A stretch of DNA of 64,000 nucleotides from assembly GCA_963680875.1 (NCBI GenBank), contig OY804580.1, positions 117,319,104-117,383,103 on the forward strand, in the 5' to 3' direction. The DNA comes from Bathymodiolus brooksi (taxonomy: Eukaryota > Mollusca > Bivalvia > Mytilida > Modiolidae). Every line of letters starts with the position of its first letter. Positions within the stretch are counted from its first letter, which is position 1. The position numbers and the translations under genes are program-made. Shown here in pieces: positions 1 through 64,000 of this stretch. Below the pieces are notes generated by a model that made no database searches, was not told the DNA's origin, and was given only the letters and a program-made list of their open reading frames with translations.

Positions 1-655
1 TATCATTGAACATTTATAAACTATAAATACATGCAGTGGCTAGTATAACATATAACAAGTGTTTCCATTCCTTACTGTGACGTCAAACGTTGTTTGTCAC
101 ACTGTCACACTCTTAATTTTAAGCCTTAAAAATATTTTTGTCAATGAGCTACCACTCTAAAACTCCATCTCAGCTTGCTGACTTAGTACAAAGCAGATAT
201 CAGTTTGCTCTCGACATGATTCAGCTGACAAATTGCTCTGACATCAACTCACACCTTTTACAAACTTAAAAACTATTTGACTTATTATGAGATAACCAGT
301 TATCTAAGATCATTGATTATTGTTTAACTGCAAGTAAGCAATTTGTCTGCTATATCATGGTGAAACCAAGCATTTGATGAGAAGCTTGGGATACCTGTTT
401 TGTACTAGACCAATAAACTTAGTTGAATTTTTATAGCATTAGTTCACTGAAACAAACGTGTAGTTCATAGGTTAACATTTCACTCCATTTTGACACATTA
501 TCCTACCTCTGAGTCAACCAGACATTGATGGAACTCCTTATGTATGACCTTGATACCAGTAAATACCAATTTCATAGCCTTTGGTGTGATTTAACCAACT
601 ATATACCAAACTCAAGGAAATATCAAATAATGAATTATAAAGTAACTAAATATAC
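1..655. other. Non-coding, PRPF8 intron 9
   Basis: AT-rich intronic sequence. No exon, SINE or tandem repeat was seen. Confidence 0.6.
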
Positions 656-7827
<7,172 letters not shown>

Positions 7828-8215
7828 GGTGCTGACTTTTCTTCAACAAATACCTACAAAAGAAAACAATACATTATCTCACCAGACAGTTTATGCTACT
7901 GTGCATTCATTCATTTTTTTTTTATTTATTCATGCAAAATAAGACCTTCCATGATTTCAATTCCATGCTGTCATACTTGTCCAAATGGTGCCAAAAAAAA
8001 ATTCAAAAACAGCGTCCGAAGTGAAAAGAATAAAAGAACCGCCGACGTATCCCCCTGCACTTGCATAATATTTAGTTTTATATATTTATAGAAAGCAGCC
8101 TTGCAGTCTTAATGTATAACATACTTTATTGAAGGATGGAGTATATTGCAGCATGATCTGAATAATATACAGGAAGTACATTTTGTACTCCACTTTGAAC
8201 ACTGTGTAAACCTCC

Positions 8216-8690
8216 CCCAAAACCCTTGCTTCAAATATTTCCATGTAAGAACCCATCCAAGATAATGATAATTACAAGCCACATGCAAAAAATTATTCAA
8301 ATCTATCCATGTTTACTAAAGTTATCGCATTGTTTAGACACAATTCTCAAAATTGGTGATTTTTCAACCAAAAACTCAGATTTCCTCCCAAAACCCTTAC
8401 TTTAAATATTTCCATGTAAAAACTCATCCAAGATAATGATAATTACAAGCCACATGCAAAAAATTATTCAAATCTATCCATGTTTACTAAAGTTATCGCG
8501 TAAACAAGACACAATTCTCAAAATCAGTGATTTTTCAACCAAAAACCAAGATTTTCCCCCAAAACCCTTGCTTCAAATATTTCTATGTAAGAACTCATCC
8601 AAGATAATGATAATTACAAGCCACATGCAAAAAATTATTCAAATCCATCCATGTTTACTCAAGTTATCACGTAAACAAGAAAGTGTGACG
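8216..8690. repeat. ~170-bp tandem repeat, about 2.7 copies
   Basis: The segment aaaacccttgcttcaaatat recurs near 8219, 8389 and 8559, each time followed by gataatgataattacaagcc and a conserved block. The array ends at gtgtgacggacggccgctat, followed by the motif tatatccctcaacgctatcg. It lies just upstream of PRPF8. Open frames across it have no coding character. Confidence 0.85.
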
Positions 8691-9482
8691 GACGGCCGCT
8701 ATTACTATATCCCTCAACGCTATCGCGGGGGGATAAAAAAGAAAGGTAGGTTTATCGTCAAATTTATTCAATTTGTGACGCTTTGGTGCCTGGTGAGAGA
8801 TATTTTGGGTTATTTAGTGATCAAAAATAACGATTTGAAAATTGGCAGCATTAAACTTGTTTATTCCCTTTTTATGGTATTTTGTGCCGGACTATTATCT
8901 CCCATTGATAAAATACGCCCACAAATCACACTAAATGAACCCCTGTGCTTGCACTTGCAAAAAAATAATTTAGGAATACATAAAATTGCCTTACAAGTTG
9001 ATTCGGCCTTATGACAGATGCGGCCTTACGCAAATCCGGCCTTATATCAAATGGATGTTCCGGCCTTATCATATATTTATGCGGCCTACAGCAAATCCGG
9101 CCTTATATCAAATGGAAAAGAATAATTAAAAAATAAAAGTTGTATTTAAATTTAAAATATTATTTAAATATTCATGGATATGATGAATAAAATATTGGAA
9201 CTTGTAGTGTTTTCACAAGAATTTTTTAATTAGTAATTTTTGGTAATAATGACGGAAATCATTTCCATTGAAGTTGATGATTAGAAAAACAATTCAGGTT
9301 GATATACCAAGCTGTCAACAAGCGAAATTCCTTAGATGTTCTCTTGCAATTAATTATCATTTGTTTAATAGTCGTATAATGTGCACTGGCAGTATGATTA
9401 TAATTGTTACCTAAAAGTAAAAGGAAGCCATACTATAAATTACTCAAAAAGTACTCCAATTCTTTTGATGAAACCGCACTAA

Positions 9483-9490
9483 TATATAAG
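9483..9490 (+). promoter_or_regulatory. TATA-like box upstream of the zinc-finger exon
   Basis: TATATAAG lies about 50 bp before the ATG at 9537, a plausible core promoter position. Based on the motif alone. Confidence 0.4.
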
Positions 9491-9536
9491 CAAGCACATT
9501 TTGGTGATGGTCCTACTATTTTCAAAACTATCAACT

Positions 9537-9639
9537 ATGTCGTTTCCTTGTGTTGGGTGTGAGGAGAACGTCCGTCCAAAGCAGCATGCTTTAGAGTGTG
9601 ACAGTTGTTTCCAGTGGCAACACAGACTATGTAATACTG
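9537..9639 (+). CDS. First exon of a TE-associated zinc-finger protein
   Basis: The ATG at 9537 opens 34 codons plus one base, ending at AAT ACT G|gtatgt. The product has the pattern C5-x2-C8, C21-x2-C24, H29, C32 (PCVGCEENVRPKQHALECDS, then QWQHRLCNTG). This looks like the N-terminal zinc module found in mollusc and echinoderm proteins that go on to FLYWCH or MULE-transposase domains; that family link is from memory of such proteins. Downstream exons are uncertain. An acceptor at 17178 joins in phase but gives only a short tail (VIVTSQ and a stop), which would make a product of about 41 residues. It lies inside the 8989-20554 element and may be its gene or a remnant. Confidence 0.6.
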
Positions 9640-10204
9640 GTATGTAAAATATATTTTTTTTTTATTAATATTTATAATATAAATACGTGCTTGGTTAGTT
9701 TAATCGTTTAATACTTACGTAAAGCTTGACATTGATAAGAATATTATGACGCTACATCAGATATTGCTACCATTAAATGTAACAGTCAAGACGCCAAAGA
9801 CGTTCACTATTTTCCTATTTTTCTATAATCTAGAAACATTTTGATGTTCCGATTAAAACTTTTCAAGTACTGTTTATTGATATATTGTTAAAAGCCAATG
9901 GAATAAACAGGGGTTTCAAAGTTTTTATAACAGGAGGTACTTCTTAAATTTTAGGAGGTACCTAAAAAATTGCCCCCCGGAAGCTCCTGAAATCTAGCAT
10001 TTTGTAAACCAAAAAATGTACTTCAGAGACTGCAAAACATTAAGTGTTTTTGAAAGAAAAATCCTATTAACTTTCTCTTTAGAGTTCAGATTTCACCAAG
10101 ACCATGCATAATGGATCCCCCCCCCCAAAATTTCTTTATTGATTATTTCAGTTTACAGACTTCAGCCAAGATTATTCATGGATAGTCTGCCATATCTTAA
10201 AAAA

Positions 10205-13200
10205 CCAGAGGCTCTCAAGAGCCTGTATCGTTCACCTGGTTATAAAAAAAAACAATTGGCCCTATGTAAAAACTATGTCCTGCAGTGGTAGTCATCTTGG
10301 AATTACGATCAACATAAAAAACACAAAGTTTGTAAAGGACCTTCCAATGATTGATGCATAGTTTAGGTTCAATCAGTGCAATAGCTTCAGAGAAGAAGAT
10401 ATTTCTGTATTTTCCCGATATGGTCCTGTGTTAATACTATGACCTGTGGTGGCAGCCATCTTGGATTTCCGATCGGCATAAAAAACAGAGGACCTTCCAA
10501 TGATCATTCCTGGGCAGTTTGGTTTCAGAGAAGAAGCGTTTTGAAACATTTTTCCCATTGGGTCCAATGTTAAACTAAGTCCTGCCGTGGCCGCCATTTT
10601 GAATTTCATATCAGAACAAAAAAGGTAAAGTTTGTAGAGGACCATTTTGAACATTTTCCCATAGGGTCCAATGTTAATCTATGTCCTGCAGTGGTGGCCA
10701 TCTTGGATATCCGATCGGCATAAAAAACACACACCTTGTAGAGGACCTTCCAATGATCATTCCTGGGCAGTTTGGTTTCAATTATCCAAGTGGTTTCAGA
10801 GAAGAAGCGTTTTGAAACATTTTTCCCATAGGGTCCAATGTTAAACTAAGTCCTGCCGTAGCCGCCATTTTGAATTTCATATCGGAACAAAAAACGTAAA
10901 GTTTGTAGAGGACCATCTAATGAACATTCCTGTACAGTTTGGCTTTAATCATATTTGTAGTTTCTGAGAAGAAGGCATTTGAATATTTCCCCATAGGGTA
11001 CAATGTTAATCTATGTATTGCGGTGGCGGCCATCTTGGATTTCCGATCGGCATAAAAAACCGAAAATTTGTAGAGGACCTTCCAATGATCATTCCTGGGC
11101 AGTTTGGTTTCAACTGTCCAAGTGGTTTCAGAGAAGAAGTGTTTTGAAACATTTTTCCCATAGGGTCCAATGTTAAACTAAGTCCTGCCGTAGCCGCCAT
11201 TTTGAATTTCATATCGGAACAAAAAACCTATAGTTTGTAGAGGGCCATCTAATGAACATTCATGTACAGTTTGGCTTTAATCATATTTGTAGTTTCTGAG
11301 AAGAAGGCATTTGAACATTTTCCCATAGGGTCCAATGTTAATCTATGTCCTGCGGTGGTGGCCATCTTGGATTTCCGATCGGCATAAAAAAACAGAAACT
11401 TTGTAGAGGACCTTCCAATGATCATTCCTGGGCAGTTTGGTTTCAATTGTCCTAGTGGTTTCAGAGAAGAAGCGTTTTGAAACATTTTTCCCATAGGGTC
11501 CAATGTTAAACTAAGTCCTGCCGTAGCCACCATTTTGAATTTCATACCGGAACAAAAAACGAAAATTTGTAGAGGACCATCTAATGAACATTCATGTACA
11601 GTTTGGCTTTAATCATATTTGTAGTTTCTGAGAAGAAGGCATTTGAATATTTTCCCATAGGGTCCAATGTTAATCTATGTATTGTGGTGGCGGCCATCTT
11701 GGATTTCCGATCGACATAAAAAACATAAAATTTGTAGAGGACCTTCCAATGATCATTCCTGGGCAGTTTGGTTTCAACTGTCCTAGTGGTTTCAGAGAAG
11801 AAGCGTTTTGAAACATTTTCCCCATAGGGTCCAATGTTAAACTAAGTCCTGCCGTAGCCGCCATTTTGAATTTCATACCGGAACAAAAAACGTAAATTTT
11901 GTAGAGGACCATCCAATGAACATTCATGTACAGTTTGGCTTTAATCATATTTGTAGTTTCTGAGAAGAAGGCATTTGAATATTTTCCCATAGGGTCCAAT
12001 GTTAATCTATGTCCTGCGGTGGTGGCCATCTTGAATTTTCGATCGGCATAAAAATAACATAAACTTTGTAGAGGACCTTCCAATGACTATTCCTGGGCAG
12101 TTTGGTTTCAATTGTCCAAGTGGTTTCAGAGAAGAAGCGTTTTGAAACATTTTCCCCATAGGGTCCAATGTTAAACTAAGTCCTGCCGTAGCCGCCATTT
12201 TGAATTTCATATCGGAACAAAAAACGTAAATTTGTAGAGGACCATCCAATGAACATTCATGTACAGTTTGGCTTTAATAATATTTGTAGTTTCTGAGAAG
12301 AAGGCATTTGAACATTTTCCCATAGGGTCCAATGTTAATCTATGTATTATGGTGGCGGTCATCTTGGATTTCCGATCGGCATAAAAAACATAAAATTTGT
12401 AGAGAACCTTCCAATGATCATTCCTGGGCAGTTTGGTTTCAACTGTCCAAGTGGTTTCAGAGAAGAAGCGTGTTGAAACATTTTCCCAATAGGGTCCAAT
12501 GTTAAACTAAGTCCTGCCGTAGCCGCCATTTTGAATTTCATACCGGAACAAAAAACGTAAATTTTGGAGAGGACCATCTAATGAACATTCATGTACAGTT
12601 TGGCTTTAATCATATTTGTAGTTTCTGAGAAGAAGGAATTTGAATATTTTCCCATAGGGTCCAATGTTAATCTATGTCCTGCGGTGGCGGCCATCTTGAA
12701 TTTTCGATCGGCATAAAAATAACATAAACTTTGTAGAGGACCTTCCAATGACTATTCCTGGGCAGTTTGGTTTCAATTGTCCAAGTGGTTTCAGAGAAGA
12801 AGCGTTTTGAAACATTTTTCCCATAGGGTCCAATGTTAAACTAAGTCCTGCCGTAGCCGCCATTTTGAATTTCATATCGGAACAAAAAACGTAAATTTGT
12901 AGAGGACCATCCAATGAACATTCATGTACAGTTTGGCTTTAATAATATTTGTAGTTTCTGAGAAGAAGGCATTTGAACATTTTCCCATAGGGTCCAATGT
13001 TAATCTATGTATTGCGGTGGCGGCCATCTTGGATTTCCGATCGACTTAAAAAACATATATTTTGTAGAGGACCTTCCAATGATCATTCCTGGGCAGTTTG
13101 GTTTCAATTGTCCTAGTGGTTTCAGAGAAGAAGCGTTTTGAAACATTTTTCCCATAGGGTCCAATGTTAAACTTAAGTCCTGCTGTAGCCGCCATTTTGA

Positions 13201-14018
13201 ATTTCATACCGGAACAAAAAACATAAAGTTTGTAGAGGACCATCTAATGAACATTCATGTACAGTTTGGCTTTAATAATATTTGTAGTTTCTGAGAAGAA
13301 GGCATTTGAATATTTTCCCATAGGGTACAATGTTAATCTATGTCCTGCGGTGGTGGCCATCTTGGATTTCCGATCGGCATAAAAAACATAAAATTTGTAG
13401 AGAACCTTCCAATGATCATTCCTGGGCAGTTTGGTTTCAACTGTCCAAGTGGTTTCAGAGAAGAAGCGTTTTGAAACATTTTCCCCATAGGGTCCAATGT
13501 TAAACTAAGTCCTGCCGTAGCCGCCATTTTGAATTTCATATCGGAACAAAAAACCTTGAGATTGTAGAAGACCGTCCAATGAACATTCATGTACAGTTTG
13601 GCTTTAATCATATTTGTAGTTTCTGAGAAGAAGGCATTTGAACATTTTCCCATAGGGTCCAATGTTAATCTATGTCCTACGATGGTGGCCATCTTGGATT
13701 TCCGATCGGCATAAAAAACAGAAACTTGGTAAAGGACATTCCAATGATCATTCATTTACAGTTTGGGTTCAGTCAGTTCATTAGTTTCAGAGAAGAAGAT
13801 CTTTGAAATTTCAGCCAATCAGAGAATATTATTGGCCCTGGCAGCCATATTGAATATCCGACTGGAACGAAAAACAGTCATTTTGTAGAGGACCATCCAA
13901 GGAACATTCCTGCTAAGTTTGGTTCCAATCGGCCCAGTGGTTTCAGAGAAGAAGCTTGAAATGTGAAAAGTTTACAGACGACGGACGCCAAGTGATGGCA
14001 ATAGTTCACCTGGACCTG
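10205..14018 (-). mobile_element. Helitron-like element, copy A, with 331-bp satellite core
   Basis: In minus orientation the 3' end reads caggtgaacgatac, then the stem-loop AGGCTCT-tg-AGAGCCT, then CTCTGG followed by T. The 5' side carries the family block tattgccatcacttggcgtc. The same ends occur at 26416 and 40591. A hairpin followed by CTRR|T resembles a Helitron 3' terminus. The element sits inside copy 1 of the CAGGGG element. No helicase/Rep gene is present, so it is non-autonomous if the classification holds. Confidence 0.65.
10440..13960 (-). repeat. ~331-bp dimeric satellite array, about 10 copies
   Basis: The landmark gccattttgaatttcata recurs at about 10.58, 10.86, 11.19, 11.52, 11.85, 12.19, 12.53, 12.86, 13.19 and 13.52 kb, giving a period of 330-336 bp (first step shorter). 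Each unit consists of two related ~165-bp halves, each with a 'cagtttggtttcaa / gtttcagagaagaag / cccatagggtccaatgttaa' block. The repeated minus-strand frames (MAATAGLSLTLDPMGK) are by-products of the repeat, not genes. Confidence 0.95.
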
Positions 14019-15890
14019 TTATCAAAGCTTAAACTTCTCAAAATTCTTTTGTTGGCTTTGTCCTTTTCTTTTTCACAATACCTTGGCTTGTGTGTTTTTT
14101 TACTTTATTACCAGTAATTAAACCATTGGCACGGATCAAGACATATAAGTGTCATAATTAATGTAACATAAATTTAATTTGCAGTCATCATTAATAAACG
14201 GGATTAATTTTTTTTTTTTTTTTTTTATTATCGACAAACCGGAAATAGTCCGATTCCGGTATTTAATTTTCGAAAATTCCGGTAAAATGATGAATTATGC
14301 AGTTTTTCTACCTTCTTTGCTCTCAATTTCGACAAAAAGCTAGCAGTTGAATAAATAAAACATTGCTGCTGGTTAAACAACAAAAATGGTTATCCGAATT
14401 CTGTGTAAAAATGCATAGTGACCGTAAACACACATATTTTTTTTTTGGCCTCAATACAAATATAATTAAACAAAAACAATATATATTGTTACTTTCACGA
14501 TCAAAAACGATTCGCGGGAAGACATTTAAATCACAAAAGTTAATTATTTTGGAAAAAAAGTGGGGCCGACGTTTTGACATTACAATGTAATTCGTATTTG
14601 AGCCATGTCCGGTCCTTTTTCAAGATTCCTAGTAATTTTCTATCCCTTATCTCCTCGTACCCCATTTTAAAAATGCTTTTCAGCACACTTCCATTTCTGT
14701 GAACAACCGCGGTAGGGCCCCGTCAAAATATGTAAATAAATTAGCCATGTAGGTTTTTATTTTTTTTATACCGGAAGTTAAACAATATGGATGGAGTTAA
14801 GCAACAAGACAAGTACGCCCCAAAATGATTCGACCCTGGGTTTTAAATGGATAAAAAAAATCGCACAAAATATTGTGTAGTCATATATTCATAATACATA
14901 AATGATCATACTTACATTACTGAAGATTACACTAGTTTGTGTTTGAACATAATTTGTAATCGGTCATTTTTTATTTTGAAATGATGTCAGCTTTGTTCCG
15001 GTCCGAGTTTTACACAAGGATGAAAAGATATTGGGGCGAAAACATATCTATTTACCGCATGCGCAAACTGCTATTTACGATTCTAAGGTAAAGTTATTTT
15101 TAAAACAGGGAATATCCCGTCAACTTGGTCGTGGCTGAATGCAGTTTTTCGATTTGAATGCGATAATTCAGCAATTGACGTGATCATTAATTTTTTATGA
15201 AAAATATTCCACAAGCCAATCGTACTTGTGGTTTTGACCACCGCTAATTTTGGGGGGGGGTTCAGTAATTTCTGCCGGTACTATACACGATCTCAGACGG
15301 GTAAAAGTACCGGCCCACTTTGAAACCCCTGAATAAATATTATGAATACAATGCTCTGTTTTTGGATATGATTTAATATAGGCGGGTTGCCTTTAATAGG
15401 GAGGACAAACGTAGTCGTCGATAGCGTTATTATTTTCTGTCAGAGTAGAAAAACCCGAATTTTCACCTTTTTCATTTCATTAGAAAAACACCTAAAATTT
15501 ATTATTTCGTGATAAAAAATATATCAGATAAAACTTGAAAACTAGAACTTTATTAATTTGGTAGTTATAAGCATTAAAAATATGATTGGGTACTACTACT
15601 GAACGTCCAAAGTGAAGTCGTTTCGAGAAAATCGGACGCCATCTTGATTTATGTGTCAACGAACAGCCCATTTTCAAAAATAATTCCGGGAGCTATCCCT
15701 GGACCAATATTCTTCATGCATGGCTTCAAATTTGCAGAAAGTCTTCAATTTTACCAATCCGATTGTTAAGAATTTTTTGAAAGTCAAAATCGTAACGTAA
15801 AATATAAAAGTTTACAAACATTGTTTTAAACTCGTTTACCGCAAAAAGTTAACAGTCAGATATCAATAATCTGAACCTTCCTCTAAAGAT

Positions 15891-16091
15891 ATGCCGCCAA
15901 GGTTTCAATGGATAAGCAGTAATAGCTCCCGGAAATCATTGGATGTTCGGTCCATATTTTCTGACTTTGCAATCAGAGTTGAGCGGGAAGAGTTATCAGA
16001 CGTTGTGTGGCGCATGACCGGGATGTATGTCTTCCGCCATCTTGGCCAGGACAATTTCAGAGTTGTACCAAAGAAAAATGGAATTTATTGA
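15891..16091 (+). other. Unrecognised 66-codon open frame
   Basis: The frame begins MPPRFQWISSNSSRK and ends VVPKKNGIY followed by a stop. A good donor (cacg|gtaagtaa) lies downstream at about 16168, and the adequate acceptor ag at 17178 could follow it. It may be a middle exon of the outer element's gene, since both lie between the nested copies. No domain was recognised and coding status is uncertain. Confidence 0.3.
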
Positions 16092-16167
16092 CGTATTGTT
16101 CTACCAATTGATACAATAATTATCTAGCATTGATGTATTCAGACCACGGAGGTCAATCATGCACGGT

Positions 16168-19009
16168 AAGTAACAAAACTTCTTCTAAAATATAGTTTTA
16201 TTCTCAAAAGAAATATCGTTTTCAACCGGATCAAATGGGGGTTAATTCTGAAAACAAAAGATGCACAAAAATCGCACAGAAACTTTACACGAACTGAATA
16301 AGTATATATCTTTGCTTCGATAAATGAAAAAGAGATGGGATTTAATTCACGATTTTATTATTTACTCGAAAAATGGGGAAAACGGCAAGCATCAATATAA
16401 AGTTGTCAAATTCTCCCAATCTATAAATAACTTTATCCAAGCAGAGCTTTGGTGACGTAATCATGGCTGTTCGGAAATTATCGGGATTTATTAATACATC
16501 TATATAAAGGAGTTGTTCCGGTATTCTTTGATATTTTTAGAAATGTTTTGTGAAATGTTCAAGATTTTTTTATATTTTTTGGTTTTAAATGAAATTTGTC
16601 TACATGAAAACTGTTTATGCATTTCTCATTAAGTTCCTAGTGTATATTGTAGCAATACATAGGACAATTGTTTTTAAATACTAAAATAGTAACATGAATT
16701 TCCATGCAACATTTTTGAAACAATTTATTTAAATTGTTATAAAACATAATTATTATGTTTCAGTACTATTAGGGAAGCTTTATGAAATATATGCTTAATG
16801 CATACATTACAGTATGTGAATGTATTAACATTCTGGCTATATTATACAATGTAATCAGTGGCAGTGCATGTGATATGCTAAGTTTAATTAATTACATTTT
16901 TTTCATTACACCATTACTGTGTGCAAACTTGTTTGGTATGACAGAACATTTATGATGCATGCAGCAAACATTTCTGGAATAATGCTATTTTTCATATAGA
17001 ATCTATTTGCCACCAAGCATATATGCATAAAGATAATTTATAGTCGGAAGAGTGCATTGTATTAAAGCTTTTTTCATTTGTACATGTATGATAAACTATT
17101 TCTGGAAAAGATAATTTATTTTTAATTCTTTATTTTTATTCTGTATAACATATTTTAAATGTTTATTTTTATTTTACAGGTGTGATCGTGACATCTCAGT
17201 AGATCATTAAGAGTTTTAAATCATTAAAATGACACTTCTGAAAGTTGATGCTGTTGATTATGATTCAGTTAATCAAATATGCATTGGATATGCATAGGAT
17301 CACAAAACACACTATTTAAAGAAATCACAAAGATTTCATTTGGAATAAGTTGGTCATGAACTGGGACACAGCACTATTTGTAGTCGTCAAATGTAAAATT
17401 ATAGTATATAAAGGAAAAGAGAGTGACCTTGAAGACTGTTATGAATTAAGATAATAGTAGAAGATAACAGTTTATTGATTTGTGAAAATAAAAATGATAA
17501 CTTTGAAAATTTGGGACTTTCTAATCGCATGAACTGTTAGCTTAAAGCAGCTAAAATTGTCAAATTTGAGGTTTTTCTCAGACAAAAAAATGAAAATAAT
17601 GTATAAAATGTGCTAATTAAATGTTTAAAAGATAAAATAACTTCAAGGCTGGCTTATAAATTGTACAGAGAACATATCTGATAATCCAAATAAGACTTTT
17701 CATGGAATACAGGGCCATAATTGAAATATTATTTTTACTAAATTTCCAGGTAGAGGGCTAATGAACCAGGACATAGTTCATACCAGTGTCAGAATTGGGG
17801 TTGCTGATAGTTTTCACCTTGTAGTATATAGTTATAGGATCAAAATAATACCAAACACTTGAACATTTAATATTATAATATTCGACAATTATTGAAATTG
17901 TATCAATTTCGGGAATTGTCTGAAATTTTGATTGAACAAAGAAAATTGACCTTTTCAATGGAAAAAATGGCAGTTTTTACACAAACTGTAATAATAACTT
18001 CATTGATGTATGGATATTGAGGTTGTTTACCATAAAAATATCAATTTGAGCATACAAAATATAATTAATTCCCTAAAATAGCTTATTTTTACACTTTACG
18101 GAGCTCAAAATATTAAGCTGCGGCGTATATAATTCTGGCACTACAGACTTTGAGAATTTTTTTTGCTGATAAATATAGGTGTTCCCTGTTAGAGGGTTCT
18201 TTTCCCTACCAAAATCAGTATTCAGAAAAATTCTAGTACTTTTTTCAGATTTTTTATGACCAAAAACTTGATTTTTCGAATAAAATTTGACATTAAAATT
18301 ATGGAGGCCTGCGCAAAGGAAATAATATTAAAAAAATATATATATTAATTGAATAAATGATATTCTTGATATTTCTGCCTAGAGACTGGGCACTTTGTGG
18401 ACAGTGCTGCATGTTTCAGCCTTGCAAGTTAAAGGTTTTTGAAGATATTTGATCACAAACCTGCTAGTTTGAACAAGCAGACAGCTGACACATAAATTAA
18501 AATGTTTTAAATTCTGTGACATTTTTTTCATATAACACCTACAGGTGTGTATAATACCTCTTTTTGAAGCATAAGGAGGATACATTACTATAGAAGAAAG
18601 CATGATAACCTATTAGGTAGTGAAAATAATATATTTTGGTCCAAAAATGTCATTTTTTTTTAACATTTTTCCAAAAAAAAAACAGAAAATCGACCACTTT
18701 TGGCTCACCGAAAAGGCCATAACTTTTGAACAACTCAACCGATTTTAATAATTTTTGTACCAAAATTTTCCATTTTGTATGTACTGTCATATTAAACTAT
18801 AATGGATGATTTACTAGCATTTCAATTTTTGGCTTGACCACCCTACCTTTAATATATTACCTGATACAATTTTCATTTTCCTAATGAAATGTGTAATTAT
18901 TTTGCCCGGGACAAAAAAAACATGCTATATGGCACCTGATAGACAAATTAATTAATTATTTACTCAAATCATCACAATGTGTCGTTTTATCGTATGTATC
19001 GTATATATC
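16168..19009. other. AT-rich non-coding segment of the outer element
   Basis: No recognisable exon apart from the possible short terminal exon at 17180-17202 and a later AATAAA-like signal near 17487. Many long A/T runs and no tandem repeats were seen. Frames at 17758-17958 and 18379-18603 show no coding features. Confidence 0.5.
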
Positions 19010-19015
19010 CATAGA

Positions 19016-20472
19016 CAGGGGTTTCAAAATGGGCCGGTACCCGGTACTTTTACCCGTCCGAGATCGTGTATAGTACCGGCATAACTTACTGATCCCCCCA
19101 AAATTAGCGGTGGTCAAAACCACAAGTACGATAGGCTTGTGGAATATTTTTCATAAAAAATTAATGATCACGTCAATTGCTGAATTCTCGCATTAAAATC
19201 GAACAACTGCGTCACGACCAAGTTGACGGGATATTCCGTTTTAAAAATAACTTTACCTTAGAATCGTAAATAGCAGTTTGCGCATGCGGTAAATAGATAT
19301 GTTTTCACCCCAATATCTTTTCATCCGTGTGTAAAACTCGGACCGGAACAAAGCTGACATCATTTCAATTTAGTGTAATCTTCAGTAATATAAGTACGAT
19401 TATTATGAATATATGACTACACAATATTTTGTGCGATTTTTTTTATCCATTTAAAACCCAGGGTCGAATCATTTTGGGGCGTACTGTCTTGTTGCTTAAC
19501 TCCGTCCATATTGTTTAACTTCCGGTATAAAAAATAAAAACCTATGGCTAATTTATTTACATATTTTGACGGGGCCCTACCGCGGTTGTTCACAGAAATG
19601 GAAGTGTGCTGAAAAACATTTTTAAAAGGGGGTACGAGGAGATAAGGGATAGAAAATTACTAGAAATCTTGAAAAAGGACTGGACATGGCTCAAATACGA
19701 ATTGCATTGTAATGTCAAAACGCAGGCCCCACTTTTTTCCCAAAATAATTAACTTTTGTGATTCAAATGGTAATAAATGTCTTCCCGCGAATCATTTTTG
19801 TTCGAACATTTTTTTTGCACATAAGTCGTGAAAGTAACAATATATATTGTTTTTGTTTAATTATATTTGTATTGATCTATTAAAATTATAAATTTTATTA
19901 AAGATTGATGATTGCAAATTAAATTTATATGTTTCATTAATTATGACACTTATATGTCTTGATCCGTGCCAATTGTCTTTGATGAGTTTAATTACTGGTA
20001 ATAAAGTAAAAAAAAAACACACAATACCGTATTGTGAAAAAGAAAAGGACAAAGCCAACAAAAGAATTTTGAGAAGTTTAAGCTTTGATAACAATGGCTT
20101 GGTCAAGCCTAGCTGCGGAACCGTAGCTCTTTATGGTCCTTTTGGGTTTTTTTTAAGATATGGCGGACTATATACGAATAATCTTGGCTGAAGTCTGTAA
20201 ACTGAAATATTCAATAAAGAAATGGGGGGGAATTCAGGCATTATGCATGGTCTTCACTCTTGGTGAAATCTTAACTCTAAAAATTAATGGGATTTTTCTT
20301 TCAAAAACACTTAATGTTTTGCAGTCTCTGAAGTACATTTTTTGGTCCACAAAATGCTAGATTTCAGGTGCTTCCACCCCCTGGACCCCTTACGGCCCTC
20401 AGCCTAATTTTTTAGGTACCTCCTAAAATTTAAGAAGTACCTCCTATTATAAAAAAAACTTTGAAACCCCTG
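19016..20472 (-). mobile_element. CAGGGGTTTCAAA TIR element, copy 2
   Basis: A 1,457-bp element that begins caggggtttcaaaatggg, ends ctttgaaacccctg, and has perfect CATAGA duplications at 19010-19015 and 20473-20478. It is inverted relative to copy 1. Conserved segments include the complement of the CCGGCACTTT-type block near the end and the ~500-bp block around 19200-19800. Frames inside it (for example 19943-20191) show no transposase motifs, so it is probably non-autonomous. Confidence 0.9.
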
Positions 20473-20564
20473 CATAGATACACATCATTCTTAACTGAGT
20501 CTGAGGCCGCGTTAACCAAGGCCGCATTTGTTTAAGGCCGGATCATCTCGAAAGCATAAAATTG

Positions 20565-21594
20565 TGAGGACTACTGGTAAGTTTTCACATTAAATAACAA
20601 AATTAATTGATAAACATAAACAGGTGTGTAGATTTTTTTTGTTACCCGTTATATATAATATAGCATACAGGTATATATAAGAAAATTTAGAATTGGACAA
20701 GCCATTGGCATTGAAATTGGCATTGTGGAGAAGCTCGTGGAGAACGTCGTGTTTTCGTTTTCATTTTTTGGAATTGCTCTTCAATGCTTCATATCGAGTT
20801 TGTATTCTATTATTGGGACATGGATGATGCTGTTAATGCAAAATAACTAATATAATGCAAAGCAATGGATGACAGTCAATCGTTTACTGAAATAAATACC
20901 TAAATATTCTTGAAACACCGGCAGGACTGCAAATGTTGTCGCACAATGGCGGAAATCGTACTAAATGCGTTCGTCACGTGGTTTTACCAGGGATTGAAGA
21001 AAATGTCAGAGGAGTCCCAAAAGAAAATCTTTGGTCGTCACAAAAAAAAACAGTCAAACAATTATTTAGAATTGACCCTATCTGTTTCAAAAGATTTTTT
21101 TTCATTCTAGTGGTAGACCTTATAATTTTTTTTATATCTTTCATTACATCGATTTAGTATTACATATTACAGTCGGAACATGAACTCATTATTTTTTCTT
21201 TTCCACAAGAGTTGTCCCCCCTGAAAATAAATTATAAACATTTTTGCAACACGTTGGACACAATAGTTATTTATCGTAACGAGAAGGTAAGTTAATCGAA
21301 GCTGAAATTGTTTTTGCAGATTTGAGCTAGAAAATATATCTATATATCAAAGTTTACCTGCACTTGGTCTGACACAATCCGTTCATGCCAAAATATGCAT
21401 CGGAATGCACCGGAGGTCTGATTTTAAATTTCCAGAAAACCTTTGTTATGGTTTGTAACGAGATTAGGATGTAGATATAGATCAGAACATTTCTTCGGAA
21501 GTCTAATGTCGAATTTGACATTAAATTTTGAATATCTCGATATCTTTTTGTGACTATTCTGTATCTGTAGACGAATTTCTGCCAATCAAGGCAC
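20565..21594. other. Intergenic, with an unassigned open frame
   Basis: Holds overlapping plus-strand frames at 20910-21157. One contains KHRQDCKCCRTMAEIVLNAF. No family was recognised, and the two frames overlap in different phases. Otherwise AT-rich sequence without repeats. Confidence 0.4.
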
Positions 21595-21615
21595 ACCTCA
21601 ATTAGTCCGAGATTC

Positions 21616-21668
21616 CTCTGTCGTTTAACGGCATTGATAAAGTTGCTTGTAGCCGTTCAACGACAGAG
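21616..21668 (+). repeat. Subterminal hairpin in the left arm
   Basis: CTCTGTCGTTTAACGGC (21616-21632) pairs with GCCGTTCAACGACAGAG (21652-21668), a 17-bp stem with one mismatch and a 19-nt loop. The same hairpin is present in the right arm near 22650-22701. Confidence 0.85.
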
Positions 21669-22114
21669 CGTGCTATATACGGAAAACAGCGGATTTGCTT
21701 CTCCAACTCTGGGTCAGCACATTTCCACGTTTCGTGGCTATCGGATTTTATTTTCTATCATAAACCTTATATAAATCGCTTCACCAATCATGTTTCTATT
21801 CATTCATAAATATCTTACCCTCAGAAAGTGGTGTTACACTCCATTACAGCCTTAGATCCTATGATTTCGACATTTGTCTTCCATTTTTCAAACATTTGTC
21901 ACGTGACTACGAGAAAACTACGATTACCGCAATGTATCATGGGAGATGATTTGCATTTAAACAAACAAACAAATATGTTTATTGCCAATCATAGGCGCCT
22001 GTTAAGGCAGAACAATTGACATAAAATTTAATACAGTTGATTATATTGATTGGTAATGATTTTAACAGCAAATTTAGTGAATTACAGATAATCATAAGAA
22101 AAAAAAATGTAGTA

Positions 22115-22260
22115 CCTTGTCCAAAAAGGGGGAACGTAACACATGCTCTTTCCGAAGCCCGTTGGTAACACTCTGCCATTGAATCTTTTCTTTCCAACAC
22201 ATTCTGTATTATTTCCTTCTGCTCTGCTTTGATCTGTAGATGGACTGTTTGTCCTGCAGA
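22115..22260 (-). pseudogene. RecQ-type DNA helicase fragment (Q motif and motif I), frameshifted
   Basis: On the minus strand one frame reads QIKAEQKEIIQNVLERKDSM, matching the RecQ Q-motif region. After an apparent one-base shift, another frame reads VLPTGFGKSMCYVPPF, the Walker A motif of RecQ helicases (consensus LPTGxGKSxCYxxP). It ends at a possible donor (acaag|gtacta), so it may be a decayed exon. RecQ helicases unwind DNA using ATP, but this fragment cannot be functional. It lies between the inverted arms, so it was either captured or belonged to a longer ancestor element. Confidence 0.75.
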
Positions 22261-22734
22261 ATACGCTTAAATGTATCGTCTTCCATGTGATTTGAATGTT
22301 GTTTACGTATGCAAATAATGCTCCAAATAATTTGGCACGCTGCATTAATTGGCTCCCATCATGCAATGCGTTGCTGTCATCATTCAGTTAGTATCGCGAG
22401 ATCACGTGTGTAGATTCGAAAATGGAAGTCAAATGGCGGAATAATAGGATCTAAGGCAAAATCGTGCTGTAATGGAGTGTAACACCACTTTCTGAGGGTA
22501 AGATGGTTATGAATGAATAGAAAAATGATTGGTGAAGCGATTTATATAAGGTTTATGATAGAAAATAAAATCCGATAGCCACGAAACGTGGAAATGTGCC
22601 GATCCTATGGCTGTGAGGCAAATTCGATGGTTTCCGTATATAGCACCCTCTGTCGTTGAACGGCTACAAGCAACTTTATCAATGCCGTTAAACGACAGAG
22701 GAATCTCGGACTAACCTCAATAAAAGAGGAAGGT

Positions 22735-22912
22735 TAATCCACCACTATAATAAATACGACGCGTAATATATATATATATAAAAGTCACTATCACCACAGT
22801 ATAAAACACATAATATGTCAATTCACCACCATAATATATAGCGACGCGTATAATAAATATTTATAAAAGTTCCTATCACAGTCACATAAAACGACTCATA
22901 AAATATGTATAT
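22735..22912. repeat. Two diverged ~90-bp AT-rich tandem units
   Basis: Two units share (a/c)caccac(c)ataata, gacgcgta and ataaaagt(c/t)actatcac-like blocks, starting near 22738 and 22823. Confidence 0.6.
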
Positions 22913-22934
22913 ACACTGGTTGTTATAGATCTAG

Positions 22935-23145
22935 CAGATAGATAATCTAAAATCTAAAAGATTTGATAAAGTAGGATCTTATCTAAAATCTAAAATGTAT
23001 AATCTAAAAGATTTGAAAAAGTAGGATCTTATCTAAAATCTAAAAGATTTGAATAAAAGAAGGATCTTATCTAAAATCTAAAAGATTTGAATAAAAGAAG
23101 GATCTTATCTAAAATCTAAAAGATTTGATAAAGTGGGATTTTGCA
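22935..23145 (+). repeat. ~40-50-bp minisatellite, about 5 copies
   Basis: The block gatcttatctaaaatctaaa followed by agatttgaataaaagaag repeats with small length variation. Confidence 0.9.
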
Positions 23146-23329
23146 GTCCATGTGCGCACTCTCCAGGACGGTTACTAAATAAGCATCCATTAGGAAATCA
23201 TATACCGGGTTGATCACCTATTAATAGCTTCATTATATGTTAATATATCAGTTCTTTTTTTCATTCTCCTTTTTCTTATTCTCCATCAAGCCTAAGAGTT
23301 TGTATCGTTTGTTATGAATTTTGTACTAT

Positions 23330-23361
23330 TAGTATTAGTATTGACTATTGACTATTGTGTC
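23330..23361. repeat. Short microsatellite, possible LINE tail
   Basis: The blocks attagtattagtatt and gactattgactattg resemble the short repeats that end some LINE insertions. No coding part is attached. Confidence 0.4.
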
Positions 23362-23465
23362 TTTGTTTTACTACTTTTAGTTTAATTTGACAGTGTGGTA
23401 CCTGGTCAAATCCCCCGGGTTCCCCCACCCCCCGACCCTCCCACATTTAACAAAATCGCCCCTAC

Positions 23466-23714
23466 CAGAGTTCACGAAACCTTCAATTTTTCTGTCAGAC
23501 ATAGGACTGACAGACAAATTTCTGCTGGTCCCTCAAAACTTTTGGTGGTCCTACATTTGACAAAATCACTGAGCATACCGCAATCGCGCAACGGACCATA
23601 ACAGACGTTTTTTTCTTGGAACGAGCAGTCAGACAATGGGTCCGATGCAAGGTGTTCAAATGGCGGACCTAACGAAATTTTGGCGGTCAGGACCAACGAT
23701 TTTCGCGAACTCTG
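23466..23714. mobile_element. Possible 249-bp MITE
   Basis: The ends cagagttcacgaaa and, inverted, tttcgcgaactctg match at 13 of 14 positions. No convincing target duplication flanks them, so the assignment is tentative. Confidence 0.5.
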
Positions 23715-23879
23715 CTCCACAATATTTTTTATAAATAATAATAGTTTGGTTTTTTTGGTTTTGACAATGACATTCTGATAAGGAACAATTGAGATAATTC
23801 TAAAATATTTTAAATGCGTAATCATCAATATATTATAGAGAATAAAAGTTACAGTACATGTAAATAGGAAATGCTATTG

Positions 23880-24068
23880 TTTAATTCTGTCAGTTAAGGG
23901 AAGGTAATTATTTGTGCCCTGGTAATAATTAATTTCTTCTTATAAGTCAATCATCATTATTCCATGAGTCTGTTAACTTATTCTGTATTGTTTCAGTTTA
24001 TGCCATAACCATTTATTGTAAATGCGTTCATGCAAATAAAATATTGTCTATTGTCTATTATCTATTAT
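23880..24068 (+). repeat. Probable LINE 3' tail
   Basis: Ends with tgcaaataaaat followed by tattgtctattgtctatta. A polyadenylation-like signal followed by a short tandem repeat is typical of non-LTR 3' ends. No reverse-transcriptase sequence precedes it. Confidence 0.4.
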
Positions 24069-24594
24069 TCTTATAAACCATATACACTGGTACAGAGAAG
24101 ACATACTTATACAATAACAAATACAAAATGGATGTAAACATATATACAGTATCTAAAATAGAGACAGGGGTGTGAGACAGCCTATATAGCTAGAGAATAA
24201 AAGATTTATTTATATTTCGTATAAATTTACATAATTTTTCTAAATTTTGTTATAATCAAGCATTTATTTGTAATGTATAGATGCACTGTTTGTGTACTAA
24301 TTAATTAACTACCTGATTAGTTGTGTTTCATTTTGTTGTTCCAATTGGAAGCACATCATAGGAGACCCTGGAATGCCAATGATACAAATTCTTGATGTTG
24401 CACCAAGAACTTGTTGCAAAGCCATAAGCTTGCACAAGCTGGTAATGAAATTATATACATGTAAACCTGCTACTTTTGTACATTTTATGTATGTACAAAT
24501 GTAAATATATTGCTTTATTCTTTGTGTAAAAACATATAACTTGATATATTTTTTTTAATTTAACTTTTAGAGGCCTAATTTAGAAAAATAGCAT

Positions 24595-24870
24595 GTTGTA
24601 TGAAATACATTGAATATATGTGTCCTTTTGTCGTAATCATAATCTGTTCCTTTCCTTGTTCATGACTTATCACCAGGTTTGTAACAAATGTAACACATTG
24701 GGTACTACACGTGGAGCAGAAACTGATTACCCTTCCGGAGCACTTAAGTTCACCCCCAGTTTTTAGTGGGGTTTGTGTTTCTCGATCTTTATTTTTCTGT
24801 GTAGTGTTTTGTAGATCATTGTTCATCCTTTTTCTTTTGGCCATTGTATTGTCTGTCCTTTTTTGAAATA
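24595..24870 (-). repeat. Dispersed repeat sharing a block with 34930-35045
   Basis: Shares gtagatc(a/g)ttgttc/tgtcctttt... and ggccattgt(a/g)ttgtctgtcc with the sequence at 34930-34990. A minus-strand frame (MAKRKRMNNDLQNTTQKN) is open by chance or is a relic. Confidence 0.55.
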
Positions 24871-24970
24871 TTGTTGTGTATTATTAATAACAAAGTGAAA
24901 ACTGTTCACGAAAAATAAAACAATTTGTTTACTTTTTTGCCAATTTTTTCATTGGACGCCTTCTCTTTTT

Positions 24971-25808
24971 AGCTCACCTGACCCAAAGGGTACCGTCATG
25001 TGAGGTATTGCCATCACTTGGCGTCCGTCGTCCGTCCGTTAACTTTTCATATTTTAATCTACTCCTCTGAAACAAATGGACCAAATGGAACCAAACTTGG
25101 CAGAAAGCATCTATATAAGGTCCTCTATAAAACTTCTTCATTTGGTTCCATTCGGCCAGCAAACATGGCCACTGTTACTAAAAATAGAACATATGGTAAA
25201 ATTGCACGTTTTTGGTAATAACTCAAAAACCGTTAATAATATCAGAAATGTGACGGGATTAAAATGATCAGCACAGCAAGATCTAACTACCCTGAAATTT
25301 TGAAGTAAATCTGATTACCCGTCTAGGAGTTATTGCCCTTTTTTCATTTTTTTTTTAAATTTAAACATTTTTCTGATATTTCAAAAACTATTAGAGATAA
25401 AGGTTAAGATCTACCTACCCTGCAATTTTGAAGTTAATCTGAGTACCCAATTTGGAGTTATTGCTCTTTTTTCGTCAAATTTTCAAAATGTTAATACCTT
25501 TTGTCCTTTATTTCAAAAATTATAAGAGATAGATGTTAAGTTTAAACAGCAAACATGTTCAGCATGTCAAGATCTACCTAGCCAGCAATTTTAAAGTAAA
25601 TCTGATTACCCATCTTGAAGTTATTGCCGTTTTTTCATCAAATTTTTAAAATATTAATACTTTTCATCCTTTATTTCAAAAACTATAAGAGATAGATGTT
25701 AAGTGTAAACTGAAAACATGTTCAGCTTGTCAAGATCTACATGCCCTGCTATTTTGAAGTAAATCTGATTACCCGTCTAGGAGTTATTCCCTTTTTTCAT
25801 CATTTTTT
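24971..25808 (+). mobile_element. Helitron-like family, copy B1 (3'-truncated) with ~160-bp internal repeats
   Basis: Begins agctcacctgacccaaaggg and contains the family block ttggcgtccgtcgtccgtcc. Four units of a 130-163-bp repeat follow, each with aagtaaatctgattacccgt or a variant and ggagttattgccc. It stops where copy B2 begins. Confidence 0.75.
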
Positions 25809-26416
25809 AGCTCACCTGACCCAAAGGGCCATGTGAGGTATTGCCATCACTTGGCGTCCGTCGTCCGTCCGTTAACTTTTTCATATTTTAATCTTCTCCT
25901 CTGAAACAACTTGGCCAAATGGAACCAAACTTGGCAGTAAGCATCTATGTAAGGTCCTCTATAAAGTTTCTCCATTTCGTTCCATTCCACCAACAAATAT
26001 GGCCACCAAGGGCAATTCTTGTTTCTGATTGGCTACTGTTTAAAAAAAATCTTCTCCTCTGAAACTGCTAGGCAAAATGGAGTCAAACATGGCAGGAAGT
26101 ATCTATGTAAGATCCTCTATAAAGCTTCTTCATTTGGTTCCATTCGGCCAACAAACATGGCCACCAAGATTAATTCTTTTTTGTGATTGGCTAATGTTAA
26201 AAAAATCTTCTCCTCTGAAACAGCTTGGCCAAATGGAGCCAAACTTGGCATAGATGGTCCCTGGGTGTGTCCCATTCAAAATTGTGTCCGACAGCCCCAC
26301 CCTCCATTCAAGATGGCTGCTGTTTTTTAAGGTAATGATTATCTCCCTTTGAAATTTGCTTCAGTATCATTCTATTGTCAGGTGAGCGATACAGGTTCAG
26401 TGGGCTGAGCCTCTAG
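25809..26416 (+). mobile_element. Helitron-like family, copy B2, complete to its 3' end
   Basis: Restarts with agctcacctgacccaaaggg and ttggcgtccgtcgtccgtcc, has three 'cttctcctctgaaac...' units, and ends caggtgagcgatacaggttc, an imperfect stem-loop, then CTCTAG at 26411-26416 followed by T. Confidence 0.75.
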
Positions 26417-26419
26417 TTA

Positions 26420-27480
26420 TATTAAACAAGACACTATTTTCTCAACATGGATTGAATGAAATTTTATTGATATAGTGTCTAGTGTCTGCATAAAGTAACT
26501 GGGAATATTTGTTTTTTTTATAGTTCAGATGAATAATCAGAATTCAAGATCTCTTGGAATGGCAATAATGAATAAATTAAGAGATATGGGTTTTAGGACA
26601 TAAGTGATTTTGATGACGGCTAGTGGCTACCACAGAGTGTATTGTGCCAGATTACTGTATCTTCAAGAAAAAAAAATTCATCACCTTATTCCTTTACCCT
26701 TCTTCTTATTATTAATATTTCATACATACTGTACATTGTTTTTATCTTTTTTAACTGATCATGACTTGTAATTGTAACTATATACTTTTTAAACATTTAA
26801 ATGCAAGAACATAAATATGGTACTTGTTGAATTTGAGGTTCAAGCCCTGGAAGGGTCAAATCAAAGTCTATTAAAGGGAAACTTCGCGATTTTTTACATG
26901 TTAGCTAAATATGTTCCTGGTGATATAAAATACATATTCACAAAGTTTTATCGACATATTTCCACTAATAACGAAGCAAATTTGTAATTTTAATTTCTAA
27001 TTTTTCAACTAGTTTGTGACGTTATAAACTAAAAATGCATTGTGGGATTGAAATTTAAAGTCTGGGTCGCTGATGTTAAATTCGCTTCATTTAAAGCGCT
27101 CAGAGGACTGTAATTTAAATCTAATAACCGTTGGAAAATTAAATACTGAAGTGAACAGCTACGTACCTTTTTGACAAACTATTTTGAATGAACAAAATGT
27201 TTCATTTCCTTTATATTTTCAACGGAAAGAGTGTTTTATAACAGTCACCTATATTCGCTATATATCGGATCCTTTTTACAATTATGTTCATTTTGTTTTA
27301 CTGCTAATGTGCTGAAGAATATAATGGATAATTTTGACAACGCGTAACTTGTGTATTGATTTCTAGATTCTGTTTTAATCCCTTTTTTATAATCATTATT
27401 CGGCATGCTGTTTACTGTTATTTTGATCTCCGCATGTAGATGTCCGCTTGTGTGTTTTCTAGCCGGAGGGTAAAATTATA
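26420..27480. other. Non-coding, no gene seen
   Basis: AT-rich. A block beginning agggaaacttcgcgattttt at about 26876 looks like a repeat terminus, but its partner was not found. Confidence 0.4.
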
Positions 27481-27497
27481 CAGGTTTAAAATTCAAG

Positions 27498-27725
27498 GTG
27501 ACCGGATTAATAAAATACACACTATTTGCTTTCCAAGACGAGTTGGTAGATCGTTTATTACCTATTAAAGATAAAATATTCTTAAAACATCAGAATAAAT
27601 ATAATGTTGAAATAACAGGAACAATTTATGTTTTAGATGATAAAAAAGTATACACCATCCTTGAAATTATAAGTGTTCATTATGAGAGGCGCCAAATTGG
27701 CCTAACTATAGCTGTCTCATCATAA
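27498..27725 (+). other. Unrecognised open frame of about 75 codons
   Basis: Reads KYTLFAFQDELVDRLLPIKD, then IFLKHQNKYNVEITG and further. Composition is protein-like, but there is no ATG at the start and no family was recognised. It could be an exon or a TE relic close to the acidic exon at 28109. Confidence 0.3.
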
Positions 27726-27734
27726 TAATTTAAC

Positions 27735-28012
27735 GATCGATGTTCATAAAAGATGTTTTAATTTTAATATTAAATAAAACGATTTAGGCTTCAACGTTTA
27801 GAAATGAATTTTTCTTTTTAACAATAAAAAAAAATGATTATGATTTTACTCAATCATTATTTTAACAGTCGGTGTTCATAAAAGATGTTTTAATTAATTA
27901 ATTTTAATCAAAGGATTATGATTTTACTAAATCATTATTTTAACAGTCGGTGTTCATAAAAGATGTTTTAATTAATTTAATTTAATCAAATGATTATGAT
28001 TTTACTCAATCA
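27735..28012. repeat. ~78-bp tandem repeat, 2-3 copies
   Basis: The block gttcataaaagatgttttaa recurs at about 27741, 27873 and 27951, with gattatgattttact(c/a)aatc between copies. Confidence 0.85.
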
Positions 28013-28108
28013 ATATTTCTTTACTTTTCTGTTGTTCAACGCGTGTTGTTTGTTTGGGAACATTTCTATATAAAGCCCCAAAATTAACGTTTTAGTTATA
28101 GCTTAAAT

Positions 28109-28337
28109 ATGTCGAGCTCAGGTACGGAAAGTGACTAGCGCCTCAAGTGATGTAGATTTCGACGACTATGGGGTGTTTGGTTACCAACTTGAACCAGAAT
28201 ATACGGAAGAAGAACTCAGACAAATGGAAGAGGCAGCGAGTGCCCAACGTCGGGAAATCGAGAACAACCCACGTCAGAACGACACAAATTTGATATCCAC
28301 TGATATTCATTTAGACAAAGTTCGGAAGAGATCATGA
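28109..28337 (+). pseudogene. Acidic N-terminal exon resembling TE-linked P2X7-like proteins, frameshifted
   Basis: The ATG at 28109 gives MSSSGTESD and then a stop. One base over, a frame continues SASSDVDFDDYGVFGYQLEP and EYTEEELRQMEEAASAQRRE. A single-base shift near 28136 would join the two. The 'EPEYTEEELRQMEE' pattern resembles the N-termini of the expanded invertebrate 'P2X purinoceptor 7-like' proteins, which often behave like mobile genes; this is recognition by eye and not certain. The frame ends KVRKRS, without the cysteine-rich domain expected to follow. Confidence 0.5.
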
Positions 28338-28776
28338 TCATTAGCGTTATAAACAGATGAAGGGCAGTCAAAAATTAAAAAGATTAGGCCACACCAGATT
28401 TACTTCTTGTTCTTCGGATTTTGTGCTAAAAACGTTGTCCAGAGCGAGCAAGTGATTTAAAAATGTTAATTTCTTTTCCTTTTTTTGCTTGTCATTTTTG
28501 ATGAGCGAAACGTAAAATATTATGCGAAAAATATATTTCTTATATTTTTCATGTATTTTCAGAAGCGAGAGACCATATTTTAATTTTAAATATTTTATTC
28601 TTCAATAAATTAAGGCAAATAATTCCTGAAGTAAGAAGTGAAATGCGGGATTTACTTATTTGTATCTTCATTCTGAAAACGACAGGTACATTCACACCGG
28701 TTCACTCAACAGGGTACCTAATATTGCGTAATGAGTTTAGGTCCACACAGGAAATCGCCAGGCAGAATATACAAGT

Positions 28777-29074
28777 CAGGGGCGGATCCAGGATTTCAAG
28801 TTAGGGGGGGGGGGGGGGGGGGGGCGCACTTTAAAAAATTGCGCCGAGCAGAGGGAGACGCGAAAATGTTTGGGGTATTTCGTGTGAAAAATCACGATTT
28901 TACGCCAAAAAATCATATTTTTCCAATTTTAGGGGGGGGGGGGGGGGCGCGCGAAATTTTTGGGTTATTTCATGTGAAAAATCACGATTTTACGCCAAAA
29001 AAAAATCATATGTTTACCAATTTTAGGGGGGGCGCGCGCCGGGTGCCCCCCCCCCCCCCCTGAATCCGCCCCCG
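28777..29074. mobile_element. 298-bp TIR element with long G and C runs
   Basis: Ends CAGGGGCGGATCCAG and, inverted, CTGAATCCGCCCCCG, flanked by the 5-bp direct repeat CAAGT (28772-28776 and 29075-29079). Inside are two ~95-bp units, each tgtgaaaaatcacgatttta, then gccaaaaa-type A-rich sequence and a long G run. The CAGGGGCGGATCCAG type of end is widespread among animal hAT-like MITEs (from memory). Confidence 0.7.
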
Positions 29075-29456
29075 CAAGTGTCATTTTACATCCGGTCGAC
29101 GGGCCTCTGACCGAATACCTGAATACATGTGTCACAATATTTGACAATAATCAGAAACGCATTGCACATTTTGTGACCCGTTAACTAACTAAAATTTTAC
29201 CCCTAAGGGTTGAAGGCATGTACAAGGAATATATACAAACAACGTACACATGTCAAATAGACAAAAACATAATAAGAACAGAAAATAAAATGAAAACAAA
29301 TTACGCTACCCGTGACTAGAATAGCAGATGCAATACACATTTTAAAGGTTCTAATAGGTGATCAAAATACACGACCCTGATCACGTTGAAGTATACATCA
29401 GGAATTAATTCAGTAAGCATTTTTGTGACACACCGTTCATCTCTAGATCTAGATTC

Positions 29457-29743
29457 CTAGCCCCTCTCATTCATCATTTCCTTTGCATTCTTCCTTGTTT
29501 TTCTATTTCCTTTTTCTGGTAGGGTCCCATTTGTTGTACCATATTTCAGAATTGATCTTACTAAAGGATAAATGTTGTACGGTATGTTATGCTTGGGGAG
29601 GCCTATGTTCGATCGCAAGATGGCTCTCTTTGTGATGTTACCTACAATGTTCATGTGTATACTCCTTTTGAGGTCTTCAGATAATTGTAGTCTAAGATAT
29701 GGATTTGCATCTACTTGTAGTTGTACATGCCCACGTTTACTTC
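29457..29743 (-). pseudogene. Unassigned coding relic
   Basis: Open on the minus strand from a stop near 29750 to 29457: RGHVQLQVDANPYLRLQLSE, KRSIHMNIVGNITKRAILRS and on to KEMMNERG. It reads like real protein sequence, probably from a mobile element, but I cannot place it in a family. Confidence 0.35.
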
Positions 29744-29759
29744 ATGTAGTGTGGTAGAC

Positions 29760-30600
29760 GTGGAACGAAATTTTTGACTTTAATGTACCCACCGAACATA
29801 TACCTAAATTATATATCATTGGAAAGAAGAATTCATACTCTATCCAGATAGTCGGGTCGTAAAAACGGGAACTGGTTGCATTTCCTTAAAAAGGGAGATA
29901 ATCGTTCTACCCAAAATTTTAAGAAAATATATGAGTTATAACTTTTGGGTTGCTCCCCTTGAATTCAGTTCCCACAAAGGGATGAAATTATCGTTTTTGC
30001 AAAATTTGGTATACACTATTAAGTCTTTCATATAGACTTTAAGGTTTAGTTGTGAAAAAGATGTGTATTTTTGTAGGTTTTGATGACATAGTCAGTTTCC
30101 TTCACATTTTTAATGTCGACAATAGGGACCTGCCCTTGACCTTTGTATGGAAACGTCTTGACCTGAATGTGCTTTAATTAGTTGATGATAACATTGATAC
30201 TATTTTTTACAACGAAATTTAACTTCTATTTCACAAATTAAAAATTCTCAGGCGTATAGAAAAAGGGGGGTGAGCGTCCTTCACTAGTACATAAACATCA
30301 TTGTTCTTGTTCCTGTCACTGATATGACTGTTGTATTCTTAATCAATGTTTTTGCTCCGCGTTCGTTACAACGAATGCTGTATAACCTAAAGAGGTCATA
30401 AAACACCAAAATAAGCAGATAAGTCGATAGCAACACATGTATATTAGTCAGTATAAATAAGACTATCCTGGTTCAAATCAAATGACAGAACAACATCGCT
30501 ATCTAACTACAAAAATGACTATTGTGGATTTGTCACGACATTACATGGCAGATAATTTTGTCCATAACAACAAAGCCTTGTAAAAATCTACTAAATTTTA
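29760..30600. other. Non-coding, no gene seen
   Basis: No repeat or exon was recognised. Confidence 0.4.
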
Positions 30601-30639
30601 GACATCATGACCATCGTCTTACAGTAAGGTAACATTCTT

Positions 30640-31558
30640 TGTTATGGCATTTTTACACATGTCGCTACCATAACAGGAACAAAGATCTGTGCACGACAGA
30701 ATCTGTTCAAAACAAACACAGCTACTGGAACAAATTGATTTGCCTTTGCAACTGCACACGAGATCCTGCAGGAAGTCTGATGACATTTGTCCCGGGAAGA
30801 AGACAGGTACCAGACCACCCTTGTCTTCCCATCCGAACATTAAAGGAGATCTAACCGGGGACTGCGCTTTTTGAGAGGATTTCCAGATATAGGTCTGCAA
30901 AGATGATCTTAGTACATGCTGATGGAAGGTCGCTTCGCATGGTGGTAACTTGGCCAGGATTGCTTCTTTTTTTGTTGCACGTCGAACTCTGAATTTATTG
31001 AGATTAGATTAATCTGCTCGTAGTTTGGCTTTTTGGATAGTCTTCAACTGAGATTTTCAGCTTCTCAATATCACGTCTTAAGATACCTACAGCAGAGTGT
31101 AAAATTTGTTCATCAGAAATACCTTCAACATCAACTTGAAAATCATTTTCCAACTCAGAGGCTTTAAATTTGGACTTGTATTTACCTGCCGCGGCAATAG
31201 CATCGCCTAAGGAAAGCTTGTCACTGAAGACAAGATTTTACATTCCTTGGCCCCACTTAGTATGTATAACTATAGAACCAGCATAATGTTTAACTAGCCT
31301 GTCTTGTAACTTGGCAGATGAGTAGGTACCTGTGTCTGCGGGTAGATATGCTTTTTCAAGTAATTGTGTCATCCGAAAAACCTTTTTGTGAAAGACTAAA
31401 TCATCGTTGATTTCATGAATTAAATTCTGGAAGGCGATTTCGTTACTAGGATTAAACCAATATACAGGAAGAGCTCCTACTGTGAAGCCATCTATTTTGA
31501 GATGCCATTCAATGAAAATAACAACCTGACCATATAGGAGTGTTTGCCGTGATGTCAT
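30640..31558 (-). pseudogene. Broken copy of a multi-copy cysteine-rich protein gene
   Basis: Three pieces occur in order on the minus strand. Positions 31558-31238 read KLQDRLVKHYAGSIVIHTKW and end GQGM. Positions 31235-31020 read, in another frame, LVFSDKLSLGDAIAAAGKYK and GISDEQILHSAVGILRRDIE. Positions 30900-30640 read SPLMFGWEDKGGLVPVFFPG and then a cysteine cluster, CSC-x5-C-x3-CVC-x6-C-x3-CSC-x5-C, resembling Tesmin/TSO1 CXC spacing. This order matches an uncharacterised gene family that, as I recall, is highly expanded in invertebrates and behaves like a mobile element. Frame changes show that this copy is dead. Molecular function is unknown. Confidence 0.6.
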
Positions 31559-31560
31559 AG

Positions 31561-32935
31561 GCTTGGGAATTTACCTGTCTGGTTGGCAAGAAATGGAAAA
31601 TTTCCATTGTCTTTCATTGAAGACTCAACTTTAAATTGTCATTATTTTTTTGTTATTTAAGATAATTCAATAATTCTTTCAGAAGTGAAAATTATATAGA
31701 AATAACTAATTCACAATGAAGGTTTGATAAAAATATCCAGAATAAAAGGATTGGAAATTCAATCTTGTTTTATTTAGTTTTGAAGTGTAAAAATGCATTA
31801 TTTCATATTAGAATTATGAATTTATCATATCAAAATTAAAAAATGTAAACTGACAGAAAAAATATGAATTTTCTTTAGTCTCTAAAACAATTAACCAAAC
31901 CAAAATTGGTTTGGAAATAAAAAAGTTATGAAAGTTTAAAAATTTGTTATTTTCCTGTCAGTTACTTTATTGTTTTATTGCCAACCAAGTATTTGTTTAT
32001 TGTCATGCAAATTAGTGAATATGACATCACTAATGAGATCGGCGAACACTCCTATTGTTACATAATAAGAATAAGAATTAGATAAGAAATTAAAATTGAT
32101 AAAAGGCTAGGATTTATATAATTAACACATTAAGTCACATTTAATTTATTTAGGCTAACTTGGGTCAGTTATCAATTAAAAACAAATATGGTTTTAAAAA
32201 AAATCAGTCTAATGAGTATTTACCTAAATAACGATATTGTGATGGGTATTTCTTAATAAATTGTATTAAAAATCATTTTAATTTATGAAATAATCAACTT
32301 TCTGTTTACATATTTATTTTCAACAAAATTTCTTTATTATTGCATCCCATTTTCCTTAATTTAACTAGTGCATATCCATATTTATACAATCTTATGTTAA
32401 CGGCAAGTTACGTGTGTCGACCCTATTATCCACAATTAATTGTCCCACATACACTACAAAAATACATGTTAGATGTGTATTGTGACATTTTAGCAAATTT
32501 AGATTAAAACATATTTTGAGAGGCTAGTTATATTAAATCAGACGAGAATTAACTGTTCTTTTTCATCTAATGATACAATTAAATGTCCGTTTAATTGTGT
32601 AATATATCTTTTTTATCGATAAACGATCACGTGTTATAGATATGAAATTTTATTTTCACCTGTTCAACTATGTATCAGTTGGGTACCTTTAGGAAAACCA
32701 AAATTTCCAAGAAAAGTTGTCTTACGATTTTTTTACGACCCACTTAATTTGAAAATATAGACATTTTTCTATCGAATGAGCATAGTTTTATCCATATGTT
32801 ATTTCGGTACATTAAACTCCGAATTCATGCATCTTTTCAGTCATCATCTACGCTACTAATGGACATTACATAACATTTCTATTCATTGAACCTCATGTCC
32901 CAGTTGTCAGTTTATTTTTCTAAGTTTTCCAGATC
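31561..32935. other. Non-coding, no gene seen
   Basis: Very AT-rich sequence with no recognised repeat. Confidence 0.45.
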
Positions 32936-32939
32936 TTCC

Positions 32940-33090
32940 ACACAATTTGTTGATATCCTCTTGCTTTAACACCATCTGGTAGATCATTTATGTGACAGGG
33001 AAATAGTAAAGGATCCAAAACTTTTGAGGTACTTTTGAGTCTACTGTGACCTGTGTTAAAAGTTCTCTTCTACTTCGTTTCTCATTTTTA
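32940..33090 (-). pseudogene. Non-LTR reverse-transcriptase relic
   Basis: The minus strand reads LLTQVTVDSKVPQ and, after a frame change, LDPLLFPCHINDLPDGVKAR. This corresponds to the conserved LINE reverse-transcriptase segment GVPQGSVLGPLLFxxYINDLP. It is short and frameshifted. Confidence 0.55.
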
Positions 33091-33189
33091 TACAAGTCAA
33101 CTACAAAAATGTTGCTGTCGTATAATGGTTTGGCACTGTCGTCGTTGTCAGTAGACAAAATGGTTTTCATGCAATAACTTTAGTTTATA

Positions 33190-34540
33190 TTGACCTGTTA
33201 TTCGGAATGTTTAAAACAAAGATCCTTGTCACACAGAATTAATGTTGTTCTTTATTTTGGGTGTTGTAGCCCCACTGTTTCCAAACAAGAGGTCCCCAGG
33301 TGCAAATATAGGTGTTTCTGGGTTGTTGTTTTTTTTATACTAGGAGAGTTTATTGTTCATCTGATTGTGATGATGTTTTTTTTTATTATGAATTCCTTAG
33401 TAAAACCTCTTTCAGAAAAATGTATAGTTTTATTATGTAACTAATAGAGTTTTGACATAATGTGGTAAAAAGGAGGAATTTCAAAATTTGCATATTTTTC
33501 TTTTTCATCTAATTTTAATGCATTTTCCCCCAAAATTATCATCTTTATGGGCCATCAAATAATTGTTCATTTTAAGTCAAAAAGGGGTCATAAATGGCCA
33601 AGATTTCACATATTTACTCTAGTATATAAAATGCAAAAAATAGTAACAAGAAAATTGTCCAGCTGTGTTCATATGACTTGCTTTTTATATACACATGTTA
33701 AACTTTCCCTTGTCAATATGCTATCACACTGAATTATTAATAGCTGTTTATTATTTATAGTTTGTTGAACTTGTTCTCATCCTGAAATACTGCTCACTAG
33801 ATGGTAAGCAATAATCATTCAATGTGTATGTCCTTAAATAAAGGATTTGCAACACTTATCCACTATTATCTTTTGACAAAATGAAATGTTATACCAGACA
33901 TGTCTGACCTCTATTATTCAATGAAAATTGATTCAAAAGGGTGTCAGGCTAATATGAAATAACCATAAACAGCCATTAGTAAGTTTTCCTCAAAGCATAT
34001 AAACAAAATAAAATAAAGTGCTAATTGTTAGCAGTATAAACATTTACAGCCGGGAAATCAAATTGAACAAAAATAGTTTTAAGAATAGATTTTTGTTTTC
34101 AGTTTTAAATTGCCATAAATCTTTTTCCTGTTGCCTAGTATCATTAAATTTGTACATCTTATGAAACCTCAAACAAATGAACACAAAAAGACCATGACAT
34201 ATGGCATTGGAAATCCACATCCTGGCTTGTGATATACACACAGAATTGTTGGGGTTAAACTAGTTAATTGGATCCCAACCCCCTCTGATATGTTAACCAA
34301 ACTTATAAGGATTGGTCTCTCATAAGAAATAAATGCCTTGGCACTCACCGTCAGACATGTTTCTCATTTGAAAACTATCAATAATACATGTAGTTAATTT
34401 TACTCTGTAACCAAATTTATGCTTTACAAGGGAGTATTTAACTTTAAATATATATATATGTAATTTCATCTAAAATTAAATATTAATGGTTGACAGACAT
34501 TTCTACTGTAATCAAATATTAACCAGGATTTCAGTAGTCT
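33190..34540. other. Non-coding, no gene seen
   Basis: No repeat or exon was recognised. The longest frames (for example 33190-33444) have no protein-like features. Confidence 0.4.
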
Positions 34541-34544
34541 CATC

Positions 34545-34778
34545 ATATAATGCCAACTCTTCTGCAATGAAAAAGCGATCTGATAAGAAGGGTGACCTCT
34601 CTTGTGGCCAATGCGCCATACAATTTAGGAGTATTTTGCAATCTCATTCCATCTGACATCTGGCCTGATAAGAGGGGTGGCCTTTTGGATACTCCAGTTT
34701 CCTCCACCAATAAAACTGGCTGCCACGATATAACTGAAATATTGTTGAAAGTGGCATTAAATCCCATAACCCTAACTC
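34545..34778 (+). repeat. Composite 'ctcttataaggccacc' repeat ending in the SINE tail
   Basis: Positions 34552-34680 are a diverged form of the segment seen at 49686-50180 (cttctgcaatgaaaaagcg, tgacctctcttgtggcc, gataagaggggtggcc). It joins directly to the SINE tail tactccagtttcctccacca / gaaatattgttgaaagtggc. Related copies are at 46404-46565 and 49686-50240. Confidence 0.75.
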
Positions 34779-34924
34779 TACTGATGATGCGAAAAGGAGG
34801 TAAGTGGAAAAATACACAATATCAGCATTATCGCCATAGGAAATTGTGTCTGGCCTGAAAAATTAAATATTCTAGTACACCCATTTAATGTCATTTCATT
34901 TTTAAGTAAACTTGAAGACTTATT

Positions 34925-35045
34925 GATTTGTAGATCGTTGTTTGTCCTTTTGTACTTTTTCTGTTGGCCATTGTGTTGTCTGTCCTTCGACGATGTACGG
35001 ATTCTGATTACCTCTTTGGTATCTTCAAACTCTTCTTCTATTGAT
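34925..35045 (+). repeat. Dispersed repeat
   Basis: Shares gtttgtccttttgtactttt..., ggccattgtgttgtctgtcc and ggtatcttcaaactcttct with 24770-24866 and 4560-4602. Confidence 0.6.
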
Positions 35046-35404
35046 TTTATTTGAAATGTTTAGTCTGAGATGTGATAATGTTGTAACTGAACTGATGACG
35101 TTCATTATTTCCCTCGTGATCTAAATGCTTGTTTACCCTCAATATTAATTCTTTAATCACATCTGTGTTTGAGTAGCAAAACAATTCCTACAGCCATTCA
35201 CAGAAAATTAATCTTAATGTTAATTTTAATAATCAACAAACTTAATGAAAAACTGAAAGACCATTTATGTCTCTGTGGTATAAATGAATGATTGATTTAA
35301 ATGTACATTTTATTGAGGAAAAAAATTACCAGGCTTGTTTTTATCATTGAATGTCTCAAAGATAAATACTTACAAACCTTTTTTTGGCTGATATTGGCAA
35401 TCTG

Positions 35405-35472
35405 ACACATAGTAGACTGAGTGACAAAGGGAATGACACATAGTAGACTGAGTGACAAAGGGAATGACTTAA
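35405..35472 (+). repeat. 34-bp tandem duplication
   Basis: Two identical copies of gacacatagtagactgagtg followed by acaaagggaat. Confidence 0.95.
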
Positions 35473-35606
35473 TTTCTAATGCGTCTAAAAAAATTATATT
35501 TTGAACATATTAGTTTACAAAAAAAAAATGATTGGAATATTTTTTGTCTCGTATGAGAAATTTTACCTCACTCCATAAAAAAAAAAGCGAAAATTCTAAG
35601 GTCTAA

Positions 35607-35868
35607 GGTTATGATGTTTAATGCCACCTTCAATAACATTTCAGTTATAATATATCGTGCCAGTCAGTGGTATTGGTAGAGGAAACCGGAGTAGCTGTAG
35701 AAATCAACAGATTTGTGCAAGTCACTGACAACTTTATCACATAATGTTGTATCGAGTACACCTCGCCATGAGAGGGATTCAAATTCACATCTTTAGTGGT
35801 GATAGACACTGATTGCACAGGTAGTTGTAAATCCAACTACCATACGATCACGACCAGAACGGCCCCAA
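35607..35868 (-). repeat. Nearly full-length tRNA-derived SINE
   Basis: Shows tail, body, a relic of the reversed B box (gggattcaaattcac) and head (ccatacgatcacgaccagaa). The 3'-to-5' order shows the insertion is on the minus strand. Confidence 0.88.
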
Positions 35869-35869
35869 T

Positions 35870-36525
35870 TGGAAAGTGAGCAACTTCAACACCTCTGATA
35901 AAAGTAAGATTATGTTTGCTTTTAAATATTTTTTTTTTGCAGATTTCTAACAGACAAAGTACGACTTACATGTACTAGTATATATCGTGTTGTAAAGATA
36001 CTGATGTACAATAACATTTCATTGATTTTAAATTACAAGATATCAAATTTCCATATGAAAACTTTATCATGTGTGGAATTATTGATGATTTCATTTATCT
36101 TGAAATAAAAAAATAAGACAAGATGTTGCCAACAAAATGTCAAACTTTAAGGAATCTGTTGTTAATATATTTTTCTGTGTTTGCTTTTATGACACAGATT
36201 TATTATCAGCTGTTTTTCAGTTAGATCTATTTCTACTGGTAATGTTAGGTGTGGAATAATTTCTATCTTATTTAAGAGGTAAGACTGTCAACAACAAACA
36301 TAGTCTTGTTTGTTTTTAAGGGTCTATATGCATTAATCGTCTAAAAGTTAATAGATGATGCATGATCAAACAGCTTTAGATGTCACCTGATTTTCTAACA
36401 ATGAATTCAACATTAAACATTATGAAGTATATAGAGTAAAATAAAACAACTCCATGATTTTTAATGATGATTAGATTCGTTTCATCTTTTATTCACTGCC
36501 TCATTTGTCATGACAACAAAGATGT
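35870..36525. other. Non-coding, no gene seen
   Basis: AT-rich, with no recognised element. Confidence 0.45.
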
Positions 36526-36530
36526 AGAGT

Positions 36531-37937
36531 ATTGAACACATGGTCTACAGCTGTATCTGTTACCATTATACCTTTATAGTCAAGCCTGGATTAACCTGCA
36601 GGCAAAATAAAGTATTGGAACACATGGTCTACAGCTGTATCTGTTACCATTATACCTTTATAGTCAAGCCTGGATTAACCTGCAGGCAAATAAAGTATTG
36701 AACACATAGTCTACAGCTGTATCTGTTACCATCACACCTTTATAGTCAAGCCTGGATTAACCTGCAGGCAAATAAAGTATTGAACACATGGTCTACAGCT
36801 GTATCTGTTACCATTATACCTTTATAGTCAGGCCTGGATTAACCTGCAGGCAAAATAAAGTATTGGAACACATGGTCTACAGCTGTATCTGTTACCATTA
36901 TACCTTTATAGTCAGGCCTGGATTAACCTACAGGCAAAATAAAGTATTGAACACATGGTCTACAGCTGTATCTGTTACCATTATACCTTTATAGTCAGGC
37001 CTGGATTAACCTACAGGCAAAATAAAGTATTGAACACATGGTCTACAGCTGTATCTGTTACCATTATACCTTTATAGTCAGGCCTGGATTAACCTGCAGG
37101 CAAAATCAAGTATTGGAACACATGGTCTACAGCTGTATCTGTTACCATTATACCTTTATAGTCAAGCCTGGATTAACCTGCAGGCAAATAAAGTATTGAA
37201 CACATAGTCTACAGCTGTATCTGTTACCATCACACCTTTATAGTCAAGCCTGGATTAACCTGCAGGCAAATAAAGTATTGAACACATAGTCTACAGCTGT
37301 ATCTGTTACCATTATACCTTTATAGTCAGGCCTGGATTAACCTGCAGGCAAAATAAAGTATTGAACACATGGTCTACAGCTGTATCTGTTGCCATCATAC
37401 CTTTATAGTCAGGCCTGGATTAACCTACAGGCAAAATAAAGTATTGAACACATGGTCTACAGCTGTATCTGTTACCATCACACCTTTATAGTCAGGCCTG
37501 GATTAACCTACAGGCAAAATAAAGTATTGAACACATGGTCTACAGCTGTATCTGTTACCATCACACCTTTATAGTCAGGCCTGGATTAACCTACAGGCAA
37601 AATAAAGTATTGAACACATGGTCTACAGCTGTATCTGTTGCCATCATACCTTTATAGTCAGGCCTGGATTAACCTACAGGCAAAATAAAGTATTGAACAC
37701 ATGGTCTACAGCTGTATCTGTTACCATCACACCTTTATAGTCAGGCCTGGATTAACCTACAGGCAAAATAAAGTATTGAACACATGGTCTACAGCTGTAT
37801 CTGTTACCATCACACCTTTATAGTCAGGCCTGGATTAACCTACAGGCAAAATAAAGTATTGAACACATGGTCTACAGCTGTATCTGTTGCCATCATACCT
37901 TTATAGTCAGGCCTGGATTAACCTGCAGGCAAAATAA
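36531..37937 (+). repeat. ~83-bp tandem array, about 17 copies
   Basis: The unit runs gtattgaacacatggtctac, agctgtatctgttaccatta, tacctttatagtcaggcctg, gattaacctgcaggcaaaat. Variant sites (aag/agg, acctgc/acctac, attatac/atcacac, ttacc/ttgcc) recur in blocks, showing local segmental duplication. Confidence 0.97.
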
Positions 37938-37939
37938 GC

Positions 37940-38460
37940 ATGTGCATCAAGCGACAAGGAGCACCACAAAAATCTGACCACAAGGCAATTTATTTTATCA
38001 GCCAGATATTAGGCTCAAAAACACACCAATAGTAATTTTTTTAAAGTAGGAAAAATGAAATAAAACACTAATAAATGTTATAGGCTTTATTTATACATGT
38101 TAAAACAATAAAAACAATTAATTTACATTATGTCAGTGGAGGGTGCGGCTTGTTGCTTAGGGCATAAATTGGCTTTAATACGTTTTTATAGTTCAGTTTA
38201 AATCTACAAAAACCACTATCCTTTTATACCTATAAGTTATATGTTCACACCAAAGTAATTTTGAGGTGTGCTTGACTTGTACCATAATTTGAGTCTGAAT
38301 ACATTGTATATATTCTTGTGTCTAGTGGTCAATGCTATTAGTGGTCTACATAAACAACTATCCTTTTACCTTTAAGGTATTATTCACCCTCTGCTAACTT
38401 TAAGGTGTGCTTGACTTTTACAAATATACCTTAGGATAGTTTTAAGTCTATATATTCTTT
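37940..38460. other. Non-coding with a weak local duplication
   Basis: The blocks aactatccttttaccttta and taaggtgtgcttgacttt appear twice (about 38.21 and 38.35 kb) and partly a third time near 38.57 kb. No gene. Confidence 0.45.
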
Positions 38461-38465
38461 TTTTT

Positions 38466-38560
38466 TTCACTGGGTACTCCGTTTTCCTCCACCAATAAAA
38501 TTGTCCACCACAATATAGCTGAAATATTAGTGAACGCGGCATTAAACACCATAACTATTT
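38466..38560 (+). repeat. SINE tail fragment
   Basis: The blocks gggtactccgttttcctcca, ccaataaaattgtccaccac and cggcattaaacaccataac form the conserved 3' part only. Confidence 0.8.
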
Positions 38561-38821
38561 TTATTTAACCTTGGGTGTGTTTGACTGGTACCTACAGTAT
38601 AAATGAATGTTTACCGATCATTGTACTTCTGACACTCAGTTTTTTTTTTACACAAATTAACATTCTTTACTTCTAAACCTTAAAAGAAACTTCAAAACTT
38701 TTTAAGTTTGTTTTTTAATTTAAACTGGTTTGTTCAATAAAAAAACGGACTTTTAATGAAAAATTGTGTGAAAGTAACAAAAAGAAATCAATCAATGATC
38801 AGTCATAATAATTTGATTATT

Positions 38822-40591
38822 AGCTCACCTGGTTGAGTTATTGCTACCACTGGGCGTCCGTCGTCCGTCTGTCGTTAGCTTTTTGCATTTTAATCAACTC
38901 CTCTGAAACCACTGGACCAATTTGAACCAAACTTTGGTGGAATGGTCCTTGGATGGCCCCCTTCCAAAATTATGTCCGGTGATTCCGACTTCCAACCAAG
39001 ATGGCCGCCAAGCTAAAAATAGAAAAAAAAAGGGGATGAAATTTTAATTGTCCATTACTGCTTTAGTATAAGTCAAAATGAGCTCAAATTTTAACTGCAG
39101 CTACATGGCAAGGAGTAGTTTAACATATATTCCGGGTTTTTCTGTGAATTTTTCTTTCAACCGATTTATACCGATTATGCAAATTAGGCATATTTTGATA
39201 AAAGATCACATGTAAATCTTCTCCTCTGAAACCGCTGAACCACATTAAACCAAACCTGGCGGGGATGGTCCCTGGGTGGGTCCGTTTCAAAATTGTGTCC
39301 GACAGCGCCACCCTCCATTCAAGATGGCTGCTGTTACTAAACATAGACATTTCTTCAATTGTCCATTGCTGCTTTAGTATAAGTCAAAATGAGCTCAAAT
39401 TTTAACTGCAGCTACATGGCAAGGAGTATTCTGGGTTTTTCTGTGAAATTTTTCTTTCAACCGATATATACCGATTATGCAAATTAGGAATATTTTGATA
39501 AAATATCACATTTAAATCTTCTCCTTTGAAACCGCTGAACCAAATTTAATCAAACCTGGCAGGGATGGTCCCTTGGTGGGTCCCTTTCAAAATTGTGTCC
39601 TACAGCCCTGCCCTCTATTCAAGATGGCTGCTGTTGCTAAAAATAGAAATTTCTTCAATTGTCCATTGCTGCTTTAGTAAGTCAAAATGAGCTCAAATTT
39701 TAACTGCATCTACATGGCAAGGAGTAGTTTAACATATATTCCGTTTTTATGAGCTATTGCTACCACTGGGCGTCCGTCGTCTGTCTGTCGTTAACTTTTT
39801 GCATTTTAATCAACTCCTCTAAAACCACTGGGCCAATTTGAACCAAACTTTGGTGGAATGGTCCTTGGGTGGTCCCCTTTCCGAATTGTGTCCGACAATC
39901 TCTCCCCCCCACCAACCAAGATGGCAGCCATTACTAAAAATGGAAAATTCGACAAAAAATCACTTAAAAATTATCTTCTCTGAAACTGCTGGGCCAATTG
40001 GGCCCAAACTATGGTGGAATGGTCTTCAGATGGTCCTCTTTGAGAATTGTGTCCGACGACCCCAGCCACCAACCAAGATAGCCGCCGTTACTAAAAATAG
40101 AAAATTTGGCAAAATATCAATTAAAAATTATCTCCTCTGAAACTACTGGGCCAATTGGGCCCAAACTATGGTGGAATGGTCTTTAGGTGGTTATCTTTCA
40201 GAATTGTGTCCGACAATATGGCCACCGTTACTAAAAATAGAAAATTCAGCAAAAAATCACTTAAAAATTATCTCCTCTGAAACTGCTGGGCCAATTGAGC
40301 CCAAACTATGGTGAAATGGTCTTTAGATGGTCCCCTTTCAGAATTATATCCGATAACCCCGCCCTCCAAAGAAGATGGTGGCCATTGCTGAAAATAGAAG
40401 ATTAATGTTTATTTTTTGTCTGATTTTGATGCAGTTTTTTCTTTAGATTCCTTATTGAATTATCTTTCAGTAGTATGTCAACGGATTTGACTACAGAATC
40501 TTCCATATATACTTAGCAATAATTATGGCTTTTCTTTTTTGGGGCCAACTTTGAGCCAGGTGAGCGATAATAGGCTCCTAGGAGCCTCTAG
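38822..40591 (+). mobile_element. Helitron-like family, copy C
   Basis: Begins agctcacctggttgagttat with ctgggcgtccgtcgtccgtc, contains a second internal start at 39750 (gagctattgctaccactggg), and ends caggtgagcgata, the perfect palindrome AGGCTCCTAGGAGCCT (40572-40587), then CTAG|T. Inside are about six 'ctcctctgaaac...gtccgac' modules of roughly 130-330 bp. No coding genes. Confidence 0.75.
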
Positions 40592-40594
40592 TTA

Positions 40595-41165
40595 GGTCAA
40601 ATTCCAAAGTTACACTTCTATTATGACTTATATTAATTATTGATGTATTTGTGTTTATTTCAAGGTAGAATTTAAGAAGACTGCAATTAACAGGTGTATT
40701 ATTACTTAAGCCATATTGATTATCAAGTGGACCAGCTAGAAGGTCTGATAGTATGGCATACAATGGTATCATATTTATTCATGTTGTATATGAAATCAGA
40801 TAAAGAGTGAAAATGGAAAATAAATATGGCAGCTTAACGTAACGGTGCTTAATTAGTAAGTATAATTTACAGTATTGTAATCAATTAGAGAAGCAAATTT
40901 AGAAATTAATATGATTTACTGCTATCAGTTATTTTGTATGATACTCATTTTTGTTTTCTCAGAAAATCATTAAATAACCAGTACGATAAGCATGCAAGAA
41001 ATCAGAAGGGGTATTAACATTTTTTATTGTATTTTTATTTAAATCAATTTTAGATTAGAATGATCCATTAGAGGGTTGAGTGTTGTACATCAATATGTAC
41101 TACAATCTAAATATACAAACAAAAGTGCAACCTCTATTTTCAAATTTGTTAATGATGTACTTTGA
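40595..41165. other. Non-coding, no gene seen
   Basis: AT-rich, with no recognised repeat. Confidence 0.45.
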
Positions 41166-41178
41166 GAAGAAATCCCAG

Positions 41179-44100
41179 CAGTCTGTGACAAAAACCACTA
41201 GCCATTAGCCCCAGTCTAGTCCCAGCAGTCTGTGACAAAAACCACTGGCCATTAGCCCCAGTCTAGTCCCAGCAGTCTGTGACAAAAACCACTAGCCATT
41301 AACCCCAGTCTAGTCCCAGCAGTCTGTGACAAAAACCATTAGCCCCAGTCTAGTCCCAGCAGTCTGTGACAAAAACCATTAGCCCCAGTCTAGTCCCAGC
41401 AGTCTGTGCCAAAAACCACTAGCCATTAGCCCCAGTCTAGTCCCAGCAGTCTGTGACAAAAACCACTAGCCATTAGCCCCAGTCTAGTCCCAGCAGTCTG
41501 TGACAAAAACCATTAGCCCCAGTCTAGTTCCAGCAGTCTGTGACAAAAACCACTAGCCATTAGCCCCAGTCTAGTCCCAGCAGTCTGTGACAAAAACCAC
41601 TAGCCATTAGCCCCAGTCTAGTCCCAGCAGTCTGTGACAAAAACCACTAGCCATTAGCCCCAGTCTAGTCCCAGCAGTCTGTGACAAAAACCACTAGCCA
41701 TTAGCCCCAGTCTAGTCCCAGCAGTCTGTGACAAAAACCACTAGCCATTAGCCCCAGTCTAGTCCCAGCAGTCTGTGACAAAAACCACTAGCCATTAGCC
41801 CCAGTCTAGTCCCAGCAGTCTGTGCCAAAAACCACTAGCCATTAGCCCCAGTCTAGTCCCAGCAGTCTGTGACAAAAACCACTAGCCCCAGTCTAGTCCC
41901 AGCAGTCTGTGCCAAAAACCACTAGCCTTTAGCCCCAGTCTAGTCCCAGCAGTCTGTGACAAAAACCACTAGCCATTAGCCCCAGTCTAGTCCCAGCAGT
42001 CTTTGCCAAAAACCACTAGCCATTAGCCCCAGTCTAGTCACAGCAGTCTGTGCCAAAAACCACTAGCCATTAGCCCCAGTCTAGTCCCAGCAGTCTGTGA
42101 CAAAAACCACTAGCCATTAGCCCCAGTCTAGTCCCAGCAGTCTGTGCCAAAAACCACTAGCCATTAGCCCCAGTCTAGTCCCAGCAGTCTGTGCCAAAAA
42201 CCACTAGTCATTAGCCCCAGTCTAGTCCCAGCAGTCTGTGACAAAAACCACTAGCCCCAGTCTAGTCCCAGCAGTCTGTGCCAAAACCCACTAGCCATTA
42301 GCCCCAGTCTAGTCCCAGCAGTCTGTGACAAAAACCACTAGCCATTAGCCCCAGTCTAGTCCCAGCAGTCTGTGACAAAAACCACTAGCCATTAGCCCCA
42401 GTCTAGTCCCAGCAGTCTGTGCCAAAAACCACTAGCCATTAGCCCCAGTCTAGTCCCAGCAGTATGTGACAAAAACCACTAGCCATTAGCCCCAGTCTAG
42501 TCCCAGCAGTCTGTGACAAAAACCACTAGCCATTAGCCCCAGTCTAGTCCCAGCAGTCTGTGACAAAAACCACTAGCCATTAGCCCCAGTCTAGTCCCAG
42601 CAGTCTGTGCCAAAAACCACTAGCCATTAGCCCCAGTCTAGTCCCAGCAGTCTGTGACAAAAACCACTAGCCATTAGCCCCAGTCTAGTCCCAGCAGTCT
42701 GTGCCAAAAACCACTAGCCATTAGCCCCAGTCTAGTCCCAGCAGTCTGTGACAAAAACCACTAGCCCCAGTCTAGTCCCAGCAGTCTGTGCCAAAAACCA
42801 CTAGCCTTTAGCCCCAGTCTAGTCCCAGCAGTCTGTGACAAAAACCACTAGCCATTAGCCCCAGTCTAGTCCCAGCAGTCTTTGCCAAAAACCACTAGCC
42901 ATTAGCCCCAGTCTAGTCACAGCAGTCTGTGCCAAAAACCACTAGCCATTAGCCCCAGTCTAGTCCCAGCAGTCTGTGACAAAAACCACTAGCCATTAGC
43001 CCCAGTCTAGTCCCAGCAGTCTGTGCCAAAAACCACTAGCCATTAGCCCCAGTCTAGTCCCAGCAGTCTGTGCCAAAAACCACTAGTCATTAGCCCCAGT
43101 CTAGTCCCAGCAGTCTGTGACAAAAACCACTAGCCCCAGTCTAGTCCCAGCAGTCTGTGCCAAAACCCACTAGCCATTAGCCCCAGTCTAGTCCCAGCAG
43201 TCTGTGACAAAAACCACTAGCCATTAGCCCCAGTCTAGTCCCAGCAGTCTGTGACAAAAACCACTAGCCATTAGCCCCAGTCTAGTCCCAGCAGTCTGTG
43301 CCAAAAACCACTAGCCATTAGCCCCAGTCTAGTCCCAGCAGTCTGTGACAAAAACCACTAGCCATTAGCCCCAGTCTAGTCCCAGCAGTCTGTGACAAAA
43401 ACCACTAGCCATTAGCCCCAGTCTAGTCCCAGCAGTCTGTGACAAAAACCATTAGCCCCAGTCTAGTCCCAGCAGTCTGTGACAAAAACCACTAGCCATT
43501 AGCCCCAGTCTAGTCCCAGCAGTCTGTGACAAAAACCACTAGCCATTAGCCCCAGTCTAGTCCCAGCAGTCTGTGCCAAAAACCACTAGCCATTAGCCCC
43601 AGTCTAGTCCCAGCAGTCTGTGACAAAAACCACTAGCCATTAGCCCCAGTCTAGTCCCAGCAGTCTGTGCCAAAAACCACTAGCCATTAGCCCCAGTCTA
43701 GTCCCAGCAGTCTGTGACAAAAACCACTAGCCCCAGTCTAGTCCCAGCAGTCTGTGCCAAAAACCACTAGCCTTTAGCCCCAGTCTAGTCCCAGCAGTCT
43801 GTGACAAAAACCACTAGCCATTAGCCCCAGTCTAGTCCCAGCAGTCTTTGCCAAAAACCACTAGCCATTAGCCCCAGTCTAGTCACAGCAGTCTGTGCCA
43901 AAAACCACTAGCCATTAGCCCCAGTCTAGTCCCAGCAGTCTGTGACAAAAACCACTAGCCATTAGCCCCAGTCTAGTCCCAGCAGTCTGTGCCAAAAACC
44001 ACTAGCCATTAGCCCCAGTCTAGTCCCAGCAGTCTGTGCCAAAAACCACTAGTCATTAGCCCCAGTCTAGTCCCAGCAGTCTGTGACAAAAACCACTAGC

Positions 44101-44527
44101 CCCAGTCTAGTCCCAGCAGTCTGTGCCAAAACCCACTAGCCATTAGCCCCAGTCTAGTCCCAGCAGTCTGTGACAAAAACCACTAGCCATTAGCCCCAGT
44201 CTAGTCCCAGCAGTCTGTGACAAAAACCACTAGCCATTAGCCCCAGTCTAGTCCCAGCAGTCTGTGCCAAAAACCACTAGCCATTAGCCCCAGTCTAGTC
44301 CCAGCAGTCTGTGACAAAAACCACTAGCCATTAGCCCCAGTCTAGTCCCAGCAGTCTGTGACAAAAACCACTAGCCATTAGCCCCAGTCTAGTCCCAGCA
44401 GTCTGTGACAAAAACCATTAGCCCCAGTCTAGTCCCAGCAGTCTGTGACAAAAACCACTAGCCATTAGCCCCAGTCTAGTCCCAGCAGTCTGTGACAAAA
44501 ACCACTAGCCATTAGCCCCAGTCTAGT
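41179..44527 (+). repeat. 47-bp tandem array, more than 70 copies, with 40-bp variants
   Basis: The unit is agtctgtgacaaaaaccact, agccattagccccagtctag, tcccagc. Shorter units lack the 'actagcc' or 'attagcc' duplication. Rare variants (agtctttgcc, agtcacagcag, aaaaccc, tagtcatt) recur in the same order near 42.0, 42.9 and 43.85 kb, so blocks of about 0.88-0.97 kb were duplicated. Confidence 0.98.
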
Positions 44528-44643
44528 CCAAATTGGTTAGAGCTAGCTATAGGAAAAAATTGGATAACATTTGCTTATTCAAATATAATTTTTTTTTTAA
44601 ATACCTTTCTGACTAGTTGTTCAAATTTTGTTTTACACAGACT
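41179..44643. mobile_element. Expanded copy of the AGTCTGTG MITE
   Basis: Starts agtctgtgacaaaaaccact and ends gactagttgttcaaatt...ttacacagact at 44643, matching both ends of the 152-bp element at 6871-7022. Nearly all of its extra length is the internal 47-bp array. Confidence 0.6.
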
Positions 44644-44799
44644 GGCCAGTTTGCTACAATTTAAGAAGGAGTGTCTGAGCAACAAGAGGTAAATTTTATG
44701 ATATTACTTCTAGCACTGTTAAAGTTGTGAATTTGATTCCCACACAAGATGCAGAGCTGTCAAGGGTTTTTGATGTCTAAGCGTGAGAGCAAGATGTCT

Positions 44800-45280
44800 T
44801 GAGGGTGAAGCTCCCCCTCCAGAAGCTGTAGACAGTATGGTGATTCTGCAGAACTGTTTTGTTAGTTGTTTAAACCTTGACTGCTTTTTTTGACCTGACA
44901 TGACTTTTCATGGGCTAGTACATTTCCAACGTACGAGAAACTGCCTTTTCCAAGCTAAGTCAACTTTTGGATACATGCTTCAAAACCTGTTAAATACCTT
45001 GTATCACAAAATACGCAAAACTCGTTTAATTCGTTTTTGAGCTTTGTGCCTTTGTCAAACCAGTAATATAGAAATATATCTACAACTAAATCCTGAACAT
45101 TAAATCCAGAACTGGCAGAAGCTCCAGAAAAGCTATCTCCTCCTTTACGTGCTGCATTATGTGCCATATAGAAAGGACAGCTAACAAAGTACACATCAGG
45201 GTTTTACACCAGTACCCTACCTTTAATTGAGTTTCTTTTACCCATATTTACAGAGGCATTATCTACAGAGAAAGCTACAC
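44800..45280 (-). pseudogene. hAT-like transposase relic
   Basis: Minus-strand pieces occur in order: VAFSVDNASVNMGKRNSIKG (about 45277), a stop, NPDVYFVSCPFYMAHNAA, GFNVQDLVVDIFLYYWFDKG, LNEFCVFCDTRY, then, after a frame change, LKHVS...LSLEKAVSRT, and finally a KKQSRFKQLTKQF piece. The series resembles a multi-copy, transposase-derived gene family of hAT-like character (from memory). At least two frameshifts and several stops make it non-functional. Confidence 0.6.
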
Positions 45281-45425
45281 ACTTATCTCATGGTATCTGA
45301 TTTTGTGTTATCACATTGTCGCTTTATAAGTTTCTATCAGCTTCACCATGATGAGCACAACTAAATTCCCAAAAACAAACTACACATACAAAGTGTTTTT
45401 GAGAGCTTGAAGCCTTCACTGGATT

Positions 45426-45970
45426 TTTGCCACATCATTTGTATAGACCATAGATTTTTGCTACATCATTTGTATAGACCATAGATTTTTGCTACATCAT
45501 TTGTATAGATCATAGATTTTTGCTACATCATTTGTATAGACCATAGATTTTTGCTACATCATTTGAATAGACCATAGATTTTTGCTACATCATTTGTATA
45601 GACCATAGATTTTTGCTACATCATTTGTATAGACCATAGATTTTTGCTACATCATTTGTATAGATCATAGATTTTTGCTACATCATTTGTATAGACCATA
45701 GATTTTTGCTACATCATTTGTATAGATCATAGATTTTTGCTACATCATTTGTATAGGTCATAGTTTTTTGCTACACCATTTGTATAGACCATAGTTTTTT
45801 GCTACATCATTTGTATAGACCATAGATTTTTGCTACATCATTTGTATAGATCATAGATTTTTGCTACATCATTTGTATAGATCATAGTTTTTTGCTACAT
45901 CATTTGTATAGACCATAGTTTTTTGCTACATCATTTGTATAGACCATAGTTTTTTGCTACATCATTTGGA
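45426..45970 (+). repeat. 31-bp tandem array, about 17 copies
   Basis: The unit is acatcatttgtatagaccat followed by agatttttgct, with c/t and a/t variants. Confidence 0.98.
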
Positions 45971-45974
45971 ATAA

Positions 45975-46400
45975 AATTTTGTATTATATACAGCAGCTTC
46001 ACTGAGCTTTTTGCACCTCTTTTTGCAAGACTGTCTGCATCACCTGCAGTTAAAGGTTCGCGCTCCATTTAGCTTGTTACAAAATGTACTTCTAATCTGA
46101 TTCTTTGATACGGTTATGTGTAAAGGTAAGCAGATGTGACAGAAAAACATTTAAAATAAATTGCTAACAGATTCGAATTTCTGTATTTAGCGAACCAGGT
46201 CGGTTTAGGCAACTTTATTATGTTTACTGAAATTTTCTAATTCGTCAATTTTTGTGTTAGCGTAAGAATAATGGGGGTGAGCGTGAGAACGTGATTTGAT
46301 TCCACGAAGCGTGACTCTCACGCTTGACAGGTATGAAGATGAGTTGTAATTAATACCAACTTAAAGTTTGTTAGTGACTGACTTGCTTTGGGTCAGAGGT
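45975..46400. other. Non-coding, no gene seen
   Basis: Contains gcgtgagaacgtgatttgat near 46285, related in style to aagcgtgagagcaagatgtc near 44780, so it may be part of a repeat. No gene. Confidence 0.35.
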
Positions 46401-46403
46401 TTT

Positions 46404-46565
46404 CTCCTGGTACAGTTGTCTCCCTTTTATAGAGCCACCTCTTCTGCAGTGTAGAATTGTCCTTATAGGAGGGTTGCCTCTCTTGAGTTGTACACTTAAG
46501 TAATATCTTGTTATCTGAGTGCATCTATAATCTGGATTGATAGGAAGGGGTGGCCTTTGGTGGGA
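46404..46565 (+). repeat. Diverged copy of the 'ctcttataaggccacc' repeat
   Basis: Shows agagccacctcttctgcagt, gaggGTTGCCTCTCTTGAG and aggaaggggtggcctttgg, in the same order as at 34545 and 49686. Confidence 0.65.
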
Positions 46566-46649
46566 GTGGCCTTATTTGTATTACCTGTCCTTGTGCTTAA
46601 GGTGTATTTATACAATTTTGCATGACAGACTTGTTGAAAGATCTGCCAC

Positions 46650-46722
46650 TGTGGTTACAGGCTAGGGACCATCTCACACTCATTTCTGTGGTTACAGGCT
46701 AGGGACCATCTCACACTCATTT
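46650..46722 (+). repeat. ~37-bp tandem duplication
   Basis: The blocks tgtggttacaggctagggac and catctcacactcattt occur twice in succession. Confidence 0.95.
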
Positions 46723-47315
46723 TGAAGTATCTGTTATGGTCATCTTTAGAATTCTTTTAGTGGCTGTGAAATGAAATACAACAATCAAAACATTGATCTG
46801 TGATTTTTACCCAAGTATCAGATTGTAATGATTGTTGTATGAAGAACAACAATCAAAGTAACTTTTCTTCACTTTTAATTTTTAACCAGGGATTTCATTC
46901 TGTCTTGTTACATATGAAGTACCAATTGAAGTTAATGTTTTAATTTTTGTGTAAATTGCACTCAATTTTGACTGACATTAAATTTATTGTCAAAACAGTG
47001 TTTGTTTGTTTTATTTTGTAAATTTTTGATAGCTAATTAATGTTTATTACGACCATATTTTAAAGTTTATTTATCATGTTTTTTTTGGTTAGAGATTATA
47101 AAGTGAGGTGTTTTAAAACCATAAATGTTTGATTTACAAATTTGGTAAAAAAAATTATTTGTTATCAAAATATGTCAAATCTTTATGCATTTTGTACATT
47201 GCTGTCTCCCAAATTTAATGATAGTTGAATTTATGGTACATGTATTTATGCAATCTGTCCTTTACACAGCTAAATCTGTGAGTTTTATTTCCATTTGTAT
47301 GCTTAATTGACATAA
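46723..47315. other. Non-coding, no gene seen
   Basis: AT-rich. Confidence 0.45.
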
Positions 47316-47317
47316 TA

Positions 47318-47430
47318 AAGTTTGTCAGTGGTTGGTGGTTTTCTCTGAGTACTCCGGTTTCATCCATCAATAAAACTGACCACCCCAATATAACTGAAAT
47401 ATTGCTGAAAGTGGCATTAACACCATGACC
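47318..47430 (+). repeat. SINE tail fragment
   Basis: Shows tttctctgagtactccggtt, tcaataaaactgaccacccc and ctgaaagtggcattaacacc. Confidence 0.85.
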
Positions 47431-48235
47431 TTACCACTCCCCTAATTATGTGCCAAATTAAGATTGAAATTATACTATTTTTAAAAATCATAAGCAGATA
47501 GTAATTTATTTTGTGAGGCTTTTCCTTCTTATGTGCCATAGGTAAAATTTAACCTTAAAAGCCAGTTAACATGTTGTAAGCCTCTTCTCTTTATTCTCCT
47601 CCTAGACTGATAGTGCTCTATTTTTCAAGCTTGTTTCTCTTAATGGGCTATACAGATTTTAGATTTAACCTTAAAAAAATAATAGCCAGTTAACATTTAG
47701 TGAGTCTCTTTAGATATAATTGTGACATTACTGACATTATTATTTATGACAACTAATTAGGATGATAATTAATTAACCAAGGTTAACTCGTGCATAAAAT
47801 TATCTTAAAATGTCAACAGGGAAATAATAAGCAGAATACAGTGTAAATGCTGAAATATTTAATATTTAAACATGTGGTTTGACATTAATTTTACATGTAC
47901 TAATTTCATTAAATGGAAAGAAATTGTAGGATAATAGGATAAGTGGAGAAAAAATGCATGGAGAATTGTTTTTTAAAATGGAAAATATTTCATATTAAAG
48001 ATAGTATTTTGTATCTGTTCTTTAGGTAAGTTGTAATGGTACTGTAACATCTGTCATCACAGGTTTAAAACGAGCCATAAGAGCTACACTGTCTTGTCTA
48101 ACAAACTATAGCATAAATACATGAATCAATCTACCATAGGATCGTAGTCAAGACGACCCATTTTTGTTAGATGTAATGTGACTCTATAAGTGTCAAATTG
48201 TTGTTTAGTTTAAGCATATTTTTATTTGCTAAATA
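47431..48235. other. Non-coding, no gene seen
   Basis: AT-rich. A short SINE-head-like block (ctaccataggatcgtagtca) lies near 48130. Confidence 0.4.
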
Positions 48236-48239
48236 TAAC

Positions 48240-49265
48240 AAATAGGGATCGGACACAAGTTTTTCCAGCTTATGAAGTCTTCTCACGAGTACAATGATTT
48301 ACAATATGGAATAGCATGCGCAATGAAATGATATAATATGTATATAATAGCATAGAGTTAAATATACAAAGAATGATTATATACAAAAACATAGGTTTAG
48401 ACAATATACGAAAAAAAAGAAAAGAGAATAAATACTTTTGGAGATGTGTGTTGGTTCTTTAGATCATTTAGACAATTGTAAATCTTTTGGAGTTTTTAAT
48501 ATATTTAAAAGCATGTTTAAAAATAATTATATTTCCTTGATATGTTAGGAGATCACTTCCTTTTGTCAGTAGATTTACATCAATATTAATGTTAGAAGGT
48601 AGCCAGTTAAGACTATTAAATAATATTTCCCTATTATCTGTATATTTGTCACAATCAAAAAAGAAATGGTGAGAATTTTCACATGGTGCACCACAGTTAC
48701 AGGAAGCATTTGATAAAATTTTAACTTTACATAAATCGTAATTCAAGAAGGATGCATTGCAGCGAAGCTGTGTTAGAATTATATTTAGTTTTCTAGGACC
48801 ATAAGAATAGTGTCTCGGAATTGGCATTGAGATTGAACTGGATTGCTTTTTTAAATTTAGATAATGTGTCAAGATTACGCACTGAAAGATTAAGGTTATT
48901 CCATTCCCTTACTGTAGCTGAGACGAAAGAATCTCTAGTTAAAGATAGTCTACAGAATGGAACAATAATATTGTTGCCATTTCGAAGGGGATAAATAGTC
49001 GTACTTTGGATTGTTGGGGGAATAAGATCGAGTAAATAAGAGGGTGTGCTACCGTTTGGGATATTATATAATAATTGGAGCTTTCTCCTAGTTCTTCTTT
49101 CTTCCAATCTCTCCCAGCCAGTTTCTCTATATAGATATTCTGTGTTGGTAAAGATTGGAAGTCCGGTGATAATTCTAGCTGCCTCCAACTGTAGCCTCTC
49201 CAATTTGCACGAATTAGAGACACCACAGTTGTCCCAGACCTCACATGCATACTCTAAATATTGGT
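48240..49265 (-). mobile_element. 5'-truncated non-LTR retrotransposon (C-terminal region)
   Basis: Reading from 49260 downward, the minus strand gives the end of a LINE polyprotein: ERLQLEAARIITGLPIFTNT, WERLEERRTRRKLQLLYNIP, RDSFVSATVREWNNL. Then, after a frame change near 48850, it gives YSYGPRKLNIILTQLRCNAS and the cysteine/histidine motif CNCGAPCENSHHFFFDCDKY. This is the region downstream of the reverse-transcriptase core in jockey/CR1/L2-type elements of molluscs. The two frames do not join, so it is inactive. A 3' UTR appears to run to about 48240. 5' truncation is typical of target-primed reverse transcription. Confidence 0.85.
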
Positions 49266-49685
49266 CGAATGTAAATTAAGTATAAATTGTTGTTCTCCTC
49301 CTGTATGTTGTAAGCATTATTATTATACTTTACTATAGAAACCAAGCAAGAAATAATTATGATATTTTAAAGTTTTATTCCATGGAACAAGAAATAACTC
49401 ATTATTCCCTCGACAAACTGCACGTAGGTCAAATAACTGTGAGGGAATCTGCATGTAGCACAAAATAACTGTTTGAAATTGGCGCACTTTTGCACGTTGA
49501 ACCAATAACTAGTTATTTCCCTAATATTAGTTCAGTATAATAATACAGTTATGTCCTTCATGAGAAGTTAATATCCATAATTAATAAAACCTTCGGACCT
49601 CGGGGAAAATGACCCTTTCTCAATGTAATAATTATGGATACTAACTTCTCATGAAGGCCATAATTGTATATTATTATTTTACCAC
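49266..49685. other. Non-coding with a local inverted repeat
   Basis: The segment tgtccttcatgagaagttaa (about 49553) recurs inverted as taacttctcatgaaggccat (about 49641), with a shared ttattaattatggat(a) core, making a ~35-bp imperfect stem. Confidence 0.5.
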
Positions 49686-50100
49686 AGTAGTCCCTCTCTT
49701 ATAAGGCCACCCCTTCTGTAGTGAAAAAGTGGCCTTAATAACGGATTTCCTCTCTTATAAGGCCACCCCTTCTGTAGTGAAAAAGTGGCCTTAATAACGG
49801 ATTTCCTCTCTTATAAGGCCACCCCTTCTGTAGTGAAAAAGTGGCCTTAATAACAGGGATTTCCTCTCTTATAAGGCCACCCCTTCTGTAGTGAAAAAGT
49901 GGCCTTAATAACAAGGATTTCCTCTCTTATAAGGCCACCCCTTCTGTAGTGAAAAAGTGGCCTTAATAACAGGGATTTCCTCTCTTATAAGGCCACCCCT
50001 TCTGTAGTGAAAAGTGGCCTTAATAACAGGGATTTCCTCTCTTATAAGGCCACCCCTTCTGTAGTGAAAAAGTGGCCTTAATAACAGGGGTTTCCTCTCT
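49686..50100 (+). repeat. ~60-bp tandem array, about 7 copies
   Basis: The unit is tcctctcttataaggccacc, ccttctgtagtgaaaaagtg, gccttaataacagggattt. It is an internal amplification of the repeat whose single-copy forms are at 34545 and 46404. A SINE-tail remnant follows at 50190-50240. Confidence 0.97.
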
Positions 50101-50266
50101 TGAGAGAGGTAATTTATAAGTAGTATTTTACTATCTCAGTTCATCTGAAATGTGGCCTGTTGAGAGGGTGGCCTTATAAGTAGTGGGAGACTGCATTTCT
50201 CCGGTTTCTTTCACCAATAAAACTTACCACAAGGACAACAAAATGTAAGTAGAGAGATTTTAGGGT

Positions 50267-50527
50267 TAGGGTTGTGGTGTTTAATGCCACTTTCAACAAT
50301 AATTCGGTTATATCGTGGTGGTCAGTTTTATTGGTGGAGGTTCCCGGAAGTGCCTGAAGAAAACCACAGACCTGTCGCAAGTCACTGACAAACTTTATCA
50401 GATAACGTTGACTCGAGTACACTTCACCTGAGTGGGATTCGAACTCACAATTTCAGTGGTGATAGGCACTGATTGCATAGGTATTTATAAATCCAACTGC
50501 CATACGATCACGACCATGACGGCCCCA
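50267..50527 (-). repeat. Best-preserved tRNA-derived SINE copy
   Basis: Reading the minus strand from 50527: head ctggggccgtcatggtcgtg, a B-box-like GTTCGAATCCC (complement at about 50434-50444), body, and a tail ending near ttaaacaccacaac. The B box supports a tRNA-derived pol III promoter. The conserved tail (tactccggtttcctccacca type) resembles the shared core of MetaSINE-like families (from memory). Confidence 0.9.
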
Positions 50528-50913
50528 GAAAGATTTTAAGTATAAGTGTATTATTTAGGGATGGCAACGAGTACCCGGTTAACCGGGTACTCGATCAAAC
50601 ATCCGATTATCGAATACCAAAATCGGTATTCGGTTACTCGGGAAACTTTTTTTTATGAAAATAATGATAAAATTTTCCGGACAATAAATAATTAATGTTA
50701 GATATAATAGAAATTGTACACATAAACCAGCACTTGGCATATGTTTACATAACAATTATTGGTTAATTAAATGGTAATTGATCTCTGATCTGTTTATTTC
50801 CCCGGCAAAACACTAGCTTGTAGGTTAACCAAACAAAGTGATTAAACTGGTATGAACACAATTCGAATTTAAGTATTGAACTATTAAAAGTGTGTTTGAA
50901 TTGAATTTCGAGA

Positions 50914-51000
50914 GATAAGGCTGTGGAAATACCACCTCCTACATCTAAAGTTTGGAAGTTTTTCAAACGATGTAATGACTCGAAAACTGTCAAATGCCAG
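50914..51000 (+). pseudogene. hAT transposase N-terminal fragment (start of BED zinc finger)
   Basis: Reads AVEIPPPTSKVWKFFKRCND and then SKTVKCQ, a BED-finger start (SxVWxxF...KC), before a stop at 51001. Confidence 0.65.
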
Positions 51001-51005
51001 TAACT

Positions 51006-51170
51006 GATTCTCTTGCGTGGTGAAAAGATAATTCCGATAAATATTCAAGACTTTCGTTTCTTGCACACCGATATTTAGCTGTTCCGTTAACATCTGTTCC
51101 GTCGGAAAGAATCTTCTCGGCAGCTTCGCAACAGACTGTCATCGTCTTGCATCGACCGAATAACAATCAT
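51006..51170 (+). pseudogene. hAT transposase C-terminal dimerisation fragment
   Basis: Reads DSLAW, stop, KDNSDKYSRLSFLAHRYLAV, then PLTSVPSERIFSAAS. This matches the hAT C-terminal pattern (WWK...LARRYLxIPxTSVPSERxFSAAG); the second W of the WWK motif is TGA. It follows the BED fragment after four bases and in another frame, marking the deletion junction. Confidence 0.85.
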
Positions 51171-51475
51171 GAATGTGACATGACATAACCTGGTATGTAA
51201 ATAATATATAATGTGTTATAAATAATAAATTTATATTTTTAAATTTGTTATCATTCAACTGAATCTTTACAATTATAGTTGAAATATAAAACTTTGAAAT
51301 AATGAAAAGAAAGGAAGAAAACAAGTATCATTGCACCCAGCTGTCCCTTTTTTAAACCGAACAAAATAAATTTTCGATCGGAAACCTGACCGAGTAACCG
51401 GTTATAAGGTTTTAATCGATTTGACATCCCTAGTATTATTATATCTGTATATTATAAATCTTTTTATTTTTCCAG

Positions 51476-51508
51476 ATGAATCTAGTAAAGAGCAAATGTC
51501 AAATGTGA
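51476..51508 (+). promoter_or_regulatory. Upstream ORF in the TPST 5' UTR
   Basis: Immediately after the acceptor tttttccag, an ATG opens a 10-codon frame ([10 protein letters not shown]) that stops 20 bases before the main ATG. It may reduce initiation at the main start. It exists only if the exon starts at 51476, as the acceptor suggests. Confidence 0.5.
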
Positions 51509-51527
51509 TTATTCCGTTAAAGAAAAG

Positions 51528-52339
51528 ATGGGAATGAAGATGAAGAAATCCACATGTTATTTTGTCATATGTTTTGTTGGTACTATTTTAGTTTGTTATA
51601 ATTTTTTACAATGTGACAATAGACCATCAGCTATTATGGTGCCATCAGAAAAAGACAAACTTATTTACACAGAACAAGGAAAAGCCATTAAGTATGGACG
51701 GGAAAGCTCCCTGATTTTTATTGGAGGTATGCCAAGAAGTGGAACAACGCTGATGAGAGCTATGATCGATGCTCACCCTGATGTTAGATGTGGTGAAGAG
51801 ACACGTATCGTACCACGTATTCTTGGTATGAGAGCTCAGTGGTACAAATCAGAGGTGGAGAAGAAACGATTGTTAGAGGCAGGCATTAATGATTATGTGA
51901 TAGATTCTGCTATTTCTGCCTTTGTTTTAGAGGTCATAGCTAAACATGGGGAAGCAGCACAAAGATTGTGTAATAAAGATCCATTTACTTTGAAATCCAG
52001 TGTGTACTTAAAGAAATTGTTTCCTAATGCAAAGTTTTTATTTATAATCCGTGATGGACGAGCTACCGTTCATTCTATTATCACACGTAAAGTGACTATC
52101 ACAGGATTTGATCTGACCAGTTATAAACACTGTTTAATGAAATGGAATCACGCCATGGAAACAATGTATGCTCAATGTTTACATGTTGGTGTAAGGCACT
52201 GTCTACCTGTCTACTATGAACAATTGACCCTTCACCCTGAATTATGGATGAAAAGGATTTTAGAATTTTTAGAATTGCCATGGAATGATACCGTCCTTCA
52301 TCATGAGGATTATATAGGAAAAGAAATATCCCTCTCAAA
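51528..52339 (+). CDS. TPST: Tyrosylprotein sulfotransferase, first coding exon
   Basis: TPSTs are Golgi type II membrane enzymes that transfer sulfate from PAPS to tyrosines of secreted proteins. The exon encodes 270 residues plus two bases of a protein of about 370. It shows a short cytosolic tail and a membrane anchor at residues 10-27. The PAPS 5'-phosphosulfate loop is PRSGTT at 69-74, and the GEETR motif (89-93) contains the likely catalytic Glu. The 3'-phosphate-binding segment is RDGRATVHS at 175-183. [11 protein letters not shown] and VHYEQL-like VYYEQL are also conserved. It closely follows human TPST1/2, including the SLSK junction with the next exon. The ATG at 51528 is the first in frame; 5' exons may exist. 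The donor at 52340 is the first unit of the 60-bp array. The remaining exons lie beyond 64000. Paralogue (1 or 2) not resolved. Confidence 0.95.
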
Positions 52340-55300
52340 GTAAGTACATTCACTAGCTTAGAGAATAAACTACATCATCTTGCCTTCTTCTCTTTCAAAG
52401 TAAGTACATACACTAGCTTAGAGAATAAACTACATCATCTTGCCTTCTTCTCTTTCAAAGTAAGTACATACACTAGCTTAGAGAATAAACTACATCATCT
52501 TGTCTTCTTCTCTCTCAAAGTAAGTACATACACTAGCTTAGAGAATAAACTACATCATCTTGCCTTCTTCTCTTTCAAAGTAAGTACATACACTAGCTTA
52601 GAGAATAAACTACATCATCTTGCCTTCTTCTCTCTCAAAGTAAGTACATACACTAGCTTAGAGAATAAACTACATCATCTTGCCTTCTTCTCTTTCAAAG
52701 TAAGTACATACACTAGCTTAGAGAATAAACTACATCATCTTGCCTTCTTCTCTTTCAAAGTAAGTACATTCACTAGCTTAGAGAATAAACTACATCATCT
52801 TGCCTTCTTCTCTCTCAAAGTAAGTACATACACTAGCTTAGAGAATAAACTACATCATCTTGTCTTCTTCTCTTTCAAAGTAAGTACATTCACTAGCTTA
52901 GAGAATAAACTATATCATCTTGTCTTCTTCTCTTTCAAAGTAAGTACATTCACTAGCTTAGAGAATAAACTACATCATCTTGCCTTCTTCTCTTTCAAAG
53001 TAAGTACATTCACTAGCTTAGAGAATAAACTACATCATCTTGTCTTCTTCTCTTTCAAAGTAAGTACATTCACTAGCTTAGAGAATAAACTACATCATCT
53101 TGCCTTCTTCTCTTTCAAAGTAAGTACATACACTAGCTTAGAGAATAAACTACATCATCTTGTCTTCTTCTCTTTCAAAGTAAGTACATACACTAGCTTA
53201 GAGAATAAACTACATCATCTTGCCTTCTTCTCTCTCAAAGTAAGTACATACACTAGCTTAGAGAATAAACTACATCATCTTGCCTTCTTCTCTTTCAAAG
53301 TAAGTACATACACTAGCTTAGAGAATAAACTACATCATCTTGCCTTCTTCTCTTTCAAAGTAAGTACATTCACTAGCTTAGAGAATAAACTACATCATCT
53401 TGCCTTCTTCTCTTTCAAAGTAAGTACATTCACTAGCTTAGAGAATAAAAAGTAAGTACATTCACTAGCTTAGAGAATAAACTACATCATCTTGCCTTCT
53501 TCTCTTTCAAAGTAAGTACATACACTAGCTTAGAGAATAAACTACATCATCTTGTCTTCCTCTCTTTCAAAGTAAGTACATACACTAGCTTAGAGAATAA
53601 ACTACATCATCTTGCCTTCTTCTCTTTCAAAGTAAGTACATACACTAGCTTAGAGAATAAACTACATCATCTTGTCTTCTTCTCTTTCAAAGTAAGTACA
53701 TTCACTAGCTTAGAGAATAAACTACATCATCTTGCCTTCTTCTCTTTCAAAGTAAGTACATTCACTAGCTTAGAGAATAAACTACATCATCTTGCCTTCT
53801 TCTCTTTCAAAGTAAGTACATACACTAGCTTAGAGAATAAACTACATCATCTTGCCTTCTTCTCTTTCAAAGTAAGTACATACACTAGCTTAGAGAATAA
53901 ACTACATCATCTTGCCTTCTTCTCTTTCAAAGTAAGTACATACACTAGCTTAGAGAATAAACTACATCATCTTGCCTTCTTCTCTTTCAAAGTAAGTACA
54001 TACACTAGCTTAGAGAATAAACTACATCATCTTGCCTTCTTCTCTTTCAAAGTAAGTACATACACTAGCTTAGAGAATAAACTACATCATCTTGCCTTCT
54101 TCTCTTTCAAAGTAAGTACATACACTAGCTTAGAGAATAAACTACATCATCTTGCCTTCTTCTCTTTCAAAGTAAGTACATACACTAGCTTAGAGAATAA
54201 ACTACATCATCTTGTCTTCTTCTCTTTCAAAGTAAGTACATACACTAGCTTAGAGAATAAACTACATCATCTTGCCTTCTTCTCTTTCAAAGTAAGTACA
54301 TTCACTAGCTTAGAGAATAAACTACATCATCTTGTCTTCTTCTCTTTCAAAGTAAGTACATTCACTAGCTTAGAGAATAAACTACATCATCTTGCCTTCT
54401 TCTCTTTCAAAGTAAGTACATACACTAGCTTAGAGAATAAACTACATCATCTTGCCTTCTTCTCTTTCAAAGTAAGTACATTCACTAGCTTAGAGAATAA
54501 ACTACATCATCTTGTCTTCTTCTCTTTCAAAGTAAGTACATACACTAGCTTAGAGAATAAACTACATCATCTTGCCTTCTTCTCTTTCAAAGTAAGTACA
54601 TTCACTAGCTTAGAGAATAAACTACATCATCTTGCCTTCTTCTCTTTCAAAGTAAGTACATACACTAGCTTAGAGAATAAACTACATCATCTTGTCTTCT
54701 TCTCTTTCAAAGTAAGTACATACACTAGCTTAGAGAATAAACTACATCATCTTGCCTTCTTCTCTTTCAAAGTAAGTACATTCACTAGCTTAGAGAATAA
54801 ACTACATCATCTTGCCTTCTTCTCTTTCAAAGTAAGTACATACACTAGCTTAGAGAATAAACTACATCATCTTGCCTTCTTCTCTTTCAAAGTAAGTACA
54901 TACACTAGCTTAGAGAATAAACTACATCATCTTGCCTTCTTCTCTTTCAAAGTAAGTACATTCACTAGCTTAGAGAATAAACTACATCATCTTGCCTTCT
55001 TCTCTTTCAAAGTAAGTACATACACTAGCTTAGAGAATAAACTACATCATCTTGCCTTCTTCTCTTTCAAAGTAAGTACATACACTAGCTTAGAGAATAA
55101 ACTACATCATCTTGCCTTCTTCTCTTTCAAAGTAAGTACATACACTAGCTTAGAGAATAAACTACATCATCTTGCCTTCTTCTCTTTCAAAGTAAGTACA
55201 TTCACTAGCTTAGAGAATAAACTACATCATCTTGCCTTCTTCTCTTTCAAAGTAAGTACATACACTAGATTAGAGAATAAACTACATCATCTTGCCTTCT

Positions 55301-58300
55301 TCTCTTTCAAAGTAAGTACATACACTAGCTTAGAGAATAAACTACATCATCTTGCCTTCTTCTCTTTCAAAGTAAGTACATACACTAGCTTAGAGAATAA
55401 ACTACATCATCTTGCCTTCTTCTCTTTCAAAGTAAGTACATTCACTAGCTTAGAGAATAAACTACATCATCTTGCCTTCTTCTCTTTCAAAGTAAGTACA
55501 TACACTAGATTAGAGAATAAACTACATCATCTTGCCTTCTTCTCTTTCAAAGTAAGTACATACACTAGCTTAGAGAATAAACTACATCATCTTGCCTTCT
55601 TCTCTTTCAAAGTAAGTACATACACTAGCTTAGAGAATAAACTACATCATCTTGCCTTCTTCTCTTTCAAAGTAAGTACATACACTAGCTTAGAGAATAA
55701 ACTACATCATCTTGCCTTCTTCTCTTTCAAAGTAAGTACATTCACTAGCTTAGAGAATAAACTACATCATCTTGCCTTCTTCTCTTTCAAAGTAAGTACA
55801 TTCACTAGCTTAGAGAATAAAAAGTAAGTACATACACTAGCTTAGAGAATAAACTACATCATCTTGCCTTCTTCTCTTTCAAAGTAAGTACATACACTAG
55901 CTTAGAGAATAAACTACATCATCTTGTCTTCCTCTCTTTCAAAGTAAGTACATACACTAGCTTAGAGAATAAACTACATCATCTTGCCTTCTTCTCTTTC
56001 AAAGTAAGTACATACACTAGCTTAGAGAATAAACTACATCATCTTGCCTTCTTCTCTTTCAAAGTAAGTACATTCACTAGCTTAGAGAATAAACTACATC
56101 ATCTTGCCTTCTTCTCTTTCAAAGTAAGTACATACACTAGCTTAGAGAATAAACTACATCATCTTGCCTTCTTCTCTTTCAAAGTAAGTACATACACTAG
56201 CTTAGAGAATAAACTACATCATCTTGCCTTCTTCTCTTTCAAAGTAAGTACATACACTAGCTTAGAGAATAAACTACATCATCTTGTCTTCTTCTCTTTC
56301 AAAGTAAGTACATTCACTAGCTTAGAGAATAAACTACATCATCTTGCCTTCTTCTCTTTCAAAGTAAGTACATTCACTAGCTTAGAGAATAAACTACATC
56401 ATCTTGCCTTCTTCTCTTTCAAAGTAAGTACATACACTAGCTTAGAGAATAAACTACATCATCTTGCCTTCTTCTCTTTCAAAGTAAGTACATACACTAG
56501 CTTAGAGAATAAACTACATCATCTTGCCTTCTTCTCTTTCAAAGTAAGTACATACACTAGCTTAGAGAATAAACTACATCATCTTGCCTTCTTCTCTTTC
56601 AAAGTAAGTACATTACACTAGCTTAGAGAATAAACTACATCATCTTGCCTTCTTCTCTTTCAAAGTAAGTACATACACTAGCTTAGAGAATAAACTACAT
56701 CATCTTGCCTTCTTCTCTTTCAAAGTAAGTACATACACTAGCTTAGAGAATAAACTACATCATCTTGCCTTCTTCTCTTTCAAAGTAAGTACATACACTA
56801 GCTTAGAGAATAAACTACATCATCTTGTCTTCTTCTCTTTCAAAGTAAGTACATACACTAGCTTAGAGAATAAACTACATCATCTTGCCTTCTTCTCTTT
56901 CAAAGTAAGTACATTCACTAGCTTAGAGAATAAACTACATCATCTTGTCTTCTTCTCTTTCAAAGTAAGTACATACACTAGCTTAGAGAATAAACTACAT
57001 CATCTTGCCTTCTTCTCTTTCAAAGTAAGTACATACACTAGCTTAGAGAATAAACTACATCATCTTGCCTTCTTCTCTTTCAAAGTAAGTACATACACTA
57101 GCTTAGAGAATAAACTACATCATCTTGCCTTCTTCTCTTTCAAAGTAAGTACATACACTAGCTTAGAGAATAAACTACATCATCTTGCCTTCTTCTCTTT
57201 CAAAGTAAGTACATTCACTAGCTTAGAGAATAAACTACATCATCTTGCCTTCTTCTCTTTCAAAGTAAGTACATACACTAGCTTAGAGAATAAACTACAT
57301 CATCTTGCCTTCTTCTCTTTCAAAGTAAGTACATTCACTAGCTTAGAGAATAAACTACATCATCTTGCCTTCTTCTCTTTCAAAGTAAGTACATACACTA
57401 GCTTAGAGAATAAACTACATCATCTTGCCTTCTTCTCTTTCAAAGTAAGTACATACACTAGCTTAGAGAATAAACTACATCATCTTGTCTTCTTCTCTTT
57501 CAAAGTAAGTACATACACTAGCTTAGAGAATAAACTACATCATCTTGCCTTCTTCTCTTTCAAAGTAAGTACATTCACTAGCTTAGAGAATAAACTACAT
57601 CATCTTGCCTTCTTCTCTTTCAAAGTAAGTACATACACTAGCTTAGAGAATAAACTACATCATCTTGCCTTCTTCTCTTTCAAAGTAAGTACATACACTA
57701 GCTTAGAGAATAAACTACATCATCTTGCCTTCTTCTCTTTCAAAGTAAGTACATTCACTAGCTTAGAGAATAAACTACATCATCTTGCCTTCTTCTCTTT
57801 CAAAGTAAGTACATACACTAGCTTAGAGAATAAACTACATCATCTTGCCTTCTTCTCTTTCAAAGTAAGTACATACACTAGCTTAGAGAATAAACTACAT
57901 CATCTTGCCTTCTTCTCTTTCAAAGTAAGTACATACACTAGCTTAGAGAATAAACTACATCATCTTGCCTTCTTCTCTTTCAAAGTAAGTACATTCACTA
58001 GCTTAGAGAATAAACTACATCATCTTGCCTTCTTCTCTTTCAAAGTAAGTACATACACTAGCTTAGAGAATAAACTACATCATCTTGCCTTCTTCTCTTT
58101 CAAAGTAAGTACATACACTAGCTTAGAGAATAAACTACATCATCTTGTCTTCTTCTCTTTCAAAGTAAGTACATTCACTAGCTTAGAGAATAAACTACAT
58201 CATCTTGCCTTCTTCTCTTTCAAAGTAAGTACATACACTAGCTTAGAGAATAAACTACATCATCTTGCCTTCTTCTCTTTCAAAGTAAGTACATACACTA

Positions 58301-61300
58301 GCTTAGAGAATAAACTACATCATCTTGCCTTCTTCTCTTTCAAAGTAAGTACATACACTAGCTTAGAGAATAAACTACATCATCTTGCCTTCTTCTCTTT
58401 CAAAGTAAGTACATTCACTAGCTTAGAGAATAAAAAGTAAGTACATTCACTAGCTTAGAGAATAAACTACATCATCTTGCCTTCTTCTCTTTCAAAGTAA
58501 GTACATACACTAGCTTAGAGAATAAACTACATCATCTTGCCTTCTTCTCTTTCAAAGTAAGTACATACACTAGCTTAGAGAATAAACTACATCATCTTGC
58601 CTTCTTCTCTTTCAAAGTAAGTACATACACTAGCTTAGAGAATAAACTACATCATCTTGCCTTCTTCTCTTTCAAAGTAAGTACATACACTAGCTTAGAG
58701 AATAAACTACATCATCTTGTCTTCTTCTCTTTCAAAGTAAGTACATTCACTAGCTTAGAGAATAAACTACATCATCTTGCCTTCTTCTCTTTCAAAGTAA
58801 GTACATTCACTAGCTTAGAGAATAAACTACATCATCTTGCCTTCTTCTCTTTCAAAGTAAGTACATACACTAGCTTAGAGAATAAACTACATCATCTTGC
58901 CTTCTTCTCTTTCAAAGTAAGTACATACACTAGCTTAGAGAATAAACTACATCATCTTGCCTTCTTCTCTTTCAAAGTAAGTACATACACTAGCTTAGAG
59001 AATAAACTACATCATCTTGCCTTCTTCTCTTTCAAAGTAAGTACATACACTAGCTTAGAGAATAAACTACATCATCTTGCCTTCTTCTCTTTCAAAGTAA
59101 GTACATACACTAGCTTAGAGAATAAACTACATCATCTTGCCTTCTTCTCTTTCAAAGTAAGTACATACACTAGCTTAGAGAATAAACTACATCATCTTGC
59201 CTTCTTCTCTTTCAAAGTAAGTACATACACTAGCTTAGAGAATAAACTACATCATCTTGCCTTCTTCTCTTTCAAAGTAAGTACATACACTAGCTTAGAG
59301 AATAAACTACATCATCTTGCCTTCTTCTCTTTCAAAGTAAGTACATTCACTAGCTTAGAGAATAAACTACATCATCTTGCCTTCTTCTCTTTCAAAGTAA
59401 GTACATACACTAGCTTAGAGAATAAACTACATCATCTTGCCTTCTTCTCTTTCAAAGTAAGTACATACACTAGCTTAGAGAATAAACTACATCATCTTGC
59501 CTTCTTCTCTTTCAAAGTAAGTACATACACTAGCTTAGAGAATAAACTACATCATCTTGCCTTCTTCTCTTTCAAAGTAAGTACATACACTAGCTTAGAG
59601 AATAAACTACATCATCTTGCCTTCTTCTCTTTCAAAGTAAGTACATTCACTAGCTTAGAGAATAAACTACATCATCTTGCCTTCTTCTCTTTCAAAGTAA
59701 GTACATACACTAGCTTAGAGAATAAACTACATCATCTTGCCTTCTTCTCTTTCAAAGTAAGTACATTCACTAGCTTAGAGAATAAACTACATCATCTTGC
59801 CTTCTTCTCTTTCAAAGTAAGTACATACACTAGCTTAGAGAATAAACTACATCATCTTGCCTTCTTCTCTTTCAAAGTAAGTACATACACTAGCTTAGAG
59901 AATAAACTACATCATCTTGTCTTCTTCTCTTTCAAAGTAAGTACATACACTAGCTTAGAGAATAAACTACATCATCTTGCCTTCTTCTCTTTCAAAGTAA
60001 GTACATTCACTAGCTTAGAGAATAAACTACATCATCTTGCCTTCTTCTCTTTCAAAGTAAGTACATACACTAGCTTAGAGAATAAACTACATCATCTTGC
60101 CTTCTTCTCTTTCAAAGTAAGTACATACACTAGCTTAGAGAATAAACTACATCATCTTGCCTTCTTCTCTTTCAAAGTAAGTACATTCACTAGCTTAGAG
60201 AATAAACTACATCATCTTGCCTTCTTCTCTTTCAAAGTAAGTACATACACTAGCTTAGAGAATAAACTACATCATCTTGCCTTCTTCTCTTTCAAAGTAA
60301 GTACATACACTAGCTTAGAGAATAAACTACATCATCTTGCCTTCTTCTCTTTCAAAGTAAGTACATACACTAGCTTAGAGAATAAACTACATCATCTTGC
60401 CTTCTTCTCTTTCAAAGTAAGTACATTCACTAGCTTAGAGAATAAACTACATCATCTTGCCTTCTTCTCTTTCAAAGTAAGTACATACACTAGCTTAGAG
60501 AATAAACTACATCATCTTGCCTTCTTCTCTTTCAAAGTAAGTACATACACTAGCTTAGAGAATAAACTACATCATCTTGCCTTCTTCTCTTTCAAAGTAA
60601 GTACATACACTAGCTTAGAGAATAAACTACATCATCTTGCCTTCTTCTCTTTCAAAGTAAGTCCTTCACTAGCTTAGAGAATAAACTACATCATCTTGCC
60701 TTCTTCTCTTTCAAAGTAAGTACATACACTAGCTTAGAGAATAAACTACATCATCTTGCCTTCTTCTCTTTCAAAGTAAGTACATACACTAGCTTAGAGA
60801 ATAAACTACATCATCTTGCCTTCTTCTCTTTCAAAGTAAGTACATACACTAGCTTAGAGAATAAACTACATCATCTTGCCTTCTTCTCTTTCAAAGTAAG
60901 TACATACACTAGCTTAGAGAATAAACTACATCATCTTGCCTTCTTCTCTTTCAAAGTAAGTACATTCACTAGCTTAGAGAATAAACTACATCATCTTGCC
61001 TTCTTCTCTTTCAAAGTAAGTACATTCACTAGCTTAGAGAATAAAAGTAAGTACATTCACTAGCTTAGAGAATAAACTACATCATCTTGCCTTCTTCTCT
61101 TTCAAAGTAAGTACATACACTAGCTTAGAGAATAAACTACATCATCTTGTCTTCCTCTCTTTCAAAGTAAGTACATACACTAGCTTAGAGAATAAACTAC
61201 ATCATCTTGCCTTCTTCTCTTTCAAAGTAAGTACATACACTAGCTTAGAGAATAAACTACATCATCTTGCCTTCTTCTCTTTCAAAGTAAGTACATACAC

Positions 61301-64000
61301 TAGCTTAGAGAATAAACTACATCATCTTGCCTTCTTCTCTTTCAAAGTAAGTACATTCACTAGCTTAGAGAATAAACTACATCATCTTGCCTTCTTCTCT
61401 TTCAAAGTAAGTACATTCACTAGCTTAGAGAATAAACTACATCATCTTGCCTTCTTCTCTTTCAAAGTAAGTACATACACTAGCTTAGAGAATAAACTAC
61501 ATCATCTTGCCTTCTTCTCTTTCAAAGTAAGTACATACACTAGCTTAGAGAATAAACTACATCATCTTGCCTTCTTCTCTTTCAAAGTAAGTACATACAC
61601 TAGCATTAGAGAATAAACTACATCATCTTGCCTTCTTCTCTTTCAAAGTAAGTACATACACTAGCTTAGAGAATAAACTACATCATCTTGCCTTCTTCTC
61701 TTTCAAAGTAAGTACATACACTAGCTTAGAGAATAAACTACATCATCTTGCCTTCTTCTCTTTCAAAGTAAGTACATACACTAGCTTAGAGAATAAACTA
61801 CATCATCTTGCCTTCTTCTCTTTCAAAGTAAGTACATACACTAGCTTAGAGAATAAACTACATCATCTTGTCTTCTTCTCTTTCAAAGTAAGTACATACA
61901 CTAGCTTAGAGAATAAACTACATCATCTTGCCTTCTTCTCTTTCAAAGTAAGTACATTCACTAGCTTAGAGAATAAACTACATCATCTTGCCTTTCTTCT
62001 CTTTCAAAGTAAGTACATTCACTAGCTTAGAGAATAAACTACATCATCTTGCCTTCTTCTCTTTCAAAGTAAGTACATACACTAGCTTAGAGAATAAACT
62101 ACATCATCTTGCCTTCTTCTCTTTCAAAGTAAGTACATTCACTAGCTTAGAGAATAAACTACATCATCTTGTCTTCTTCTCTTTCAAAGTAAGTACATAC
62201 ACTAGCTTAGAGAATAAACTACATCATCTTGCCTTCTTCTCTTTCAAAGTAAGTACATTCACTAGCTTAGAGAATAAACTACATCATCTTGCCTTCTTCT
62301 CTTTCAAAGTAAGTACATACACTAGCTTAGAGAATAAACTACATCATCTTGCCTTCTTCTCTTTCAAAGTAAGTACATTCACTAGCTTAGAGAATAAACT
62401 ACATCATCTTGCCTTCTTCTCTTTCAAAGTAAGTACATACACTAGCTTAGAGAATAAACTACATCATCTTGCCTTCTTCTCTTTCAAAGTAAGTACATAC
62501 ACTAGCTTAGAGAATAAACTACATCATCTTGTCTTCTTCTCTTTCAAAGTAAGTACATACACTAGCTTAGAGAATAAACTACATCATCTTGCCTTCTTCT
62601 CTTTCAAAGTAAGTACATTCACTAGCTTAGAGAATAAACTACATCATCTTGCCTTCTTCTCTTTCAAAGTAAGTACATACACTAGCTTAGAGAATAAACT
62701 ACATCATCTTGCCTTCTTCTCTTTCAAAGTAAGTACATACACTAGCTTAGAGAATAAACTACATCATCTTGCCTTCTTCTCTTTCAAAGTAAGTACATTC
62801 ACTAGCTTAGAGAATAAACTACATCATCTTGCCTTCTTCTCTTTCAAAGTAAGTACATACACTAGCTTAGAGAATAAACTACATCATCTTGCCTTCTTCT
62901 CTTTCAAAGTAAGTACATACACTAGCTTAGAGAATAAACTACATCATCTTGCCTTCTTCTCTTTCAAAGTAAGTACATACACTAGCTTAGAGAATAAACT
63001 ACATCATCTTGCCTTCTTCTCTTTCAAAGTAAGTACATTCACTAGCTTAGAGAATAAACTACATCATCTTGCCTTCTTCTCTTTCAAAGTAAGTACATAC
63101 ACTAGATTAGAGAATAAACTACATCATCTTGCCTTCTTCTCTTTCAAAGTAAGTACATACACTAGCTTAGAGAATAAACTACATCATCTTGCCTTCTTCT
63201 CTTTCAAAGTAAGTACATACACTAGCTTAGAGAATAAACTACATCATCTTGCCTTCTTCTCTTTCAAAGTAAGTACATTCACTAGCTTAGAGAATAAACT
63301 ACATCATCTTGCCTTCTTCTCTTTCAAAGTAAGTACATACACTAGATTAGAGAATAAACTACATCATCTTGCCTTCTTCTCTTTCAAAGTAAGTACATAC
63401 ACTAGCTTAGAGAATAAACTACATCATCTTGCCTTCTTCTCTTTCAAAGTAAGTACATACACTAGCTTAGAGAATAAACTACATCATCTTGTCTTCTTCT
63501 CTCACAAAGTAAGTACATTCACTAGCTTAGAGAATAAACTACATCATCTTGCCTTCTTCTCTTTCAAAGTAAGTACATACACTAGCTTAGAGAATAAACT
63601 ACATCATCTTGCCTTCTTCTCTTTCAAAGTAAGTACATACACTAGCTTAGAGAATAAACTACATCATCTTGCCTTCTTCTCTTTCAAAGTAAGTACATTC
63701 ACTAGCTAAGAGAATAAACTACATCATCTTGCCTTCTTCTCTTTCAAAGTAAGTACATACACTAGCTTAGAGAATAAACTACATCATCTTGTCTTCTTCT
63801 CTTTCAAAGTAAGTACATTCACTAGCTTAGAGAATAAACTACATCATCTTGCCTTCTTCTCTTCAAAGTAAGTACATACACTAGCTTAGAATAAACTACA
63901 TCATCTTGCCTTCTTCTCTTTCAAAGTAAGTACATTCACTAGCTTAGAGAATAAACTACATCATCTTGTCTTCTTCTCTTTCAAAGTAAGTACATACACT
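52326..64000 (+). repeat. 60-bp tandem array built from the TPST splice donor, about 194 units, open at the right edge
   Basis: The unit is caaagtaagtacatacacta, gcttagagaataaactacat, catcttgccttcttctcttt. The first unit is the exon-intron boundary itself, and each later unit repeats AAA|GTAAGTAC preceded by a pyrimidine tract. Units differ at a few sites (cattcac/catacac, ttgcc/ttgtc, ctctctc/ctctttc). Because 60 is divisible by 3, one frame stays open over long runs. Four truncated units (~30 bp, reading gagaataaaaagtaagtac or gagaataaaagtaagtac) occur at about 53450, 55822, 58434 and 61044. A stretch near 60661 and one near 63863 carry small deletions. Confidence 0.99.
52340..52348 (+). 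promoter_or_regulatory. TPST 5' splice site
   Basis: CTCAAA|GTAAGTAC: the intron positions +1 to +6 match the U1 snRNA consensus perfectly. The reading frame stops (TAA) just beyond it, so splicing is required to continue the protein. Confidence 0.85.

Follow-up and report, generated by a model that had tools for sequence, protein, structure and literature searches.

A tandem array of at least 212 splice donors behind a TPST coding exon in the mussel Bathymodiolus brooksi

Results

TPST gene and its coding exons

The window (the whole stretch of 64,000 nucleotides that was analysed, C6:117319104-117383103) lies in an assembly of 2,002,413,471 bases in 136 contigs. Near its end the window contains a coding exon of a TPST gene, immediately followed by a tandem array of a 60-bp unit that carries a splice donor (Table 1). 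The product of this exon contains the sulfotransferase domain PF13469, is 87% identical to TPST of Mytilus coruscus, and matches residues 36-266 of human TPST2 with an E-value of 2.1e-102. As the acceptor-like sequence ATTTTTCCAG/ATGAATC (here and below, a slash marks the exon-intron boundary) is found at 51475/51476, ahead of the start codon, the exon is probably the first coding exon, and not exon 1 of the gene as an earlier note on this DNA had called it.

The end of the exon was compared with 120 listed homologues, mostly without a name in the case of the 48 whose sequence ends exactly at the corresponding S[KR]. Such endings would result from genomic open reading frames in which a stop codon follows immediately after the donor. 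Another 57 continue past S[KR] as spliced-like sequence, and 15 do otherwise. Judged from these sequences, the exon end is real, old and conserved in position among relatives, which bears out the claim that the array lies directly behind a genuine coding exon.

The next TPST exon lies 2 kb beyond the end of the array and begins at extended coordinate 67133, after TTTTTCAG (junction CAG/GACAGAG). When joined, the two exons read SLSK-TEKSSDQ, as in orthologues. Splicing to this exon was modelled for donors 1, 2, 3 and 6: donor 1 yields an orthologous full-length product of 376 aa, the length of P0003, while donors 2, 3 and 6 each yield only 271 aa ending in SLSK, at the TAA of the first unit, as had been predicted earlier for the use of a downstream donor. 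The part lost with donors 2, 3 and 6 includes the SSDQ stretch, which we take to be part of the cofactor site. The possibility that TPST is a pseudogene or decayed copy was considered and rejected, given the intact open reading frame, the presence of only two TPST matches in the 2.0-Gb assembly (one for each coding exon), and the even relative-rate counts of the coding exon against two relatives (12:12 and 10:10).

Table 1. Positions of the TPST features (window coordinates) and of boundary arrays elsewhere in the assembly
Feature	Position	Strand	Description
Probable 3' splice site upstream of TPST coding exon	51466..51475	+	ATTTTTCCAG; putative, from reading the sequence
TPST coding exon	51528..52339	+	ATG to ...ISLSK; ends in phase 2 (TCA AA/)
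Exonic bases common to the CTCTC variant of the unit	52332..52339	+	CTCTCAAA; TCAAA with the common unit
60-bp boundary array	52335..64000, continuing past a 200-N gap to ~65108	+	197 donor units within the window, then 15 beyond the gap
First donor	52340..52345	+	GTAAGT; of the modelled donors 1, 2, 3 and 6, gives full-length TPST (376 aa)
Truncated 32-bp unit	53417..53448	+	further 32-bp units at 55789 and 58402, and one of 31 bp at 61013
TAF2 gene (L011, L013-L017)	C1:50954000-51012000	-	human TAF2 matches
TAF2 donor arrays			x49 (66 bp), x32 (50 bp), x28 (102 bp); core intact in 49/49, 23/32, 28/28
TAF2 acceptor arrays			x34 (56 bp), x5 (65 bp), x8 (52 bp); core intact in 34/34, 5/5, 8/8
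Third boundary array (L012)	C1:41735500-41738500, 1451-1637		62 bp x 3; donor AAA/GTAAGTACC
CCT duplication (L026)			donor CAG/GTAAGG; four degenerate copies
CCT duplication (L042)			donor AAG/GTATGTC; three copies; only AAG of the exon in the unit
CCT duplication (L055)			acceptor TTTATAG/GGATATG; two copies

Structure of the 60-bp array

On the forward strand of the window, AAAGTAAGT occurs 197 times and AAAGTAAGTAC 196 times, every occurrence being inside the array; neither occurs on the reverse strand of the window or in the window outside the array. The donor in the array units is AAA/GTAAGT. The claim that every unit carries the same donor holds for 196 of the 197 donors in the window, which are identical over 11 bases, and fails for the remaining one, which reads AAAGTAAGTCC. 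Full 60-mers make up 186 units of the window array, and six units have length changes of one or two bases. A gap of 200 N (64001-64200) follows, and reading of the next 60 kb revealed the 15 further units. The total of 212 donors, counted with the donor motif itself, is a lower bound because the gap interrupts the array, whose length across it is not assembled; the earlier estimate of nearly 200 copies (about 194 or more) is thus confirmed and extended. When the units were instead located with a tolerant 30-base anchor, AGTAAGT was found in 206 of 206, indicating that the splice signals are retained.

The assembled TPST intron measures 14,793 bases, and the array, at ~12,574 bases, accounts for 86% of its non-N part. 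At higher-order lags of 85, 44 and 41 units, units match at frequencies of 0.51, 0.50 and 0.44, against 0.36 expected, which amounts to partial order. A coding role of the array was also considered, but a protein search with two stretches of its open frame gave no match at an E-value of 0.001. A second array (29 bp x 11.9) lies downstream of the 60-bp array. By eye, two CTTCCCTCTCAAGGTATAC-like copies were seen around a 1.3-kb stretch, at ~65432-65500 and 66770-66835 in extended coordinates; they resemble the TPST exon end with its donor and are perhaps older, decayed copies of the boundary.

The repeat had been described as starting exactly at the boundary. It does lie at the TPST exon end, but the unit reaches into the exon, with which it shares 5 bases, or 8 in the case of the CTCTC variant, and it includes the donor; the unit therefore spans the exon-intron boundary. 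Units ending in CTCTCTC are nos. 3, 5, 8, 15 and 211 of 211, that is, near both edges of the array, as expected if this were the ancestral, exon-derived state and the interior had been homogenised. With up to 3 mismatches allowed, the 60-bp unit has 202 matches in the whole assembly, all of them within the TPST array, and none on the opposite strand.

Boundary arrays in TAF2 and other genes

In the assembly, AAAGTAAGTAC occurs at 1691 places; the first 100 of these, all on contig C1, were listed. Clusters of at least 3 occurrences at a spacing below 300 bp among these 100 identified two further loci, the gene for the general transcription factor TAF2 and a third locus, while two occurrences separated by 215 bp and four at intervals of ~8.5 kb were left out. 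Since they were picked as clusters of the motif, the two loci are a biased sample.

Within the 58 kb of the TAF2 stretch, seven exons matching human TAF2 were recognised (weakest E-value 0.022), and no counterpart of human residues 899-923 was located there. With exon ends read from AG and GT in the sequence, 6 of 14 TAF2 boundaries are amplified, between 5 and 49 times. The 102-bp array (27.7 copies) comprises the last part of a coding exon together with its donor; this exon matches human TAF2 residues 855-898 (E-value 3.1e-11) and PF25577 (E-value 1e-15). One exon is amplified on both sides. In the intron that separates the exons for human residues 752-788 and 789-812, the donor is present 32 times at the 5' end and the acceptor 34 times at the 3' end. 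The TAF2 units hold coding sequence of their own exon, in longer pieces than the TPST unit does. Another TAF2 intron contains a 33-bp array of ~628 copies, 20.7 kb in length. The third array adjoins an acidic open exon at its end; the start of this exon resembles an acceptor.

A second sample, of CCT/chaperonin genes, was chosen without regard to repeats. From 50 matches, 40 were fetched with their flanks, giving 80 sides; two bacterial groEL sequences, two long uninterrupted hits (C4 and C2:36443732), two matches inside a frame of 764 aa, three located at C12:41.7 Mb and a single weak match at C8:21634272 were left out. A side was defined as the end of an HMM match plus 30-60 bases, first and last exon sides included, and each was compared with its own flanks. 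Of the 18 rows of self-similarity obtained, three were counted as spanning a splice site (Table 1) and the rest were taken as intronic or chance, including the weak junction-crossing L027, L035, L036 and L054 and the ambiguous L049. Small boundary duplications, found at 3 of 80 sides by a procedure that misses boundaries far from match ends, are therefore not rare, and the TPST and TAF2 arrays look like extreme outgrowths of them. Contigs C78 (2.66 Mb) and C125 (1.02 Mb) carry an identical GroEL of gammaproteobacterial type (L060, L061), which is at most 77% identical to the 80 relatives listed for it; it points either to a bacterial associate of the animal or to contamination inside the assembly.

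Tandem repeats in the surrounding sequence

In the 144 kb surrounding TPST, tandem arrays occupy 26% of the sequence; in the TAF2 stretch they occupy 66%. Of 150 random positions in the window, 51 fell into tandem arrays, and in the TAF2 region the figure was 103 of 150; by the same test, 1 of 3 TPST and 6 of 14 TAF2 boundaries did so. A preference of arrays for boundaries is thus not supported in the TAF2 region, and boundaries do not emerge as preferred seeds, because random positions are also often in arrays. Boundary-spanning arrays may simply be those that a gene can bear, since the exon-proximal copy stays in place.

Other minisatellites in the window, which is very rich in arrays, are found at 10646-13798 (332 bp x 9.5), 36528-37937 (83 bp x 17), 41173-44529 (47 bp x 73), 45422-45968 (31 bp x 17.6) and 49693-50101 (58 bp x 7). 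On the reverse strand at 48468-49275, open frames resembling the remains of a reverse transcriptase were noticed by eye.

Discussion

Origin of the TPST array

The combination of a unit that spans the exon-intron boundary with a homogenised interior and deviant edge units is that of the minisatellites called 'mirages' in lancelet genes. We consider the TPST array to be a very long mirage, that is, a minisatellite seeded at the boundary and expanded neutrally, with the exon-proximal donor chosen in splicing (probability roughly 0.8). The duplication mechanism, the choice at splicing and the neutrality are what we infer from this pattern. A 60-bp segment consisting of the last 5-8 bases of the TPST exon and ~52 bases of the intron would have been duplicated in tandem; because the segment began inside the exon, each copy would hold an exon end and a donor. 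Unequal exchange and conversion could then have expanded and homogenised the array to at least 212 copies, leaving the exon-like CTCTC state in the edge units. The extra copies would sit within the intron and be removed with it whenever the exon-proximal donor is used, the other donors being tolerated decoys. The first donor is the one most likely to be picked, as it is transcribed before the others and is the one attached to the exon (exon definition), and a neutral array with the exon-proximal site chosen is the most likely state of affairs. Since the exonic share is only 5-8 bases, it is also conceivable that an independent repeat was joined to the exon end by microhomology, and this may have been the origin of the array.

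We hypothesized alternatively that the array sets the dosage of TPST, some transcripts taking downstream donors and becoming unproductive, such that array length would determine enzyme output. The truncated 271-aa product of donors 2, 3 and 6 and the presence of AGTAAGT in all units located by the tolerant anchor are in line with this, as is the case of human IFI6, where, according to the summary in PMC4526556, two downstream copies of the repeat act as donors. However, the donor is not significantly spared within the array: none of the 9 core positions is variable, compared with 10 of the 51 other positions (P = 0.17), so that purifying selection on the TPST donor is not detectable by this comparison, and in one TAF2 donor array the core is changed more often rather than less (23 of 32 intact). 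We regard a dosage function as improbable.

The array might also have been inflated or misplaced in the assembly, one of the outcomes that the earlier note had named as capable of overturning its reading. The 200-N gap does break the array at the window end, leaving its exact size unassembled, and five of the six units whose length is changed by 1-2 bases are located past 60.6 kb, close to the end of the contig. Against this, the contigs flanking the gap both run into the array, which has the same unit on either side, and the parts of the gene follow in the correct order; a cluster of other sequences (P0001, of 271 aa and differing at one residue) likewise stops at SLSK; and the similar TAF2 arrays are free of gaps, with 0 N in 58 kb. 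The scaffold gap points to an array whose length could not be bridged, more than to one that was invented, and an artefact appears somewhat less probable even than a dosage function.

A further proposal is that the array serves as a platform for U1 binding that protects a long transcript from early polyadenylation, or that it titrates U1. Its sense strand does offer U1 no fewer than 212 complementary sites in tandem, and GTAAGT is absent from the other strand of the window's array. However, the array donor is moderate by U1 pairing, with a duplex energy of -7.0 kcal/mol compared to -14.2 kcal/mol for the consensus, and its description as strong was overstated, although only 71 of 2993 upstream GTs pair with U1 as well or better. 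Most of the donor is moreover predicted to be base-paired within a local hairpin whose stem is weak (-3.3 kcal/mol), although 8.5% of 200 shuffled tails reach the same value; sequestration of the donor in this hairpin was thus not significant and was rejected as a feature of the array. The amplification of acceptor boundaries would also be left unexplained by a U1 role, which we consider very unlikely.

Introner elements are sequences that carry splice sites and multiply as dispersed insertions. That such an element, or another dispersed repeat, was inserted at the donor and later expanded can virtually be dismissed: the region is repeat-rich, but related copies of the unit at unrelated loci, by which introner elements are recognised, were not found in the assembly at up to 3 mismatches, the TPST unit shares bases with its exon, and the TAF2 units contain coding sequence of their own exons.

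Splice-site choice among near-identical sites

The earlier reading of the array is partly supported; missing from it were the similar arrays at other genes, the lancelet mirages and human IFI6. Taking the loci together, we tentatively suggest, with somewhat less than even confidence, that exon-intron boundaries have recurrently been blown up into tens to hundreds of near-identical donors or acceptors in this mussel lineage, even in a gene for a general transcription factor, TAF2, and that the spliceosome has to select, with high fidelity, the site nearest the exon. The rule for this choice would not lie in the local splice-site sequence, because the decoys share that sequence. If true, the animal would provide a natural experiment on how one splice site is chosen among equals, in which array length is the dose.

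Choice among identical splice sites has mainly been studied with built constructs of a few sites. The mussel supplies natural arrays of tens to hundreds of near-identical donors and acceptors beside real exons, and at TPST the exon-proximal site is the one of the modelled donors (1, 2, 3 and 6) that gives a working product. Such arrays offer a natural test of whether exon definition and the order of synthesis suffice for the choice, and of how often decoys win.

Comparison with known systems

In the parts of the lancelet reports used here (PMC3087553, PMC3902484), mirages are described in Adh3, the globins BflGb6 and BflGb9, TnC and PGBD5 as minisatellite-like duplications spanning an exon-intron boundary on its 5' or 3' side, with many copies keeping their splice signals and with units that are homogenised inside the array and distinct at its edges; a triplication of 108 bp is among the Adh3, TnC and PGBD5 cases. 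Mirages are reported there to leave splicing intact. For a globin mirage, the sections available in PMC3087553 give 3 and 6 units in two haplotypes, RT-PCR results suggesting regular splicing, and the proposal that the repeats are a source of new introns. As far as these descriptions go, the mussel TPST array resembles the lancelet mirages in that the unit crosses the boundary, splice signals are kept and edge units deviate. It differs from the globin mirage in scale, with at least 212 donors at one boundary, and in its bivalve host; the TAF2 intron with 32 donors facing 34 acceptors is a further difference.

In human IFI6 (6-16, G1P3), a minisatellite provides several donors, and two downstream units are used, as PMC4526556 summarises from Turri et al. 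1995. TPST likewise has a tandem repeat at an exon end whose units are putative donors; going by this summary, use of downstream units in IFI6 leads to isoforms, whereas in TPST it would truncate the protein. Internal tandem repeats at human exon-intron boundaries change splicing patterns, and introns have been gained by tandem duplication, according to the portion of PMC2812944 drawn on here. In contrast to such intron gain, TPST has no new intron; an older, shared intron has been lengthened.

Among the listed open-licence papers on minisatellites with splice sites, mussels, molluscs or bivalves, we found no bivalve case of a boundary minisatellite, which does not imply absence from print. 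The present arrays indicate that boundary minisatellites are not confined to lancelets. The TPST array is of a kind already described, and what is new is its scale and setting, at least 212 donors at a single exon boundary in a bivalve.
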